In this document: positions 1-64,000 of the stretch, piece after piece | Layout: the number at the start of each line of letters is the position of its first letter | Position numbering within the stretch: the first letter of the stretch is position 1 | NCBI GenBank assembly: GCA_029571985.1 | Contig: JAKQVC010000223.1 | Location: 1-64,000 of the forward strand | Source of the DNA: Bacteroidota bacterium | Lineage (GTDB): Bacteria; Bacteroidota; Bacteroidia; Chitinophagales; BACL12 | Direction: 5' to 3' | DNA: 64,000 nucleotides | Made by a program: the position numbers and the translations under genes | The notes under the pieces: model-generated | The model's database searches: none | Told to the model about the DNA's origin: nothing | Seen by the model: only the letters and a program-made list of their open reading frames with translations

Positions 1-297
1 GGCTGATTAAATTTTTGTTTTGTCAGGGTGTGGCCTTACGGCTCAAAAAAGTTTGAAATGCGGCTCAAGTGTTTTTCTCAATTCGCAAAATGCGTAACAC
101 AAAGATACACACATATTCTCATATTTCCAAATTTATGGGAACGATATAGATAATGGGCGTGGAATTAGCGTTAAAATTGAGTCTTTTCTAAGCCTGTAAA
201 CACATATAATATCTTTTAAACTAAATTATATTTTAGGATAGCCTAAATATTATGGGGTTTGCAATGGATGCGTGTATTCCTTAGATTAGCGTAAAAT

Positions 298-415
298 AGT
301 AAACCGCAGGGACAACGTGTTATATTCGAGGGGCGGTAGTATAGGTAGTTCAGGCAATGCCTAACGGGCTACGGTATGCTATCTTAACCAACGAGTAATA
401 CGCCTGCGGCTTACT
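298..415 (+). ncRNA. candidate structured RNA 1 (long imperfect hairpin)
   Basis: No ORF covers this stretch, but it folds into one long nested hairpin. Bases 298-310 pair with 403-415 (12 of 13 pairs). Bases 316-323 pair with 395-402 (8 pairs, two G-T). Bases 335-343 pair with 375-383 (9 pairs, two G-T). Bases 345-348 pair with 369-372, and the tip 352-355 pairs with 359-362 around AAT. The G-T pairs would be A-C mismatches on the other strand, so a plus-strand RNA is favoured over a DNA cruciform. I see no convincing promoter or terminator. It resembles no RNA family I recognise. Confidence 0.45.
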
Positions 416-468
416 GTTTCACTAAGGTAGTACAATAGTAACAAACACACCCAAAACCCTTTTTGCTT

Positions 469-705
469 ATGATTAAAAAGCTATTAGCACCGTTCAAAGC
501 ATTGCCTTTAGGCTATTACAGGTTGTTCCTCTTGTTTTGGGCTGCAACAGCTATCGTATGCCTTGCAATGCCTAGCAATTTGGATTCAGAGTTTGAGCCT
601 GTTGACCCTTTTATATGGCTGTTTTTTGGCATTGTAGGCTATTATTTGCTGATGCGGATAGTTTTATGGGTTTACAACGGATTTAAACAAGATAAAACCA
701 AATAA
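469..705 (+). CDS. small two-helix membrane protein, unknown function
   Basis: This 78-residue protein starts at the ATG at 469; the TTG two codons earlier is less likely. It has two hydrophobic segments, at about residues 17-37 and 46-68, with a short acidic loop between them and a lysine-rich C-terminus, so it should sit in the inner membrane. I do not recognise the family. It is the first gene after the long hairpin at 298-415 and is followed after 10 bases by a frameshifted small gene on the same strand, which suggests one transcript. It belongs to the AT-rich accessory stretch. Confidence 0.5.
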   Translation: MIKKLLAPFKALPLGYYRLFLLFWAATAIVCLAMPSNLDSEFEPVDPFIWLFFGIVGYYLLMRIVLWVYNGFKQDKTK

Positions 706-715
706 ATACTATTAT

Positions 716-989
716 ATGACATTTGAAGAAGCGGTAACTAAAAAAACAGTCAATAGGCACGGCCTATCAAAAATTAGACGAAAACGGTAAATATTATCTT
801 TATACTGTGTTTATCTCACCTGCAAACGAAATGGATTTTAACCAATTTAAGAACCATTTTCACAACTACACACTTAACAATGGTCGAATACCTGATGATG
901 ATTTTGCGCAAAGATTTTGCACTAATGGCGATTATAGGGTTGTGGGTTTTACTCGACTTTCTGGCGTCATTATTTATGATGCCTTATAA
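716..989 (+). pseudogene. small hypothetical gene with a frameshift in an A run
   Basis: An ATG at 716 opens a frame of 25 codons that ends in TAA at 791-793 region. The frame 0 sequence that follows has no ATG near its start but reads as a good protein of about 80 residues ending at 989. The two join smoothly if one A is removed from the seven-A run at 740-746, giving a protein of about 90 residues that begins MTFEEAVTKKQSIGTAYQK. The likely cause is a one-base insertion, a read error, or much less likely a programmed +1 shift. The family is unknown. Its 3' end overlaps the convergent gene at 974-1162 by 16 bases. Confidence 0.45.
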
Positions 990-1162
990 GGATTTTCGCC
1001 CGACCATATATGAGGGGTAGCTATGACTTTTTTACCATCCCAAGAAATAACCAAGTCAAATAAGTTTGGTGTGGTTTTGATGTAATTTTGAATAATCTCA
1101 TTTAGTGCAAAATTCAATTCTGAAAGCCTTTTTGCCTCATATTCTATTGCTATAGATTTCAT
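974..1162 (-). CDS. small hypothetical protein
   Basis: This 62-residue ORF starts with ATG at 1162 and stops at 974. The N-terminal half is a likely amphipathic helix (IEYEAKRLSELNFALNEIIQ). The C-terminal half is richer in beta-type residues, including a WDGKK turn. I do not recognise a family. It overlaps the end of the convergent frameshifted gene by 16 bases, so one of the two may be a chance ORF. It lies in a stretch of small unknown genes that change strand often, as in mobile islands. Confidence 0.35.
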   Translation of the reverse strand: MKSIAIEYEAKRLSELNFALNEIIQNYIKTTPNLFDLVISWDGKKVIATPHIWSGENPYKAS

Positions 1163-1365
1163 CTTTATTATTTTTTCTAAGGTACAAATTATACCGTATT
1201 TAGCCCTGTTTTACCCTTTGCCTAACAAGGAGAAGGCATTTTTAGGCACATAATTTTACCCGTACTTTATTTTTGGTAAAAAGGTATGATTTACTGCAAA
1301 TTTTAACTAAAAAAATTAGGTAGATATTGGGCGTAAATATATCTTTATGTTTCATTCACGATTAA

Positions 1366-2322
1366 ATGCAAAGCCAATTCACGAACTTATTACAACTGCA
1401 ACGCTACTTCACAGACGAACTAGTTTGTGTGCAATACTTAGAGCAATCTCGTTGGGCAGGTAATCCGTTTTGCCCTCATTGTGGTAGTGAACATCATTAC
1501 CGCACTAAAACCCGTTTTAAGTCACCTGAATTAAAGGATTACAAGGACTTTAGATGCAAAGCCTGTGATAAAAAATACACGGTATTGACAGGCACAATAT
1601 ATGAGTCCTCTAAAATACCCCTTAAAACATGGTTTGCAGCCGTTTATCTGTGTACCGCACATAAGAAGGGTATTAGCTCGCATCAGTTAGCCCGTGATTT
1701 AGGTATTACTCAAAAAACCGCATGGTTTGTCTTACACCGTGTTCGGGCTATGCTGCAAGAAAATAGCCCCGAATTACTACAAGGTGACGTTGAGATAGAC
1801 GAAACCTTTATTGGCGGTAAGGAGCTTAATAAACACAAGTCAGACAGGGCGAAAAACAAAAAGCCGAACTCACTTAGAACCAACAATAAGACCGCTGTTA
1901 TCGGAGCGGTAGAACGTGATGGAAAGATTATGGTAAAGAAGTTAGATAGATTAGGGGCTAAGGCTATGAGGGAATTTGTGACTACCAATATTGACGATAG
2001 CGCCAATATCCATACAGATGAATTTGGGGGATATAATCAGTTAGAACGCTTAGGATATAACCATCAATCAGTAAGGCATGGAGTAGGTGAATATGTAAGG
2101 GGCGACGTGCATACAAACACGATTGAGGGTGCATGGTCGCTCCTGAAACGGGGTATAATAGGTATTTATCATTCAGTTAGCCCTAAACATCTGCATAGAT
2201 ACTGTGTAGAGTTTGAGTACCGCTACAATACCCGTAAAATCAAAGATGCTGAACGCTTTGCAGACGCACTAAAGAAAACAGGCAATACAAGACTGCCTTA
2301 CAAACTTTTGATAGCGGAATAG
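1366..2322 (+). mobile_element. IS1595-family (ISXO2-like) transposase
   Basis: This 318-residue protein is a full-length transposase. Residues about 36-67 form a zinc ribbon (CPHCG and CKAC). A helix-turn-helix-like part follows (SSHQLARDLGITQKTAWFV). The ISXO2-type DDE nuclease core has Asp in VEIDETFIGG, Asp in IHTDEFGGY and Glu in HTNTIEGAWSLLKR. The ATG at 1366 sits 18 bases after a TATCTTTA promoter element (1340-1347). I could not find convincing terminal inverted repeats or a target duplication by eye, so the ends of the element are not set. The reading frame is intact and could be active. Confidence 0.88.
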
Positions 2323-2501
2323 GGGATTTTAACAGGAAGTCTGAATTTTTTTTTATTAAGTTTTCCCCTACGGTTTTTACGTTTTGGCTCGGTAAACCTA
2401 TTAATATAACAAGTTTTCGGCATTCTGGAAAACCTGTTGCGCCAACAAGTTTTGCAAGTTTTTAAACCATTATTTTGTAACGCTAGGTGAGTAAATAAAA
2501 A

Positions 2502-2530
2502 TGCCCCTCAACTTGTAAAGCAAAGGGGCA
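2502..2530 (+). terminator. hairpin, terminator-like
   Basis: TGCCCCT at 2502-2508 pairs with AGGGGCA at 2524-2530 around a 15-base loop, and AT-rich sequence follows. It lies between the transposase and the tRNA-like gene and could end the transposase transcript. The T run is weak. Confidence 0.35.
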
Positions 2531-2548
2531 AATATTAATTTTGTTTTT

Positions 2549-2622
2549 GGGCGGTTAGCTTAATTGAATAAAGCGGTACTTTGGCTTAGTCCCAGATAAC
2601 GGTTTGAATCCGTTACCGCCCA
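2549..2622 (+). tRNA. tRNA-like gene, anticodon GGC, isotype uncertain
   Basis: The 74 bases fold into a full cloverleaf. The acceptor stem is 2549-2555 with 2615-2621 (7 of 7 pairs). The D stem is GCTT with AAGC. The anticodon stem has 4 of 5 pairs, with one T-C mismatch. The T stem AACGG/CCGTT is perfect. The anticodon loop is TTGGCTT, giving GGC with U at position 37, where a purine is normal. Conserved contacts U8-A14 and A15-U48 are kept. The usual G19-C56 contact appears as A19-U56, a paired change that suggests selection. The G3-U70 pair that marks alanine tRNAs is absent, so charging is uncertain. CCA is not encoded. It sits beside an insertion sequence and may have arrived on a mobile element. 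Confidence 0.5.
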
Positions 2623-2780
2623 TTTTTTGTTACTCTGCTTTAACGCTGAATAACGATACAAAAGTATCTAGATACTAGATTAGAAACAAGGATTTCTCCA
2701 AATTTATTTTCATTCTTATTTCATTGAAAATCAACAAGTTATAAACATTTTAACTTAAAATGTTATTTTACTATTGTAAG

Positions 2781-2807
2781 ACAATGTAACTTTATGCGTT
2801 ACAATGT
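2781..2807. promoter_or_regulatory. inverted repeat, likely operator of the ribbon-helix-helix gene
   Basis: ACAATGTAAC at 2781-2790 and GTTACAATGT at 2798-2807 form an inverted repeat with one mismatch and a 7-base spacer. It ends 12 bases before the ATG of the ribbon-helix-helix gene. A further ATTGTAAG lies just upstream. Such proteins usually repress their own promoter through sites of this kind. Confidence 0.5.
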
Positions 2808-2819
2808 AATACAAATATA

Positions 2820-2960
2820 ATGAAAAAGGAAGAAACGGTTACAATTCGCATTTCTGCTGAATTAAAAAAGAAGTTAAAAGAATTGGCAGAAAAGGATAAA
2901 AGGAAGTTATCTGATTTTATTCATATAGTATTAGAGAACTACACGAAAATTCCATTTTGA
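2820..2960 (+). CDS. ribbon-helix-helix DNA-binding protein
   Basis: This 46-residue protein matches the Arc/CopG ribbon-helix-helix plan. A short beta strand (TVTIRISAEL) is followed by a first helix (KKKLKELAEKD) and a second helix (LSDFIHIVLENY). Such proteins dimerise and bind DNA through the paired strands, and many are antitoxins or plasmid copy regulators. It is below common gene-caller limits, but its composition and the operator-like inverted repeat just before it support it. The next gene (3007) has its own promoter element, so a toxin partner is not shown. Confidence 0.7.
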   Translation: MKKEETVTIRISAELKKKLKELAEKDKRKLSDFIHIVLENYTKIPF

Positions 2961-2988
2961 GGGTCAAGTTCAAAATTGGAAAAAGTCC

Positions 2989-2996
2989 TAACTTTG
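2989..2996 (+). promoter_or_regulatory. TAnnTTTG promoter element for the 3007 gene
   Basis: TAACTTTG matches the Bacteroidota -7 element exactly and ends 10 bases before the ATG at 3007, so the leader would be only a few bases long. Confidence 0.45.
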
Positions 2997-3006
2997 AGAA
3001 AAAACA

Positions 3007-3294
3007 ATGGAACACCTTACAACTCCTGCATGGGTTCATGATGTGATGCTTGATATTGTATGTGACGGTAAAGTACTTTATGAGATAGATAATACGAATG
3101 CAAAATTAAAGGATGTTGTCTTTGAAACGAGAAGCATTAAAAAAGGCTCGTTTATTTGGATAAAAGACAATCAGTATCAAATAGACGAAATACAATTCGA
3201 CTCATTTGGCAATGAAATCAATTCTGAATCAGAATTTACAATGTATTACATTCGCCTATATGTTCACCAAATGATAGAAAAAAGGCTTTTTTGA
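3007..3294 (+). CDS. hypothetical protein
   Basis: This 95-residue protein has no family I recognise. It looks soluble, with alternating charged and aromatic residues and a beta-rich middle (SFIWIKDNQYQIDEIQFDS). The start is the ATG at 3007, placed just after a TAACTTTG element. Its final 59 bases overlap the end of the convergent gene 3236-3598, so transcription of each would run into the other. It could be the partner of the ribbon-helix-helix protein 46 bases upstream, but nothing in its sequence shows toxin activity. Confidence 0.45.
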   Translation: MEHLTTPAWVHDVMLDIVCDGKVLYEIDNTNAKLKDVVFETRSIKKGSFIWIKDNQYQIDEIQFDSFGNEINSESEFTMYYIRLYVHQMIEKRLF

Positions 3295-3598
3295 AAACTT
3301 CTTTTACCAGTTCAATATCCTCGTTGGGGACTGGGTTAAACCCGCTAGTCCAATAATATTCAAATTTATTAAAGTATTTAATACAGGCAATTTTTGCCAA
3401 TTCCCTATCCCCAAATTGTTTAATTAAATTTGAAGGTATATTGTTTGAAGCCAAAACAGCGTATTCAGTTCCTTTATTCATAGAAACAAAACTACTATCA
3501 ATTACATAATTAGGGGACGTTTTGCGGTTTGCCTGTTGAGCTTTTTTAATCAGCATCTTAACCAACAAAGTTTTTATTTGAGCTTCATTTTTTCCCAT
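3236..3598 (-). CDS. hypothetical protein
   Basis: This 120-residue protein is of unknown family. The N-terminal 25 residues are a lysine-rich helix, and the rest appears to be a mixed alpha/beta fold with an aromatic patch (KYFNKFEYYWTSGFNP). No signal peptide or membrane segment is present. The ATG at 3598 is the only good start. The gene overlaps the convergent 3007-3294 gene by 59 bases. It lies next to the candidate RNA at 3661-3940, which is transcribed away from it. Confidence 0.45.
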   Translation of the reverse strand: MGKNEAQIKTLLVKMLIKKAQQANRKTSPNYVIDSSFVSMNKGTEYAVLASNNIPSNLIKQFGDRELAKIACIKYFNKFEYYWTSGFNPVPNEDIELVKEVFKKAFFLSFGEHIGECNTL

Positions 3599-3647
3599 AG
3601 CATATATTTAGCAAAACCAAATTTAGGGCTTTATTTGTTTTAGATAC

Positions 3648-3655
3648 TATCTTTA
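3648..3655 (+). promoter_or_regulatory. promoter element of candidate RNA 2
   Basis: TATCTTTA is the form of the -7 element used before several protein genes in this window. A TTTG lies upstream at 3634-3637, though nearer than the usual -33 spacing. Transcription would begin near 3661. Confidence 0.4.
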
Positions 3656-3660
3656 CACCA

Positions 3661-3940
3661 CAAAAGGCAATAGCCCGTAAACGCTCCTTAATGAGAGGAT
3701 TATTTACAGGCTTTCAGGTTGTATCTGTTTGCAACCTTATTGCATACCAACGGCGGCAACCATTGGATTGAATAACAAGGAGTTCTTTTCGTTTTAGGGT
3801 GTAATTCTATTCCAACTTATGAGGGTGGTAAATTTCTCCCCTCCGTATGTTCGGAGTGCAATATCTGATTGTTACATTATTACGAAAAGAGGGTGTCCCC
3901 TTATTAAGCATTTTAGAAGGCTGTTTATTCAGCCTTTTTT
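3661..3940 (+). ncRNA. candidate structured RNA 2 (about 280 nt, own promoter and terminator)
   Basis: A 320-base gap between genes holds a chain of hairpins. H1 pairs 3672-3681 with 3703-3712 (9 of 10). H2 pairs 3716-3721 with 3732-3737. H3 pairs 3747-3753 with 3760-3766 (6 of 7). H4 pairs 3784-3792 with 3882-3890 (9 of 9), supported by 3777-3780 with 3899-3902 and 3800-3804 with 3872-3876. Inside H4 is the tip hairpin CTCCG/CGGAG (3841-3856). A clear intrinsic terminator ends the unit at 3918-3940, and a -7 element precedes it. No ORF of note is present. I see none of the marks of tmRNA, RNase P or SRP RNA. Confidence 0.55.
3918..3940 (+). terminator. intrinsic terminator of candidate RNA 2
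   Basis: AGGCTG (3918-3923) pairs with CAGCCT (3930-3935) around TTTATT, followed by a run of T on the plus strand. The minus-strand side lacks a clean T run, so it mainly serves plus-strand transcription. It overlaps the stop of the minus-strand gene at 3925. Confidence 0.65.
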
Positions 3941-4401
3941 AGTTTTATTAGTTTACCATCCCTTACAAACCGTTCACCCCTATTTACCCCTACAATAGCC
4001 GATATACGGGCTGCAAGGTCTGGGTTATCCCAGATTAACAGGTCATCATCCAAAGCCCTTAATTCCTTAGCTATTTGCCCCGTAGTCAGCCCATCAGGAA
4101 ACCTGACAAGGGCATAGGCTATCTTATCCGCCCATGTTAGGGAACGTTTGTACTGTTCGGGTATAGGGTTGGCATTATCCCCATCCTGTTCGATAATAAA
4201 CTCCATACGCTTTATTTCTACATTCAGCACGTCAATAGTACGCTCTCTATCTACTATCTGCCTTTTGAGTTTCAGTATAGCATCCTGTTCTTTTGTCCTT
4301 GCTTGCTGCAAAGAGGTAAGTATTACCCGTTTTGCTGTAATCGTTTCCATAAACCCTCCAACTTTAACGGCTGCGAATTTATCGTACACTTTAACATTCA
4401 C
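3925..4401 (-). CDS. coiled-coil protein with C-terminal winged-helix-like domain
   Basis: The protein has 158 residues from the ATG at 4401. An in-frame ATG at 4350 with GGAGG just upstream could be the true start, giving 141 residues. Residues about 25-75 form a coiled coil (ILKLKRQIVDRERTIDVL). The C-terminal 65 residues look like a winged helix: LTTGQIAKELR is the likely recognition part and RFVRDGKLIKL the wing. It may bind DNA as a dimer. Similar small proteins occur in phage-like regions of Bacteroidota, but I cannot name this family. It is the last minus-strand gene of the accessory stretch. Confidence 0.55.
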   Translation of the reverse strand: MNVKVYDKFAAVKVGGFMETITAKRVILTSLQQARTKEQDAILKLKRQIVDRERTIDVLNVEIKRMEFIIEQDGDNANPIPEQYKRSLTWADKIAYALVRFPDGLTTGQIAKELRALDDDLLIWDNPDLAARISAIVGVNRGERFVRDGKLIKLKKAE

Positions 4402-4459
4402 CCCCGAAAACCCGTTTGGCTTGAATACATTTTTTTCAACCTTTGTGGATTATTTTTAG

Positions 4460-4467
4460 TAAATTTG
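4460..4467 (+). promoter_or_regulatory. TAnnTTTG promoter element
   Basis: TAAATTTG lies four bases before the ATG at 4472. TTTG at 4442-4445 is the only nearby -33 candidate and is closer than usual. Confidence 0.4.
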
Positions 4468-4471
4468 CAAT

Positions 4472-4615
4472 ATGGGCAAGACGTCAAAACCCCGTACCAC
4501 TAAGAAGGAGCGCAAAAGCACCTACGAAAAAAAATTGTCTATAAATGGCAGTTTTGAGGATGTTATTAAGGCTTCATTCAAGAAGGCAAATAAAGCCCCT
4601 AAGAAGGACAAATAA
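4472..4615 (+). CDS. small basic protein, Bacteroidota type
   Basis: This 47-residue protein is lysine-rich. It has a basic, likely disordered N-terminus (MGKTSKPRTTKKERK) and a short conserved-looking core (LSINGSFEDVIKASF). Small proteins of this shape are found beside many genes in the phylum, and their role is unknown. The ATG follows a TAAATTTG element (4460-4467) by only four bases, so the mRNA would be nearly leaderless. It is divergent from the coiled-coil gene at 3925-4401. Confidence 0.55.
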   Translation: MGKTSKPRTTKKERKSTYEKKLSINGSFEDVIKASFKKANKAPKKDK

Positions 4616-4685
4616 GGGCTATGAAACGCCCAAACGCCCGTAGTCTTTAACTTTTACGCCCATTTAATATATCGTTGCCAAATTT

Positions 4686-5936
4686 TCAAGGCATAATTTT
4701 TACCGTAAGCACGGTAATATCATCACTCACAACGCCGTGAAAACCTTTGAAGTGCATGATTTCATTGATGATTTTTTTGTTGATAGCATCAACGGGATGC
4801 GTATACTCGCGCTGGATTAATCGAGTCAACTCTTCGAGAGGAAACACCTGATTATGTTCATTGACTACGTCTGTTAAACCATCTGTATAACACACAATAA
4901 CAGATTCTTCATTTATCACCAATTGACCCATTTTAACAGACGGGAGTGTGTCAAACATACCTAAAATGGTGGTGCCCCGGTCGAGCATTTTGGCGCCATG
5001 ACTATTTACTAAAATTGGAGGGTTATGTCCGGAGTTTACATACTTCAAAACACCGGTTGTCCGGTCATATTTCCCCAGGAATAAGGTGATAAATTTTTCA
5101 CCTTTTGTGCTCATCAAAACACCTTTGTTTAATTCCTGCATGTACTCTTCAACCGTTGGCGGGTTTCTTTTGGTAAGCTCACGGATTTGCGCCTGAAAAT
5201 TAGCCATAAGGATAGCAGCCGCTATACCTTTACCAGAAATATCCGCTATGCAGAAGAAGGTTTCCTTGTTGCTTAATTCCAAACAATCATAATAGTCGCC
5301 GCCAATGTTCTGGTGGGGCAAATAAATGGCCGACATCTGCACCTGATCATTATTAGGCAGTTTATCAGGAATGAGCATGCTTTGCACCTGGGCTGCGAGT
5401 TCTAGCTCGCGTTTAAATGCCTGTTGCTGTACTTCCTTTTTGAAAAGTCGTTTATTTTCGATTGCAACAGAAATGATATTAGATACCGTTTGAGCAAACT
5501 TTACTTTATCTTCCAGCGGTTCGTAGCTTTCAACTTTGGGATTACTCATCAGTAGAAAGGCTAATGGTTTGTCTTTATGATAAACAGGAATCAGTATATC
5601 GAAATCTTTAAGTGCTTCTGGCATATCCTCCCCCACATCACGGAGATAGGTGAGCGAATCAAATTTGAGCAAGGCGTCAATTAAATCCGGGTTGAGCTCA
5701 GCGATTATTTTGTTTCCGATTACCGGTTCCCAATCATCGCCATTATTACTATAGAGTAATAATTCTTCGACTCCGATTTGATCGCGCAGGGTACGGTGAA
5801 ACAATTCGAATAATGCACTTGCCGATTTATTACTGTTAATAGCCTTGGTAATTTCCAAAAATGCGTCAAGCTCCAGTTGCTTTAAAATCAACTGTTTACG
5901 CAGCATATCCATTACATTGAGTCCGGCGATTGACAT
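4686..5936 (-). CDS. GAF plus SpoIIE-type PP2C phosphatase (RsbU-like)
   Basis: This 416-residue protein is cytoplasmic. A GAF-like sensor covers residues about 20-165, then a short linker helix, then a PPM/SpoIIE serine phosphatase from about 185 to the end. Metal and active-site motifs are intact: GGDYYDCLEL, ADISGKG, VNSGHNPP, CYTDGLTDV and DDITVL. Proteins of this type dephosphorylate anti-anti-sigma factors in partner-switching systems, but no such partner (STAS or kinase gene) is in this window. It lies 77 bases downstream of the permease gene on the same strand and may be co-transcribed with it. Confidence 0.88.
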   Translation of the reverse strand: MSIAGLNVMDMLRKQLILKQLELDAFLEITKAINSNKSASALFELFHRTLRDQIGVEELLLYSNNGDDWEPVIGNKIIAELNPDLIDALLKFDSLTYLRDVGEDMPEALKDFDILIPVYHKDKPLAFLLMSNPKVESYEPLEDKVKFAQTVSNIISVAIENKRLFKKEVQQQAFKRELELAAQVQSMLIPDKLPNNDQVQMSAIYLPHQNIGGDYYDCLELSNKETFFCIADISGKGIAAAILMANFQAQIRELTKRNPPTVEEYMQELNKGVLMSTKGEKFITLFLGKYDRTTGVLKYVNSGHNPPILVNSHGAKMLDRGTTILGMFDTLPSVKMGQLVINEESVIVCYTDGLTDVVNEHNQVFPLEELTRLIQREYTHPVDAINKKIINEIMHFKGFHGVVSDDITVLTVKIMP

Positions 5937-6013
5937 AATTGGGTTATCGGATGCAAATTACGGAAATATTGTGAAGAGAAGTGCCGACAAATTTAGGCAC
6001 ATATCAAATGCAA

Positions 6014-7399
6014 TTATAGCCGGCTTTTGATATCGAGGGCATCTCGAAGTCCATTACCAACCATAAAAAAAGCAAGAACCAAAAATGTAATCGCAAACCC
6101 GGGTATGAGTGCCAAATAGGGGTTAGTAATCAGGTTATCTTTATATTTAGCAATCATTAGTCCCCAGCTTGGCGCCGGTGGTTGCACGCCAATGCCGAGA
6201 AAGCTTAATCCGGCTTCCGTCAGAATGGCATAGGCAAAATTAGCTGCGGTAATCACGATAACCGGACCTGTAATATTTGGTAAAATATGTTTCCAAATAG
6301 CTCTGGAATCAGAAAATCCAAATGTTTGTGTAGCCTGAACAAATTCCATTTCACGCACTTGCATCACTTGTCCGCGTACCATTCGTGCTATATCCACCCA
6401 CATGGTAAGTCCCACAGCAATAAATATGGTATAAAACTGTTGACCGAAGGCAAATACAACCGGAAATACCAGCAACAATGTGGGGATTGACCAGATAATA
6501 TTAATGAACCACATAATGGCATTATCGACAGGAATTCTCCATTGTTTTTTTCGGGTTATTGCAATACGTGGCGGGTATCTTTTATAGAAGCCTGCAAATG
6601 CACCCAGAGGGATACCAATAAACAGGGCAATTAATACGGCTACTAAACCTACAGATAAAGAAACGCGAGTTCCCAAAATGATTCTGCTCAAAAAATCGCG
6701 GCCCAGATCATCCGTACCCAGCAGGAAGGTGCGATGTTGCAGATGGTGATTTTCTATTTCTGCGATTTGCTGTTCGCGGGGCAGTGATTGTTGTGTGATG
6801 GCTGTTAATGCATATTGCAATTGCATGCCTTGGATACCTTCTCCGATATATCTGACAATATAGATAGAATCTCCAGCAAAGGAATAATCCGTAATGGGAA
6901 TAGAATGCCATGCAGATGGTTTGCCATGAAGCAAGCGGCCAATAAGACCAGGTTGTCTGGGTTGCAATTCAACCGGAACCTGCAACACATCAATATGAAA
7001 TCCGGGGGCCTTATATGCAAGCTCATTTATCTGATCACCGGCAAACGGCGAGCCATCCGGAATAATGAGATAAGCACTTACAGCCACTACCACTGCATAT
7101 AAAATAGCTATTGCACCTAACACTGCAGGTGTATTGCGCATAAATCTGTCGATTGCTTTGGCCTTCTGGTCAGATTGTAAATCAAGTTTCTTTTTTTTGC
7201 GATGCCAAAACCTTTGCAATACAATCAGTGGCGTAGCAAATACCAGTAACAGAAAAACTGTAATAGCCGATACCCACAAGGTAGCGCTCCATAAAGCAGT
7301 AGTAAAAGATTCATTTGAAATCCACGCACGAACTATCCCTGTGATTCCAATCACCAGCAACATAACAGGCAAATAGACACGTACTATTTTTCGCATCAT
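6014..7399 (-). CDS. ABC transporter permease, DppC/OppC type, with long N-terminal extension
   Basis: The protein has 461 residues, against about 300 for typical DppC. Two extra membrane helices come first, then an OppC_N helix (about residues 88-112), then a periplasmic insertion of roughly 120 residues. The transport core follows, marked by LGTDDLGRDFLSR and the C-terminal SFLGIGVQPPAPSWG. The start is the ATG at 7399, which overlaps the stop of the upstream glycosyltransferase as ATGA; the upstream in-frame ATG at 7426 would overlap more. No DppB partner, ATPase or binding protein is nearby. The family moves peptides or nickel, but the substrate here is unknown. Confidence 0.85.
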   Translation of the reverse strand: MMRKIVRVYLPVMLLVIGITGIVRAWISNESFTTALWSATLWVSAITVFLLLVFATPLIVLQRFWHRKKKKLDLQSDQKAKAIDRFMRNTPAVLGAIAILYAVVVAVSAYLIIPDGSPFAGDQINELAYKAPGFHIDVLQVPVELQPRQPGLIGRLLHGKPSAWHSIPITDYSFAGDSIYIVRYIGEGIQGMQLQYALTAITQQSLPREQQIAEIENHHLQHRTFLLGTDDLGRDFLSRIILGTRVSLSVGLVAVLIALFIGIPLGAFAGFYKRYPPRIAITRKKQWRIPVDNAIMWFINIIWSIPTLLLVFPVVFAFGQQFYTIFIAVGLTMWVDIARMVRGQVMQVREMEFVQATQTFGFSDSRAIWKHILPNITGPVIVITAANFAYAILTEAGLSFLGIGVQPPAPSWGLMIAKYKDNLITNPYLALIPGFAITFLVLAFFMVGNGLRDALDIKSRL

Positions 7400-8541
7400 G
7401 GTCTTGAAACGGTTCGGCCTTTCCAATTATATTTTCCAAATACACCTGCCGGAGCAATGATTACTATATATAATACGTGGAGTGCCTGTATTGGCAAAAA
7501 CCACCATAGTAAATTACCCCGGTGAAAAAATCTTGCTACTGCATAGGTGAAAATGGTATCAATACAGATTTTTAATAAAAACATCCATATAGACAGCTTC
7601 AACACACCCGGCAAAAAGAATCCCAGCACCATAACAAACAGCATAATTGCATTATAGGCATAAACAAAGGATAAAATCGCTGTAATGCGTTTATCTTCAT
7701 AATGCGTTGATTTACTTGTCCATCGCACCCGCTGATGCCAGAATCCGGCTAAATCTTTTTCGGTATGTGTGTAGGCGATGGCCATTTTATGTTTCAGCGA
7801 CGCAATTCGTCCCGGATATGCTCTTGCTAATTTATGCATCAGCATCATATCATCTCCACTTGGAATATGGTCGACACCGGCAAAACCATCAACTGCCATA
7901 AATGCTTCTTTGGTATAAGCGAGATTTGCACCATTGCATAAATTATAGAATCCGTTTTGGATACATGCTGCACCAATGCCTACCAAACTTAAAAAATCGA
8001 GCGTTTGAAATTTTCCTAAAAAAGTAGAATCCGGAAAATAATTTACGAGACCGGCAATCATGACTGGATTGTGTTGTTCGTAGTAGTTAACGACCGTGCT
8101 CACCCAATTGGCACCAACGTGGCAATCGGCATCAGTAGTCAAAATTAATGTACCGGAAGCCTGAGCAACAGCTTGTTGGATACCGTACTTTTTATTTGCC
8201 CTGCCGGGATGCGTTTCCGGATGATCAATGCCTAGTCCCAACACACGGACATTTCTCCACCCAAAATCTTGCACCACTTTGGCGGTATTATCAGTGGAAT
8301 GATCGTCAACTACAATCACTTCGAGTAAATGCTGCGGAAAGGTTTGTTCGCGTAAATCACGGAGAATATTGAGGATATTGCGCTCTTCATTCCGAACCGG
8401 TATAATAACAGTAACAGCTGTTTTTGGCTGTGCTTGATTAGGTTGAAATTCCTGCAGTCGCATCCAGCCGTATAAAAAAAACAGGATGAGTGCTGTGTAG
8501 ATGAACATCAGCAGGATGGTTATAATGGAGAGCAGGAGCAT
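7396..8541 (-). CDS. membrane GT2-family glycosyltransferase
   Basis: This 381-residue protein has one N-terminal membrane helix (about residues 2-24), a cytoplasmic GT-A domain (about 40-270) and two or three C-terminal helices. The GT2 motifs are present: VIIPVRNEE, VVDDHSTDN, TTDADCHVG (the DxD) and QRVRW. This layout fits processive or lipid-linked sugar transferases. The ATG at 8541 is chosen over the TTG at 8550. It follows the hydrolase gene by 11 bases and overlaps the permease start by four, so the three form an operon. The acceptor is not evident. Confidence 0.85.
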   Translation of the reverse strand: MLLLSIITILLMFIYTALILFFLYGWMRLQEFQPNQAQPKTAVTVIIPVRNEERNILNILRDLREQTFPQHLLEVIVVDDHSTDNTAKVVQDFGWRNVRVLGLGIDHPETHPGRANKKYGIQQAVAQASGTLILTTDADCHVGANWVSTVVNYYEQHNPVMIAGLVNYFPDSTFLGKFQTLDFLSLVGIGAACIQNGFYNLCNGANLAYTKEAFMAVDGFAGVDHIPSGDDMMLMHKLARAYPGRIASLKHKMAIAYTHTEKDLAGFWHQRVRWTSKSTHYEDKRITAILSFVYAYNAIMLFVMVLGFFLPGVLKLSIWMFLLKICIDTIFTYAVARFFHRGNLLWWFLPIQALHVLYIVIIAPAGVFGKYNWKGRTVSRP

Positions 8542-8552
8542 GCAGTACAAAA

Positions 8553-9380
8553 CTATACATTGCCCTGCACAATGTACGGCAAAGATGTTTCGATTACCGG
8601 ATTCAGGCGTGCATCAATAAAATAATGTCCGCGTTCTATCTCCTGAAAATGTGCAGTTGGCAGGTCAGCAGCAAAATATCTGCCCACGTTTGGCGGTATT
8701 ACCTCATCACGTTTGCCAAAAATGAGGAGAGTGGTGATTTTATGTTGTCGAATCACCTGTTTTACCTTGCTGATGTCCGGATTAAAGGTTGACATGGATA
8801 TCCAGGTATGATAGAGGCGTTTGCGTTTTTCGAGGGTATCCATGTGGTTGATCGTAAATTTCTTCAGCCACGGCGAAATCAGTCGCAAAGCTGAGGCCAC
8901 CTTGACCATGGCAAAGAACCAGCCGGGGTTTTGAATGGTCGTTTTAAACAAGGTTCTCCCCCATTTTGGATACACGGCTACGTTATAAATTTTATTCGTT
9001 CTGATACCATCACTCGCCAATAACCAAAGGGTTGATATTTGGGCAGGATAGAATTTGGTTACATACATGGCACATTTGCCACCCATACTGAATCCCATCA
9101 CATCAAACTGTTGTATATCATAGGTTTTAAGCAGTAATTCTACTATTTCCCGCAGATGATCAGTAGAAAAATGCTCCGGTTCGCGCCATTCTGTTTGGCC
9201 GTGCCAGGGAAAATCGGGGGCATACACGGTATAAGTGGAGGCCAGGGAAGGCGACAGGGCCAAAAAGCTGCTTCCTGCCTCACCAAAACCGTGAAAGGCA
9301 AGCAGAGAGCGGCTTCCGTGACCGAAAACCTGTACAGCGATAGTTGAATTTTTATAGGATAAAGTCCGTATTTCGGGCAT
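8553..9380 (-). CDS. alpha/beta hydrolase
   Basis: This 275-residue protein has the alpha/beta hydrolase fold. The oxyanion-region HGFGEAG comes early, the nucleophile elbow is GFSMGG with Ser at about 97, the acid is likely Asp in FGKRDEVIPP and the His is in RGHYFID near the C-terminus. It has no signal peptide. A TACCTTTG element (CAAAGGTA at 9386-9393) sits five bases before the ATG, so the transcript is nearly leaderless. It heads the operon with the glycosyltransferase and permease. The substrate cannot be told from sequence; esterase or thioesterase activity is possible. Confidence 0.82.
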   Translation of the reverse strand: MPEIRTLSYKNSTIAVQVFGHGSRSLLAFHGFGEAGSSFLALSPSLASTYTVYAPDFPWHGQTEWREPEHFSTDHLREIVELLLKTYDIQQFDVMGFSMGGKCAMYVTKFYPAQISTLWLLASDGIRTNKIYNVAVYPKWGRTLFKTTIQNPGWFFAMVKVASALRLISPWLKKFTINHMDTLEKRKRLYHTWISMSTFNPDISKVKQVIRQHKITTLLIFGKRDEVIPPNVGRYFAADLPTAHFQEIERGHYFIDARLNPVIETSLPYIVQGNV

Positions 9381-9385
9381 TGCAG

Positions 9386-9393
9386 CAAAGGTA
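9386..9393 (-). promoter_or_regulatory. TAnnTTTG promoter element of the hydrolase operon
   Basis: TACCTTTG on the minus strand, five bases before the ATG at 9380. Confidence 0.45.
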
Positions 9394-9491
9394 GCTGCAT
9401 TTTATTGACCCGGTACCGGTGTGTCGATGTTGGGAAATGGCCCACCAGTGTTGATAACGCTTTTTATGTAGAAAAGACGGGGTGCGTACCC

Positions 9492-9499
9492 TATCTTTG
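9492..9499 (+). promoter_or_regulatory. TAnnTTTG promoter element of carB
   Basis: TATCTTTG would start transcription near 9504 and give carB a leader of about 87 bases. The leader holds a perfect hairpin, CCTGAAA/TTTCAGG at 9504-9522, and a short upstream ORF (9509-9613). Confidence 0.45.
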
Positions 9500-9590
9500 C
9501 ATCCTGAAATGCACTTTCAGGCCGGACATCACTCTTCTTTCTGTTTTAGCGGCCCTATTATTTTTCTTACTGTAAATTCTTGTTTGACAT

Positions 9591-12419
9591 ATGCCAAAGG
9601 ATACATCCATTAAGCACGTATTGATTATTGGTTCAGGACCGATTATTATTGGCCAGGCCTGCGAATTCGACTATTCCGGCTCTCAGGCCAGTCGCAGTTT
9701 GCGTGAAGAAGGCATACGTGTTTCGCTGATCAACTCGAATCCGGCTACCATTATGACCGACCCGGTTACTGCCGATCAGATTTATTTATGGCCACTGAAT
9801 GTTGCGTCTATTGAAAAGATTTTACAGGAAAATATTGATAAAGGCACACCTATAGATGCTGTTTTACCTACCATGGGCGGGCAAACAGCACTCAATTTAG
9901 CCAAAGAGGCATTTGAACTGGATATCTGGAAAAAATATAATACCCGACTTATCGGTGTAGATATCGAAGCCATTGATCGCGCTGAAAACCGTGAGTTATT
10001 CAGACAATTGATGGTAGAGTTAGGAATTGGTGTTGCACCAAGTCATGTGGCAAACAGTTTTCTGGAAGGAAAAGAATTTGCACAACAAATTGGATTCCCG
10101 CTGGTTATCAGACCATCTTTTACATTAGGTGGAACCGGTGGAGGATTTGTGCAATCGAAAGATGAATTAGATGCGGCTTTGATGCGCGGATTAACTGCCT
10201 CGCCAACACATGAAGTATTAGTGGAGAAGGCTGTGTTGGGATGGAAAGAATATGAATTAGAATTATTGCGGGATGCGAATGACAATGTGGTAATTATTTG
10301 TGTGGTTGAAAACCTTGACCCGATGGGTGTGCATACCGGTGATTCAATAACCGTTGCGCCGGCCATGACCCTGAGCGACAGTTGCTATCAAAACATGCGT
10401 AATCTCGCCATTAAAATGATGCGGGCCATGGGCAATTTTGCGGGTGGATGTAACGTGCAGTTTGCCCAGGATCCTTATACCGAGCAACTGATTGCCATTG
10501 AAATTAACCCACGTGTTTCCCGTTCATCGGCACTCGCTTCAAAAGCTACCGGTTATCCGATTGCAAAAATTGCCGCTAAACTGGCAATAGGATATAATCT
10601 GGATGAATTAAATAATCAAATCACCAAATCTACATCAGCGTACTTCGAACCTGCTTTGGATTATGTGGTGGTGAAAATGCCACGTTGGAATTTCGATAAA
10701 TTTCCGGGAGCAGATGATACACTTGGATTGCAAATGAAAAGTGTGGGCGAAGTGATGAGCATCGGTCGCAGTTTTCAGGAAGCGCTACAAAAAGCCTGTC
10801 AAAGTCTGGAAAATAATAAGATAGGTTTAGGCGGAGAAAAAGGGTTTTATAAATCATCGCAGGAAATTATTGATAGCCTTGCAAAACCACACTGGGACCG
10901 AATATTCAATATCAAAAAAGCGATGGATTTAGGTGTTCCGGTGCGGACTATCCATAACCAGAGTTTAATTGACCCATGGTTTCTGATGCAGATTCAGGAT
11001 TTGGTGAAGATTGAAAAAGAAATGCGTCGATATCAGTTAAATAATATCCCGCGCAAGCTGTTGCTCGAATTAAAACAAAAAGGGTATAGCGATATCCAGA
11101 TTGCGAATAATTTAGGTTGCACTGAAGATGAAGTATACAATCACCGCAGGTCGTTAGGCATTAAACGCACCTATAAATTAGTTGACACCTGTGCTGCAGA
11201 ATTTGAAGCGAAAACACCTTACTACTATTCTACATTTGAAGATGAAAATGAAAGTGTAGTTAGCGATAAGAAAAAAGTAATTGTGCTTGGTTCAGGTCCA
11301 AACCGAATCGGTCAGGGAATTGAATTTGACTATTGTTGTGTGCACGGCGTACTAGCCATCAGGGAAAGCGGCTATGAAGCCATTATGGTGAATTGCAATC
11401 CTGAAACTGTTTCTACAGATTTTGATATTGCAGATAAATTATATTTCGAGCCGGTATTCTGGGAACACTTATGGGAATTAATTGAACATGAAAAACCGGA
11501 AGGTGTGATTGTTCAGTTAGGTGGACAAACGGCGCTGAAGTTAGCCCGACAATTGCATGATCGCGGTATACGCATTATCGGTACATCGTTTGATGATATG
11601 GATATAGCGGAAGATCGCGGCAGGTTCTCTGATTTATTAAAAGAGTTGGGCATCCCCTATCCGGAATATGGTGCAGCTACTACCGTAGAAGAAGCCGTTG
11701 AAGTGGCGCATCGCATCGGTTATCCGGTGTTGGTTCGTCCGAGTTATGTATTGGGTGGTCAGCGCATGCGGATTGTCATCAACGATGAAGAATTAGAGCG
11801 TTCAGTTATCGGCATCCTGAAACATTTTCCCGACAACCGGATTTTAATTGATCATTTCCTTGATCGCGCCGAAGAGGCAGAAATTGATGCGATTTGCGAT
11901 GGCACAGATGTGCACATCATGGGCATCATGGAACATATTGAACCGGCAGGTATTCACAGCGGAGATTCCAGTGCGGTATTACCTCCGTTTAATTTAAGCG
12001 AACGCGTTTTAGAACAAATGCGCGCTTACACAGAAAAGATTGCATTTGCATTAAATATTCGCGGTTTAATTAACATACAATTCGCCATAAAAAATGAGCG
12101 TGTGTATGTAATCGAAGCCAATCCACGTGCATCGCGCACCACGCCGTTTATTGCTAAAGCCTATCAAATTCCATATTTAAATGTAGCCACTAAGGTGATG
12201 TTAGGTGTAAACACACTAAAAGATTTCACCTTCGACAAAAAACTAACCGGCTACGCCATAAAAGAACCGGTTTTCAGCTTCGAAAAATTCCCGAACGTAA
12301 ACAAAGAACTCGGTCCCGAAATGAAATCCACCGGCGAAGCCATCCGCTTCATCGCCGATTTACAAGATCCGTTTTTCAGAGAGATGTATTCGAAGAAGTC
12401 GATGTTTTTATCTAGGTAG
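9591..12419 (+). CDS. carB: carbamoyl-phosphate synthase large subunit, short form
   Basis: This 942-residue protein joins two ATP-grasp halves that make carbamoyl phosphate from bicarbonate, ammonia and ATP for pyrimidines and arginine. The halves begin with IIGSGPIIIGQACEFDYSG and VLGSGPNRIGQGIEFDYCC. The first holds EINPRVSRSSALASKATGYP and the second VIEANPRASRTTPF, both ATP/Mg sites. The E. coli protein has about 1073 residues; the C-terminal MGS-like allosteric domain is missing here, which I recall as usual in Bacteroidota. carA is not in the window. The stop TAG runs directly into the GTGAGTGGTGA repeat array. Confidence 0.97.
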   Translation: MPKDTSIKHVLIIGSGPIIIGQACEFDYSGSQASRSLREEGIRVSLINSNPATIMTDPVTADQIYLWPLNVASIEKILQENIDKGTPIDAVLPTMGGQTALNLAKEAFELDIWKKYNTRLIGVDIEAIDRAENRELFRQLMVELGIGVAPSHVANSFLEGKEFAQQIGFPLVIRPSFTLGGTGGGFVQSKDELDAALMRGLTASPTHEVLVEKAVLGWKEYELELLRDANDNVVIICVVENLDPMGVHTGDSITVAPAMTLSDSCYQNMRNLAIKMMRAMGNFAGGCNVQFAQDPYTEQLIAIEINPRVSRSSALASKATGYPIAKIAAKLAIGYNLDELNNQITKSTSAYFEPALDYVVVKMPRWNFDKFPGADDTLGLQMKSVGEVMSIGRSFQEALQKACQSLENNKIGLGGEKGFYKSSQEIIDSLAKPHWDRIFNIKKAMDLGVPVRTIHNQSLIDPWFLMQIQDLVKIEKEMRRYQLNNIPRKLLLELKQKGYSDIQIANNLGCTEDEVYNHRRSLGIKRTYKLVDTCAAEFEAKTPYYYSTFEDENESVVSDKKKVIVLGSGPNRIGQGIEFDYCCVHGVLAIRESGYEAIMVNCNPETVSTDFDIADKLYFEPVFWEHLWELIEHEKPEGVIVQLGGQTALKLARQLHDRGIRIIGTSFDDMDIAEDRGRFSDLLKELGIPYPEYGAATTVEEAVEVAHRIGYPVLVRPSYVLGGQRMRIVINDEELERSVIGILKHFPDNRILIDHFLDRAEEAEIDAICDGTDVHIMGIMEHIEPAGIHSGDSSAVLPPFNLSERVLEQMRAYTEKIAFALNIRGLINIQFAIKNERVYVIEANPRASRTTPFIAKAYQIPYLNVATKVMLGVNTLKDFTFDKKLTGYAIKEPVFSFEKFPNVNKELGPEMKSTGEAIRFIADLQDPFFREMYSKKSMFLSR

Positions 12420-12551
12420 TGAGTGGTGAACGGTGAGTGGTGAGTGGTGAGTGGTGAGTTGTGAGGGGTGAGTGGTGAAGGGTGAAGGGTGAGGGTGAGG
12501 GTGAATTGTGAGGGTGAGGGGTGAGGGGTGAGGGGTGAGGGGTGAGGGGTG
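12418..12551 (+). repeat. GTGAGTGGTGA-type tandem repeat, copy A
   Basis: About 130 bases of degenerate GTGAGTG and GTGAGGG units begin at the carB stop codon. The opening part, with GGTGAACGGTGAGT, recurs in inverse orientation at 13151-13188. Confidence 0.85.
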
Positions 12552-12581
12552 ATTTTTTTATTTTTTTTATTGATTTTATTT

Positions 12582-12618
12582 AACCGCTTAGGTCGTTGAC
12601 CGGCGGTTATTTTTTTAT
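12582..12618 (+). terminator. intrinsic terminator downstream of carB
   Basis: AACCGC (12582-12587) pairs with GCGGTT (12603-12608), with an inner GGTC/GACC pairing, and a T run follows. Confidence 0.55.
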
Positions 12619-12703
12619 TAATTGATGGAGTTTGATTTGAATTTGCATTTGGATAGTATCTATTTTATGTTTTTCATATTTGTAAATTTAGAAAAACATT
12701 AAT

Positions 12704-13072
12704 ATGTATCTGCAATTACAGCATAAAAACATGCATCTGTACAAAGAGTTGAAGAATTTAGTTAAAGCTGTTTATTTAGTATCAAATAAGTTTCCTGATG
12801 TTGAACGGTATGCATTGAGCAGTCAGCTAAGAAGATCAGCAACATCAGTAATTTTAAATTTTTCAGAAGGCTCGTCAAAAAGTAGTCAGGCTGAAAGAGC
12901 AAGATTTTATGAAATTGCCCGTTCATCATTAGTAGAATTGGATACTATTATTGAAATAGCTAATGACCTGGGATACTTCAACCCGCAAGAATTCGAACTT
13001 GAACAACCCATAACTTTGACTTTCAAGCGACTTTCTGCATTAATTAAGACAACAAAATCCCAATTACGGTAA
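12704..13072 (+). CDS. four-helix bundle protein (S23/IVS-type family)
   Basis: This 122-residue protein matches the family often labelled four helix bundle protein or 23S rRNA-intervening-sequence protein (TIGR02436 type). Markers are the opening helix (LYKELKNLVKAVYLVSN), the YALSSQLRRSATSVILNFSEG segment and a Glu- and Arg-rich third helix (AERARFYEIARSSLVELD). Its role is unknown; related proteins lie inside rRNA intervening sequences and in diversity-generating elements (Avd). ATG 12704 is used, though Met at 12731 is possible. The gene is framed by inverted copies of the GTGAGTGGTGA repeat, which looks like a discrete module. Confidence 0.85.
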   Translation: MYLQLQHKNMHLYKELKNLVKAVYLVSNKFPDVERYALSSQLRRSATSVILNFSEGSSKSSQAERARFYEIARSSLVELDTIIEIANDLGYFNPQEFELEQPITLTFKRLSALIKTTKSQLR

Positions 13073-13150
13073 GTGCATGAAAACAAACACCCCAAATCCC
13101 CAACCAAAATCTCTTACTATTCCCAAAAATCTACATTAATTTTGCCACAA

Positions 13151-13188
13151 CCCACAACTCACCGTTCACCACTCACCACTCACCACCA
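13151..13188 (-). repeat. GTGAGTGGTGA-type repeat, inverted copy A'
   Basis: On the minus strand this reads GGTGAGTGGTGAACGGTGAG, sharing a perfect 20-base block with copy A. It ends two bases before the ATG at 13190. Confidence 0.8.
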
Positions 13189-13189
13189 A

Positions 13190-13381
13190 ATGTCAGACCT
13201 CGCCTGGATAGCCTTAATTATTGTTGTTTACGTAATCATTATTAAACCGATTATGCAGGGGATTGCGCAGGGGAATGCGAAGCAAAATACGCAGCAGCAG
13301 CAACGTCAAAATACAGCAGGCCGGCCGCAGCAGAAGCCGCCAAAAGGGGATGATTATGTGGATTATGAAGAAATTAAATAA
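13190..13381 (+). CDS. small membrane-anchored protein, DUF4834-like
   Basis: This 63-residue protein has an N-terminal membrane helix (about residues 4-22, AWIALIIVVYVIIIKPIM), a Gln-rich linker and an acidic tail GDDYVDYEEIK. That plan and the closing motif fit the small Bacteroidota DUF4834 family, whose role is unknown. The start is the ATG at 13190; a longer in-frame reading from 13073 runs through the repeat and is not credible. It is followed by a strong terminator. Confidence 0.65.
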   Translation: MSDLAWIALIIVVYVIIIKPIMQGIAQGNAKQNTQQQQRQNTAGRPQQKPPKGDDYVDYEEIK

Positions 13382-13394
13382 ACATTTTAGCCCA

Positions 13395-13430
13395 TAAAAA
13401 AAGCCTCGACATTACTGCCGGGGCTTTTTT
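13395..13430. terminator. bidirectional terminator
   Basis: AAAAAAGCC and GGCTTTTTT flank a short GC stem, giving A and T runs on both sides. It suits the convergent genes ending at 13381 and 13450. Confidence 0.7.
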
Positions 13431-13449
13431 ATGAGTTGTGGTTGTTGTA

Positions 13450-14043
13450 TTATAAACCTAAAGTTACACCCACTTTCAAGAGGGCTACATCCCATCCTAA
13501 TTCGGCAAATGCGCCAAACGATTCTGAGAACATGTATTTACCACCCACACAGGCAGAATAATACAGGTTTGAGTAATTATCTTTAGAATCAAGAGTACCA
13601 CCCCAGAACGGATCTGTATTGGTATACTCATAACTCTGCATCCACAAACCTAACGATAAACCTGCATAGGCATCGATTTTTTCGTTATCTAAAAGGAAGT
13701 GATAATTACCACGGGCACCAACTACAATATTGGTCCATTTGTAGTTCCATTCATAACCCGGATAAGCATAGTTAGCTTTTGCAGAAGAATAACCAATGAA
13801 ACCGCCTAAACCTATTATGCCAGGTCCTAATTCGATGCTTGTTCCCTGATCATAAGAAAGGAAAATAGTAGGAATGGAAGAATAATCTGAACCACTTAAA
13901 TAGGTATAACCATAATAAGTGCTTCCCAAGCCAATACCAACGTTTAAGTGTTTGGTACCTACGTCAAAAGCCTGAGCTGATGCACGATTTGCAGCTCCAA
14001 TCATAACAATTGAAAGCGTTGCAACGAGTAGTGATTTTTTCAT
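13450..14043 (-). CDS. outer-membrane beta-barrel-like protein
   Basis: This 197-residue protein has a clear signal peptide (MKKSLLVATLSIVMIGAA, cleaved after ASAQA). The ATG at 14043 is chosen over a weaker start at 14082. The mature part alternates glycine, aromatic and polar residues in strand-like stretches (HLNVGIGLGSTYYG, GAFAELGWDVALLKVGVTLGL), typical of small porin-like barrels of eight strands. The final residues end in a barrel-type pattern. No ligand or role can be read from the sequence. It stands alone between convergent and parallel neighbours. Confidence 0.7.
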   Translation of the reverse strand: MKKSLLVATLSIVMIGAANRASAQAFDVGTKHLNVGIGLGSTYYGYTYLSGSDYSSIPTIFLSYDQGTSIELGPGIIGLGGFIGYSSAKANYAYPGYEWNYKWTNIVVGARGNYHFLLDNEKIDAYAGLSLGLWMQSYEYTNTDPFWGGTLDSKDNYSNLYYSACVGGKYMFSESFGAFAELGWDVALLKVGVTLGL

Positions 14044-14171
14044 GTGTTTACGTTTTGCCGCTAAATTAGAGATAGTCGACAAATTGACAAATGATATTTA
14101 TGCACAAATATGCAATGAGGAAAGTCGATTTGTGACAACCACCCAATCACAAAAGACTGAATATCAGGATT

Positions 14172-14474
14172 TTACGACTTTTTAGAGGTGAAATCGTCTA
14201 ATTTTTGCTTCAATTTTGAAGCAGCAGATTCTGCAGCATCGCTCAGGTTTTTAAAGGTCTCCACCGTTTTTTCCTTAACATCCTGTGCTACATCCTTAAT
14301 ATCAGATTTTACGACTTCTTCCAGTTTGTCGCCGGCAGCCATTTTATCCAAATGACCGTGAATGGCTGATGGGCTTTTGTCTTTGAGGTATTGCAATACT
14401 GTATGTAGCGCATTTTGTGCCTGCTCTTCGCTGATGCCGGCATTTTGCATAATGAGTTGTTTAAGCTCCGTCAT
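14172..14474 (-). CDS. small helical protein, unknown function
   Basis: This 100-residue soluble protein starts with ATG at 14474. The N-terminal half (MTELKQLIMQNAGISEEQA, then LQYLKDKSPSAIHGHLDKM) resembles short helical domains of the DUF2267/DUF2780 kind. The C-terminal half is a charged amphipathic helix with repeated VKEKTVETFKNLSDAAESAA-like units, as in LEA or stress-protective proteins. I cannot assign a function. It is a lone gene between the barrel protein and fumC. Confidence 0.6.
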   Translation of the reverse strand: MTELKQLIMQNAGISEEQAQNALHTVLQYLKDKSPSAIHGHLDKMAAGDKLEEVVKSDIKDVAQDVKEKTVETFKNLSDAAESAASKLKQKLDDFTSKKS

Positions 14475-14628
14475 ATCCTGGTTTTACACAGTACAAGGAA
14501 TGAAAATCACAATAGGTTCCCAAACAGCTTGAATAAACTCAGGCGTATGCCACCTGTGCCAGAGTCATAGAAAGTTACAGATAGCTGAGTACAGCAAGTT
14601 TATCTGCGCGAAAAATGCGGATTAACTC

Positions 14629-16029
14629 TTACAATTTTCCGACCATTTGCACTGGTACAACCCACTCATCAAATTGCTCTGGGGTGAGGTATCCCAATTC
14701 AACTGCTGTTTCTTTCAGGGTTTTATGTTCCTTGTGTGCTTTTTGTGCAATTTCGGCCGCTTTATAATAACCGATTTTAGTATTGAGTGCAGTCACCAGC
14801 ATCAGTGAATTATCCACGTGTTTCTTGATATTGCTTTCAATTGGTTCGATACCCACGGCGCATTTATCATTGAAAGACACACAAGCATCACCAATTAATC
14901 TGGCACTATGCAGGAAATTATAAATCATCAGTGGTTTAAACACGTTCAATTCGAAATGACCGGTTGCACCGCCGATATTAATAGCCACATCATTTCCCAT
15001 TACCTGGGCAGCAACCATGGATAAAGCCTCGCATTGTGTCGGATTAACTTTCCCCGGCATAATGGAGGAGCCCGGTTCATTATCCGGAATATGAATTTCA
15101 CCAATACCACTTCTTGGGCCGCTCGAAAGCATGCGAATATCATTGGCAATTTTCATTAAAGCTACAGCCAGTGTTTTCAAAGCGCCATGGGCTTCAACAA
15201 TGGCATCATGTGCAGCGAGCGCTTCAAATTTATTTTCAGCGGTTACAAAAGGTAACCCGGTAAGTTCCGCAATATTTTTTGCCACTAATACATCATATCC
15301 TTCAGGTGTATTAATACCTGTACCCACAGCGGTTCCACCCAATGCAAGCTCACTTAAATGGGCAAGTGTATTGCGCACAGCACGCAAGCCATGATCCAAC
15401 TGCGAAACATAGCCACTCATTTCCTGTCCTAAGGTAAGTGGTGTTGCATCCATGAAATGCGTGCGGCCAATTTTCACGATATGCATATATGCCTTAGATT
15501 TTTCGGCAAGTGTATTGCGCAATTTCTCGACACCGGGCAGGGTACACTCCATCAATATTTTGTAAGCCGCTATATGCATAGCAGTTGGGAATGTATCATT
15601 TGATGACTGCGATTTATTTACATCATCGTTCGGGTGAACTGATTTTTTTTCATCCATTAGACTTCCGCCCATAAGCACATGTGCACGATACGCCACCACC
15701 TCATTTACATTCATGTTGCTTTGTGTTCCGGAACCGGTTTGCCAAACTACCAGTGGAAACTGATCGTTGAGTTTACCTTCCAGAATTTCGTCGCACACCT
15801 TACCAATCATTTCAGCTTTATTGGCATCAAGAACGCCCAATTGATGATTCGTAAGGGCAGCTGCTTTTTTCAGATAGGCAAAGGCAGCCACAATTTCTTT
15901 TGGCATTTTATTGATATCCTGCGCAATAGGAAAATTCAGGATGGAACGTTGTGTTTGCGCTCCCCAGTATACATGAGCCGGTACTTCAACCGTGCCCATA
16001 GTGTCTTTTTCAATTCTAAAATTGCTCAT
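14629..16029 (-). CDS. fumC: fumarate hydratase class II
   Basis: This 466-residue protein interconverts fumarate and malate in the TCA cycle. It belongs to the fumarase/aspartase superfamily, with the signature [15 protein letters not shown] and substrate-site segments [28 protein letters not shown] and [16 protein letters not shown]. Length matches class II (about 465). It needs no iron-sulfur cluster. Argininosuccinate lyase and aspartase are relatives, but the [15 protein letters not shown] and HFELNVFKP segments fit fumarase. It lies downstream of frr with a 140-base gap. Confidence 0.96.
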
Positions 16030-16169
16030 AGTATTGTATTTATTTTCTGCTGCAGGATTTTGTAGAAATAGTTGTTACCTGATGGCAGCATCACTCATTG
16101 TATCTATACTTCACCAAAACATCAGACGCTTACACAAATAATGCGAGCTCATTGCACATACCGACCGGG

Positions 16170-16736
16170 TTAAACCGTCAGGATTTCTGACTCTTTTTGA
16201 GCAAGGTGCTTATCTGTTTCGGCAATATATTTATCAGTTAATTTTTGAATGCGGTCTTCGCCATCTTTCGCCATGTCTTCTGCAAGTCCGGTTTTCTGAA
16301 GTTTTTTAATTTCCTCATTGGCGTCTTTACGATAATTGCGGATAGCGATTTTTGTTTGCTCGCCCATATGTTTAACCTGCTTGACTAAATCCTTACGGCG
16401 TTCTTCAGTTAAAGGAGGTAAAATAAGCCGGATGATTTCGCCATTATTTACAGGCGTCAAACCAATATTGGCGGCCAGGATAGCCTTTTCAATTTCAGCG
16501 AGCATTTTTTTATCCCAGGCCTGAATAGCGATGGTGCGAGCATCTGGGGTTGATAAATTCGCAACCTGATTCAACGGACTCAGTGCGCCATAATAATCAA
16601 CGCGAATGCCATCCAAAATCATCACATTCGCACGACCTGCGCGTACATGCGACAATTCCAGTTCCAGGTGTTTTATCGACTTTTGCATGTTTTCCTGGGT
16701 CATGTCGACCACTAATCCTAAATCATCTTCGTGCAT
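16170..16736 (-). CDS. frr: ribosome recycling factor
   Basis: This 188-residue protein splits post-termination ribosomes together with EF-G. The family core is clear: LSHVRAGRANVMILDGIRV near the N-terminus, LPPLTEERRKDLVKQVK, and the long three-helix bundle with IAIRNYRKDANEEIKKLQK. The N-terminus is a little longer than usual, and Met12 is an alternative start. It follows pyrH by 29 bases on the same strand, the conserved pyrH-frr pairing. Confidence 0.96.
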   Translation of the reverse strand: MHEDDLGLVVDMTQENMQKSIKHLELELSHVRAGRANVMILDGIRVDYYGALSPLNQVANLSTPDARTIAIQAWDKKMLAEIEKAILAANIGLTPVNNGEIIRLILPPLTEERRKDLVKQVKHMGEQTKIAIRNYRKDANEEIKKLQKTGLAEDMAKDGEDRIQKLTDKYIAETDKHLAQKESEILTV

Positions 16737-16765
16737 AGCTGAAAATTTATTGCGTTTTAAAAGGT

Positions 16766-17479
16766 TTAATTTTTCACGAGTGTGCCAACTTGTTCACCGC
16801 TGATTAATTTGGCCAGATTATCCTGTTTGTTCATATCAAATACGATAATCGGGAGATTATTTTCGGCACATAATGTAAATGCCGTCATATCCATAACATT
16901 CAGATTTTTAGCAATCGCCTCTCTGAAGGTGATTGATTCATATTTGGTGGCGGTGGGATCTTTTTCGGGGTCGGCAGTATACACACCATCTACACGGGTG
17001 CCTTTTAAAATAACGTCTGCCTCCACTTCAATCGCACGCAAACTGGCGGCAGTGTCGGTAGTGAAATACGGGTTACCGGTTCCTGCGCCGAAAATCACGA
17101 TACGACCTTTCTCCAGGTGTCTGATGGCGCGGCGGCGAATATAAGGTTCGCAGATTTGCTCCATTTTGATGGCACTGAGCATACGCGTATATAAACCGAT
17201 GTTTTCAAGCGCGCTTTGGAGGGCCATTCCGTTTATTACTGTTGCCAGCATGCCCATATAATCGCCCTGTGCACGATCGATACCGCTTCCAACGCCACTC
17301 ATGCCGCGGAAAATGTTACCACCGCCAATCACAATGGCGATTTGCACGCCGGCGTCAGCGGCTTGCTTAACTTCCAATGCATATTGGTGGAGACGGGCCG
17401 GATCAATGCCATATTGCTGATCACCCATAAGAGCTTCTCCTGATAATTTCAGAAGGATTCGTTTGTAGGCAGGAGTCAT
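16766..17479 (-). CDS. pyrH: UMP kinase
   Basis: This 237-residue amino acid kinase fold protein phosphorylates UMP to UDP in pyrimidine synthesis. It has the ATP-site motif [11 protein letters not shown], the loop [28 protein letters not shown] and [11 protein letters not shown]. The ATG at 17479 is chosen over GTG and TTG codons upstream because a TATCTTTG promoter element ends seven bases before it. It heads a short operon with frr. Confidence 0.95.
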
Positions 17480-17485
17480 CACCCG

Positions 17486-17493
17486 CAAAGATA
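17486..17493 (-). promoter_or_regulatory. TAnnTTTG promoter element of pyrH
   Basis: TATCTTTG on the minus strand, placed so close to the ATG at 17479 that the predicted start of transcription falls at or beside the start codon. Confidence 0.45.
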
Positions 17494-17572
17494 AAACTTA
17501 GCGGGCAGAGGATACAGAAAAATGCCGATAAAACCTGAATATCCACTTTTAAGCGGCCTGCCGTTTCAGCGC

Positions 17573-18451
17573 CTACTTATCTTTACTACCGGCCGGATAT
17601 ATCGCCTGGTGGGTGAAATCCTTAGGGAAGTTTTCATCCCCCGGAAAACCTAACTCAATATCTCTGCCTGAATGTGGGATATAATTGGTGTGAAAGATAT
17701 AATCCCAAATACTCAAACTGATACCAAAATTAATTCCACGCGGGTATGCTGCAGGAATATCTTTTGCGTGATGCCAGATATGCATTTGCGGATTGTTGAG
17801 TATATACTTCAAAGGGCCAAGTGGCAAATTGATATTGGCATGATTGAAATGGCCAATTACCAAAGCAATCAAATTTGCTAAAATGTAATCGTTGATGCCA
17901 AATCCCAGCATGGCTAACGGAATATACTGGATGGAGCGATACACAACATTTTCCATCCAATGGAAACGCAAATGCGCTGCAAAACCCATTTGCTTTACAC
18001 TGTGATGCACTTTATGGTATTGCCATAATTTTTCATTGGCATGCAAGAGGCGATGCACATTCCATTGAATAAAATCTTTCAGAATAAATGCAAAGGTGAT
18101 TTTCAACCAAAAGGGCAATGCATTTATTTCAATAGCAAGACCGTTTTTCAAACCGACCAATCCCAACAGCTGATTAAACAGCTCAACAACCACATTACTT
18201 ACAGCAAAAAAACCGACTAATGAAAACAGGAAGAAATTGAAAAACATGTAGAAAGCATCCAGCCAGAAATCTTCACGAATGCGGGGCTGATTTTTGCGCC
18301 AGGGAAATGCCATTTCCAGGAACCACACAACCAAACTGATTCCAATCAGCCAATAAAAATAATTATTCCAACCCGGGTTCAGAATAGCGTGACGCAGGTA
18401 GTTCCAGTAACTCCCGAATGACTGAATAAAAATTTCCCAATAGTGTTGCAT
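17573..18451 (-). CDS. sterol desaturase / fatty acid hydroxylase family membrane protein
   Basis: This 292-residue protein has about four to five membrane helices and the di-iron histidine clusters of the family: HRLLHANE, HKVHHSVKQ, HFNHAN and HIWHHAKD. Such enzymes hydroxylate or desaturate lipids, sterols or carotenoids using oxygen. The substrate is not readable. The ATG at 18451 is used; the TTG at 18472 lies inside the promoter region, where CAAAAGTA (18475-18482) is a TACTTTTG element. A second, larger member of this superfamily is at 34169-35416. Confidence 0.85.
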   Translation of the reverse strand: MQHYWEIFIQSFGSYWNYLRHAILNPGWNNYFYWLIGISLVVWFLEMAFPWRKNQPRIREDFWLDAFYMFFNFFLFSLVGFFAVSNVVVELFNQLLGLVGLKNGLAIEINALPFWLKITFAFILKDFIQWNVHRLLHANEKLWQYHKVHHSVKQMGFAAHLRFHWMENVVYRSIQYIPLAMLGFGINDYILANLIALVIGHFNHANINLPLGPLKYILNNPQMHIWHHAKDIPAAYPRGINFGISLSIWDYIFHTNYIPHSGRDIELGFPGDENFPKDFTHQAIYPAGSKDK

Positions 18452-18529
18452 ACTGATGCGCTTAAAATGCAAAGCAAAAGTAGGATGGTTTTCGGGCTAT
18501 TCTGGTGACAATTCTCACGCTGGAGCAAA

Positions 18530-19048
18530 TCAATACACCTTTTCACCTTTTGAGAGCCATATAGCCCAGCTTTTAGAATAGGCGTGCACTTTTTTAGTTG
18601 GCGCACCGGTGTCATCCACCACAGGCTTATCCGTATTTACCCATTCAAATATGCCGCCATACATATTGGACACCTGTGTATATCCTGCTTTGCGAAGTTG
18701 CTCAGTAATCTTCTCGCTTCTATATCCAACACTACAATATACAATTACAGGTGTGTCTTTTGGTATATGGCTCACCCGGTCTAAGGTAAAATCATCATAT
18801 CCCACCCAGGTAGCGTCAGCAATGTGGCTTACGGTATATTCAGGTTTTTCGCGTGCATCGAGAAGCACAGCGTTACTATCTGCAGCTGCCTGGTTAACAT
18901 CTATTTCGGGAACACTATGCGCCAGCAGTGTAGACAGCACATGATCAAATGCATTATTTTCTACATGCGCCTGAGCTCGTGTTTTCTGCACGATCACAAT
19001 CAAAGCAATACAAATGGCTACTGCAAGAATAATTGTTTTCGGTGTCAT
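18530..19048 (-). CDS. membrane-anchored rhodanese-like protein
   Basis: This 172-residue protein has one N-terminal helix (about residues 3-20) and then a periplasmic rhodanese domain. The active-site loop is VYCSVGYRSEK, with the catalytic Cys present. The DAREKPEYTVSHI segment is the CH2A-like motif. The family moves sulfane sulfur or serves as a carrier. A GTG at 19066 is an alternative start. It lies 31 bases downstream of the TauE-type exporter on the same strand, which suggests a joint job in handling sulfur compounds. Confidence 0.85.
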   Translation of the reverse strand: MTPKTIILAVAICIALIVIVQKTRAQAHVENNAFDHVLSTLLAHSVPEIDVNQAAADSNAVLLDAREKPEYTVSHIADATWVGYDDFTLDRVSHIPKDTPVIVYCSVGYRSEKITEQLRKAGYTQVSNMYGGIFEWVNTDKPVVDDTGAPTKKVHAYSKSWAIWLSKGEKVY

Positions 19049-19079
19049 GTATTTTAAGATTTTCACCTGATATATAACG

Positions 19080-19883
19080 TCAGATATGTAAAATTAATTC
19101 CTCAAATAAAATGAGCAATCCCATCGCCAGCACAAACCATCCGAAGGCACCTTTCAGCTTTTGAGCCGGTAAAAATTTGCTGAGGTATCCACCCAACAAA
19201 ATACCAGCTATGGTCAGCGAAGTAAAGATAGCGAGAAAGCCCCATTCGAGGGGTTGGCCGCTCTGCACATCGCCCAGAAAGCCAACTAACGATTTAATGG
19301 CGATTATCAATAAGGAAGTGCCAACGGCGATGCGCATGGGCAATTTGGCAAACAAAACAAGAGCCGGAATGATGAGAAATCCGCCTCCGGCGCCAACTAA
19401 CCCCGTCACAACTCCGACAACCGCACCTTCCGTAAAAATCATCGGGTAATTATATCGCTCATCAACACCTTCGGACCGTTCAGGTGTTTTACGGTTGCGA
19501 ATCATACTAATGGCCGCTAATATCATGATGATGGAGAACAATATGAGTAATGCCAGATTTTTATCAATTGCTCTCGAACCAATTGTGCCCAGGTTGTCCG
19601 GAATTAAATTGAGTAAATAAGCACGGGTTAGGTAAACGGTAATTAAACTGGGAATACTGAAAACAATCGCCGCTTTATAGTTAATGGTTTTGCGTTTCAT
19701 ATTCGGGATGGCACCGGCCAATGCAGTTGTGCCCACAATAAATAAGGAATAGGCTGTGCCCAATTCAGCTTCGACACCAAATACATAATAGAGCACCGGC
19801 AAGGTGAGAATACTACCGCCTGCGCCAAACAGACCAAGGGTGACCCCAATTACCATTGCCAGAAAATAGCCCAAAACTTCCAT
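19080..19883 (-). CDS. TauE/SafE (TSUP) family membrane exporter
   Basis: This 267-residue protein has seven to eight membrane helices and the two family repeats, marked by LGLFGAGGSILTLPVL near the start and TGLVGAGGGFLIIPALV in the second half. The family exports sulfite, sulfoacetate or related anions, or imports sulfur compounds. The ATG at 19883 sits seven bases after TACCTTTG (19890-19897), so the TTG upstream is rejected. It pairs with the rhodanese gene downstream. Confidence 0.88.
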   Translation of the reverse strand: MEVLGYFLAMVIGVTLGLFGAGGSILTLPVLYYVFGVEAELGTAYSLFIVGTTALAGAIPNMKRKTINYKAAIVFSIPSLITVYLTRAYLLNLIPDNLGTIGSRAIDKNLALLILFSIIMILAAISMIRNRKTPERSEGVDERYNYPMIFTEGAVVGVVTGLVGAGGGFLIIPALVLFAKLPMRIAVGTSLLIIAIKSLVGFLGDVQSGQPLEWGFLAIFTSLTIAGILLGGYLSKFLPAQKLKGAFGWFVLAMGLLILFEELILHI

Positions 19884-19889
19884 GAGGTG

Positions 19890-19897
19890 CAAAGGTA
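19890..19897 (-). promoter_or_regulatory. TAnnTTTG promoter element of the TauE-rhodanese pair
   Basis: TACCTTTG on the minus strand, seven bases before the ATG. Confidence 0.45.
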
Positions 19898-19942
19898 GTT
19901 GTGTTTTTTACAATTCAGTGTAATGGTTGTCACAAAACAAAC

Positions 19943-19974
19943 AACCCCTGCTGTCAAGTCAGACAACAGGGGTT
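19943..19974 (-). terminator. hairpin terminator after the POT genes
   Basis: AACCCCTG (19943-19950) pairs with CAGGGGTT (19967-19974), with further inner pairing TGTC/GACA. It lies 22 bases past the stop at 19996. The T run is short. Confidence 0.5.
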
Positions 19975-19995
19975 GATCAGATTAAAGCAACACGA

Positions 19996-21486
19996 TTATT
20001 TTGTTGAGCCCATTAATTTTTTAATTACAGGCGACAAAGCTAATAACACCACGCCGGCAACAATCGCATAAATGGCTAATTGCTGATACCCGTTGGTATA
20101 TGAAATAAGTTTATCCATGGCGGTTGCATTTTCGTCGGCAGTACTCATACCTGCGCCTAATAATCCGGCAACATATTGGCCATAAGCACTGGCGAGGAAC
20201 CACATACCCATCATCAAACCCTGCATGGGTGCAGGAGATAATTTTGTCATCAACGACAATCCGATTGGCGACAAACACAATTCACCAAAAGTGATGATGA
20301 AATAACCGAGCGTAAATATTTCTAAGGAAGTTAAACCATTGCTATCTGCAAACTTAATAGTAGAATAAAATACGAAGAATGCAACTGCCAATAGCAAGAA
20401 TCCTAATCCAAATTTTACACTGGCGGATGGTTCTTTTTTTCGTTTAGCTAACCATATCCACAACATACCCAATGGTGCTGCAAATAAGATGACGAAAACC
20501 GAGTTGGCGGTATTATTCACCACATTCGGGTCGATGCCTTTTATACCAAATAATGAATCATGTAAATTGTTGTAAGCAAACAGGGCTAATGATCCACCGC
20601 TTTGTTCGAAAAAGGCCCAAAAGAAAATAGAAAACACAATAAACATAAGGGCCGCAATTAATTTCTTGCGTTCCTCTACGGAATATTTCGTCATTTCATA
20701 AAACACATATAATAAAGCAGCAGGACCAACCACATACATAACCATATCGGTGTAGTTGCTGTTTTTTACTAAAATCAAAATGAGTGGTAAACTCAACAAT
20801 GAACCGATGTAAGTGGCAATTTCCAACATACGGGCACGTGATACAGAACCGAGTTCTTTGATAGGTGCAAATCCAATGGGACCCATACTATGCTGGGTAA
20901 AATAAAAGGTTACCAGGCTTATAGACATTACCACACCAACCAGAGCAAATGCCAGGCTCCATGACACGTGTAAACCCACCCAAACCATCAGCAAACCACC
21001 TAAGGTTGCACCGAGGTTGATACCGGCATAAAACAAGCTAAATCCTGCATCGCGTCTGGTGTCGCCATCTTTATATAACTGCCCAACCATACTGGAAATA
21101 TTTGGTTTAAAGAAACCTGTTCCAACAATAGAAAAGCAAATACCAATATAAAAGAATTGTTCGGGCGATACAGCGATGATAAATCCACCGGCCACCATCA
21201 GCAGCGCACCCCAGAAAAGTGATTTTCTGAATCCCAAAATTTTATCGGCAAATAAACCACCAATAAAAGTAAAGGCATATACGAAAGCCTGAATGGCGCC
21301 GTATTGAAGGTTTGCCGCTTTATCTGTAAGACCGAGCTGGCTGGCCATAAATACGGTGAGCATTCCGCGCATACCATAGAAGCAGAAACGCTCCCACATT
21401 TCTACAGTAAAAAGAGACCATAATTGTTTGGGATATTTCCCGCTGAAATTCTGAATCTCTTCGAGGGTGAGGGTTTGTTTTGACAT
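19996..21486 (-). CDS. POT/PTR family peptide transporter
   Basis: This 496-residue major facilitator protein carries the POT signature EMWERFCFYGMRGML, a variant of ExxERFxYY, and a second family block GFFKPNISSMVGQLY. About 12 to 14 membrane helices are present. The family imports di- and tripeptides with protons. It is the second of two adjacent POT genes, 26 bases after the first. The two proteins differ a good deal, so they may prefer different peptides. Confidence 0.93.
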   Translation of the reverse strand: MSKQTLTLEEIQNFSGKYPKQLWSLFTVEMWERFCFYGMRGMLTVFMASQLGLTDKAANLQYGAIQAFVYAFTFIGGLFADKILGFRKSLFWGALLMVAGGFIIAVSPEQFFYIGICFSIVGTGFFKPNISSMVGQLYKDGDTRRDAGFSLFYAGINLGATLGGLLMVWVGLHVSWSLAFALVGVVMSISLVTFYFTQHSMGPIGFAPIKELGSVSRARMLEIATYIGSLLSLPLILILVKNSNYTDMVMYVVGPAALLYVFYEMTKYSVEERKKLIAALMFIVFSIFFWAFFEQSGGSLALFAYNNLHDSLFGIKGIDPNVVNNTANSVFVILFAAPLGMLWIWLAKRKKEPSASVKFGLGFLLLAVAFFVFYSTIKFADSNGLTSLEIFTLGYFIITFGELCLSPIGLSLMTKLSPAPMQGLMMGMWFLASAYGQYVAGLLGAGMSTADENATAMDKLISYTNGYQQLAIYAIVAGVVLLALSPVIKKLMGSTK

Positions 21487-21512
21487 ATACTTGATTTGTT
21501 CTGATACTATTT

Positions 21513-23222
21513 TTAATTAACTCCTTTTTCGCGCATGACTCTATTCAGCCATTTTAACAAGGTAAACAACAGGACAGCTGCAATCATCACCAATACGAAG
21601 TTGGTAAAGAAAAATCCTGCTTTGTTATCGGTGCCTTCAAAATTGCTGGATAAAATACCGGCGAGTTTATTTCCTACTGATGTTGAAAGGAAGAAACCAC
21701 CCATCATTAATGCTGTTAGTCGCGGTGGTGATAATTTACTCACAAGCGAAAGTCCCATAGGTGATAAACAGAGTTCACCAATGGTAATTACACCATAAGT
21801 AGCAATTAACCACAAGCTGCTGGCTTTTTCATCATGAATATTCACTGAATTAACTGCTGCCACCATAACTAATGCACTTAAGGCTGTAATAACTAAACCA
21901 ATTGCAATTTTTGTTGGTGTAGTCGGCTCCTTTTTACGACGACGGAGAAACCCAAAAAATCCAACTACTATAGGTGTTAATACAACCACCCAAAACGGAT
22001 TTATAGATTGAAACAATTCTGTTGAATACAACAATAAACTGCCGCCTTGTTGTGGCCGCTGGTCGTCAGGGAGGTTTTCAAAATATTTGTGTGAGGCCGT
22101 GCGAATAGCAATTTCCTCACTTACAGTCTTAGCAGCATCTTTATTTCCTGCTTCTGTAAATTGGGAGCGAACGCCATCCAGGCTATCAATATATTTTTTA
22201 AAGGTTGCTTCATCATATGACACGGAAGGGTGATAATTCACTTCCTGCGCCATACCTGAATTTTCAGCTACCTGGGCAATGCCGCTTTGCATTTCGCGAT
22301 GTGTATATTCTTCAGCCCAAACTGTTAACGCATCACCATTCTGGTGAAACACAGCCCAAAAAATGACAATACAGGCATACACACTTAATAAAGCTGCGAT
22401 TGGTCCCCGATCTTCCTTATCCGATTTAAGCATGATATAAACAAAGAATAAAACAACAGGAACGCAACCGAATAAAAAGGCATCATTGGTATCTGTGCCG
22501 AAAATATTTCCGGGAATAATATAGCCCAAAACGCCAAATGCAAACATGGGCAATAATACCGAAGCTAAAATTTTTCCGGTAGACATATCGCCGGGTTTTA
22601 CAGGCTTCAAAACGTCGGCTTCTTTTACATGCCTGGTTCCTCCTGCAAACACCATCAGCCCGATAATCATACCGATACCAGCTGCGGCAAAGGCATAACC
22701 CCAACCGTAGTTAATACGCATATAAGCAGCCACGAAATTGCAAATAAAAGCACCTACGTTAATACCCATATAAAAGATGTTATAACCCGCATCTTTGTTA
22801 TCGCGATAACGGTCATCATTATATAAGTTTCCAACTAACGTACTGATGTTTGGTTTGAAAAAGCCATTACCTAAAATGATGAGCAGTAAGCTGACATAAA
22901 AGGCAGTTTCATTGTGAATGGAAAGGCCCAGATAACCGGCGGCCATCAAACTTCCACCCAAAAAAATTGACCGACGATATCCCAATATCCTGTCGGCCAG
23001 CAAACCACCAATAAACGGCGTCAAATACACCAATCCGATATAGGTTCCATACACATCAGACTTTTTCTGTCCACTGAAACCCATACCACCGTTTTCCCAT
23101 GCATCAATCATGTAGAGGGAAAAAATACCGAGCATCAGGTAGTACCCGAATCGCTCCCACATTTCTGTGAAAAAGAGCACGTAGAGCCCTTTAGGATGTT
23201 TAGCTGTTGACGTTGTATTCAT
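21513..23222 (-). CDS. POT/PTR family peptide transporter with a large soluble loop
   Basis: This 569-residue POT protein has the canonical EMWERFGYYLMLGI signature and GNGFFKPNISTLVGNLY. Between central membrane helices, at about residues 320-405, it has a hydrophilic insertion of roughly 85 residues (for example DSLDGVRSQFTEAGNKDAAK) that the neighbouring paralogue lacks. Such loops occur in Bacteroidota members; the role is unknown. It heads the pair. A TATCTTTA element lies at 23247-23254 on the minus strand. Confidence 0.93.
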   Translation of the reverse strand: MNTTSTAKHPKGLYVLFFTEMWERFGYYLMLGIFSLYMIDAWENGGMGFSGQKKSDVYGTYIGLVYLTPFIGGLLADRILGYRRSIFLGGSLMAAGYLGLSIHNETAFYVSLLLIILGNGFFKPNISTLVGNLYNDDRYRDNKDAGYNIFYMGINVGAFICNFVAAYMRINYGWGYAFAAAGIGMIIGLMVFAGGTRHVKEADVLKPVKPGDMSTGKILASVLLPMFAFGVLGYIIPGNIFGTDTNDAFLFGCVPVVLFFVYIMLKSDKEDRGPIAALLSVYACIVIFWAVFHQNGDALTVWAEEYTHREMQSGIAQVAENSGMAQEVNYHPSVSYDEATFKKYIDSLDGVRSQFTEAGNKDAAKTVSEEIAIRTASHKYFENLPDDQRPQQGGSLLLYSTELFQSINPFWVVVLTPIVVGFFGFLRRRKKEPTTPTKIAIGLVITALSALVMVAAVNSVNIHDEKASSLWLIATYGVITIGELCLSPMGLSLVSKLSPPRLTALMMGGFFLSTSVGNKLAGILSSNFEGTDNKAGFFFTNFVLVMIAAVLLFTLLKWLNRVMREKGVN

Positions 23223-23304
23223 GAATATACCAGGTTATTTGGTCGCTAAAGATATAAAGGTTTTGCAAAGCGCCAAGTGCCCCTGAACTTCCTGAAATCC
23301 AAAA

Positions 23305-24981
23305 CTATGCCGCTTTTTGCGGGTTCAGCCTGCTGTGTCGTCGGCCATAGGCAAAATAGACCACCAGGCCTATCGCAAACCAAACAAAGAACCACAGCCA
23401 GTTTCGGGCTGTCATACCCGTGAGCAGGTAGCTACAGGTAACCAGGCCCATCAACGGAATTAATGACCAATTTTTGATAAAAGCGAATACGGCCAGCGTC
23501 ACACACAGCAGCCAGAAGATGATGGTTGTGACATGGGCGGTAACCAAGGCCGGGTCGCTGAAGTCAAACAGGTTGGGAAAATATTGCTGTGTGGCAGGCG
23601 TCACGGATAAGATGACAATTGCCAAGGCCAAAATACCCGGAAACACGAGTCTGGCATTTATGTATGGCAAATGAAATTTTCCTTTTTCTTTCGGGCGTCG
23701 CGGGATTAATAAAATACCGCCGCACACCAGAACAAAGGCAAATAAAGTTGCGATACTAGTAAAGTCCAATACAAAGGTTTCGTCTGTAAACAGAATCGGG
23801 ATACCCACTACCAGGCCGGTAACAATAGTACTGAAACCGGGTGTTTTATATTTTGGGTGAATCTCTTCGAATTTTTTCGGCAACAAACCATCGCGACTCA
23901 TGCTCATCCATATACGGGGTTGTCCCATCTGGAAAACTAAAATCACACTGGTCATGGCTGCAACAGCCGCAATAGAAATAATTGCTTCCATCCAGCCCAC
24001 ATCATGCATTTTAAATACTTCAGCTAAAGGATCACCCACAGCTAAATCTTTATAATAGGCCATTCCGGTTAATACGAGTGATAAAATGATATACACGATG
24101 GTGCAGATTACCAGCGAATAAATCATACCACGTGGTAAATCGCGTTGTGGATTTTTTGCTTCTTCTGCCATGGTACTAACCGCATCAAATCCGATATAGG
24201 CAAAAAACACAGCTGCCACACCAGCCATCACTCCTCCAAAACCGTTAGGCATAAAGCTCCTTTCGCCTAGATCATTTATGGGCGTCCAGTTGTCAATATC
24301 GATATAAAATATGCCGACAGCAATAACAAGTACGATGATACTGAGCTTCACCATAACCATGAGATTGCTCACATTTTTACTTTCCTGCACACCCACATAA
24401 ACTAGCCAGGTAATTAAAAAATTAATGAGCAAAGCCGGTAAATCAAAAATGATATGCAATCCGCCAATAACCGGCGCCTGGGTCCAAGCATCACCCAATT
24501 CAGCATGTGCTGCGCGATAGTTAGTTGTTGTCCAGGAAGGCATATGCACGCCTATCAGATTAAGTAAATTTTCGAAATAATCGCTCCAGGCAAATGCCAC
24601 ATAAATGTTGCCGATAGAATATTCCATTAAGAGCGCCCATCCGATAATCCATGCTATAATTTCACCAAAGGAGGTATAAGCATAGGTATATGCACTACCT
24701 GCAACCGGAATGCGGGATGCGAACTCGGCATAACACATCGCAGTAAATCCGCAGGCTACACCGCACAGCATGAATAAAATGATTACGCCCGGACCGCCGC
24801 TTGCACAGGCAGAGCCCATACTGCTGAAGCTGCCGGCGCCTATGATGGCTGCAATTCCAAAGAAGGTTAGGTCGCGAACCGACAAGGTGCGTTTAAGTCC
24901 GCTGCCGTGCGAAATATCATCAGCCACATCGGCATTTGCCAGCACGCTGCTTATGCTTTTTCGTCTGAATAGTTCTCTCAT
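23305..24981 (-). CDS. APC-family amino acid permease
   Basis: This 558-residue transporter has 12 to 14 helices. The first helix carries the APC hallmark FFGIAAIIGAGSFSSMGSAC, and PVAGSAYTYAYTSFGE follows. The segment FFAYIGFDAVSTMAEEAKNP is typical of the cationic amino acid transporter (YfnA/CAT) branch. It should import amino acids across the inner membrane by antiport or proton symport. It stands apart from the POT genes by about 80 bases on the same strand; together they suggest peptide-based nutrition. Confidence 0.92.
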   Translation of the reverse strand: MRELFRRKSISSVLANADVADDISHGSGLKRTLSVRDLTFFGIAAIIGAGSFSSMGSACASGGPGVIILFMLCGVACGFTAMCYAEFASRIPVAGSAYTYAYTSFGEIIAWIIGWALLMEYSIGNIYVAFAWSDYFENLLNLIGVHMPSWTTTNYRAAHAELGDAWTQAPVIGGLHIIFDLPALLINFLITWLVYVGVQESKNVSNLMVMVKLSIIVLVIAVGIFYIDIDNWTPINDLGERSFMPNGFGGVMAGVAAVFFAYIGFDAVSTMAEEAKNPQRDLPRGMIYSLVICTIVYIILSLVLTGMAYYKDLAVGDPLAEVFKMHDVGWMEAIISIAAVAAMTSVILVFQMGQPRIWMSMSRDGLLPKKFEEIHPKYKTPGFSTIVTGLVVGIPILFTDETFVLDFTSIATLFAFVLVCGGILLIPRRPKEKGKFHLPYINARLVFPGILALAIVILSVTPATQQYFPNLFDFSDPALVTAHVTTIIFWLLCVTLAVFAFIKNWSLIPLMGLVTCSYLLTGMTARNWLWFFVWFAIGLVVYFAYGRRHSRLNPQKAA

Positions 24982-25053
24982 TCGGATAATGGTTGTTGAG
25001 GCCGAAAGTAGGGGCTTTTGATGGAATAACCAAAGCAGGCGACAGGTGTTTCT

Positions 25054-25061
25054 TACCTTTG
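25054..25061 (+). promoter_or_regulatory. TAnnTTTG promoter element of trmB
   Basis: TACCTTTG ends four bases before the GTG start at 25066. Confidence 0.45.
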
Positions 25062-25065
25062 CAGG

Positions 25066-25764
25066 GTGAGAAAAAGTAAATTAGAACGCTTTGCTGAACT
25101 GGATACCTTCCCGAATGTGCTCCAGAACTTCAATGTGCTGAAGCCTGTAGTGGTCAATAACCAAAAAGAGGAAGTGGATCCTAAAGGTCGTTGGCATAGC
25201 CTGATATTCGGGAATGAAAAACCGATTGTGCTGGAGTTAGCCTGCGGGAAGGGTGAGTACACCTGCAATATGGCTTTGGCCGAACCTGGAAAAAATTATG
25301 TGGGTGTAGATATTAAAGGCAATCGCATGCATCGTGGTGCAAAACGAGCATTGCTGGAAAATATTCAGAATGCTTTCTTTTTGCGTACGGATATTAATAT
25401 TATTGAAACCTTTATCGGGCCGGGTGAAATAAGTGAAATCTGGATAACTTTTCCCGATCCGCATCTCAAAACCGGTAAGCATCTTAAACGTTTAACGAGT
25501 CCAAGGTTTTTAGCAAAATATCGCAACATCCTGCAACCGGATGGCATTATTCATTTAAAAACAGATGACCCAACTTTATACGAGTACACGTTAGAAGTTA
25601 TTGCATCAGAAGGGCATCGACTATTATATGCCGATCATGATATTTATGCGAAACCACTTCCAGAACCTTTATTGGAAATAAAAACCTATTACGAAGGCAT
25701 GCACCTGGCGGAAGGCCGAAAAATTAAATACGTGAAATTTCAGTTATCGTTACTCAACGAATAA
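25066..25764 (+). CDS. trmB: tRNA (guanine-46-N7)-methyltransferase
   Basis: This 232-residue protein adds the N7 methyl group to G46 of tRNA variable loops. It has the SAM site VLELACGKGEYTCNMA, the acidic GVDIKGNRMHRGAKR loop and the family catalytic block WITFPDPHLKTGKHLKRL. The start is GTG at 25066, directly after the promoter element; no ATG fits. It converges with the TrpF-like gene, five bases apart. Confidence 0.95.
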   Translation: MRKSKLERFAELDTFPNVLQNFNVLKPVVVNNQKEEVDPKGRWHSLIFGNEKPIVLELACGKGEYTCNMALAEPGKNYVGVDIKGNRMHRGAKRALLENIQNAFFLRTDINIIETFIGPGEISEIWITFPDPHLKTGKHLKRLTSPRFLAKYRNILQPDGIIHLKTDDPTLYEYTLEVIASEGHRLLYADHDIYAKPLPEPLLEIKTYYEGMHLAEGRKIKYVKFQLSLLNE

Positions 25765-25769
25765 GTAAT

Positions 25770-26324
25770 TCAGGATATCGCTTCAAGCCAGTCGGCAATT
25801 GCATCATAGGCTTTAATGCCAGTTGCATCTTCGGGTGTTCCTTTTATATGAATAGCTGTGCCGGGTGGTATTTCAAAATGATCAAAAGGCTCTTGAAGTT
25901 CGAACATACATTCCGCGGGAGCAATGCCGGCTGGTATCGGCATGAGTTTAGGCATCAGATAATAAATAATATTTCCATTCTGAGTTACCGGTATTTCCTC
26001 CTGACCAAAAGCAATGATCACCGGTTTGTTTAATGCCAAAATTGTTTCCTTTAATACCGGCCATTCAGTTGCGGGTATTTGAATGACATCCGGTTGCAGA
26101 TAGTCAACAATATTTTTCAGATTATCTGCATCCTGATGCGCAAATTCAGCGACAATCTTCGGACCGGTTACCCAGCCACGAATTGCGCTTGCCCGGTCGG
26201 GCGCTATATAACTTGCCGATTGTGGGTCGAAACAAAACCCGATATAATCGACATTATACGCGGCAAAAAAACGTGCATCGGTGAGATGAGTAATGGAGCC
26301 GGCTTTAATTGTATTTTGCATCAT
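25770..26324 (-). CDS. TrpF-like barrel protein without the catalytic Cys
   Basis: This 184-residue protein aligns by eye to phosphoribosylanthranilate isomerase. The opening IKAGSITHLTDARFFAAYN matches the KICGIT region, and GFCFDPQSASYIAPDRAS matches the GFVFYPKSPRYV block. The Cys of KICG is replaced by Ala-Gly-Ser, and I see no equivalent of the catalytic Asp near the LMPKLMP stretch. It is shorter than TrpF (about 200-210) and no trp gene is nearby. It is probably a non-isomerase paralogue, a type seen in some Bacteroidota. ATGATG gives two possible starts. Confidence 0.7.
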   Translation of the reverse strand: MMQNTIKAGSITHLTDARFFAAYNVDYIGFCFDPQSASYIAPDRASAIRGWVTGPKIVAEFAHQDADNLKNIVDYLQPDVIQIPATEWPVLKETILALNKPVIIAFGQEEIPVTQNGNIIYYLMPKLMPIPAGIAPAECMFELQEPFDHFEIPPGTAIHIKGTPEDATGIKAYDAIADWLEAIS

Positions 26325-26360
26325 CGGTACAAAATTCTATTTTTCGGTTCAGATTTTCGT

Positions 26361-26702
26361 ATGTCGGCACAAGATCCACATTTTTTCGACCTGGTATATC
26401 AGGTTGTGCGCCTTATCCCAAAAGGGCGTGTAACTTCCTATGGCGCTATTGGTAAATACCTCGGCACAGGCAAAAGTGCACGCATGGTGGGCTGGGCGAT
26501 GAATGCCTGTCATAACGCAAAACCAAAAGTTCCGGCACATCGGGTGGTCAACCGAAACGGCTTACTCACAGGCAAAGCCCATTTTAATCCACCTGAAAAA
26601 ATGCAGCAACTATTAGAAAAAGAAGGAATAACCGTAAAAAACGATCAAATCATCAATTTTGAAAAACATTTTTGGGACCCGGCGAAGGAACTTGAGTGGT
26701 GA
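26361..26702 (+). CDS. alkyltransferase-like protein (ATL), MGMT DNA-binding domain
   Basis: This 113-residue protein is the DNA-binding half of O6-alkylguanine transferases: [20 protein letters not shown], the [12 protein letters not shown] arginine-finger helix and [10 protein letters not shown]. The active-site PCHRV is VPAHRVV here, so the acceptor Cys is lost. Family members of this type bind O6-alkylguanine and hand it to nucleotide excision repair. The ATG at 26361 sets the start. It is divergent from the TrpF-like gene, with 36 bases between them. Its stop TGA lies inside the GTGAGTGGTGA repeat. Confidence 0.88.
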
Positions 26703-26860
26703 GTGGTGAACAGTGAGTGGTGAGTAGTGAGTGGTGAGTAGTGAGTAGTGAGTAGTGAGTAGTGAGTAGTGAGTAGTGAGTAGTGAGTAGTGAGTAGTGA
26801 GTAGTGAGTAGTGAGTAGTGAGTAGTGAGTAGTGAGTAGTGAGTAGTGAGTAGTGAGTGA
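26694..26860 (+). repeat. GTGAGTA/GTGAGTG tandem repeat, copy B
   Basis: About 165 bases, mostly the 7-mer TGAGTAG repeated some 20 times, opening with GAGTGGTGAGTGGTGAACAG. It begins over the stop codon of the ATL gene. ORFs read through it are artefacts. Confidence 0.9.
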
Positions 26861-26876
26861 AATTTTAAATTCTATC

Positions 26877-26915
26877 ATAACTGAAAAGGGATACTATGTA
26901 TCCCTTTTCAGTTAT
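26877..26915. terminator. perfect 18-bp hairpin, bidirectional terminator
   Basis: ATAACTGAAAAGGGATAC (26877-26894) pairs perfectly with 26898-26915 around TAT. It sits midway between the inverted repeats B and B' and between the convergent ATL and TPM genes. T-rich sequence follows on both sides but no clean run. Confidence 0.5.
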
Positions 26916-27004
26916 AATGTTTTCACTATTATTCAATTAGCCATTTGCCCTTGAAATAGAAATCTTTATTTGCAGAGCACAAATAAATTTCACTTCATAG
27001 AAAT

Positions 27005-27078
27005 CCACTCACTTTTCACCCCTCACCATTCACGGTTCACCATTCACCACTCACCACTCACTGTTCACCACTCACCAT
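27005..27078 (-). repeat. GTGAGTGGTGA-type repeat, inverted copy B'
   Basis: The minus strand reads TGGTGAGTGGTGAACAGTGA and similar units, matching the start of copy B in inverse orientation. It covers the stop codon and last Trp codon of the TPM gene. Confidence 0.85.
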
Positions 27079-27818
27079 CTCCCCCCTGCTCCGCCGCCGC
27101 CGAAGCTGCCGCCGCCGAAACCGCCGAAGCCGCCGCCGCCTCCGCCTCCACCAAAGCCGCCAAATCCACCACCGCCCCAATAGGTTGGTCCGCGACCTGA
27201 GAATGTGGTACCGCCTTTGCCTTTATTGCGACTCATCAGTATGAGAATGATAATTATAATGATAATAATAAACCAGGCATTTGGCGACTCATTTCCTGAA
27301 CCCATAGGCATGCCTTCGTAGGCGCCCGTCATATATTTAAAAATTTCGTCTGAAGCGGCATCAATGCCACCATAATAATCGCCCGTGCGAAACTGAGGCA
27401 ACATCACATCATTAATGATGCGACCCGTTGCGATATCGGTTAAATAACCTTCAACGCCATATCCTGTCGCTATATACACGGCGCGATCATCAACAGCAAC
27501 TAAAATAACAATGCCGTTATCTTTGTCCTCTTGTCCCACACCCCATTTTCTACCGAGTTTATAGGCATAATCACTTATTTCAAAATTGCCGGTTGATTTA
27601 ACCGTAACTACAGCGATTTGAGAAGAGGTAGAATCATTGTACTGAACCAGTTTGTTTTCCAGTTGTGATTCCTGTTCCGCATTCAAAACTTCAGCTAAAT
27701 CATTTACAAGTGTTGGCGGTACCGGCCTTGCAGGTAAATCTTTATCGCTCTGTGCCTGCAATAAGGTTGAGGCAAGCAGACCCACGAATAACAGGGCAAT
27801 AAAGCGCATTTTATACAT
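27072..27818 (-). CDS. TPM-domain protein with membrane helix and Gly-rich tail
   Basis: This 248-residue protein has a signal peptide (to about residue 22, LLQAQ) and a TPM domain at about 40-165 (VNDLAEVLNAEQESQLENKL, QIAVVTVKST, YIATGYGVEG). A strongly hydrophobic helix follows (about 180-196, a run of Ile), then a tail of GGGGFGG repeats ending in GGRW. This is the YgcG-like plan, seen next to lemA. The ATG at 27818 overlaps the stop of the upstream TPM gene; ATGs at 27836 and 27809 are alternatives. Its last Trp and stop codons lie in repeat B'. Confidence 0.85.
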   Translation of the reverse strand: MYKMRFIALLFVGLLASTLLQAQSDKDLPARPVPPTLVNDLAEVLNAEQESQLENKLVQYNDSTSSQIAVVTVKSTGNFEISDYAYKLGRKWGVGQEDKDNGIVILVAVDDRAVYIATGYGVEGYLTDIATGRIINDVMLPQFRTGDYYGGIDAASDEIFKYMTGAYEGMPMGSGNESPNAWFIIIIIIIILILMSRNKGKGGTTFSGRGPTYWGGGGFGGFGGGGGGGGFGGFGGGSFGGGGAGGRW

Positions 27819-28254
27819 CGCGGAAAGAAATTTCATTGCTTACCTCATTGCGGTCGTTATCTGAAATCGGAAAATAAACAGCTAGTTTTTCGCCTGCCTC
27901 ATGAATGGCTATAACCAAACCATCAGCAAATGCGCCTTGCACAAATTTTTCGAGCATAGCATTGCGTACCGATACCCAAAAATCTGCCGGCACTTTTGCA
28001 TCAATACCTGCATCACCGATAATGGCAAACTGCCGGTCGCGCACAGCCAGATATATTAATACACCATTGTGCAAATCTGTTTTGTGCATGCCCAGTTTGT
28101 GAAATAGGGTTTGCGCACGTTGAACAGGATCTCCTGAACAGGTATCCTCCAGATGCACTCTGATTTCTCCGGAAGTGCGTTTTTCTGCCTCAGTAATGGC
28201 ATGCACAATTTGCTGCTGTTGTTCAGCAGTAAAAAAATCACGTGCTTTTGGCAT
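27811..28254 (-). CDS. TPM-domain protein (TLP18.3/Psb32-like)
   Basis: This 147-residue protein is a single TPM domain without signal peptide: FTAEQQQQIVHAITEAEKRT, GEIRVHLEDTC, LHNGVLIYLAVRDRQFAIIG and the C-terminal helix with ADGLVIAIHEAGEKLA. The domain binds metal in some relatives and has weak phosphatase activity reported in plant homologues; its bacterial role is unclear. It is the middle gene of lemA-TPM-TPM, nine bases after lemA. Confidence 0.88.
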   Translation of the reverse strand: MPKARDFFTAEQQQQIVHAITEAEKRTSGEIRVHLEDTCSGDPVQRAQTLFHKLGMHKTDLHNGVLIYLAVRDRQFAIIGDAGIDAKVPADFWVSVRNAMLEKFVQGAFADGLVIAIHEAGEKLAVYFPISDNDRNEVSNEISFRDV

Positions 28255-28263
28255 GAGCGCTAT

Positions 28264-28890
28264 TTATTTTTCGGAACTGAAATCCACATTGGGAGCATTC
28301 TCAGCACCTTCTGGCGCTTCGAAAGGCTCACGGCGCTCAAATCCGAAGATGCCGGCCATCAAACTACCCGGAAAACGACGCACTTTGAGGTTGTAATTTT
28401 TTACTGACTCATTATAGTCGATACGGGCAACATTAATGCGGTTTTCTGTGCCTTCGAGTGAAACCATCAAATCGCGGAAACCTTGTGTAGCCTGAAGTGT
28501 TGGATAATTCTCAACTGTAGCCAACAAGCGGCTGAAAGCGCCTGAAATACCCTGTTGGGCTTCCATAAAGGCCTTAATCTGCTCAGGTGTTGCTGTTGCA
28601 GGATCTATCGTTATCTGACCAGCTTTTGCTCGCGCTTCTGCCAAATCAGTAAAGGTTTTATTTTCGAAATCGGCGGCACCTTTAACGGTTGCTACCAGAT
28701 TGTCGATCAGGTCGTAGCGGCGTTTGTACTGAGATTCTACATCTGCCCATTTCTGTGTTACGACTTCATCTGCGCTTACCATGCCGTTGTACGAGCTGAT
28801 AAACAGCAGTATAATAACTACCAGTGCACCTAAACCAATATAGCGGCCCATGTTGGAACGCGAAGGAGCTGCAGGAGTTGTTGTTGCCAT
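28264..28890 (-). CDS. lemA: LemA family protein
   Basis: This 208-residue protein has an N-terminal membrane helix (about residues 14-33) and a long coiled helical domain with the family blocks VESQYKRRYDLIDNLVATVK, FSRLLATVENYPTLQA, LEGTENRINVARIDYNE and VRRFPGSLMAGIFGF. LemA proteins are anchored in the inner membrane with the domain outside; their function is not settled. It heads an operon with two TPM genes, a common grouping in this phylum. TATCTTTA (28911-28918, minus strand) is the likely promoter. Confidence 0.93.
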   Translation of the reverse strand: MATTTPAAPSRSNMGRYIGLGALVVIILLFISSYNGMVSADEVVTQKWADVESQYKRRYDLIDNLVATVKGAADFENKTFTDLAEARAKAGQITIDPATATPEQIKAFMEAQQGISGAFSRLLATVENYPTLQATQGFRDLMVSLEGTENRINVARIDYNESVKNYNLKVRRFPGSLMAGIFGFERREPFEAPEGAENAPNVDFSSEK

Positions 28891-29022
28891 TGTTGTGTTA
28901 TTTTATACTGTAAAGATAGCCATAATGCGGCTAACAGGTATACTGACGTGGTAAACAGAGAAAAATTGCCGACGAACTTGCACTTTTTTCGGCTAAACAG
29001 GAACTTTGACCAAAACTGCCGT

Positions 29023-29367
29023 ATGGGAAAATCTATTGAGGATTTCAATGCCTACCGTTCTAAAATGAACGATGTCATCTTGTCGAAGCAAAATAAGGTG
29101 ATCAACCGCCTGTTCAACCTTGACACAAATACTTATGCTGATGGAGCGCTGTCGGTTAAAACAAAGGAAATGTTGGGCCTGGTTGCCAGCATGGTGCTGC
29201 GCTGTGATGACTGCATTAAATACCACCTCGGCAAATGCCACGAACAGGGTATCAGCACAGAAGAGATGTACGAAATATTTGCCGTTGCCAATATCGTAGG
29301 CGGCACCATCGTAATTCCACATACCCGTCGCGCAGCAGAATATTGGGAAGAACTCATAGGCGGGTGA
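29023..29367 (+). CDS. carboxymuconolactone decarboxylase / AhpD-like protein
   Basis: This 114-residue all-helical protein carries the AhpD-type motif RCDDCIKYHLGKC, with CxxC and the following His. The motif suits thiol-dependent peroxidase activity, in contrast to true gamma-carboxymuconolactone decarboxylases. GGTIVIPHTRRAAEYW closes the domain. The ATG at 29023 is used. It is divergent from lemA. Ring-cleavage genes are absent, so an antioxidant role is more likely. Confidence 0.85.
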   Translation: MGKSIEDFNAYRSKMNDVILSKQNKVINRLFNLDTNTYADGALSVKTKEMLGLVASMVLRCDDCIKYHLGKCHEQGISTEEMYEIFAVANIVGGTIVIPHTRRAAEYWEELIGG

Positions 29368-29417
29368 TTTTTAAAGGCATGATGCTGTGGATGGGAGGTT
29401 TAGGTTTTTGACGGAGG

Positions 29418-29453
29418 GTAGTGAGTAGTGGGTAGTGAGTAGTGAGACGAATG
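29418..29453 (+). repeat. GTAGTGAGTAGTGG-type repeat, copy C
   Basis: Degenerate TAGTGAG and TAGTGGG units ending in GTGAGACG. They are matched in inverse by 29518-29552. Confidence 0.8.
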
Positions 29454-29468
29454 CAGAAATGCAATTCG

Positions 29469-29516
29469 ACTTCGTCGAATGAAGAATACAAATAATTCGA
29501 CGAAGTCGAACTGGGC
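29469..29516. repeat. inner palindromes between repeats C and C'
   Basis: ATTCGACTTCGTCGAAT and AATTCGACGAAGTCGAA are each hairpins and reverse complements of one another. With C and C' they make the whole gap a nested inverted repeat. Confidence 0.75.
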
Positions 29517-29517
29517 C

Positions 29518-29552
29518 GTCTCACTACTCACTACCCACTACCCACTACCTGC
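29518..29552 (-). repeat. GTAGTGAGTAGTGG-type repeat, inverted copy C'
   Basis: CGTCTCACTACTCACTACCC and following units, inverse of copy C. Ends about 80 bases before polA. Confidence 0.8.
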
Positions 29553-29635
29553 CCATTCCTACCCCAAATCCCATCCCTGACCACCTTTGCTTATTCCACA
29601 AAATCAGACTACATTGCGCATCCTAATCTTTGTTT

Positions 29636-32440
29636 ATGGCTGCTGAAGAAAAGAAATTATACCTGATAGATGCATTTGCGTTAATATTTCGTGCGTATTT
29701 TGCTTTTGCACGTAATCCGCTGATTAATTCTAAAGGTCAGAATGTATCCGCAATTTCAGGTTTTGTGAATACACTTTATGATTTGTTAAAAAACACAAAC
29801 TCTACACATATTGCTGTTTGTTTTGATTCGCCTGAAACAAGTTTGCGCGATCAATTGTATGCCGACTATAAAGCGAATCGCGAAGAAGCGCCGGAAGACA
29901 TCAAGTTTGCCGTTCCCTACATTAAAGAAATTGTTAAAGCTTTTCATATACCCATCATCGAAAAACCAGGTTACGAAGCAGATGATATAATCGGTACTTT
30001 GGCAAAAAAAGCGAAAGCAGCCGGTTATGAAGTGTATATGGTAACCATGGATAAAGATTATGGTCAGATAATGGAAGAAGGCATTTACATGTATCGACCA
30101 AGTTATACCGGAAAAGGATTTGATACACTGTCTGTTCAGGATATTTTAGAAAAATGGGAAATAGAACATCCGCTGCAGGTAATTGATATTTTAGGGTTGA
30201 TGGGAGATGCTGTCGACAATATTCCGGGTGTGCCGGGTGTTGGAGAAAAGACAGCTAAAAAACTGGTGCAGGAATTTGGCTCAGTGGAAGGCTTGTATGA
30301 AAATACCGATAAGCTGAAAGGTAAACTGCAGGAAAATGTCATCAACAATAAAGACCAGGCATTTTTGAGTAAGCAATTAGCTACCATTATGTTGGATGTG
30401 CCAATTGCTTTTGAGGAAGATAAACTCATCATTGAAGATCCGGATGCGGAAAAATTATCTGTAATATTTCAGGAACTGGAATTCAGACAATTGGGCAAGC
30501 GCATTTTGGGTGATGCCTATTCAGCCAATGTAGAAAAGAAGAGCGAACAACTTGATTTATTTGGTAATGCCGTAGCGGCCCCCGCTGCCAATGCCACACG
30601 TGAAAGTCGCGAACATGTGGTTGCCGGAAAACATATCGGCAATGTTGATCACACCTATCATCTGATAGACACTCCGGAAAAACGTGCGGCACTTATTAAA
30701 GATCTAACCGCACAAAAAATATTCTGTTTCGATTCAGAAACCACTGGTATAGATGCCAATACAGCCGAACTGGTTGGACTCGCATTCAGCTTTGAACCAT
30801 TCACCGGTTATTATGTGCCAATTCCTGCAGACAGGAAAGAAGCTCAAAAAATTGTAGAGGAATTCAGACCTATTTTAGAAAGTGAAAAACATATAAAAGT
30901 TGCTCAGAACTTAAAATACGATTACCTGATTTTAAAATGGTATGGGGTTGATGTAAAAGGTCCGTTTGAAGATAGCATGATAGCCCATTATCTGCTGGAA
31001 CCAGAGTTGAGACATAATATGGATTATCTGGCTGAAAATTATCTAGGCTATTCTCCGGTTTCAATCGAAACATTAATTGGAAAGAAAGGGAAAAATCAAT
31101 TAAGTATGCGCGACGCACCTTTAGAAAAGGTGTGCGAATATGCTGCTGAAGATGCCGACATCACCTTGCAATTGCATACCACGTTCGCACCGATGCTGGA
31201 AAAAGAGTCGCTCAAAAAGTTGTATGCAGAAGTGGAAATGCCGCTTATTCAGGTGCTGGCTGAAATGGAATTTGAAGGCATTAATTTAGATGTTCCCTTC
31301 CTGAATGCCTACAGCAAAACACTTGAAACGGATATGCGTAAAATTGAAAAAGAAATTTACGCAGCAGCAGGTGCTCCGTTTAATATTGATTCTCCAAAAC
31401 AGTTGGGTGATATTTTATTTCTGAAACTCAAAATACCTTACGAAGGTCAAAAAACTAAAACAGGACAATACTCAACCGGTGAGGAAATCTTAAGTAAACT
31501 CGCTCATCAATATCCGATAGCCAATCTGATTTTAGAGTATCGCGAATTGGGTAAATTAAAATCTACTTATGTTGATTCGCTGCCCACTCTGATTAATCCA
31601 AAAACCGGTCGACTACATACCACCTTTTCTCAGGCAGTAGCAGCAAGTGGCAGATTGTCGTCACAAAACCCAAACTTGCAGAATATTCCGATACGCACCG
31701 AAAGGGGACAGCAGGTGAGAAAGGCATTTATTCCACGCGATAAAAACCATAAAATTCTCAGCGCCGATTACTCGCAAATAGAATTGCGCATTATTGCAGA
31801 ATTAAGTCAGGATCCCGGTATGATTGAGGCTTTTAAAAATGGTATGGACATTCACAGTGCAACAGCAGCACGTGTGTTTGGCGTGGCTATTCAGGATGTA
31901 AACAGGGAAATGCGCGGTAAAGCAAAAGCTGTCAACTTCGGTATTGCTTACGGACAAACTGCATTCGGCTTATCTCAAAATCTGAATATCTCAAGAACTG
32001 AAGCCAAAGAAATCATCGACAATTACAATGCGCAATTTCCAGGTGTGAAACGATTGATGGATGAAAATATTGAATTTGCGCGCAAGCATGGTTACACCCA
32101 AACCATACTCGGCAGAAAACGCTACTTAAAAGATATTAACTCAGCCAACAACACCATCAGAAGCGCGGCAGAACGCGTAGCTGTAAATAGTCCTATTCAG
32201 GGCTCAGCTGCCGATTTAATTAAAGTCGCCATGATTAATATTCAAAACGCATTAAAAAAATCAACATTAAAAAGTCGCATGCTTTTACAGGTGCATGACG
32301 AATTGGTGTTTGATGCACATGTGGATGAGGTTGACACCTTGAAAGAGCTGGTTGTTTCACATATGGTAGATGCTATTAAAATGCGTGTTCCCATAGAAGC
32401 AGAAGTTGGCGTTGGCGATAACTGGCTGGAAGCCCACTAA
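29636..32440 (+). CDS. polA: DNA polymerase I
   Basis: This 934-residue protein has all three domains. The 5'-3' exonuclease covers about 1-290 (IDAFALIFRAYFAF, GYEADDIIGTLA, LMGDAVDNIPGVPGVGEKTA). The 3'-5' exonuclease covers about 345-530 with its acidic residues intact (CFDSETTGID, NLKYDYLIL, EYAAEDADI), so proofreading is expected. The polymerase domain has SADYSQIELRIIAEL, MRGKAKAVNFGIAYGQ and VHDELVFDAH. It fills gaps in repair and removes RNA primers. The ATG at 29636 is chosen over a TTG two codons earlier. Confidence 0.97.
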   Translation: MAAEEKKLYLIDAFALIFRAYFAFARNPLINSKGQNVSAISGFVNTLYDLLKNTNSTHIAVCFDSPETSLRDQLYADYKANREEAPEDIKFAVPYIKEIVKAFHIPIIEKPGYEADDIIGTLAKKAKAAGYEVYMVTMDKDYGQIMEEGIYMYRPSYTGKGFDTLSVQDILEKWEIEHPLQVIDILGLMGDAVDNIPGVPGVGEKTAKKLVQEFGSVEGLYENTDKLKGKLQENVINNKDQAFLSKQLATIMLDVPIAFEEDKLIIEDPDAEKLSVIFQELEFRQLGKRILGDAYSANVEKKSEQLDLFGNAVAAPAANATRESREHVVAGKHIGNVDHTYHLIDTPEKRAALIKDLTAQKIFCFDSETTGIDANTAELVGLAFSFEPFTGYYVPIPADRKEAQKIVEEFRPILESEKHIKVAQNLKYDYLILKWYGVDVKGPFEDSMIAHYLLEPELRHNMDYLAENYLGYSPVSIETLIGKKGKNQLSMRDAPLEKVCEYAAEDADITLQLHTTFAPMLEKESLKKLYAEVEMPLIQVLAEMEFEGINLDVPFLNAYSKTLETDMRKIEKEIYAAAGAPFNIDSPKQLGDILFLKLKIPYEGQKTKTGQYSTGEEILSKLAHQYPIANLILEYRELGKLKSTYVDSLPTLINPKTGRLHTTFSQAVAASGRLSSQNPNLQNIPIRTERGQQVRKAFIPRDKNHKILSADYSQIELRIIAELSQDPGMIEAFKNGMDIHSATAARVFGVAIQDVNREMRGKAKAVNFGIAYGQTAFGLSQNLNISRTEAKEIIDNYNAQFPGVKRLMDENIEFARKHGYTQTILGRKRYLKDINSANNTIRSAAERVAVNSPIQGSAADLIKVAMINIQNALKKSTLKSRMLLQVHDELVFDAHVDEVDTLKELVVSHMVDAIKMRVPIEAEVGVGDNWLEAH

Positions 32441-32462
32441 TCAGGTTTTTGCAGGCCGTAAA

Positions 32463-32483
32463 ACATCATTGAGTAAATGATGT
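32463..32483. promoter_or_regulatory. perfect inverted repeat, likely operator of the cation exporter
   Basis: ACATCATT, spacer GAGTA, AATGATGT. This is a 21-base dyad centred near -31 of the predicted start site, over the -33 region of the promoter at 32492-32499. Size and AT content suit a metal-responsive repressor, but the regulator is not identified. Confidence 0.5.
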
Positions 32484-32491
32484 CGAATACC

Positions 32492-32499
32492 TATCTTTG
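32492..32499 (+). promoter_or_regulatory. TAnnTTTG promoter element of the cation exporter
   Basis: TATCTTTG ends four bases before the ATG at 32504, so the leader is nearly absent. Confidence 0.5.
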
Positions 32500-32503
32500 A
32501 AGC

Positions 32504-33496
32504 ATGACCCAACAACAGCAAAATATCCGTCTTCAATATGCTGTTGTCAGTATAGCGCTTGTGCTGTTGGTTATCAAGTTTACCGCTTACTTTATCACTT
32601 CTTCAAATGCGATTTTAACGGATGCACTGGAAAGCATAGTGAATGTAGTGGCAGGGTCATTTGGCTTATATAGCCTGATTCTGGCGAGTAAACCACGCGA
32701 TAACTCACATCCTTATGGCCATGGAAAAATAGAATTTATTTCTGCCAGTATTGAAGGCAGTATGATTTTTATTGCAGGCACTATCATTATTGGCAAATCT
32801 ATTTACAACCTGCTCATACCGCACGAAGTTCAGCACATTGAAAGTGGTATTATACTGGTCACCATTGCCGGTATTGTGAACTTCGGATTGGGTGTATTGA
32901 TGGAAAAGCGCGGTAAAAAAGCAAAAAGTCTCACCCTGATTGCAGGTGGTAAACACTTGCAAAGCGATGGCTGGAGCACTTTAGGTTTATTGGTGGGATT
33001 GGCCTTGTTATTGATCTTTAAATACATATGGATTGATAGTATTGTCGCTATTATTTTTGGCGCCTATATTTGTTTAGAAGGCTACCGCATTTTGCGCAAA
33101 AGCATAGCCGGAATTATGGATGAAGCCGATACGGATTTATTGGCATCTTCCATTCGGATTCTGGAAGAAAACCGGCAACAAAATTGGGTGGATGTGCACA
33201 ATCTCCGTGTTATTAAATACGGCTCAAATTTGCATTTCGATTGTCACCTGACCGTTCCATATTATTTTTCCATCCGCGAAGGTCATGACGAAATCGAAAA
33301 GATGGAATCCATCATTAATGCACATCATGAAAGTAACGACGAGTGGTTTGTTCATGCCGATGCCTGCGTGCCTCCGGCGATGTGTAAAATCTGTATGAAA
33401 TCAGACTGCGAGCGCAGAGAAGCTGCATTTGTTCAGAAAATCAGCTGGCAACTGGATAATGTTATCAGAAATCAGAAACACAATTTACCTGATTAA
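32504..33496 (+). CDS. cation diffusion facilitator with Cys-rich tail
   Basis: This 330-residue CDF protein has six membrane helices in its first 210 residues. It has the metal-site segments ILTDALESIVNVVAG and SHPYGHGKIEF on helix 2 and its loop, and GKHLQSDGWSTLG on helix 5 (HxxxD). A cytoplasmic domain follows. The C-terminus adds HADACVPPAMCKICMKSDC, a His- and Cys-rich segment that could bind zinc or copper and is not part of the basic family. Export of Zn, Fe or Mn is likely. The stop overlaps that of the convergent gene by four bases. Confidence 0.9.
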   Translation: MTQQQQNIRLQYAVVSIALVLLVIKFTAYFITSSNAILTDALESIVNVVAGSFGLYSLILASKPRDNSHPYGHGKIEFISASIEGSMIFIAGTIIIGKSIYNLLIPHEVQHIESGIILVTIAGIVNFGLGVLMEKRGKKAKSLTLIAGGKHLQSDGWSTLGLLVGLALLLIFKYIWIDSIVAIIFGAYICLEGYRILRKSIAGIMDEADTDLLASSIRILEENRQQNWVDVHNLRVIKYGSNLHFDCHLTVPYYFSIREGHDEIEKMESIINAHHESNDEWFVHADACVPPAMCKICMKSDCERREAAFVQKISWQLDNVIRNQKHNLPD

Positions 33497-34182
33497 TGTT
33501 CCGCTTCGTTATTATGCATGAGCAGTCCGCTCACGATTAAATACTGCGCGATGATGTACGTAATCATAATCAGCAAGCCTGCCATTTGAACGGGTTTATA
33601 AAACATATTCCAGGCAATCAGACTATCGGAAATAATAAATAAAACGGCGCCAATAAATACAAACCAGAAGCTGTAGGAAAATGTTTTGCCAAAACGCAAC
33701 AAAGCAGAAATACCCATCACCGTAATCACACAACCATATACGATCACCGGCACTTGCATATCGCCCAGGGAGGGCATTAATGTGTTTAATAACCAGGCTG
33801 CGTAAATACCAAAAGGAATGGCTAACAACAAAAGAATCAACTGACTCTTACCGGGATTACGCAAGGTGAAGAAACTCAAGATATAGGCGATATGAGCCAA
33901 TAAAAAGGAACCAAGTCCTAATAAGAAATACAACTCATTGCGTTGGGTATATATCAGAAAAATATCTCCCAGCCAGGATAAAAAAACAGCAGCCAGTATA
34001 ATCCGTTTTCCTTTTGCGCCGCTTGCCATTTGGGTGATGACGTACATAGCCAATGGTGGCATGAGCAAATATTTGGTGACATCATGCGCCGGCACATAAT
34101 CTAAGACAATGCTCAATAATTGAATAATACCCATCAGAAGGTATAATTGTATCCAACTGATGCTTCTCTTAGATGGCTCCAT
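33493..34182 (-). CDS. YhhN/TMEM86-like protein (lysoplasmalogenase family)
   Basis: This 229-residue protein has about eight membrane helices. The family blocks are KYLLMPPLAMYVITQM and VFLSWLGDIFLIY, with the conserved Asp, and the later FIISDSLIAWNMFYKP. Animal relatives (TMEM86) hydrolyse the vinyl-ether bond of lysoplasmalogens; bacterial ones are less studied. The ATG at 34182 lies 14 bases inside the end of the upstream AGMO-like gene, so the two are translated together. That pairing supports a role in ether lipids. Confidence 0.8.
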   Translation of the reverse strand: MEPSKRSISWIQLYLLMGIIQLLSIVLDYVPAHDVTKYLLMPPLAMYVITQMASGAKGKRIILAAVFLSWLGDIFLIYTQRNELYFLLGLGSFLLAHIAYILSFFTLRNPGKSQLILLLLAIPFGIYAAWLLNTLMPSLGDMQVPVIVYGCVITVMGISALLRFGKTFSYSFWFVFIGAVLFIISDSLIAWNMFYKPVQMAGLLIMITYIIAQYLIVSGLLMHNNEAEH

Positions 34183-35416
34183 GTATGTCTTGTTTCTTAT
34201 TATAATGCACAAACAATAACCAACTGAGCAAGGCGTATAAAATCACGGCAATAGTCATCCCTAACCATTCCGGTTTAAGTGCATCATCGCCGCGCAGAAT
34301 CAAATAGGCTGAAACCGTTAATAAAAGCCTGAACATTTCTATAGCGGCAGCCCGTTTATGGCCTTCCAATATGAGCCCGATAGCAGTAATCGCAATCAAA
34401 ATATAGGCGAGCAAAATAAGCTGAACGGCGGAGGACATCGTATCAAAAGAAAATAAAAAATAACTGGTAATCGCCAGTACACATACGAATTGCACAAACA
34501 CGTAATAATTTAATTGCACGGAAATATGCGTATCATATTTCTTCTGCTCAGTCGGCTTGATTTCCGGTGGTAATTGCGGGCCACCAAGCGTTTGGGGCAT
34601 CCATCCCGGAGGCAGTATCAGCAGTTTGATTTTGTCCTTCCATGTTGGCATACGACGCAAATCCATCCACAAATCCTTCCAAAAATCCAATTGCACACGC
34701 AGCGGGTTCCATGTGCGCAGTGGTTTGGTTATGCCATACACCACTTCTTCCTCTTCCGCTTGAAATGTTCCGAATAACCGATCCCATATGATTAAAGTAC
34801 CGCCGTGATTCCGGTCAATGTATTTTGGATTTCTGCCGTGATGTACGCGGTGATGCGAGGGTGTATTTAAAACAAATTCAAGTGGTGCCGGAAGCCTGTT
34901 GATCGTTTTTGTATGAATCCAGAATTGATACAAAGTTTGAAATTGACTCACTACAATAAACATCACGGGATTAAATCCAATAAAAGCAAGCGGCAAATAA
35001 AAAAGAAATGAGCCGAACTTTTGAAAAGCCCCCTGCCGGAGTGCAACACTTAAATTGTATTCTTCACTTTGATGGTGCACGACATGTCCGCCCCACAACA
35101 CGTTTATTTCATGTGCCAATCTATGAAACCAGTAATAGAAAAAATCGACGCCAATGAATAAAATCACCCACATCACCGGTGTGGCTGGCATTTCAAATAA
35201 TCGCCAATGGTCAAACAACCAGGCATAAGCCCCCACAACAAATGTTTTCAGAAAGGCGCCTGTAACCTGCTCAGTAATACCCGCCTGAATATTCGACAAG
35301 GCATCATTCAGGCGATAATAGCCGGTATTTTTAAGCTTATCTATCAAAATTTCAACACCGATTAACAGGAAGAAAACCGGAATGGAATACACGATATAAT
35401 TAACAGCTTCGGGCAT
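34169..35416 (-). CDS. alkylglycerol monooxygenase-like di-iron membrane protein
   Basis: This 415-residue protein belongs to the fatty acid hydroxylase superfamily and resembles alkylglycerol monooxygenase (AGMO/TMEM195). The His clusters are in order: HRLAHE, HVVHHQSEEYN, then HTK, and HHRVHHGRNP followed by YIDRNHGGTLIIWDRLFGTF, the last a block typical of the AGMO branch. Four membrane helices precede and accompany the core, and a C-terminal set of four more helices follows after about residue 290. The ATG at 35416 follows a TACATTTG element. AGMO cleaves alkyl ether bonds using pterin and oxygen; the bacterial substrate is inferred. Confidence 0.8.
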   Translation of the reverse strand: MPEAVNYIVYSIPVFFLLIGVEILIDKLKNTGYYRLNDALSNIQAGITEQVTGAFLKTFVVGAYAWLFDHWRLFEMPATPVMWVILFIGVDFFYYWFHRLAHEINVLWGGHVVHHQSEEYNLSVALRQGAFQKFGSFLFYLPLAFIGFNPVMFIVVSQFQTLYQFWIHTKTINRLPAPLEFVLNTPSHHRVHHGRNPKYIDRNHGGTLIIWDRLFGTFQAEEEEVVYGITKPLRTWNPLRVQLDFWKDLWMDLRRMPTWKDKIKLLILPPGWMPQTLGGPQLPPEIKPTEQKKYDTHISVQLNYYVFVQFVCVLAITSYFLFSFDTMSSAVQLILLAYILIAITAIGLILEGHKRAAAIEMFRLLLTVSAYLILRGDDALKPEWLGMTIAVILYALLSWLLFVHYNKKQDIHGAI

Positions 35417-35497
35417 AGTTTCAATATGAGTCAAATGTAAGTTTTTTCATCCAAACACATGAAACACCACTTTCAATTAAATAGCAGCATAAAATCC

Positions 35498-35505
35498 TAT
35501 CTTTA
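35498..35505 (+). promoter_or_regulatory. promoter element of the gamma-glutamyltransferase gene
   Basis: TATCTTTA ends four bases before the ATG at 35510 and decides that start over the ATG at 35459. Confidence 0.45.
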
Positions 35506-35509
35506 TACC

Positions 35510-37228
35510 ATGCGATATTTAATCATCCTAATCGTGTTGAGCATAGGTTGCAGGGGCGCCGAAACGGAAGCGCGTCCTTCAACTGCTAACCAATCGACAT
35601 ACACCTTAGATAATCGGGAACATGGCGTATTAGGCGATTCTGCAATGGTTGTTACCGCCCATCCCGCTGCTTCTTTAGTGGGTGAGTCCATCTTGCGCGC
35701 CGGCGGAAATGCAATTGATGCAGCCGTCGCAGTCCAATTTGCGCTTGCCGTGGTGTATCCGAATGCCGGAAATTTGGGTGGAGGTGGATTTATGGTCCTG
35801 CGACTAGCCGATGGCACTTCAAATACACTCGATTTTCGCGAAAAGGCGCCTTCCGGAGCATCTCGCGATATGTTTCTGAATAGCAATGGTGAAGTAAGTC
35901 GCGAAAAAATTGAATCATCTCATCTGGCAGCCGGCGTTCCGGGAAGCGTGGAAGGTATGTGGCAGGCACATCAAAAATATGGCAGCATGCCCTGGAAAGA
36001 TTTAGTGCAACCTGCTATCGACCTCGCAACTAAAGGCTTTACAATAACGCAAAATCAAGCTGAAGATTTATCTGAATTACAATCCGAATTCAAAAAAAGA
36101 AATCCGGGCAAAAATTATTTTATAAAAACGAAATGGCAGACAGGTGACACATTAAAGCAACCTGATCTTGCACAAACATTAATTGCGGTTCGAGACAATG
36201 GCCGCGCAGGATTTTATGAAGGCGCTATTGCCGAAAAAATTGTTGCAGAAATGCAAAAAAATAAAGGCATCATGACTGCGGATGATTTAAAAAATTACAA
36301 TGCAGTTTGGCGCGCACCGGTACAAGGTACATATCGCGATTATACGGTAATCAGTATGCCGCCTCCAAGTAGTGGTGGTGTGGCGTTATTGCAATTGCTC
36401 AATATGGTAGAAAATTATCCGCTGAAAGATTACGGTTTACATACTGCCGCATCCATGAGCATCATGACAGAAGCCGAAAAACGCGTATATGCCGATCGTG
36501 CTGCATGGCTGGGCGACCCTGATTTCGTGCGCGTTCCGGTAAACGAATTGTTATCGAAACAATATGCGCAAGAAAGAATGTCGGGAGTAGATACAAATAC
36601 CAATACACCTTCGAAACAAATAAAAGCCGGTGTTTTTGATGGTTACGAAAGCGAACAAACAACACATTTCAGCATAGTTGATGCAAAAGGAAATGCAGTT
36701 GCCATTACCACAACACTCAATGATAGTTATGGCAGTAAAATTGTGGTGCAGGGATGCGGATTTATTTTAAATAATGAAATGGACGACTTCAGTGCAAAAC
36801 CCGGAGAGCCAAACATGTACGGACTTCTAGGCGGAGAAGCAAATGCCATTGAACCAAACAAGCGGATGCTGAGTAGTATGACACCAACCATCGTGGTAAA
36901 AGACAATGATTTATTTATGGTGATTGGAACACCCGGTGGCTCTACGATTATTACCAGTGTGTTTCAAAATATTGTCAATGTCATCGATTTCGATATGACG
37001 ATGCAGGAAAGTATTAACGCACCACGCTTTCACCATCAATGGTTGCCGGATCATATTTCAGTTGAAAAAAGTTTTGATGGATTGGTGCTTTCGGCATTGG
37101 AAAAGAAAAATTACACCATCTCCAAAAGAGAAGCCATTGGTCGTGTGGATGGCATTTTAGTACACCCGAATAAATTATTAGAAGGCGGCGCAGATCCGAG
37201 AGGAGATGATGTGGCTGTCGGGTTTTAA
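35510..37228 (+). CDS. ggt: gamma-glutamyltransferase, lipoprotein
   Basis: This 572-residue Ntn-hydrolase breaks gamma-glutamyl bonds such as that of glutathione in the periplasm. The start at 35510 gives a lipoprotein signal, MRYLIILIVLSIGC. The large subunit has ANAIDAAVAVQFALAV and GGGGFMVLRLADG-like blocks. Autoprocessing would occur before the catalytic Thr in SEQTTHFSIVDAKGNAVAIT, followed by the small-subunit SSMTPTIV and GTPGGSTIITSV blocks. The DNRLRE/T9SS gene follows 12 bases later and may be co-transcribed. Confidence 0.95.
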   Translation: MRYLIILIVLSIGCRGAETEARPSTANQSTYTLDNREHGVLGDSAMVVTAHPAASLVGESILRAGGNAIDAAVAVQFALAVVYPNAGNLGGGGFMVLRLADGTSNTLDFREKAPSGASRDMFLNSNGEVSREKIESSHLAAGVPGSVEGMWQAHQKYGSMPWKDLVQPAIDLATKGFTITQNQAEDLSELQSEFKKRNPGKNYFIKTKWQTGDTLKQPDLAQTLIAVRDNGRAGFYEGAIAEKIVAEMQKNKGIMTADDLKNYNAVWRAPVQGTYRDYTVISMPPPSSGGVALLQLLNMVENYPLKDYGLHTAASMSIMTEAEKRVYADRAAWLGDPDFVRVPVNELLSKQYAQERMSGVDTNTNTPSKQIKAGVFDGYESEQTTHFSIVDAKGNAVAITTTLNDSYGSKIVVQGCGFILNNEMDDFSAKPGEPNMYGLLGGEANAIEPNKRMLSSMTPTIVVKDNDLFMVIGTPGGSTIITSVFQNIVNVIDFDMTMQESINAPRFHHQWLPDHISVEKSFDGLVLSALEKKNYTISKREAIGRVDGILVHPNKLLEGGADPRGDDVAVGF

Positions 37229-37240
37229 AATAAATACCTC

Positions 37241-38146
37241 ATGCATAACAGACTGTTCATTTTGCTTTGTTTTGTCGCTTGTACATCTCAGGCACAAATC
37301 ATCACCACGTTTCAACCAAATGCAGCGGAAGGTAAGGATACAAAGGTGTGGAGCATAGAGGATATTGTCAATTTTGGCGACTACACTGAACTTCGAGCTA
37401 TGCAGTGGACTTGGGATGGTGAAGAAGGAACCGAACGATCATTATTGCAATTTAATTTAAACAATATTCCACAAAATGCTGAAGTCTGCTATGCCTATTT
37501 AAGCTTGTTCCGCAACGACTCTACATCTACCCAATTTAATAGTTCCTTGTCAGGTCCCAATGTAACGTTATTATGCCGGGTAATCACACCCTGGGAAGAA
37601 AATTTAGTGACCTGGAATACACAGCCTTCCTATACAATGACTAATCATGTTACTATTCCGGAAAGCACTTTGCCTTTTGAGGATGTTCTTGATATTGACG
37701 TTACAGACTTGGTGCAGGATATGATTAATGACCCGGCAAACAGTTTTGGATTTGAATTATTTTTAGAAACAGAAGAATATTACAGAAGGCGTGTATTTGC
37801 AACAAGCGATAACCCGGATTCGACGCGACATCCAAAGCTGGTTGTGTGCTATACCTTACCGGTTGAAATTGATCAGACAACCTTTGCCACCAACAGGGTA
37901 TATCCAAATCCAATCAGACAAGGAGACTTGCACGTTACTACAAATATCGCATATACCGCTGACGCCTCATTTGCGATTTTCAATAATATGGGTCTGGAGA
38001 TTTGCAAAATTCCGTTAACACAAGGTGCAACTACCAGAGAATACTGTATTCCGTCAGCTTACATCGACGCGCTTCCGACCGGCCAGTATGCCTTGCAAAT
38101 CAGCAACAGCGCCGGTTCGCAAACTACCACGTTCATGAAATTATAA
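37241..38146 (+). CDS. secreted DNRLRE-domain protein with T9SS sorting signal
   Basis: This 301-residue protein has a signal peptide (MHNRLFILLCFVACTSQA). A domain of about 180 residues follows that matches the DNRLRE type (ERSLLQFNLNNIPQNAEVCY, then TPWEENLVTWNTQPS, DIDVTDLVQDMI). The last 85 residues are a type IX secretion C-terminal domain (VYPNPIRQGDLHV, IFNNMGLEI, LPTGQYALQI). It should be exported to the surface or medium. DNRLRE domains are common in surface and carbohydrate-linked proteins; no catalytic site is visible. Confidence 0.85.
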   Translation: MHNRLFILLCFVACTSQAQIITTFQPNAAEGKDTKVWSIEDIVNFGDYTELRAMQWTWDGEEGTERSLLQFNLNNIPQNAEVCYAYLSLFRNDSTSTQFNSSLSGPNVTLLCRVITPWEENLVTWNTQPSYTMTNHVTIPESTLPFEDVLDIDVTDLVQDMINDPANSFGFELFLETEEYYRRRVFATSDNPDSTRHPKLVVCYTLPVEIDQTTFATNRVYPNPIRQGDLHVTTNIAYTADASFAIFNNMGLEICKIPLTQGATTREYCIPSAYIDALPTGQYALQISNSAGSQTTTFMKL

Positions 38147-38149
38147 GAT

Positions 38150-39058
38150 TTATTTACGGGCAATTACCAGGAGCCTGTCGCCATTCCGGTTAAACATCCG
38201 TGTGAATGGATAATTGATGAAATGGATGAGGTATTTAATTTTATACTCAAATCCACCTGTTTTCATATTCAGCTGACCCGGTTTTTTGATGCGGTTTACT
38301 ACCTGTACTTCTCTGAATTCTTTCAGGAACATTTTTTTAATCGTGGAGGGCGTATATTCAAAAACGTGATAAGGTTTATCGTAAAATTTTTTGCGCTTGC
38401 CCATCAGCCTAAATAATGCTGTCGCGATATACGTAGAGAATAAATTAAATGTTGAAGGCACAATTACTATTGCTACGCCATTATCTTTTAGAATGCGATG
38501 CATATTGGTGACCACCTTATCCGGATGAATAAAATGCTCAAACACATCGCCGCCATACACACAATCCCATTTGCCTTCGTGCGCACTCAGGTCGATGGTC
38601 TCAAAATTTCCGCAGAGGGCATCAATATTAAATTTTTCTTTTGCCTTGCTTACCGCCATAGGAGAAAATTCAATGCCCCCTATTTCCAAACCTAAATCGC
38701 GGGCTGCGGATAAAATATGGCCCATGGCAAAGCCAATTTCGAATAGACTTTTCGTATCCGGTTTATAGGCAAGTATATTTTGTTTTACCGTTTGTTTGCG
38801 CAGCTCGGTTGAATTTTTATCCTGACCCTGCTCATACGTCATGTTCAACTTATTCAGTCCGTGCTGTCCGGTTTCAAAATATTCATCGGCATACAGCAAA
38901 CCGAGTTCCTCATCGGTAGGCTTGGGATCCATGGTGATGAGTCCGCAATTTCGACAAGCCGTGAGTATAAACTCCTTGTTATGCCAATGGTAATAATAGG
39001 GCGTTGGCTTAAACGATTTGCTGCCGCAGCACACACACTGCAATCCCGAACTGCTCAT
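38150..39058 (-). CDS. class I SAM methyltransferase with N-terminal zinc ribbon
   Basis: This 302-residue protein starts with a zinc ribbon (CVCCG and CRNCG, about residues 8-37). A Methyltransf_23-type domain follows: LFEIGFAMGHILSAARDLGL, VYGGDVFEHFIHPDKVVTNM and LKDNGVAIVIVPS. Such zinc-ribbon methyltransferases are often tied to sugar or polysaccharide modification. The ATG at 39058 is used, since earlier residues are basic and unlike the family. It is divergent from aspS. Confidence 0.85.
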   Translation of the reverse strand: MSSSGLQCVCCGSKSFKPTPYYYHWHNKEFILTACRNCGLITMDPKPTDEELGLLYADEYFETGQHGLNKLNMTYEQGQDKNSTELRKQTVKQNILAYKPDTKSLFEIGFAMGHILSAARDLGLEIGGIEFSPMAVSKAKEKFNIDALCGNFETIDLSAHEGKWDCVYGGDVFEHFIHPDKVVTNMHRILKDNGVAIVIVPSTFNLFSTYIATALFRLMGKRKKFYDKPYHVFEYTPSTIKKMFLKEFREVQVVNRIKKPGQLNMKTGGFEYKIKYLIHFINYPFTRMFNRNGDRLLVIARK

Positions 39059-39127
39059 GATTGCTGTAAAAATAAGCAAAAGCCTATAAACAGGGCGTTT
39101 TCGCTTTCTTAGCCGATGCCATTTGCG

Positions 39128-39135
39128 TATTTTTG
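39128..39135 (+). promoter_or_regulatory. TAnnTTTG promoter element of aspS
   Basis: TATTTTTG lies 15 bases before the ATG at 39151. Confidence 0.4.
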
Positions 39136-39150
39136 CAGCAAATTTCCAAT

Positions 39151-40920
39151 ATGCAGAGTAACACCTATTATCGTTCACATACCTGTGGTGAGTTGAGAAT
39201 GTCGGATGCCGGCGTTGAAGTGACCCTTTCGGGCTGGGTACACCGCAGTCGCGATTTGGGTGGCATGACCTTTGTGGATCTGCGCGACCGTCACGGTATT
39301 ACACAGTTGGTGTTCAACATGGAAAGTAATGCCGACCTCTGCATGGCTGCCCGCAAACTCGGACGTGAATTTGTCATTCAGGCTATCGGCAAAGTGGCTG
39401 AACGTTCTAATAAAAATGCGCAATTGCCTACCGGCGATGTAGAAATACTTGTGGAGTCATTTACCATCCTCAACGCATCTGAACTTCCACCATTTACTAT
39501 GGATGATGAAACGGATGGTGGTGAAGAATTGCGTATGCGCTATCGCTATCTCGATTTGCGTCGTCCACAAATGCAGCAGCGTTTGATGTTACGTGCTAAT
39601 ATGTTGAAAGCTGTGCGCGAATATCTCGACAACGAAGGCTTTGTAGAAATTGAAACACCTAATCTCATTAAATCAACCCCTGAAGGTGCGCGCGATTTTT
39701 TAGTGCCTTCGCGTTTGCAGCCGGGATTATTTTATGCATTACCCCAATCTCCGCAAATTCTGAAGCAGTTGCTGATGGTGAGCGGCATGGATCGTTACTA
39801 TCAGATAGCGAAATGTTTCCGCGATGAGGATTTACGCGGCGATCGTCAGCCTGAGTTTACACAAATCGACTGCGAAATGAGTTTTGTTCGTCAGGAAGAT
39901 GTGTGGAATATGTTTGAAGGTATGACTAAACATGTTTTCAAAAAAGTAAAAAATATCGAACTGCCTGATTTTAAACGTCTGCCTTATCGTGAAGCCATTA
40001 AATATTATGGCAGTGATAAGCCGGATTTGCGTTTTGATTGCAAAATCAACGACCTGAATGATGTAGTTGCGGGCAGTGAATTTGGTGTTTTCAATAACAT
40101 CATCAACACTAATGGATTAATTGCCGGCATCAATGCGAAAGGATGCAGTGAATATTCGCGCAAGCAGATTGATGAACTGACAGAATTCGTAAAAGCGCCT
40201 CAGCGCGGAGCAGGTGGATTGATTTATATTAAATTCGGACAGGATGGTTCTATTAAATCATCTATGGATAAATTCTTTACTCCTGAACGTCTGCAGGAAA
40301 TTGGTAATGCTTGTGGTGCCGGAAAAGGAGATTTGGTTTTAATTGTTGCGGATAAGGAAAAGAAAACGCGCAAGGTGTTGGGTGAATTGCGTTTGGAAAT
40401 GGCGAAGCGCGAAAATTGGATTGATAAAAATGCCTGGAGTGTTTTCTGGGTGGTAGATATGCCGTTGTTCGAACCGGATGAAGAAACAGGTGAACCTATT
40501 TTTGCGCATCATCCTTTCTGTGCGACACATCCTGATGACGTGGCGTATATGGATTCAGACCCATTACGTGTGCGCGCACAAAGTTATGACCTCGTGATGA
40601 ATGGCAATGAAATTCTGAGTGGCAGTATTCGTATCCACAATAAGGAACAACAGGAAAAAGTATTCAAGATTCTTGGATTCTCTGAAGAAGAAAAAGAACG
40701 TCGCTTTGGCTTTATGGTAAATGCCTTTAAATACGGTGCACCTCCACATGGTGGTTGCGCATTCGGCTTTGATCGTTGGGTGATGCTGATGGCAGGAGGA
40801 GAAACAATACGCGATGTAATCCCATTCCCAAAAAACAACAACGGTCGCGACATGATGATGGATGCTCCCGGAGAAGTAGACAACGACCAGCTAAAAATTG
40901 TTGGGGTGCAGTTGTTGTAA
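39151..40920 (+). CDS. aspS: aspartyl-tRNA synthetase
   Basis: This 589-residue class IIb synthetase has the N-terminal OB fold (LSGWVHRSRDLGGMTFVDLR). Motif 2 lies in the RCFRDEDLRGDR-like segment (KCFRDEDLRGDRQPEFTQID) and motif 3 in FGFDRWVMLM. A bacterial GAD insertion lies at about 290-410. The ATG at 39151 is used; a TTG at 39133 lies in the promoter region. Discrimination between Asp-specific and Asx-charging forms was not attempted. Confidence 0.96.
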   Translation: MQSNTYYRSHTCGELRMSDAGVEVTLSGWVHRSRDLGGMTFVDLRDRHGITQLVFNMESNADLCMAARKLGREFVIQAIGKVAERSNKNAQLPTGDVEILVESFTILNASELPPFTMDDETDGGEELRMRYRYLDLRRPQMQQRLMLRANMLKAVREYLDNEGFVEIETPNLIKSTPEGARDFLVPSRLQPGLFYALPQSPQILKQLLMVSGMDRYYQIAKCFRDEDLRGDRQPEFTQIDCEMSFVRQEDVWNMFEGMTKHVFKKVKNIELPDFKRLPYREAIKYYGSDKPDLRFDCKINDLNDVVAGSEFGVFNNIINTNGLIAGINAKGCSEYSRKQIDELTEFVKAPQRGAGGLIYIKFGQDGSIKSSMDKFFTPERLQEIGNACGAGKGDLVLIVADKEKKTRKVLGELRLEMAKRENWIDKNAWSVFWVVDMPLFEPDEETGEPIFAHHPFCATHPDDVAYMDSDPLRVRAQSYDLVMNGNEILSGSIRIHNKEQQEKVFKILGFSEEEKERRFGFMVNAFKYGAPPHGGCAFGFDRWVMLMAGGETIRDVIPFPKNNNGRDMMMDAPGEVDNDQLKIVGVQLL

Positions 40921-41036
40921 ATTGAATTTCAGCTAAAATTATAGCATGAAGTCGCTGCAGGATTTTTTTTCTTGCAGATTAACATACGATACTTTTGGTG
41001 TGGATTAGATTCCCTTTGTGCATGTGCCTTTTTTTA

Positions 41037-41226
41037 GGCCGGGAAGACTTGAAGTCGGGGAGGAGATGTGTTGGGATTTAGATTCAGGTTGCTTGTCAAT
41101 CTGGAATAATTTGCGAATTAACAATCTTTCGATGCATTAGATCAACAAATTTTAATTCACCTTATATAATAGAGATTTACGCTCAAAATTCAACTTCTAA
41201 CTTACCGTCATCCCGACTTCCCGGCC
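41037..41226. repeat. inverted pair of a GGCCGGGAAGTCGGGATGA-type repeat
   Basis: The gap between aspS and hutH (40921-41244) holds no gene. GGCCGGGAAG plus an 8-base insert plus TCGGGG (41037-41060) is the inverse of TCATCCCGACTTCCCGGCC (41208-41226). The sequence between them is AT-rich and otherwise featureless. Confidence 0.6.
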
Positions 41227-41244
41227 TCGAAACACCAACTAAAC

Positions 41245-42726
41245 TTAAACCCCTCTCAAAAAACGCTCAGCTGCAACCATATCCTGATGCAGGAAACGAT
41301 CTTCTGTATTGAAGGAAACGTGCTTGCGGAAGGCTGTGTAATAATTTTCTAATGAGGGAGATGTTTTCTTCGGGCGGCGGAATTCAAATGCTTGGGCTGC
41401 TGTCAATAATTCTATTGCAAATACACGCTCTACATTTTCAGCCACGCGTAAACATTTAGTTGCAGCATTGGCACCCATGCTTACATGGTCTTCCTGTTCG
41501 TTGCAACTACTTATAGAATCAACGCTTGCTGGTGTGCACAGCTGTTTATTTTGTGAAACAATGCTTGCAGCAGCATACTGCGGAATCATTAAACCGGAAT
41601 GCAATCCGGGATTAGGTGTTAAAAACTCCGGCAAATCGCGAGCACCGCTTAATAAACGATACACTCTGCGCTCAGCTATATTGGCCATTTCACTCAGGGC
41701 AATTGCCAAAAAATCCAAGGTAAGCGCCAGTGGCTCTCCATGAAAATTACCACCGCTTAATACCATATCTTCTTCCACGAAAATATTCGGGTTATCTGTA
41801 ACACCATTTATCTCGCGCTCGACAATAGTTTTACAATATTGTATGGCATCATAACAAGCCCCATGCACTTGTGGAATACATCGGAATGAATACGGATCCT
41901 GCACCTGTTTTTTTTCTGCAAAAAATAACTCACTTCCCTGAAGCAAATGCATAAATGCTTTCGCAATAGCAATTTGTCCATGCTGACCACGTATCTGATG
42001 GATTTGTTCTGTAAAAGGTTCCGATTTACAATCATACGCTTCTAAAGATAAGCCGGCAATGTAGGTTGATTGTCGCACGATGTTGTCTGCCTTTAATAAA
42101 GTATAGACCGCATACGAAGCCATAAATTGCGTGCCATTTAATAAGGCAAGACCTTCTTTAGATTGCAGGCGCAAGGGCGATAATTTCGCTTCCGCTAATA
42201 CTTCAGCAGCGGGTCGGATTTTGCCATTCACTTTTAATTCACCCTCACCAATTAAAGGCAGGCTCATATGTGCCAAAGGACATAAATCGCCGGAGGCACC
42301 TAAAGAACCCTGCTCATAAATAACAGGAAGTAAATCCATGTTATAAAAATCAATCAGTCGCCAAACCGTTTCAACAGCCACACCGGAGTGACCAAATGCA
42401 AGGTTTTGAATTTTGAGCAGTAACAAAATTTTACAAACCTCGTCCGGAATAACAGGCCCCATGCCACAGGCATGACTGCGTATCAGGTTGTATTGCAATT
42501 GTTCTAAATCATCATTAGACACCTTCACCTTGCATAAACTGCCAAAGCCGGTATTGACACCATAAATCGCTTTATCCTGGGAAGACATTTTTTTATCCAG
42601 ATAGCTGCGACAAGCCTGAATTTTATCCCGGGCTTCATCACTAAGAGCTATTCGGCTGCCGGATGACACGATTTCATGTACCTGCACCAATGTAATTCCC
42701 TGAACACCTATGTGGAAAGTTTCCAT
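41245..42726 (-). CDS. hutH: histidine ammonia-lyase
   Basis: This 493-residue MIO enzyme deaminates histidine to urocanate. The cofactor triad is in GSLGASGDLCPLAHMSL. NTGFGSLCKV and RSHACGMG near the N-terminus match HAL; the Ser-His pair in RSHACG argues against tyrosine or phenylalanine lyase. Other hut genes are not in the window, so it is an orphan here. The transcript should start near a TATTTTTG element (42744-42751, minus strand) close to the ATG. Confidence 0.92.
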   Translation of the reverse strand: METFHIGVQGITLVQVHEIVSSGSRIALSDEARDKIQACRSYLDKKMSSQDKAIYGVNTGFGSLCKVKVSNDDLEQLQYNLIRSHACGMGPVIPDEVCKILLLLKIQNLAFGHSGVAVETVWRLIDFYNMDLLPVIYEQGSLGASGDLCPLAHMSLPLIGEGELKVNGKIRPAAEVLAEAKLSPLRLQSKEGLALLNGTQFMASYAVYTLLKADNIVRQSTYIAGLSLEAYDCKSEPFTEQIHQIRGQHGQIAIAKAFMHLLQGSELFFAEKKQVQDPYSFRCIPQVHGACYDAIQYCKTIVEREINGVTDNPNIFVEEDMVLSGGNFHGEPLALTLDFLAIALSEMANIAERRVYRLLSGARDLPEFLTPNPGLHSGLMIPQYAAASIVSQNKQLCTPASVDSISSCNEQEDHVSMGANAATKCLRVAENVERVFAIELLTAAQAFEFRRPKKTSPSLENYYTAFRKHVSFNTEDRFLHQDMVAAERFLRGV

Positions 42727-42768
42727 ACCGCTGATTTAATGCACAAAAATACAGAAATTACATGGTGA

Positions 42769-44196
42769 TTAACGCAGGATAAACAACCGGTCGGCATCCA
42801 GGCGGAGCATAATAAACACCAAAATAGAAAAAGCCAAAACAGAAGAGCCTCCATAACTGATAAATGGCAAAGGAATACCGATAACCGGAATCAATCCGAT
42901 GGTCATACCCACATTTATCAAAATTTGTAGAAAAAAGAAACTGGCAACACAATAGGCATATACTCTTGAAAAGGCTGATCGCTGACGTTCCGCAATAAAA
43001 ATAATGCGCAAAATAAACAGCAGATAGATCATCAGAAACATACATGTGCCAACAAAGCCCCACTCCTCTCCTATCGTGCAAAAAATAAAATCTGTGCTCT
43101 GCTCAGGTACTTGTTCCGATTGCGTGAGTGTGCCTTGCAAGTACCCCTTTCCAAATACACCCCCAGAACCAATAGTCATTTTACTTTGTGTAACATTATA
43201 TTCTGCATCGGCATCATCTGACATCCCCAGCAACGTTTCAATACGCTGCACCTGATAGTCTTCCAATAAATCATGCGTAATATATTCCACACCAAAAATG
43301 GTAAAGGACATAAGCACCATGTAAATCACCACCGGGATACCCATGGTGAAATATTTAATTTTACGCACACTTATGAGAGCTGCAATCATGCAGACAAAAG
43401 TGGCTACAACCGAGACAATTATATTGAGCCCAAACACTTCATTTCCGAGCAGGAACAATAATCCTCCAACAGTGAATAATGCCAAAAACACCGTTCCTTT
43501 AATTTTCTCCTTCCGGACAAGTTTGAAGGAGCTACTTATCGTATAAACCAATAAGCCGATTGTTAATGTAATGGCAACAGGATCCATTCCAAAAATAAGT
43601 GCAAACACGAAACACAAACCAATAGCAACAACAATAAGCACCTCATTTACCGGAAATCCTTCACGATACACAACTAAAACCAAACTGGCATAAACCAATG
43701 CTGAGCCAACATCACTTTGTAAAACAATAATACCCATCGGCACGCCGAAAATGAGATAAGCAATAATTTTATTTCTGAAAGTTCTGGGTTGACCGCTAAT
43801 CATACTCATGAACTTAGCCATCATTAATGCAGTAGTGGTTTTTCCAAATTCCGCAGGTTGAAATTGAAACGAGCCCACCTGCAGCCATGAGCGTGCACCG
43901 TTAATTTCAACGGCAACTAAAAAAGTAACCACCAAAATCGCAATGGTAATGCCATACAGAATAAATGCAAATTTGGTGAAGAAGCTGCTTTCAAAGGTGA
44001 GGATACTAAATCCGACAACCAACGAAATGCCCATCCACATAAATTGTTTGCCATGTGGCAGACTAAAATCAAAGAAGCGCACTTCATCACTAAAGCTTAC
44101 GGCAAAAACATTCAGCAGCCCGATGAGTAAAAGAGCAATATACAAGCCGAGGCCGACCTGATCCACATTTTCCATTATGGATTTCTTCTCTCTCAT
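42769..44196 (-). CDS. rodA: RodA (SEDS peptidoglycan polymerase)
   Basis: This 475-residue SEDS protein has at least ten membrane helices. GARSWLQVGSFQFQPAEFGK in the first half, QSDVGSALVYASL in the middle and GIPLPFISYGGSSVLA near the end are the family blocks. It polymerises glycan chains in the elongation complex with PBP2. Its ATG overlaps the stop of the PBP2 gene by four bases. A loop of about 70 residues before the terminal blocks is longer than in E. coli RodA (370 residues), as in other Bacteroidota. Confidence 0.93.
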   Translation of the reverse strand: MREKKSIMENVDQVGLGLYIALLLIGLLNVFAVSFSDEVRFFDFSLPHGKQFMWMGISLVVGFSILTFESSFFTKFAFILYGITIAILVVTFLVAVEINGARSWLQVGSFQFQPAEFGKTTTALMMAKFMSMISGQPRTFRNKIIAYLIFGVPMGIIVLQSDVGSALVYASLVLVVYREGFPVNEVLIVVAIGLCFVFALIFGMDPVAITLTIGLLVYTISSSFKLVRKEKIKGTVFLALFTVGGLLFLLGNEVFGLNIIVSVVATFVCMIAALISVRKIKYFTMGIPVVIYMVLMSFTIFGVEYITHDLLEDYQVQRIETLLGMSDDADAEYNVTQSKMTIGSGGVFGKGYLQGTLTQSEQVPEQSTDFIFCTIGEEWGFVGTCMFLMIYLLFILRIIFIAERQRSAFSRVYAYCVASFFFLQILINVGMTIGLIPVIGIPLPFISYGGSSVLAFSILVFIMLRLDADRLFILR

Positions 44197-46097
44197 TCTT
44201 GTTTAGGCAACATGGCTGTTTCCTGAATTTGTTGGGGTTTGTCACCCTGATTTTTAGGCTGAAGCGGAGGAAGGGGATGCTCAATAAGTGAAGCATTCAT
44301 CATCCGTTCTTCAAGTGGTTTTCTTCGTTCAGCAATAAAACCATTGATATATTTTTCTGCAACGAGGCTGGCTATCGGTGCGGCATATGTTGCGCCCCAA
44401 CCACCATTCTCCACGATAATTGCTATCGCAATCTTTGGATTTTCTTCAGGTGCAAAACAGGAAAACCAACTATGACTTCTTCCATGTGGGTTTTCTGCAG
44501 TGCCGGTTTTTCCGCAAACCTGAAAGCTATCCACCTGCGCTACTTTAGCGGTACCAAAATTTACGGCGCCTGCCATTCCATGTCGTATATATTTAAAAAT
44601 AGAATCGGCTATTCCGGTGAAATGTTTTGTTTGAAGCGCTTGCATTAATGAATCCTCTCCATCGGCATATTTCAACACATGGGGCGAGATAAACCATCCT
44701 CCGTTTGCAATTGTAGCCATAGAATTTGCTGATTGCAATGGTGTAACAATTAACCTATCCTGTCCAATTCCCAATGTAACCGCATTAGAAGCCTTCCAAC
44801 GGTTTTTGCCATAAATTTTATCATAGTCGGCTGGGCCAGGTACATTTCCATTTCGTTCGTTGGGTAAATCAACACCTGTTTTTGTACCAATGCCCCATTT
44901 GGCTAACTGATCCTTAAAATCCTGCATGCCTTCAGCAGGCGTATTATGATCTTCAATAAAATATCGAAAAGAATAACAAAAATACGCATTGCAACTATGG
45001 CCGATGCCCAACTCAACATTTGAGGCATACGGGTGATTGTGACAGTCAACGGTATGACCGCTCATCACATAACCACCCGGACAACTATACCCCGTGGTAG
45101 GTGTGAGTGAACCGCGCTGAAGTCCCAAGGCTGCCATTACAGGCTTAAAAGTAGAGCCGGGCGGATAATAACCACTTAATGCCCGGTTATTTAATGGGTT
45201 CTCTTTATTTAAAGCTAATGAGGCAAAGTTTTTATTTCTATTGGTGCCCGACAGCATGTTTGGGTCATAACTGGGTGAACTCACCAAAGCCAAAATTTCA
45301 CCGGTTGATGGTTCTATAGCAACCAAGGCGCCGCGTTTACCGGCTAATAATTGCTCAGCATAATGTTGCAGTTCAATATCTATAGTCAGAATCAGGTTTT
45401 TACCTGCAACTGGTTGAATATCTTCACTTCCATTATTTAATGGAGCAACCGGGCGGCCAAAACGGTCGATCACAATGTTGTGAAATCCTTTTGTTCCACG
45501 GAGCAATTTTTCGTAACTCTTTTCTACGCCGGTTTTTCCGATCATATCCGCATTCCGGTAGTAACCATCTGATTTGCGGATATCTGCTGAGTCAACTTCG
45601 GCAATATATCCGAGTAAATGTCCTGCCGCCGGATAGGAATATTTTCGAACGGGTGTTATGGCGGTATAAAATCCTTCAAATTCATAGAGGTATTCTTCCA
45701 TACGTCCGAAATCTTCTGCGGAGATCTGGCTGAGAAACACGCTCTCCCTTACACGTGAAAAGCGTTTGGCCTCGTCCATTTTTTTGATAAAATAGGCCTT
45801 ATCTACACCAAAAATTTCACAAAAACGAACTGTATCAATCTTCTTCACCTGCCCCGGCACAACCATTAACCGATAAGAAGGCTCGTTGTATACGATTAAT
45901 TTGCCGTTGCGGTCAAATATTTGTCCCCGGTCGGGATCTACCTGTTCTTTGCGTATACCGCGGTCGTCAGCAATTTGCTTATAGGTGTCGTCGATAACCT
46001 GCAGATAAAATAAACGTATCAGATAAATGATAAATACAGCAGCCACTACGCCCTGAATAACATAGCTACGTGGTTTAAGATTTTCGATTACTGCCAT
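44193..46097 (-). CDS. mrdA: penicillin-binding protein 2
   Basis: This 634-residue class B transpeptidase cross-links peptidoglycan in the rod complex. An N-terminal membrane helix (about 13-32) is followed by the pedestal (QVDPDRGQIFDRNGKLI). The transpeptidase domain has the active Ser in PPGSTFKPVMAALG, the SxN motif in GHSCNAYF and KTGTAENPHG. The order mreD-mrdA-rodA is conserved. The C-terminal 30 residues are Pro- and Gln-rich. Confidence 0.95.
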   Translation of the reverse strand: MAVIENLKPRSYVIQGVVAAVFIIYLIRLFYLQVIDDTYKQIADDRGIRKEQVDPDRGQIFDRNGKLIVYNEPSYRLMVVPGQVKKIDTVRFCEIFGVDKAYFIKKMDEAKRFSRVRESVFLSQISAEDFGRMEEYLYEFEGFYTAITPVRKYSYPAAGHLLGYIAEVDSADIRKSDGYYRNADMIGKTGVEKSYEKLLRGTKGFHNIVIDRFGRPVAPLNNGSEDIQPVAGKNLILTIDIELQHYAEQLLAGKRGALVAIEPSTGEILALVSSPSYDPNMLSGTNRNKNFASLALNKENPLNNRALSGYYPPGSTFKPVMAALGLQRGSLTPTTGYSCPGGYVMSGHTVDCHNHPYASNVELGIGHSCNAYFCYSFRYFIEDHNTPAEGMQDFKDQLAKWGIGTKTGVDLPNERNGNVPGPADYDKIYGKNRWKASNAVTLGIGQDRLIVTPLQSANSMATIANGGWFISPHVLKYADGEDSLMQALQTKHFTGIADSIFKYIRHGMAGAVNFGTAKVAQVDSFQVCGKTGTAENPHGRSHSWFSCFAPEENPKIAIAIIVENGGWGATYAAPIASLVAEKYINGFIAERRKPLEERMMNASLIEHPLPPLQPKNQGDKPQQIQETAMLPKQE

Positions 46098-46193
46098 TAA
46101 TACCGGTAAATAAACTGGATAAGTTAAAACTGCAAAAATTAATTCAACAAAATTCCTAAATGTTTACGACTTATTTTCACTTTTAACCGTATT

Positions 46194-46715
46194 TCACAAT
46201 CGTGTTTTTCTGCTGGCAAATAAAAAGGCCAGAATCACAATTAACATGGTTGATAGTGCGGTACTAAATACCACTTTCAACAGCACAAGTCCCAAATCCT
46301 TCAACCAAAACACCTGAATAAAAAAATACAGCAGATGATGAATAAATATCATCGTAAGCGTAAATAAAGCAAACCAGATGACACCCAGTTGAGAAATCGA
46401 TGGTGCTTTCACATTTTCATAACCGGTAACAGGTGTATAAAACTTGATGAACTGTGGACGCAGAAAGGCAATCGCAACGCAAGCTGCAGCATGCATACCA
46501 GGTGTATTGTTAAACATGTCAATGGTGAGTCCGATTAAGAAAGCTAAAGGAAGCATTACCCATTTGGGCGTATTAAAAGGCAACAACAGTAAAAACATGG
46601 GATACACATATGGATGGGCATAGGTGCCAACATTCAGTTTGTTGAGCACCAACACCTGAAACAGGATAAGGAAAATCAATCCTACAAATCGCAGTATCCA
46701 GTTAATCGCCTGCAT
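46194..46715 (-). CDS. mreD: rod shape-determining protein MreD
   Basis: This 173-residue protein has five to six membrane helices with few conserved residues, as expected for MreD. It is recognised by size, topology, the opening LNKLNVGTYAHPYVYPMFL and its place between mreC and mrdA. It overlaps the end of mreC by 14 bases. It belongs to the elongation complex in the inner membrane. Confidence 0.88.
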   Translation of the reverse strand: MQAINWILRFVGLIFLILFQVLVLNKLNVGTYAHPYVYPMFLLLLPFNTPKWVMLPLAFLIGLTIDMFNNTPGMHAAACVAIAFLRPQFIKFYTPVTGYENVKAPSISQLGVIWFALFTLTMIFIHHLLYFFIQVFWLKDLGLVLLKVVFSTALSTMLIVILAFLFASRKTRL

Positions 46716-47535
46716 CCTCTATGTGTTGCTGAAGTTCATTTTTCTCTTTCGCCTCCAACTCTTTCACCACATATACATAGCGTAAGGCGCTGAAGTTGAC
46801 ACTTAAATCTACACGCACATTGTAATAGTTGCTACCGGGGTCTTTATCATAAGATTCCATTGTGCCCACCAGTATACCCGGAGGGAAAGCATCAGAAATC
46901 GATAGCGTAACAATGGAATCACCCTTAATTAATTTTCCGGGTTCTGACATCTGTATCACATTGCTATGCGTCGGACTGCGGCCATCCCATTGCATACGCC
47001 CGGCGGCATTATTCCGTTTGATGCCTACCCTGCTTCTAAAACTGCTATGTAACACGCTCATCACCATTGAGAAATTTGGGGATACTTTCACCACCTTTCC
47101 AACAATTCCTTCAGTAGTTATAACACCCATATCTACTTCAATCCCGTCATTACTTCCCTTATTCAGGGTGATGTAATTATTGGCCTCCGTAAATGAATTG
47201 CCAATAACTTCTGCGGGATAGTAATAATACAGTGGTGTTCCTGTTGAATCTGCCACAACATGTCTGGTCGTATCCGTTATTTCAGCCAAAAAGAGCTGTT
47301 CGCGCAGCTTGCTGTTTTCGCGCAACAAACTGTCGTTTACCTGACGTAAGGCAAAATATTCCTGAAAATTACCATAGGTATTGAGCACATTGCCGGTAAG
47401 GGCATTGGCTGAATTCAGAAAATAGGTATTGTGGTAGCTATTGAAAGTAAAAATGAGATAAAACGCTATGCCTTCAAGCAGAACAAACATAAAGACAACA
47501 TAATGACGAATGATAAATAGAAAGAAACTTCGCAT
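46702..47535 (-). CDS. mreC: rod shape-determining protein MreC
   Basis: This 277-residue protein has an N-terminal membrane helix (about residues 10-30), a coiled coil (about 60-90, VNDSLLRENSKLREQLFL) and a periplasmic beta domain. The family marks in that domain are YYYYPAEVIGNSF, YITLNKGSNDGIEVDMGVIT and GIVGKVVKVSPNFSMVMSVL. It links MreB filaments to PBP2. It lies 13 bases after mreB. Confidence 0.95.
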   Translation of the reverse strand: MRSFFLFIIRHYVVFMFVLLEGIAFYLIFTFNSYHNTYFLNSANALTGNVLNTYGNFQEYFALRQVNDSLLRENSKLREQLFLAEITDTTRHVVADSTGTPLYYYYPAEVIGNSFTEANNYITLNKGSNDGIEVDMGVITTEGIVGKVVKVSPNFSMVMSVLHSSFRSRVGIKRNNAAGRMQWDGRSPTHSNVIQMSEPGKLIKGDSIVTLSISDAFPPGILVGTMESYDKDPGSNYYNVRVDLSVNFSALRYVYVVKELEAKEKNELQQHIEDAGD

Positions 47536-47548
47536 TATGCCGTGCAGT

Positions 47549-48574
47549 TTAACTCATCAGTAATGCAGCATATTGCTCTCTGTTTTTCAAGGCGATGCCT
47601 GTACCGCGTACCACCGCCTTTAACGGATCATCTGCAACATGCACCTGTAATTTGGTTTTCTGACTTACACGCTTATCAAGACCGCGCAATAATGCACCAC
47701 CACCTGTCAGGTAAATGCCATTACGCTGAATGTCGCTGGCTAACTCCGGAGGGGTAGTTTCCAGTGCTTTTAAAATGGCTTCTTCGATTTTTGAAATCGA
47801 TTTATCAAGAGCATGCGCTATTTCACTGTAGGTAACCACTAACTGTTTTGGGATACCGGTCATCAGGTCGCGACCGCTTAACTGATAATCTTCAGGAGCA
47901 TCATCCAGCTCGGTTAAGGCTGAACCCACATTGATTTTGATAGCTTCAGCCGTTCTTTCTCCAATGAGGAGGTTGTGCTGGCGACGCATATAATCCACGA
48001 TATCGGCGGTAAATTCATCACCGGCAACACGAATAGACTGGTCGCACACAATACCTGACAAGGCTACAACGGCAATCTCAGTAGTTCCACCTCCGATGTC
48101 GATTACCATATTACCAATTGGCTCCTGCACATCGAGGCCGATACCCAGCGCCGCAGCCATGGGCTCATGGATCAGATATGCCTCTCTGGCACCTGCCTGC
48201 TCGGCGGAATCCTGAACAGCGCGCTTTTCCACCTCGGTAATACCGGAAGGAATACAGATTACCATCACCAATGACGGTTTGAATAATCTGTTTTTAGGAA
48301 AAATCATGCTAATCATTCCGCGAATCATCGCTTCGGCAGCCTGGAAGTCTGCAATCACACCATCTCGCAGCGGGCGAATGGTTTTTATATTTTCATGGGT
48401 TTTTTCATGCATTTGCATGGCTTTCTTACCTACCGCAATCACTTTTTCAGTTTTGCGATCGATTGCCACAATTGAAGGCTCATCCACCATCACTTTATCA
48501 TGTGCAATGATAAGTGTGTTTGCGGTTCCGAGGTCAATTGCAATTTCTTGAGTAAGGAAGTTAAATATGCCCAT
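47549..48574 (-). CDS. mreB: rod shape-determining protein MreB
   Basis: This 341-residue bacterial actin has the phosphate-1 motif IDLGTANTLI, the phosphate-2 motif DIGGGTTEIAVVAL and the adenosine motif LTGGGALLRGLDKR. It forms membrane-bound filaments that place cell-wall synthesis. It heads the mreBCD-mrdA-rodA operon; a TATCTTTA element (48588-48595, minus strand) lies 13 bases before the ATG. purH is 210 bases upstream on the same strand. Confidence 0.97.
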   Translation of the reverse strand: MGIFNFLTQEIAIDLGTANTLIIAHDKVMVDEPSIVAIDRKTEKVIAVGKKAMQMHEKTHENIKTIRPLRDGVIADFQAAEAMIRGMISMIFPKNRLFKPSLVMVICIPSGITEVEKRAVQDSAEQAGAREAYLIHEPMAAALGIGLDVQEPIGNMVIDIGGGTTEIAVVALSGIVCDQSIRVAGDEFTADIVDYMRRQHNLLIGERTAEAIKINVGSALTELDDAPEDYQLSGRDLMTGIPKQLVVTYSEIAHALDKSISKIEEAILKALETTPPELASDIQRNGIYLTGGGALLRGLDKRVSQKTKLQVHVADDPLKAVVRGTGIALKNREQYAALLMS

Positions 48575-48784
48575 GTTTGCCAGCTCCTAAAGATAAAGAG
48601 AAAATAAGTTTGCAAAAATAACGGAAGTATACTATCTGTGCGGTAAAAAAGAGCATTTAAGCAAAAAAAAAGCAGATATTTTTTTTCGCTTCTAAATATT
48701 CAATTAAAATAGACACACAAATAACTGTAACTGTATAAGGCCATATTTCCTGAAACTACCGGATTACTTAGCTTTCAGGCTGCA

Positions 48785-50326
48785 TCAATGTTTAAAGTGT
48801 CGAGTGCCACTCATAACCATTGGTATACCATGTGCATCGCAAAAATCAATGCTGTCTTTATCACGTACACTTCCTCCCGGTTGAATAATTGCACTTATAC
48901 CTGCCAGATATGCAATTTCAACACAATCAGCAAATGGAAAAAATGCTTCACTTGCCATCACAGATCCACGCACATCAAAACCAAAGCCTTTTGCTTTTTC
49001 AATAGCCTGTTTTAATGCATCAACTCTCGATGTCTGACCAGTACCACAGCCAATCAGCTGACCATCCCGAACCAGTGCTATACCGTTACTCTTCAAGTGT
49101 TTCACGGCCTTTTCGGCAAAGAGTAAATCCTGTATTTGCTGTGCATCCGGCTTCGCAACCGTAGCCATTTGCAGGGCTGATGCCTGGGTGGTTTTCAGGT
49201 TTCTATCCTGCACTAAAACGCCATTCAGCATGCTTTTAAACTGCTTTTGCGGAAAACTAAACAGGCGCTGTAGCAATAAAATGCGGTTCTTTTTACTCTT
49301 GAGCAGAGCGAGTGCATCATCCTCAAATGCAGGCGCAATAAGCACTTCAAAGAAAAGCTCATTGATTTTGGCGGCTGATTCTGCATCAATTGGACGATTA
49401 GATATCAATACCCCTCCAAATGCCGAAACCGGATCGGCGGCGAGTGCCTTATCCCAAGCCTCTGAAACCGTTGCAGCAGTAGCTAATCCGCAGGCATTGG
49501 TGTGCTTGATGATGGCAAAAGTAGCCTTACCTTCCGCATGGTCTGAGGCAAATTCTTCCATCAGATACATGCAGCTTTCAATATCAACGAGGTTGTTATA
49601 GCTAATCTCTTTGCCGTGGAGTTGCTCAAATGCCTCGTTTAAGGGCCCATAGAAGGCTGCTTGCTGATGCGGATTCTCGCCGTAACGCATGCCTGTTTTC
49701 GGAGCATAGCGCATATCCATATGTTGGTGCTGATTCATCCATCCGTAAATGGCAGAATCATAATGAGAGGTAATTCCAAAGGCTCTTTTTGCAAATTCAG
49801 CCCTTTGCTCAAGTGTGGTTTCTGCACCATTCACTAATATTTGTTCTAAAACGCTGTAATCATCTTTAGATGCAATAATGAGCACATCGTGATAATTTTT
49901 TGCAGCTGCACGAATCAATGAAACACCACCTATATCTATCTTCTCAATTATCTCATGAATATCTGTTGTATGACTTACGGTCTCTTCAAACGGATATAAA
50001 TCAACAATAACGAGGTCAATTTCCGGTATGTGAAACTGCGTGAGTTGTTGTTGATCTTCGGGACTATTTCTTCGGGCTAAAATGCCTCCAAAAACCTTTG
50101 GATGTAAGGTTTTCACGCGACCGCCCAAAATACTGGGATATTGAGTCAAATCCTCAACTGCCTGCACAGGAACGCCTAAATCTTCAATAAAACTGCGTGT
50201 GCCGCCTGTCGAATACAGCACGACGCCATGTTTATGCAACAGATGAATGATAGGCTCAAGTTTATCTTTATAAAAAACCGAGATAAGTGCAGATTTAATT
50301 TTTACCGGAATTTGCTGATGGTCCAT
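48785..50326 (-). CDS. purH: bifunctional AICAR transformylase / IMP cyclohydrolase
   Basis: This 513-residue enzyme carries out the last two steps of IMP synthesis. The cyclohydrolase domain (about 1-200) has VLYSTGGTRSFIEDLGVPV and GRVKTLHPKVFGGIL. The transformylase domain has RYGENPHQQAAFY, IIKHTNACGLAT and AYLAGISAIIQPGGSVRDKD. The ATG at 50326 is chosen over one at 50368, since a TAATTTTG element (50344-50351, minus strand) lies between. Its place next to purN and the mre operon is usual for the phylum. Confidence 0.96.
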   Translation of the reverse strand: MDHQQIPVKIKSALISVFYKDKLEPIIHLLHKHGVVLYSTGGTRSFIEDLGVPVQAVEDLTQYPSILGGRVKTLHPKVFGGILARRNSPEDQQQLTQFHIPEIDLVIVDLYPFEETVSHTTDIHEIIEKIDIGGVSLIRAAAKNYHDVLIIASKDDYSVLEQILVNGAETTLEQRAEFAKRAFGITSHYDSAIYGWMNQHQHMDMRYAPKTGMRYGENPHQQAAFYGPLNEAFEQLHGKEISYNNLVDIESCMYLMEEFASDHAEGKATFAIIKHTNACGLATAATVSEAWDKALAADPVSAFGGVLISNRPIDAESAAKINELFFEVLIAPAFEDDALALLKSKKNRILLLQRLFSFPQKQFKSMLNGVLVQDRNLKTTQASALQMATVAKPDAQQIQDLLFAEKAVKHLKSNGIALVRDGQLIGCGTGQTSRVDALKQAIEKAKGFGFDVRGSVMASEAFFPFADCVEIAYLAGISAIIQPGGSVRDKDSIDFCDAHGIPMVMSGTRHFKH

Positions 50327-50404
50327 AGTGCAGTAATTGGCCGCAAAATTACCGGTGATTAGCCACAAAATATCCCTTTGTGTACACTTTGTGTGCGCTG
50401 GCGA

Positions 50405-51016
50405 TTAGTTCCTTTCTGTTAACAACAGTTTTTCCACCACCCGGGGAAGATGTCTGTATTCCAGTTCCCGCACTTTTTCTTCTATGGTTTCTGGTGTATC
50501 CTGAGCTGTAACAGGAACCCTTGCCTGAAACACAATGGCACCATGGTCATAAATTTCATCTACCTCATGAATCGTAATACCGGTTTCCGATTCACCTGCT
50601 GCCAGCACCGATTGATGCACACGCTTACCATACATGCCCTTGCCACCAAATTTTGGTAATAATGCCGGATGCAGGTTGATAATGCGATGCGGAAACGCGC
50701 TGATAACGCGCGAAGGAACCAGCGCCAGAAACCCGGCAAGCAATACCATATCTATGCGATACCTGCGAAGTAACTGCAACAGGAGTTCATCGGCATCCTC
50801 ACTTTTGAGTTGCACTATCTCGCAGGCAACTCCGTATCGTTCTGCCACCTGAATTACCCCGGCACCCGATTTATTGCACACAATCAACGCAACATATATA
50901 GAAGCATGCTTGGCGAAATACTGAATTACATTTTCCGCATTTGTTCCTGAGCCACTGGCAAAAATGGCAATACGTTGTTCCCGAAATGGCAATCGCGCGT
51001 CAAAGTCCGAACTCAT
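50405..51016 (-). CDS. purN: phosphoribosylglycinamide formyltransferase
   Basis: This 203-residue protein transfers a formyl group to GAR in purine synthesis. IAIFASGSGTNAENVIQYF is the phosphate-binding start, INLHPALLPKFGGKGMYG holds the catalytic His, and ITIHEVDEIYDHGAIVFQ holds the catalytic Asp. It begins 17 bases inside the end of the lipoprotein gene upstream, so those two are translationally coupled. purH follows after about 80 bases. Confidence 0.95.
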   Translation of the reverse strand: MSSDFDARLPFREQRIAIFASGSGTNAENVIQYFAKHASIYVALIVCNKSGAGVIQVAERYGVACEIVQLKSEDADELLLQLLRRYRIDMVLLAGFLALVPSRVISAFPHRIINLHPALLPKFGGKGMYGKRVHQSVLAAGESETGITIHEVDEIYDHGAIVFQARVPVTAQDTPETIEEKVRELEYRHLPRVVEKLLLTERN

Positions 51017-52475
51017 CCATCAATACTTTTTCAAAAAATGCATCCATGGTAATCAGACCATCCAGTTTATTGAGTTCAAGTGTTGAAATCACAAAATTGG
51101 TATTGCCGGCGCCATCTGCCTTAGAGGCAATAACTGTTGATACGCCTGTCCATGGTGTAAACGTCAACGTAATATTATCTTTTGCTGTTAATTCTGCTGC
51201 ATATAAAGGTGTAGCGCCAATTTGCAGATTAATCGGCTTCACTACTCCAACAATACTTGTTCCCTGTAATGCAGGCCAATCTGCTTCCAACGCCTGCAAT
51301 CCGGCACCTAAATCAAGAATCAGTGTTGTATCCTCCGGGTTAACTAATGAAGCAATAGGCGTAAAGTCGAGGAAATTACTCAGCGGATCAAACGAACTTG
51401 AAATATATACACTCATCAACATCTTGCCCCCTGAATTAAAAAAGGCTTCAGTTGTTTTTTGGGCAAGCGAAAATGAATTGTTGGCATCATTACTAAACCA
51501 GATAATCACATCAAACATATCAAAAATCTTACCCTGCGTCAGATTGTCGGCTGATTGCTGGGTGTAGGCCCCATCTACGGTTGAAAACACCTGCATCGTA
51601 TCTACCGTTGTGATACCCTGAGTGGCCAGATGATTGATATAAAATGCCTCATTAGTTGTCGTGCTATATCCATTCACCAATAAAACTGTGCTGTGCACAC
51701 GTTTAATATAAATAGAATCGGCAGCCACGAATGGACTCGTTGCATTACTTTGATCAACAGCCCTTATATAAAATGTATTCCAGGCATCTCCACTTAAACC
51801 GGAAATAGTTTCACCTAAAGCTATAGTGCCTCCGTTTGGAAATATCTGACAAGACAATGCTGTTTCAGTTGGATTTTCGGCTTCAATAATGGCACTGCTG
51901 GTTGTTGCACTTAATTGCACAATTGGTCCCGTGGTATCATTAAAACATATTTCATAATGATCCAGGTTTTGAAAGCCGTCAGGATCACTGCCTTCCCAGA
52001 AATACCGCAACGCAGGAAACGATTTAACAGGAACATTCAAACCGGGAATAACGGTTACCTGGGGCGGACTATTCTTTACCGGAACAGTGAGTGAAGCCGG
52101 CGTAGGGTCTGTATGTTGTTGATTATCGATTGCCCGGATATGGAAAACAAAATCTGCAGAATCAGCTCCGGGAGGTGGCGCCAAAATGAAAGTACTGTCT
52201 AAAGCTGTAGTGTATTGCCAGATTGTGGCATCTGTAATCACCGCATCAAATGAAAATTCAAATCCTACAATAAATCCGTCAGGGTCATCACCCCACCATT
52301 GCAGGCTTACCTCACTTTCCAATCGATCATCACCAAAACGAATGATTGTATCGGTAACCAAATAGGTTTCAGGTGTCGAATTATCCAGCAATTCCCCCTC
52401 AAAACCCCTGCTACAACCGGTGGCCACCAACATACCGAGCATGCTGCCAATTGATATATACACCCATTTTTTCAC
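51000..52475 (-). CDS. large lipoprotein, unknown function
   Basis: This 491-residue protein has a lipoprotein signal, MKKWVYISIGSMLGMLVATGC. The first 260 residues look like two or three fibronectin- or PKD-like beta modules (SLQWWGDDPDGFIVGFEFSF, LRYFWEGSDPDGFQNLDHYE). The C-terminal 220 residues look like an alpha/beta unit (STVLLVNGYSTTTNEAFYIN, FDVIIWFSNDANN), possibly a class I glutamine amidotransferase-like or GldG-like fold. It would be anchored in the outer membrane. It overlaps the start of purN, an odd partner. I do not recognise the family. Confidence 0.7.
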   Translation of the reverse strand: MKKWVYISIGSMLGMLVATGCSRGFEGELLDNSTPETYLVTDTIIRFGDDRLESEVSLQWWGDDPDGFIVGFEFSFDAVITDATIWQYTTALDSTFILAPPPGADSADFVFHIRAIDNQQHTDPTPASLTVPVKNSPPQVTVIPGLNVPVKSFPALRYFWEGSDPDGFQNLDHYEICFNDTTGPIVQLSATTSSAIIEAENPTETALSCQIFPNGGTIALGETISGLSGDAWNTFYIRAVDQSNATSPFVAADSIYIKRVHSTVLLVNGYSTTTNEAFYINHLATQGITTVDTMQVFSTVDGAYTQQSADNLTQGKIFDMFDVIIWFSNDANNSFSLAQKTTEAFFNSGGKMLMSVYISSSFDPLSNFLDFTPIASLVNPEDTTLILDLGAGLQALEADWPALQGTSIVGVVKPINLQIGATPLYAAELTAKDNITLTFTPWTGVSTVIASKADGAGNTNFVISTLELNKLDGLITMDAFFEKVLMDEFGL

Positions 52476-52627
52476 TGCTGCGAAGATACAGGATATGCCT
52501 GATTGCAGGAAAGTCTTGTGTTAAGGATATTTTAATGCTGTTATACATGCACCAAAGTGCGCATGTTCATTTTCTATAAATCGTAACAGCCGGGGTCAGG
52601 TGTTCAGCAGTAAAGCGGCAATCTCGG

Positions 52628-52635
52628 TATATTTG
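52628..52635 (+). promoter_or_regulatory. TAnnTTTG promoter element of the sugar cluster
   Basis: TATATTTG ends seven bases before the ATG at 52643. Confidence 0.45.
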
Positions 52636-52642
52636 TCGCCAG

Positions 52643-53221
52643 ATGACCACTCAATCGTACTTCGTCCATCCATCGGCTATCGTAGATGAAGGCGCCCAAA
52701 TCGGCAAGGGCACCAAAATCTGGCATTTTGCCCATATCATGTCACATAGCCAAATCGGTGAAGATTGCATCTTAGGTCAAAATGTCTTTGTTGCAGCACA
52801 GGTCACCTTGGGCAATCGGGTTAAAGTGCAAAACAATGTATCTATTTACGAAGGCGTTGACATTGAGGATGATGTGTTTTTAGGTCCCAGCATGGTATTT
52901 ACCAACGTGATTAATCCACGCAGTGCTGTAAACCGAAAACAGGAATTTATGCGTACGCATGTGCAGAAAGGCGCAACCATTGGTGCAAATGCTACCATTG
53001 TTTGTGGTATTACGATTGGAAAGTACGCTTTTATCGGCGCCGGAGCGGTTGTAACGAAACATGTGCCTAATTATGCGCTGGTTGCAGGAAACCCGGCTCG
53101 ACAAACCGGTTGGATGAGTGAAGCGGGCGGTAAACTTATTTTTGACGGACATGGAATTGCCGCCTGTCCTATCACCGGTGCCGCATATCATATTTCACAA
53201 GGTGAAGTCAGCAGATTATAA
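52643..53221 (+). CDS. left-handed beta-helix acetyltransferase, WbpD/WlbB-like
   Basis: This 192-residue hexapeptide-repeat protein follows the WbpD plan: [60 protein letters not shown] and [20 protein letters not shown]. WbpD acetylates the 3-amino group of UDP-2-acetamido-3-amino-glucuronate on the way to diacetamido uronic acids of O-antigens. The next gene is a matching dehydrogenase. The aminotransferase (WbpE) and UDP-GlcNAc 6-dehydrogenase (WbpA) are not in the window. Confidence 0.85.
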
Positions 53222-53232
53222 AAGCATATATC

Positions 53233-54258
53233 TTGAATCCTATCCGCTTTGCAATTATTGGTTATGGCCACATTGGTAAACGACATGCTGCTGTCATCCG
53301 CGCAACAGCCCATGCCGAATTAACTGCTATTTGTGATGCGGATGCAAAAGCTTTTTCCGGGGTAACAGATGTAAACACATATACAGATATATCTGCATTA
53401 TTTACAGCCCATCCTGAGGTGGATGTAGTATGCATTTGCTCGCCAAACGGCCTACACGCCACACATGCATTAGCAGCCTTAACGGCACAAAAACATGTGG
53501 TGATAGAAAAACCCATGGCCTTAAGTACAATTGATTGCGACGCGATAATCACGGCCGCACAACAACACAATAAACATGTATTCTGTGTGATGCAAAACCG
53601 GTTTTCACCACCATCGGCATGGATAAAAGAAATGATTACCACACAACAATTAGGTAAAATATATCTGGTGCAGGTAAATTGTTTCTGGAATCGCGACGAC
53701 CGGTATTATACAGGCGACACCTGGCATGGCACTGCTGATTTAGATGGCGGCACTTTATTTACCCAATTCTCGCATTTCATAGATACGATGCTTTGGTTAT
53801 TTGGTGATATACAAAATATTCAAGCTCAATTTGCTGATTTTACACATCAGCATCTTACACAATTTGAAGATACCGGTTCAGTCCAATTTACTTTTGCATC
53901 CGGAGCATTAGGCACATTGCAATATAGCACTGCAGTGTATAATCAAAATTTCGAAAGCAGCATTCGCATTATTGCAGAGAAAGGAACAGTTTGCCTGGGC
54001 GGACAATACATGAATGAAGTTACTTATTGCGACATTCAGGATTATAGCATGCCGCAGTTAGCACCCACAGCTGCACCAAATCATTATGGACCTTATGTTG
54101 GTTCTGCAGCTAATCATCATTTTATCATACAAAATGTGATGGATGTTTTTTCCGGTACCGCGCCTATCGCCACAACTGCCGAAGAAGGCCGACTGGTAGT
54201 AAATGTAATCGAACGTATGTATGCGCTTCGCAGTCCATCTTTACTGAATAAGTTATGA
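53233..54258 (+). CDS. Gfo/Idh/MocA oxidoreductase, WbpB/WlbA-like
   Basis: This 341-residue protein starts with the NAD-binding site IRFAIIGYGHIGKRHAAVIR at its very N-terminus. The start is therefore the TTG at 53233; no ATG fits. The catalytic EKPMALS segment and the C-terminal beta sheet with GGTLFTQFSHFIDTMLWLFG follow. WbpB oxidises the 3-OH of UDP-GlcNAcA. That role is inferred from the adjacent WbpD-like gene; other sugar substrates are possible. It overlaps the next gene by four bases. Confidence 0.85.
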   Translation: MNPIRFAIIGYGHIGKRHAAVIRATAHAELTAICDADAKAFSGVTDVNTYTDISALFTAHPEVDVVCICSPNGLHATHALAALTAQKHVVIEKPMALSTIDCDAIITAAQQHNKHVFCVMQNRFSPPSAWIKEMITTQQLGKIYLVQVNCFWNRDDRYYTGDTWHGTADLDGGTLFTQFSHFIDTMLWLFGDIQNIQAQFADFTHQHLTQFEDTGSVQFTFASGALGTLQYSTAVYNQNFESSIRIIAEKGTVCLGGQYMNEVTYCDIQDYSMPQLAPTAAPNHYGPYVGSAANHHFIIQNVMDVFSGTAPIATTAEEGRLVVNVIERMYALRSPSLLNKL

Positions 54259-54755
54259 CCATGCAGGCTAATTGGCATGTGGCCTATGTGCACGCACGCA
54301 GCGAAAAAAAAGTTGCCGAGCGATTAGCTAAACTTCAGATTATACATTTTCTTCCGCTGATAAAAACGGTTCGTCAATGGAGCGATAGAAAAAAAACAGT
54401 GAGTATACCGTTGTTTAATGGCTACATATTTGTTTTTGGTACAACCGAAACGCTTACCCGGATTCGTATGATTGCAGGCGTTGTCAATTATATTTATACT
54501 GATGGAAAGCCCGCTGTTATTGCTGAAAAAGAAATCAGTATGATTCGTCAGTTTGTTGAATCAGGTATTCCATTAGTATCTGCTGATGACACGTTCTCAG
54601 CCGGAGAAAAAGTACGCATAACAGGTGGTCCGCTTCAGAACACTATTGGAGAATTAGTTGATGTGCGCAACGAAAAACAATTTATTGTACGTATCGAATT
54701 CATTCAACAGGTAATGATGTTAAAAACACCTGCAGGCTTTCTCGAAAAGGTGTAA
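54255..54755 (+). CDS. NusG-like antiterminator (UpxY/RfaH type)
   Basis: This 166-residue protein has the NusG N-terminal domain (NWHVAYVHARSEKKVAERL, PLFNGYIFVFG) and a KOW-bearing C-terminal domain (GEKVRITGGPLQNTIGELVD). It is shorter and more divergent than housekeeping NusG. Specialised paralogues such as UpxY are usually first in capsule or O-antigen operons and keep polymerase going through them. Here it is the last gene of a three-gene run, coupled by ATGA to the oxidoreductase, and a convergent gene follows. Confidence 0.85.
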   Translation: MTMQANWHVAYVHARSEKKVAERLAKLQIIHFLPLIKTVRQWSDRKKTVSIPLFNGYIFVFGTTETLTRIRMIAGVVNYIYTDGKPAVIAEKEISMIRQFVESGIPLVSADDTFSAGEKVRITGGPLQNTIGELVDVRNEKQFIVRIEFIQQVMMLKTPAGFLEKV

Positions 54756-54780
54756 GTGTAATTACTGCTTGATGCGCAGT

Positions 54781-55251
54781 TTATTTCTGAATAATATCTT
54801 TAGCTTTCAACCCGTCAGAATAATCGAAAGCAAATGTTTTTCTGAAAACGATAAACTTCTGCACGGTAATTGAGCCCGACATGCCCACCTGCATCTGACC
54901 ATCACCCATATAGGATTTTAATCCGGAGGCAACAATCCCACCTAAACTGCCAATATCGGTAGTCAGTGAAATCGGCATGGTAAAATCTGATTGTTTTTTC
55001 ATGCGCACTTTTTCATCCAGTTGCGCGCTGCCAACCACCTTATTATCTACTTTTATTTGAATCTCCATCGACCGGATCGTTCCGCCAATGGGATTTGGGT
55101 TATACAGGTTTAAATCCATATCAACCCGAGGCTCTTCAAACAAGTTAGACACGGTGAAATTATTGAGTCCTTTATAAGCCGGTTCCTGCGTGGCACAAGC
55201 ACTCAGCAGTAGTAAGGCTGCACAAAATCCGGCAGCATAAATAGTACGCAT
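54781..55251 (-). CDS. LEA type 2-like lipoprotein
   Basis: This 156-residue protein has a lipobox (MRTIYAAGFCAALLLLSAC) and a LEA14/WHy-type beta domain: VDMDLNLYNPNPIGGTIRSM, MEIQIKVDNKVVGSAQL and a closing strand pair. The Asn-Pro-Asn-Pro motif is typical. The family is linked to desiccation tolerance in plants; in bacteria it is of unknown use. It would sit at the outer membrane facing the periplasm. Confidence 0.8.
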   Translation of the reverse strand: MRTIYAAGFCAALLLLSACATQEPAYKGLNNFTVSNLFEEPRVDMDLNLYNPNPIGGTIRSMEIQIKVDNKVVGSAQLDEKVRMKKQSDFTMPISLTTDIGSLGGIVASGLKSYMGDGQMQVGMSGSITVQKFIVFRKTFAFDYSDGLKAKDIIQK

Positions 55252-55306
55252 ATATCCTGTATTACAATTGTTGTGCCGAAATTACGACTCCAAAGGTTTT
55301 TTAGGC

Positions 55307-56497
55307 TTACTCAACCACAATAAATTGTGCTGTTTCTGTCATTATCCCGTCAGAGATACGCATCATATAATTACCAACCGGCAAATCCTCCACACTAATT
55401 ACTGAAGGCTCTTGCTGATTGAGTACAAATGTGCGTACAATACTGCCCTGCATATCTACAATAATAGCTTCCAGTAAATCTTGGGTAAAGCCATCAACAT
55501 TTATATGCATCATGCCACCGGTAGGATTCGGAAATAATTCAACCTGAGCTGTCGGTTCCGACGCATCAGCCAAACGACAGGAAGCGGGCACAAAATTTTG
55601 CATATCACTCCAATCGCTGATACTACCATCTGTGCATGTTGCACGAATTTGCCACTCATAGGCAACACCACAATTTAATCCGCTTAAAATTTTAGACGAC
55701 TTTGAAGCGGATGCTTTAACGGATATCCATTCTGTTGCGCCAATTTCGCGATAGCGGATGCGGTAGTTGGCTGCGTTTTCAGTTTGTTGCCATTTTACCT
55801 TTACCTGTGTTGGCGATACCACCTGTGTAATATATGGAAAAGGAGGCGCGCACACCAAACCGGTTTCTCCTGCTGTAATGGGCGCATTTGAAACAGTGTT
55901 ATAAGCAAAATCATGGATGGTCAGCGAGTCGCCCAATGGACTAACACTTATGCGAACCCAACCATAAAATTTTTGTCCCGGTGTTCGCAAACGGACTGCT
56001 ACAAATTTCCCATTTTCACCTCCCCAATTGCCGTTGTCAACCACTGTACCCGGTGTATGATAATATTTCTTTAACTGCGCAGTTTTGTTACCGGCAGGCA
56101 AATTGTCTTCCACCCAATTCAAATCGTTATTAATCAGCATGCCGTAATCCATAACAGAAGCATTATAATACCAGGGTTCGGGCAAAGTACCGGCAAAAGC
56201 CTGCAAATCATTTGGCCACATCCACTGTTGATTCATGTAATAATTACTGGTAAGCCATCCGCTGTACGAAACCGAGGCAAATGCACGGAAATAAAAATCA
56301 ATTTCGCCATCAAGATTCATGTCGAGATTATAATACAAATCTTCGCTATGCGGCCAGGGATCTGTATCAGGATCCAGCACAATATCCGGATCAAAATTCG
56401 TATACGCGATTTGGGCTTGTGTGCCGGCAGGAAGCGCCAAAAAAGCGGTTGCAGCAGCGGACAAGCCAAGCAGCTTTTTGTGGTTCAGTGTATGCAT
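55307..56497 (-). CDS. secreted fibronectin III protein with T9SS sorting signal
   Basis: This 396-residue protein has a signal peptide ending near ALPAGTQAQ. An N-terminal region of about 210 residues describes no known family but has acidic, Asp-rich segments (DPDIVLDPDTDPWP, NLDGEIDFYF). A fibronectin type III module lies at about 218-305 (PFPYITQVVSPTQVKVKWQQ, YEWQIRATC). A type IX C-terminal sorting domain closes it (VELFPNPTGGMMHINV, LPVGNYMMRI). It should be a surface or released protein. No catalytic motif is seen. Confidence 0.82.
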   Translation of the reverse strand: MHTLNHKKLLGLSAAATAFLALPAGTQAQIAYTNFDPDIVLDPDTDPWPHSEDLYYNLDMNLDGEIDFYFRAFASVSYSGWLTSNYYMNQQWMWPNDLQAFAGTLPEPWYYNASVMDYGMLINNDLNWVEDNLPAGNKTAQLKKYYHTPGTVVDNGNWGGENGKFVAVRLRTPGQKFYGWVRISVSPLGDSLTIHDFAYNTVSNAPITAGETGLVCAPPFPYITQVVSPTQVKVKWQQTENAANYRIRYREIGATEWISVKASASKSSKILSGLNCGVAYEWQIRATCTDGSISDWSDMQNFVPASCRLADASEPTAQVELFPNPTGGMMHINVDGFTQDLLEAIIVDMQGSIVRTFVLNQQEPSVISVEDLPVGNYMMRISDGIMTETAQFIVVE

Positions 56498-56631
56498 GTT
56501 GATTCAATTTTTGGGTAACCAAATATACTGAGGAACGCTGAGCAGACAAAATCGTCGTCAAAATGCGACAAATTGGCAGCATTCCGGCATGGCATATCGT
56601 TTGAGCCGGGAGAGATACAAAAAGAACACTT

Positions 56632-58497
56632 ATGGCTATAGAAACTGGAAATATCGCAGTCCAAACGGAAAATATATTCCCAATTATTAAGAAATTCCTG
56701 TACAGCGACCACGAAATATTCCTGCGGGAACTTGTGTCCAATGCGGTTGATGCAACCCAAAAACTGCAAAAATTATCATCCATCGGCGAAATACAAGGCG
56801 AGTTAGGCGATACACATATCCGTATTTCCATCGATAAGGAAGCCGGCACACTGACCATTAGCGATCGCGGTATCGGGATGAGTGCCGATGAGGTGAAAAA
56901 ATACATCAACCAGGTAGCCTTTTCCAGCGCAACAGAGTTTTTAGATACCTATAAAGGTTTGGAGGATGGAAAAAGTATTATCGGGCATTTCGGACTTGGA
57001 TTTTACAGCGCCTTCATGGTAGCGGATAAAGTGATGTTGATTACAAAATCAGCAAAGGGTGATGCTGAAGCTGTTCGATGGATGTGTGATGGTAGTCCGG
57101 AATTTACACTGGAAGGCTGGGAAAAAGAATCACGCGGAACAGATGTTGTATTATTCATAAATGAAGAAAACAAAGAATTTTTAGAGGAGAGTAAAATAAA
57201 TCAGCTCCTGGATAAATATTGTAAATTCCTTCCTGTTCAAATTCAATTTGGCGAATCCACCAAAACAGAAAAAGATGCGGAGGGAAATGACATTACTACA
57301 ACCGAACCACGCATTGTAAATAATCCCGCACCGGCCTGGACAAAAAAACCAAGTGAACTTACGGATGAAGATTATAAATCTTTCTACAACGAACTATATC
57401 CATATGCAGAAGTGCCTATGTTCTGGATACATCTGAATGTAGATTACCCCTTCAACCTGACCGGTATTTTGTATTTCCCGCGCATCAAAAAAAGTTACGA
57501 AATCCAAAAAAACAAAATTCACCTGTATAGCAATCAGGTATTTGTAACGGACGAGGTAAATGCAATCGTTCCGGAATGGCTGACGCTGCTTCACGGCGTT
57601 ATTGACTCTCCGGATATTCCGCTAAACGTTTCCAGAAGCTATTTACAAAGTGATAGTAATGTTAAAAAAATAAATAGCTACATCACCAAAAAAGTAGCCG
57701 AAAAGCTGGAAGATATTTTCAAAAGCGACCGCACCGATTTTGAAGAGAAGTGGGATAACATGAATGTGATTATTAAATACGGTATGCTGAGCGATGAGAA
57801 ATTTGCAGAGCGTGCTGAAAAATTCTGCCTGTTGCAAAATACAGACGGCAAGTATTTCACATTAGAAGAATACAAAGAACACATTAAAATAGCGCAGGAA
57901 GACAAAGACAAGCATATCATCGCCCTGTACACCAATAATAAAACAGATCATCATGTTTATGTGGATGCTGCCATCAATAAAGGATATGATGTATTGGAAA
58001 TCGACAATGTAATCGACAACCATTTTATATCTCTACTCGAACAAAAAATGCAGGGTGTTCAATTTAAACGGGTGGATGCAGATACGATTGACAAACTGAT
58101 TGACAAAGACGAAAAAACAGAATCGGTGTTGAGTGAAGCCGACCAGGAATCTGTTAAAGAATTATTTAACGGCATCATCGATCAAAATGCAGGTACAGTG
58201 GTATTAACCGCACTTTCTCCTGACGACCAGCCGGTGTCGATTACACGTCCGGAATTTATGCGCAGGATGAAAGAAATGAGTTACCTCAATGGTATGGATT
58301 TCGCAGCCGGCATGCCGGATCAATACAATTTGGTTGTAAATACCAACCATCCCGCCATTTCAAAATTAATGACGCAGGAAACTGAAGTCCGCGAAAAAAA
58401 TGTGCGTCAGCTGCACGACCTTGCCTTATTATCACAAGGCATGTTGAAGGGACAAGATTTAACTGCTTTTGTGAAGCGGAGTGTTGAGATGATGTAA
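56632..58497 (+). CDS. htpG: Hsp90-family chaperone HtpG
   Basis: This 621-residue protein has the GHKL ATPase domain (FLRELVSNAVDATQKL, LTISDRGIGMSADEV, IGHFGLGFYSAFMVADK), the middle domain with WLTLLHGVIDSPDIPLNVSR and the C-terminal dimer domain. It refolds or stabilises client proteins in the cytoplasm. Length matches the family (about 625). No heat-shock operator was seen in the 135-base upstream gap. A strong terminator follows. Confidence 0.97.
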   Translation: MAIETGNIAVQTENIFPIIKKFLYSDHEIFLRELVSNAVDATQKLQKLSSIGEIQGELGDTHIRISIDKEAGTLTISDRGIGMSADEVKKYINQVAFSSATEFLDTYKGLEDGKSIIGHFGLGFYSAFMVADKVMLITKSAKGDAEAVRWMCDGSPEFTLEGWEKESRGTDVVLFINEENKEFLEESKINQLLDKYCKFLPVQIQFGESTKTEKDAEGNDITTTEPRIVNNPAPAWTKKPSELTDEDYKSFYNELYPYAEVPMFWIHLNVDYPFNLTGILYFPRIKKSYEIQKNKIHLYSNQVFVTDEVNAIVPEWLTLLHGVIDSPDIPLNVSRSYLQSDSNVKKINSYITKKVAEKLEDIFKSDRTDFEEKWDNMNVIIKYGMLSDEKFAERAEKFCLLQNTDGKYFTLEEYKEHIKIAQEDKDKHIIALYTNNKTDHHVYVDAAINKGYDVLEIDNVIDNHFISLLEQKMQGVQFKRVDADTIDKLIDKDEKTESVLSEADQESVKELFNGIIDQNAGTVVLTALSPDDQPVSITRPEFMRRMKEMSYLNGMDFAAGMPDQYNLVVNTNHPAISKLMTQETEVREKNVRQLHDLALLSQGMLKGQDLTAFVKRSVEMM

Positions 58498-58512
58498 AGG
58501 ATTCTTTTTTTT

Positions 58513-58549
58513 AAAAAGCTGTCTCGATGGGATTGAGACGGCTTTTTTT
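58513..58549 (+). terminator. intrinsic terminator of htpG
   Basis: AAAAAGC-GTCTC pairs with GAGAC-GCTTTTTTT around a short loop; a long T run follows. Confidence 0.75.
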
Positions 58550-58559
58550 ATTGAACAAG

Positions 58560-58892
58560 GAATGAGGAATAAGGAATGAGGAATAAGGAATAAGGGAGCC
58601 TGCTCTGTAGCGAAAGTTTGCGGAACGAAGTGGAGGAAACTTTCTGCTTCAGAGAGGAATAAGGAATAAGGGAGCCTGCTCTGTAGCGAAAGTTTACGGA
58701 ACGAAGTGGAGGAAACTTTCTGCTTCAGAGAGGAATAAGGAATAAGGAATTAGGGAGCCTGCTCTGTAGCGAAAGTTTGCGGAACGAAGTGGAGGAAACT
58801 TTCTGCTTCAGAGAGGAATAAGGAATGAGGGAGCCTGCTCTGTAGCGAAAGTTTGCGGAACGAAGTGGAGAAAACTTTCTGCTTCAGAGAGA
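58560..58892 (+). repeat. four tandem hairpin repeats, 76-83 bp apart
   Basis: Copies of GGGAGCCTGCTCTGTAGCG begin at 58594, 58670, 58753 and 58829. In each, CTCTGtAGC-GAAAGTTT pairs with AAACTTTC-GCTtCAGAG around GCGGAACGAAGTGGAGG, a nearly perfect 17-bp stem. GGAATAAGGAATGAG spacers lie between. No credible gene is present. Confidence 0.85.
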
Positions 58893-58906
58893 GGAGTGGT
58901 TTTGGT

Positions 58907-59395
58907 TCACGCAGAGGCGCGGAGAAATGCAAAATATTCTGCGCTGATCTGCGAAAATCTGCGGGAGAAAAAAGGGTTTCCCGCGAATTTTCGCAGATGA
59001 ACGCAGATGAATGCAGACGAAGGCAGATGTATGCAAGAATTTACTCTGCGCAAATCTGCGTACATCTGCGGGAGAAAAAAGGGTTTCCCGCGGATTTTCG
59101 CAGATGAACGCAGATGTATGCAAGAATTTACTCTGCGAAAATCAGCGTACATCTGCGGGAGAAAAAAGGGTTTCCCGCAGATTTTCGCAGACGAACGCAG
59201 ATGAATGCAAGAATTTACTCTGCGCAAATCAGCGTACATCTGCGGGAGAAAAAAGGGTTTCCCGCAGATTTTCGCAGACGAACGCAGATGTATGCAAGAA
59301 TTTACTCTGCGTAAATCTGCGTACATCTGCGGGAGAAAAAAGGGTTTCCCGCGGATTTTCGCAGATGATCGCAGATAAATGCGATTAATCCTATC
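58907..59395 (+). repeat. five CGCAGAT-type tandem repeats, 87-bp period
   Basis: The block TGCGGGAGAAAAAAGGGTTT recurs at 58961, 59068, 59155, 59242 and 59329. The last three steps are exactly 87 bases. Each unit holds GGGAAACCC-type pairing arms and CGCAGATGAACGCAGATG. Several ORFs run through in different frames and are artefacts of the repeat. Confidence 0.88.
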
Positions 59396-59406
59396 TGCAC
59401 ATCTCA

Positions 59407-60303
59407 CTATTTTTTAGGTAAATCATATAAATCATTAAACTTGACCAAATCATATTGCGGAGAACATTCAAATAAATGCGTAAGAATAGCAGCATGACCG
59501 GCGCCGATGATGACTAATATTCTATCTTCAGGTCCGGTGGTGATATCCTGAATATTTCGATAAATACGCAAATTCCGACTATACCAATGCATAGCCAGGG
59601 CATCTGCACCGCGTGAATCTCCCAGCGTAAAATCACCATTTAAATACGCGCCATAACCTCGGTCCAACATACGGTCATCATTCATCAGTGCGAAATAATC
59701 ATACAAAGGCATGTGCGCCGCAATACTGTCGTCCAAATCATAATACCGCGCATAACGCAGAGAAATACTATCCTCAGCCTTAAAATCCCAATCGGCATAT
59801 ATGCTGTCAAAAATCGGATGCAATACACTGCTGTCGCGATGATCCCAGATATCAAACAGAAACGGAACAGCATTAATACCATAAATGGTATCCAATTCAA
59901 ATTTCCGCATCAACCGAAATCCTATCTGATCAATTTCGCTTCTTTTTAATTTTTCTTTTCCTTTAATCCAGTCGCGATATCTATACATCAGGTATCCGGT
60001 AATTGGCCCTGATTCAACCGCAATTTTAGTTGGCTGGAAAGCGCTGATCAGCTCAACTAAACTATCCAGCTCCTGTTGGCGTTGTTTATCCAATACATCT
60101 ACCTGATCATCTTCTGCTGTTTTGTGCGCATCCAGGTTGTAATAACCAAAATGAAAACTGCCTAAAATCAGCACCTGAGGCGCGGGTTTATTCTCAGTTA
60201 ATGTGTTTTCAAGTAAAGCAATGCCCTGCTCAACTTGTGGTGTTTGTGCATGAAGTTGACCAAACATGATCAGCATCAAAACCGGAAGTGAAGTAATACG
60301 CAT
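59407..60303 (-). CDS. secreted TraB/GumN-like protein (DUF5694 type)
   Basis: This 298-residue protein has a signal peptide (to HAQ, about residue 19). The domain begins PQVLILGSFHFGYYNLD, has KIAVESGPITGYLMYRYR in the middle and closes with ILVIIGAGHAAILTHLFE. These are the GxxH, Glu and GxGH positions of the TraB/Tiki superfamily, and the overall shape fits the Bacteroidota DUF5694 group. Tiki relatives are metalloproteases, but activity here is unproven. Its stop lies about ten bases from the tandem repeats. Confidence 0.75.
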   Translation of the reverse strand: MRITSLPVLMLIMFGQLHAQTPQVEQGIALLENTLTENKPAPQVLILGSFHFGYYNLDAHKTAEDDQVDVLDKQRQQELDSLVELISAFQPTKIAVESGPITGYLMYRYRDWIKGKEKLKRSEIDQIGFRLMRKFELDTIYGINAVPFLFDIWDHRDSSVLHPIFDSIYADWDFKAEDSISLRYARYYDLDDSIAAHMPLYDYFALMNDDRMLDRGYGAYLNGDFTLGDSRGADALAMHWYSRNLRIYRNIQDITTGPEDRILVIIGAGHAAILTHLFECSPQYDLVKFNDLYDLPKK

Positions 60304-60395
60304 ATCGTTTTTTTTGCCAAGGTATTTTACACTACATAGGTCACAAAGAGATATCGCTCAACACCAGTTTTTTGTCTGCATTCGGACGATCCGGT

Positions 60396-60424
60396 TTTGC
60401 AGATAAATCAGGGGTGTTTGCAGA
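60396..60424 (+). promoter_or_regulatory. direct repeat, possible LytTR binding site
   Basis: TTTGCAGA occurs at 60396-60403 and 60417-60424, 21 bases apart, with partial match continuing (TAAAT and CAATT). Two-turn direct repeats are the usual LytTR target form. It lies about 35-60 bases upstream of the predicted transcript start of the sensor gene. Confidence 0.35.
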
Positions 60425-60453
60425 CAATTTAGTGAACACATCCGGATGTCGTC

Positions 60454-60461
60454 TATCTTTA
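60454..60461 (+). promoter_or_regulatory. promoter element of the two-component operon
   Basis: TATCTTTA ends four bases before the ATG at 60466. Confidence 0.45.
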
Positions 60462-60465
60462 CCTC

Positions 60466-61491
60466 ATGCGCATCCGTACACTCATCTTCTGGTATGCAAT
60501 TACCTTGTTTATGATGATATGGGGACTCGATATCATCAGAACCCTGGTGTTACGTATGGAATCTGAGGCCTCTATTTCATCCAGCCCGTTTAGTTTCACA
60601 CAAATCATCTATATCACAGCTACTTTTTTAAGTGTCAGGTGGGCATTCTTTACTTTTTATCCGCAAAAAAAATATGGTGAACTCACGGCAGGTATACTTT
60701 TCATTTTTGCAGGATATATTGCCTTGAGATACTTATTGGAAGAAGTCCTATTCAAGGCTATTTTTGGATATGGAAATTATTTCGAAGAAGTATCCCTGAT
60801 TTATTACACAGCCGATAATATCGGATATGCTGCCTATGATGTATTTATTGGTGTTCTGCTTTTCTTTTTGGAATATAATCTCATCAGAAAAAAGCGTATT
60901 GAATTACTCGAGTCCAAACATCGCGAAGCAGAAGCTGCATTTTTACAAACACAATTTAGTCCGCACTTTTTATTCAACAGCCTGAACAACATTTACGCAC
61001 TCATGCAAGATGATAAAGACGCTGCGGGCAATGCGTTGATTAAACTTGCTGACCTGATGCGAGCCATTACACATGAAAAACAACATCTCATTCCGCTCGA
61101 AAGAGAATTGCAGTATTGTCAGGCCTTCATCGACCTGCAACGCTTGCGGTCTGAACATATTTTGGCATTCGACATACAGGTAGAACCCGCATGCGCGCAA
61201 ACACCGGTTCCGCCATTTATGCTGGTTGGTTGTATTGAAAATGCCTGTAAACATGGCCATGTAAATGATTCCGAATCACCGGTACAATTACATGTAAAAA
61301 AACAGGCCAACAACACACTGATTACAATTCGAAACAGCATTGGTAATCATTATAAAGACAGCACCGGAGGCATTGGCTTACAAAACATGCGCGATAGACT
61401 TCAGGTGCTCTATCCGGGAAAACACAAACTGCAGATTGTATCAGAAAACAACGAATTTTGCATAACGCTTGAATTAACACATGGCCATTAA
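60466..61491 (+). CDS. LytS/YehU-type sensor histidine kinase
   Basis: This 341-residue protein has four membrane helices (about residues 5-24, 43-62, 76-95 and 120-140). A His_kinase domain follows, with the phospho-acceptor in QFSPHFLFNSLNNIYALM and the ATPase part with PPFMLVGCIENACKHG and GGIGLQNMRDRL. It has no large sensory domain outside the membrane. It overlaps the LytTR regulator gene by 11 bases. The signal is unknown; in Bacteroidota such systems often control envelope or metabolic genes. Confidence 0.92.
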   Translation: MRIRTLIFWYAITLFMMIWGLDIIRTLVLRMESEASISSSPFSFTQIIYITATFLSVRWAFFTFYPQKKYGELTAGILFIFAGYIALRYLLEEVLFKAIFGYGNYFEEVSLIYYTADNIGYAAYDVFIGVLLFFLEYNLIRKKRIELLESKHREAEAAFLQTQFSPHFLFNSLNNIYALMQDDKDAAGNALIKLADLMRAITHEKQHLIPLERELQYCQAFIDLQRLRSEHILAFDIQVEPACAQTPVPPFMLVGCIENACKHGHVNDSESPVQLHVKKQANNTLITIRNSIGNHYKDSTGGIGLQNMRDRLQVLYPGKHKLQIVSENNEFCITLELTHGH

Positions 61492-62173
61492 CGTAGTAAT
61501 ACTTGATGACGAACCGTTAGCGGTAAAACTGCTGACACAATACGTAGAAAGAACACCTGCTCTTTCACTGCAACTGGCTACCACAGAGCCTTTTAAAGCC
61601 TTAGCCGTTGTGCAGGAAAGCAATGTCGATTTAGTTTTACTGGACATCCAGATGCCCGAATTAACCGGACTGCAGTTTCTGCGCATCGTTAAAGATAAAT
61701 GTGCAGTTATACTTACTACCGCTTATCCGGAATATGCAGTTCAGGGATTTGAATTAGATGTGGTTGATTATTTACTTAAACCGATTACGTATGATCGGTT
61801 CGCGCAGGCTATCGACAAATTAATGCAAAGACGCAATCCTTCAAAAGTATTATCCGCTAAACCACATATGTTTGTTCGTTCAGCACATAAACAATTGCGC
61901 ATCAATCTGGAAGATATTGTGTACCTGGAAAGTTTTCGGGATTATATCACCATTCATACGGTTGATGAAAAAATAATGACCTTGCAAAGCTTGCGCAGTT
62001 TTGCAGACACCCTGGTGCCTCCCGCATTTTTACGCGTGCACAAATCATATTTAATCGCGACCGAAAAAATCACTGCGATAGAACATAACCGCATTTTAAT
62101 TGGAAAAACCGCTATTCCAATCGGTGACACTTATCGCAATGAAGTACAACAATATCTGCCTATCGGAAAATAA
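61481..62173 (+). CDS. LytTR-family response regulator
   Basis: This 230-residue protein has a receiver domain (about 1-120). The acidic pair is in VVILDDEPLA, the phospho-acceptor Asp in DLVLLDIQMPELTG and the Lys in VDYLLKPITY. A LytTR DNA-binding domain covers about 135-228 (DIVYLESFRDYITIHTVD, FLRVHKSYLIATEKI). It partners the kinase encoded just before. The 21-base direct repeat upstream of the pair could be its own target. Confidence 0.94.
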   Translation: MAINVVILDDEPLAVKLLTQYVERTPALSLQLATTEPFKALAVVQESNVDLVLLDIQMPELTGLQFLRIVKDKCAVILTTAYPEYAVQGFELDVVDYLLKPITYDRFAQAIDKLMQRRNPSKVLSAKPHMFVRSAHKQLRINLEDIVYLESFRDYITIHTVDEKIMTLQSLRSFADTLVPPAFLRVHKSYLIATEKITAIEHNRILIGKTAIPIGDTYRNEVQQYLPIGK

Positions 62174-62191
62174 TGCAGGTGTTGAATCTGA

Positions 62192-62848
62192 TTACCAATC
62201 GCTTGCCGTAACCTGTAAAAAAGGATTTTGGGTGCGCTCTCTGCCAATAGTAGTGGCCTGCATATGTCCGGGATACACCTTTGTGACATCCGGCAGGGTT
62301 AACAGTTTTTCCTGAATACTGGTGTATAGCGTTTTGGCATTACCTCCGGGTAAATCTGTGCGACCAACTGAATTATGAAACAGCACATCCCCACTCACAA
62401 TAAACTGGTCTTTTTCTGCATAGAAACAAATACTTGCCGGAGAGTGGCCAGGAGCCAAAATCACCTGCAACCTGGTTTCGCCAAAGGCAATAACCTCACC
62501 CTCCTCCACAAAACGGTCAGGCTTGGGTGAAGGTTTGTAGTACAAGCCAAGCGTGGGGGCGTAATTGACCACTTCCTCCAAAACCGGCAGCTCGCCTTTA
62601 TGGATAATAAGTGGAATCTGCCAGGTATCCAACACAAATTTATTGCCAAACACATGGTCAACATGACAGTGCGTATTCAACAGCATCACGGGTTTCAGTG
62701 CTTTTCGGCGGATGGTATCCACGAGGGCATCCTCCTCCTCCTGTTCGTAACACCCGGGGTCAACAATTACACATTGCCCCGTTCGGTCGTAAATCAGATA
62801 GGTGTTCTCGTAGAACGGATTAAAGGTAAAACCGACAATACTGGCCAT
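62192..62848 (-). CDS. MBL-fold metallohydrolase, glyoxalase II-like
   Basis: This 218-residue protein has the zinc motif LNTHCHVDHVFGNKF (HxHxDH), the second-shell His in LAPGHSPASICFY, the bridging Asp in VSGDVLFHNSVGRTDLPGG and the last His in VYPGHMQATTIGRE. This is the YcbL/glyoxalase II-like group of about 210 residues, which hydrolyses thioesters such as S-lactoylglutathione; the true substrate is open. It is convergent with the response regulator and divergent from the gene at 62927. Confidence 0.9.
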   Translation of the reverse strand: MASIVGFTFNPFYENTYLIYDRTGQCVIVDPGCYEQEEEDALVDTIRRKALKPVMLLNTHCHVDHVFGNKFVLDTWQIPLIIHKGELPVLEEVVNYAPTLGLYYKPSPKPDRFVEEGEVIAFGETRLQVILAPGHSPASICFYAEKDQFIVSGDVLFHNSVGRTDLPGGNAKTLYTSIQEKLLTLPDVTKVYPGHMQATTIGRERTQNPFLQVTASDW

Positions 62849-62926
62849 CAGATATGCGTTATTTTGTAAAATTTTGCCTAATTGGGCGAACTTAATGATA
62901 AATCTACGTATTTTGCATATGTGAAG

Positions 62927-64000
62927 ATGGCTCTGCGATTGCTCAATTCCAAATCTATCAGGTTAGCCTGTATGCTGGCAACTATGTTGACGCTGGTTGC
63001 AGGGAAGGCCTATGCCCAAGGAACCCAGATTCAGTTTGGCCAGAACCGGGTGCAATACAAGGAATTCACCTGGCAATACTACCAGGGCGAACATTTTGAC
63101 GTGTATTTCAGTGCCGGTGGCGTGAACCTGGGCAAGTTTACTGCCCAGATTGCTGAAGCCGATCTGGCTCAAATTGAAGACCTGCTCGACTACCGCCTGA
63201 ACAGTAAGCCTGAAATCATCGTGTACAACACCATTTCAGATTACAACCAAAGCAATTTTGCTATTGGGGCTGAAGAACAATATAATATCGGCGGACAAAC
63301 GAAAATTATCGGAAACAAGGTATTTGTGTATTTCGATGGTGATCACCAAAATCTCAGAAGGCAGGTGCGTGAAGGAATTGGCCGTGTACTGATTAATAGC
63401 ATGATTTTCGGCGGTAACCTGCAGGAAATTGTGCAAAATGCCGTGCTGCTAAATTTACCTGAATGGTTTACCGAAGGACTTGTTTCTTATATCGGAGAAG
63501 AGTGGAATACCGAATTAGATAATCAGCTGCGCGATGGTATACTTTCAGGCCGATATCAAAAGTTCAATAAACTCACCGGTGAGGATGCCCGATTTGCGGG
63601 ACATGCACTTTGGTATTATATCGCTGAAAGTTACGGTGAAGCTACCATCCCCAACCTGCTCTATCTGATTCGTATAAACCGCAGTATCGAGAATGGATTT
63701 TTATTTGTTCTGGGAACAGGTGTTAACGGAACCATTGACGCCTGGTACGGATATTTTTTAACTAAATATCAAAAGGAACTTGCAGATAAAACCCAACCGG
63801 CTGCTGCTAATGTTATTCCGAGGAAGGAAAGAAAAGGTGTGCAATATCATCAATTATCTTTAAGCCCTGATGGTGAACATATTGCCTATGCCGTTGATGA
63901 TCATGGCAAGTTTAAAGTATTTATTCAGGAATTAGAATCAAAAGATCGCCAAAAAATAAAACGCGGCGGTTTAAAAACCAGAACGCTCGCAACTGACCTG
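62927..64000 (+). CDS. TolB-like secreted protein with degenerate peptidase domain, 3' end beyond window
   Basis: The first 358 residues are in the window. A signal peptide (MALRLLNSKSIRLACMLATM to AYAQ) comes first. A peptidase-MA-like region follows (EFTWQYYQGEHFDVYF, NLPEWFTEGLVSYIGEEW). The zinc motif HExxH expected there reads REGIGR, so proteolysis is unlikely. TolB/WD40-type beta-propeller repeats begin at about 312 (YHQLSLSPDGEHIAYAVDD). Large proteins of this plan are common in the phylum and I recall the RE form in them. It would be periplasmic or on the surface. Confidence 0.8.
   Translation, partial: MALRLLNSKSIRLACMLATMLTLVAGKAYAQGTQIQFGQNRVQYKEFTWQYYQGEHFDVYFSAGGVNLGKFTAQIAEADLAQIEDLLDYRLNSKPEIIVYNTISDYNQSNFAIGAEEQYNIGGQTKIIGNKVFVYFDGDHQNLRRQVREGIGRVLINSMIFGGNLQEIVQNAVLLNLPEWFTEGLVSYIGEEWNTELDNQLRDGILSGRYQKFNKLTGEDARFAGHALWYYIAESYGEATIPNLLYLIRINRSIENGFLFVLGTGVNGTIDAWYGYFLTKYQKELADKTQPAAANVIPRKERKGVQYHQLSLSPDGEHIAYAVDDHGKFKVFIQELESKDRQKIKRGGLKTRTLATDL

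Follow-up and report, generated by a model that had tools for sequence, protein, structure and literature searches.

A gene-free gap in a Bacteroidota accessory island is a small-RNA candidate ending at an intrinsic terminator

Bacteroidota commonly produce independent transcripts that are often structured and have few distant relatives (PMC9723704). In Flavobacterium psychrophilum 85 new independent transcripts were reported, and 18 of the 45 non-antisense members have a strong predicted structure (PMC9723704). Here we compare with these a locus from a 4.0 Mb genome, about 97% complete, that is assigned to Bacteroidota from its gene content and an earlier note. The window, by which we mean the whole stretch of DNA that was analysed (64 kb, positions 1-64000 of contig C60), contains a gene-free gap at 3661-3940, for which the earlier note had proposed a new structured RNA with its own promoter and terminator.

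The gap lies between two minus-strand genes, 3236-3598 (120 aa) and 3925-4401 (158 aa, or 141 aa when counted from the ATG at 4350), and its sequence is single-copy in the genome. No open reading frame longer than 34 aa falls entirely within 3661-3925 and a six-frame Pfam scan of 3600-3925 returned no protein family, bearing out the original description of the gap as empty of genes. Both neighbours are orphans. The divergent 120-aa gene carries a promoter box of its own, the full match TAAATTTG near 3625; it belongs to no family and has no usable relative. The predicted structures of the two proteins are of low confidence (mean pLDDT 46 and 60); in such a model, the convergent 158-aa protein combines a coiled coil with a C-terminal part that may be a winged helix.

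The strongest part of the transcript candidate is its terminator. On the plus strand, AGAAGGCTG-TTTATT-CAGCCTTTT and a T-rich tail form an intrinsic terminator at 3915-3945 (hairpin 3915-3938), which overlaps the convergent gene at its final codons and stop. The clean terminator previously described at this end is thus real, and sites this good are scarce: under a strict definition there are four on both strands of the window, this one included. Two of the others (19945-19972 and 58519-58541) lie just past the ends of core genes, while the remaining one is inside a gene on the opposite strand. The 620 nt upstream of the hairpin hold no plus-strand gene, the preceding one being 3007-3294. Based on this strong terminator with no plus-strand gene between 3295 and 3915, it seems probable that some plus-strand transcript ends at 3915-3938. 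A same-strand intrinsic terminator is also expected of an independent bacterial sRNA, and the hairpin with its tail provides one.

The other end of the putative transcript is less distinct. The element said to precede the gap, TATCTTTA at 3648-3655 on the plus strand, does exist: it weakly resembles the -7 box of Bacteroidota promoters (consensus TAnnTTTG; PMC9723704), agreeing at five of six positions and predicting a start near 3660. However, when sites were scored by the -7 box plus a -33 term, 405 equal to or better than TATCTTTA were found across both strands of the window, 128 kb in all, about one every 316 nt per strand. At this density a site of the same grade would fall within a given 60 nt by chance in about 17% of cases. 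Such sites occur at background frequency, and TATCTTTA is a weak promoter candidate.

To assess the fold, folding energies were compared with dinucleotide shuffles. The plus strand of 3655-3945 folds at -82.4 kcal/mol, with z of -3.84 against -4.53 for the minus strand. For the candidate non-coding transcript body, 3660-3906, from which the terminator is left out, z was -2.71 and -2.55 on the plus strand and -4.04 and -4.40 on the minus strand. Among the 406 (of 516) tile-strands of this length, 247 nt, that the scan of the window took in, the minus strand ranked 6th and the plus strand 22nd. When the window is cut into 150-nt tiles, the terminator-bearing tile is the only one of the gap to stand out. 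The plus-strand fold is better than that of shuffles but modest once the terminator is set aside: above average, though not exceptional on the strand that the earlier note chose.

The hairpins themselves were largely placed correctly. The plus-strand fold contains those at 3673-3711, 3716-3737 and 3747-3766 and an arm core at 3783-3891, but the outer extension of the arm (3773-3782 with 3897-3906) is a continuous helix on the minus strand only. The CTCCG/CGGAG tip that the earlier note put at the end of the arm is absent from the plus-strand minimum free energy fold, in which its bases are paired instead to 3810-3813 and 3821-3825; only the minus-strand fold has it as a hairpin. The minus strand folds better because A.C mismatches on the plus strand become G-U pairs in hairpin 1, hairpin 3 and the arm base, giving runs of 11 bp, 8 bp and, at the arm base, 10 (10+9) bp. 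The plus strand does better in hairpin 2 and in the upper arm, so the strand cannot be chosen from folding alone.

Other structured sequences were seen in the same window. A rod-like hairpin of about 140 nt at 280-460 has a z of -3.8 on the plus strand versus -0.5 on the minus strand (-8 in tiles) and no Rfam match. It has a second genomic copy, 94% identical, at 9728-9908 of locus L070, at the end of contig C132. Of 54 base pairs, 52 are kept in the two copies, each of which lies upstream of a different small open reading frame. As a candidate for a structured RNA, this hairpin is stronger than the gap. A very strong intergenic inverted repeat occupies 29401-29550 (z about -15 on both strands), and a repeat array at 58907-59407, strongly structured on both strands and reading as copies of LRSSAKICGKPFFLPQMYADLRRVNSCIH in a minus-strand frame, is probably a set of intergenic repeats and not a gene.

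Relatives of the gap were sought with blastn in 100 relatives, 398 genomes of the order (the two sets overlap), 50,697 phage records and 72,556 plasmid records. Only the gap itself and short chance matches were recovered, leaving the check for homologues and covarying substitutions proposed in the earlier note with nothing to align. Two single-sequence covariance models, one of the arm and one of the 5' domain, were each run over 349 genomes of the order and returned the gap and, between them, one additional match. Scoring 26.6 bits (E 0.0086) in a single one of the 349 genomes, this match is positioned opposite a TonB-receptor-like gene, and we attribute it to chance. Exact stem-pattern matches in viral contigs were likewise chance and found no support in the covariance models; one of them is a terminator hairpin of another phage. 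The neighbouring proteins fared similarly: no relative of the 158-aa protein turned up among 395 genomes of the phylum, nor when 84,980 species genomes were scanned with a pattern, and the 120-aa protein has none in species genomes, phages or plasmids. Each has a single weak match in viral contigs, and those contigs carry no similar RNA. With no homologue of the gap and orphan genes on both flanks, there is consequently no covariation evidence for the structure. The analysis shows three things: the terminator sequence, the lack of a gene and the lack of detectable relatives.

Comparison with known RNA families agrees with the earlier note, which by eye could match the gap to no class it knew: Rfam 15 gave no match at gathering score anywhere in the window. 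The best match below threshold was RAGATH-22 (RF03098) on the minus strand at 3877-4041, a weak likeness of 29.6 bits where the gathering score is 120.3. Its score is only a quarter of the threshold, most of it falls within the coding end of gene 3925-4401, and we regard it as chance. The 6S-Flavo model (RF01685) did not match the gap; a search of the whole genome was also empty, but carries little weight, as the control for this model likewise gave no match.

The gap does lie in an accessory stretch, as had been suggested, and more exactly in an island between two core genes. These are window 4686-5936, which we take from its sequence to be a phosphatase gene, and L070 8061-9521, presumably an O-antigen-ligase-like gene. 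In a genome of the same genus (G001) the homologues directly adjoin each other (L045 8096-9559 and 9556-10806). In the present genome the ligase-like gene lies at the end of contig C132, with 1.8 kb of accessory sequence after it, and window 1-4685 is accessory DNA that runs up to the phosphatase gene. By synteny, we infer that the two contig ends (L070 9522-11322 and window 1-4685) border a single island, 6.5 kb or more in length. Repeats are shared between the two ends: window 129-496 with L070 9578-9944 (92%), 135-269 with 11072-11206 (80%), 1213-1301 with 10985-11073 (85%) and 4492-4595 with 11219-11322 (92%). The outermost ends carry inverted copies of GGGAACGATAT...GGGCGT (L070 9586 and window 4656-4680). 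This setting, with repeated end modules placed between two core genes, makes a more promising lead than the RNA does.

The island also contains an IS1595-family transposase gene (window 1366-2322) and a single tRNA-like gene (2548-2623) called as Ala(GGC). The identity pair of tRNA-Ala is G3-U70; by eye this gene has G3-C70 and seems to lack G3-U70, and it is possibly a mobile-element tRNA.

How, then, should the gap be read? One possible account, second to the reading we prefer, is that it is a non-functional spacer of a mosaic island, its hairpins arising from chance pairing or as remnants of inverted repeats and its terminator merely stopping read-through. The lack of relatives for the gap and its neighbours, the unremarkable 150-nt tiles outside the terminator and the construction of the island from repeated pieces all suit a spacer, whereas the full-length fold (z -3.8 and -4.5) and the specific plus-strand terminator do not. 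It is unlikely that the minus strand is the functional one, as a structured 3' UTR or processed 3' end of gene 3925-4401. That gene does end at 3925, right before the fold, and the minus strand has the better z (-4.0 to -4.4 against -2.6 to -2.7) and the long runs (11, 10+9 and 8 bp) with G-U in place of A.C; but its last hairpin has no T-rich tail, and it is the plus strand that does better in hairpin 2 and the upper arm and that bears the strong terminator.

Two further readings of the gap have very little to recommend them. The putative transcript encloses a plus-strand open reading frame of 26 aa at 3691-3771 (MRGLFTGFQVVSVCNLIAYQRRQPLD), and the RNA might be the mRNA of a small gene. The missing Shine-Dalgarno sequence would not disqualify it, since Bacteroidota naturally lack such sequences (PMC6847099); even so, 26 aa is within the range of chance, the frame has no family or relative and the loop of hairpin 1 contains its start codon, which makes a small gene highly improbable. 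Lower still, and close to negligible, is the probability of an orphan retron msr-msd RNA. The resemblance is one of general layout only, short hairpins followed by one long arm, while reverse transcriptase (PF00078) is absent from this genome, which is about 97% complete, in a search whose control matched in three genomes. Nor is there a clear a1/a2 pair inside the transcript, because 3655-3659 would precede the start predicted for it. Similarly disfavoured is an integron attC site: the minus strand has an imperfect long arm, two basal stems and a bulge, but neither window 1-4700 nor L070 from 9501 onwards contains the R-boxes RYYYAAC/GTTRRRY, and no integrase scored above the integron cut-off.

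The reading we prefer, at roughly even chances, is a lineage-specific, island-borne plus-strand transcript that has no coding region and ends at a real terminator. Its transcription, start site and function are matters of inference. It may be an independent sRNA of about 285 nt with its start near 3660; alternatively, it may be the extended 3' portion of a transcript from gene 3007-3294. Either way it would end at the terminator at 3915-3945. If active at all, such an RNA would most likely act by base pairing with mRNAs. Its 3' end would be antisense to the final codons of gene 3925-4401, which makes that convergent gene the obvious first target.

The proposal of a new structured RNA is not borne out, given the missing homologues, a promoter at background frequency, a modest plus-strand fold bettered by the minus strand and a tip absent from the plus strand. 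A new class of accessory non-coding RNA on a mosaic island of this Bacteroidota lineage, perhaps acting with the 120-aa or 158-aa orphan protein, is quite a doubtful prospect. The gap is an ordinary, unproven small-RNA candidate and nothing shows a new RNA class; the RNA would gain in importance only if relatives covary or a link to an orphan protein appears.

Among described systems, the Rfp sRNAs of F. psychrophilum are close to the candidate. They differ in having been observed by RNA-seq, and many are conserved within a species or genus (PMC9723704), whereas the gap is known from its sequence alone and has no relative. The likeness is that both are short, non-coding and bounded by a promoter, or here a promoter-like box, and an intrinsic terminator, in the same phylum, with 40% of the non-antisense Rfp sRNAs structured (PMC9723704). 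If the plus-strand RNA is really made, it would be one more lineage-specific sRNA of the sort that RNA-seq finds by the dozen.
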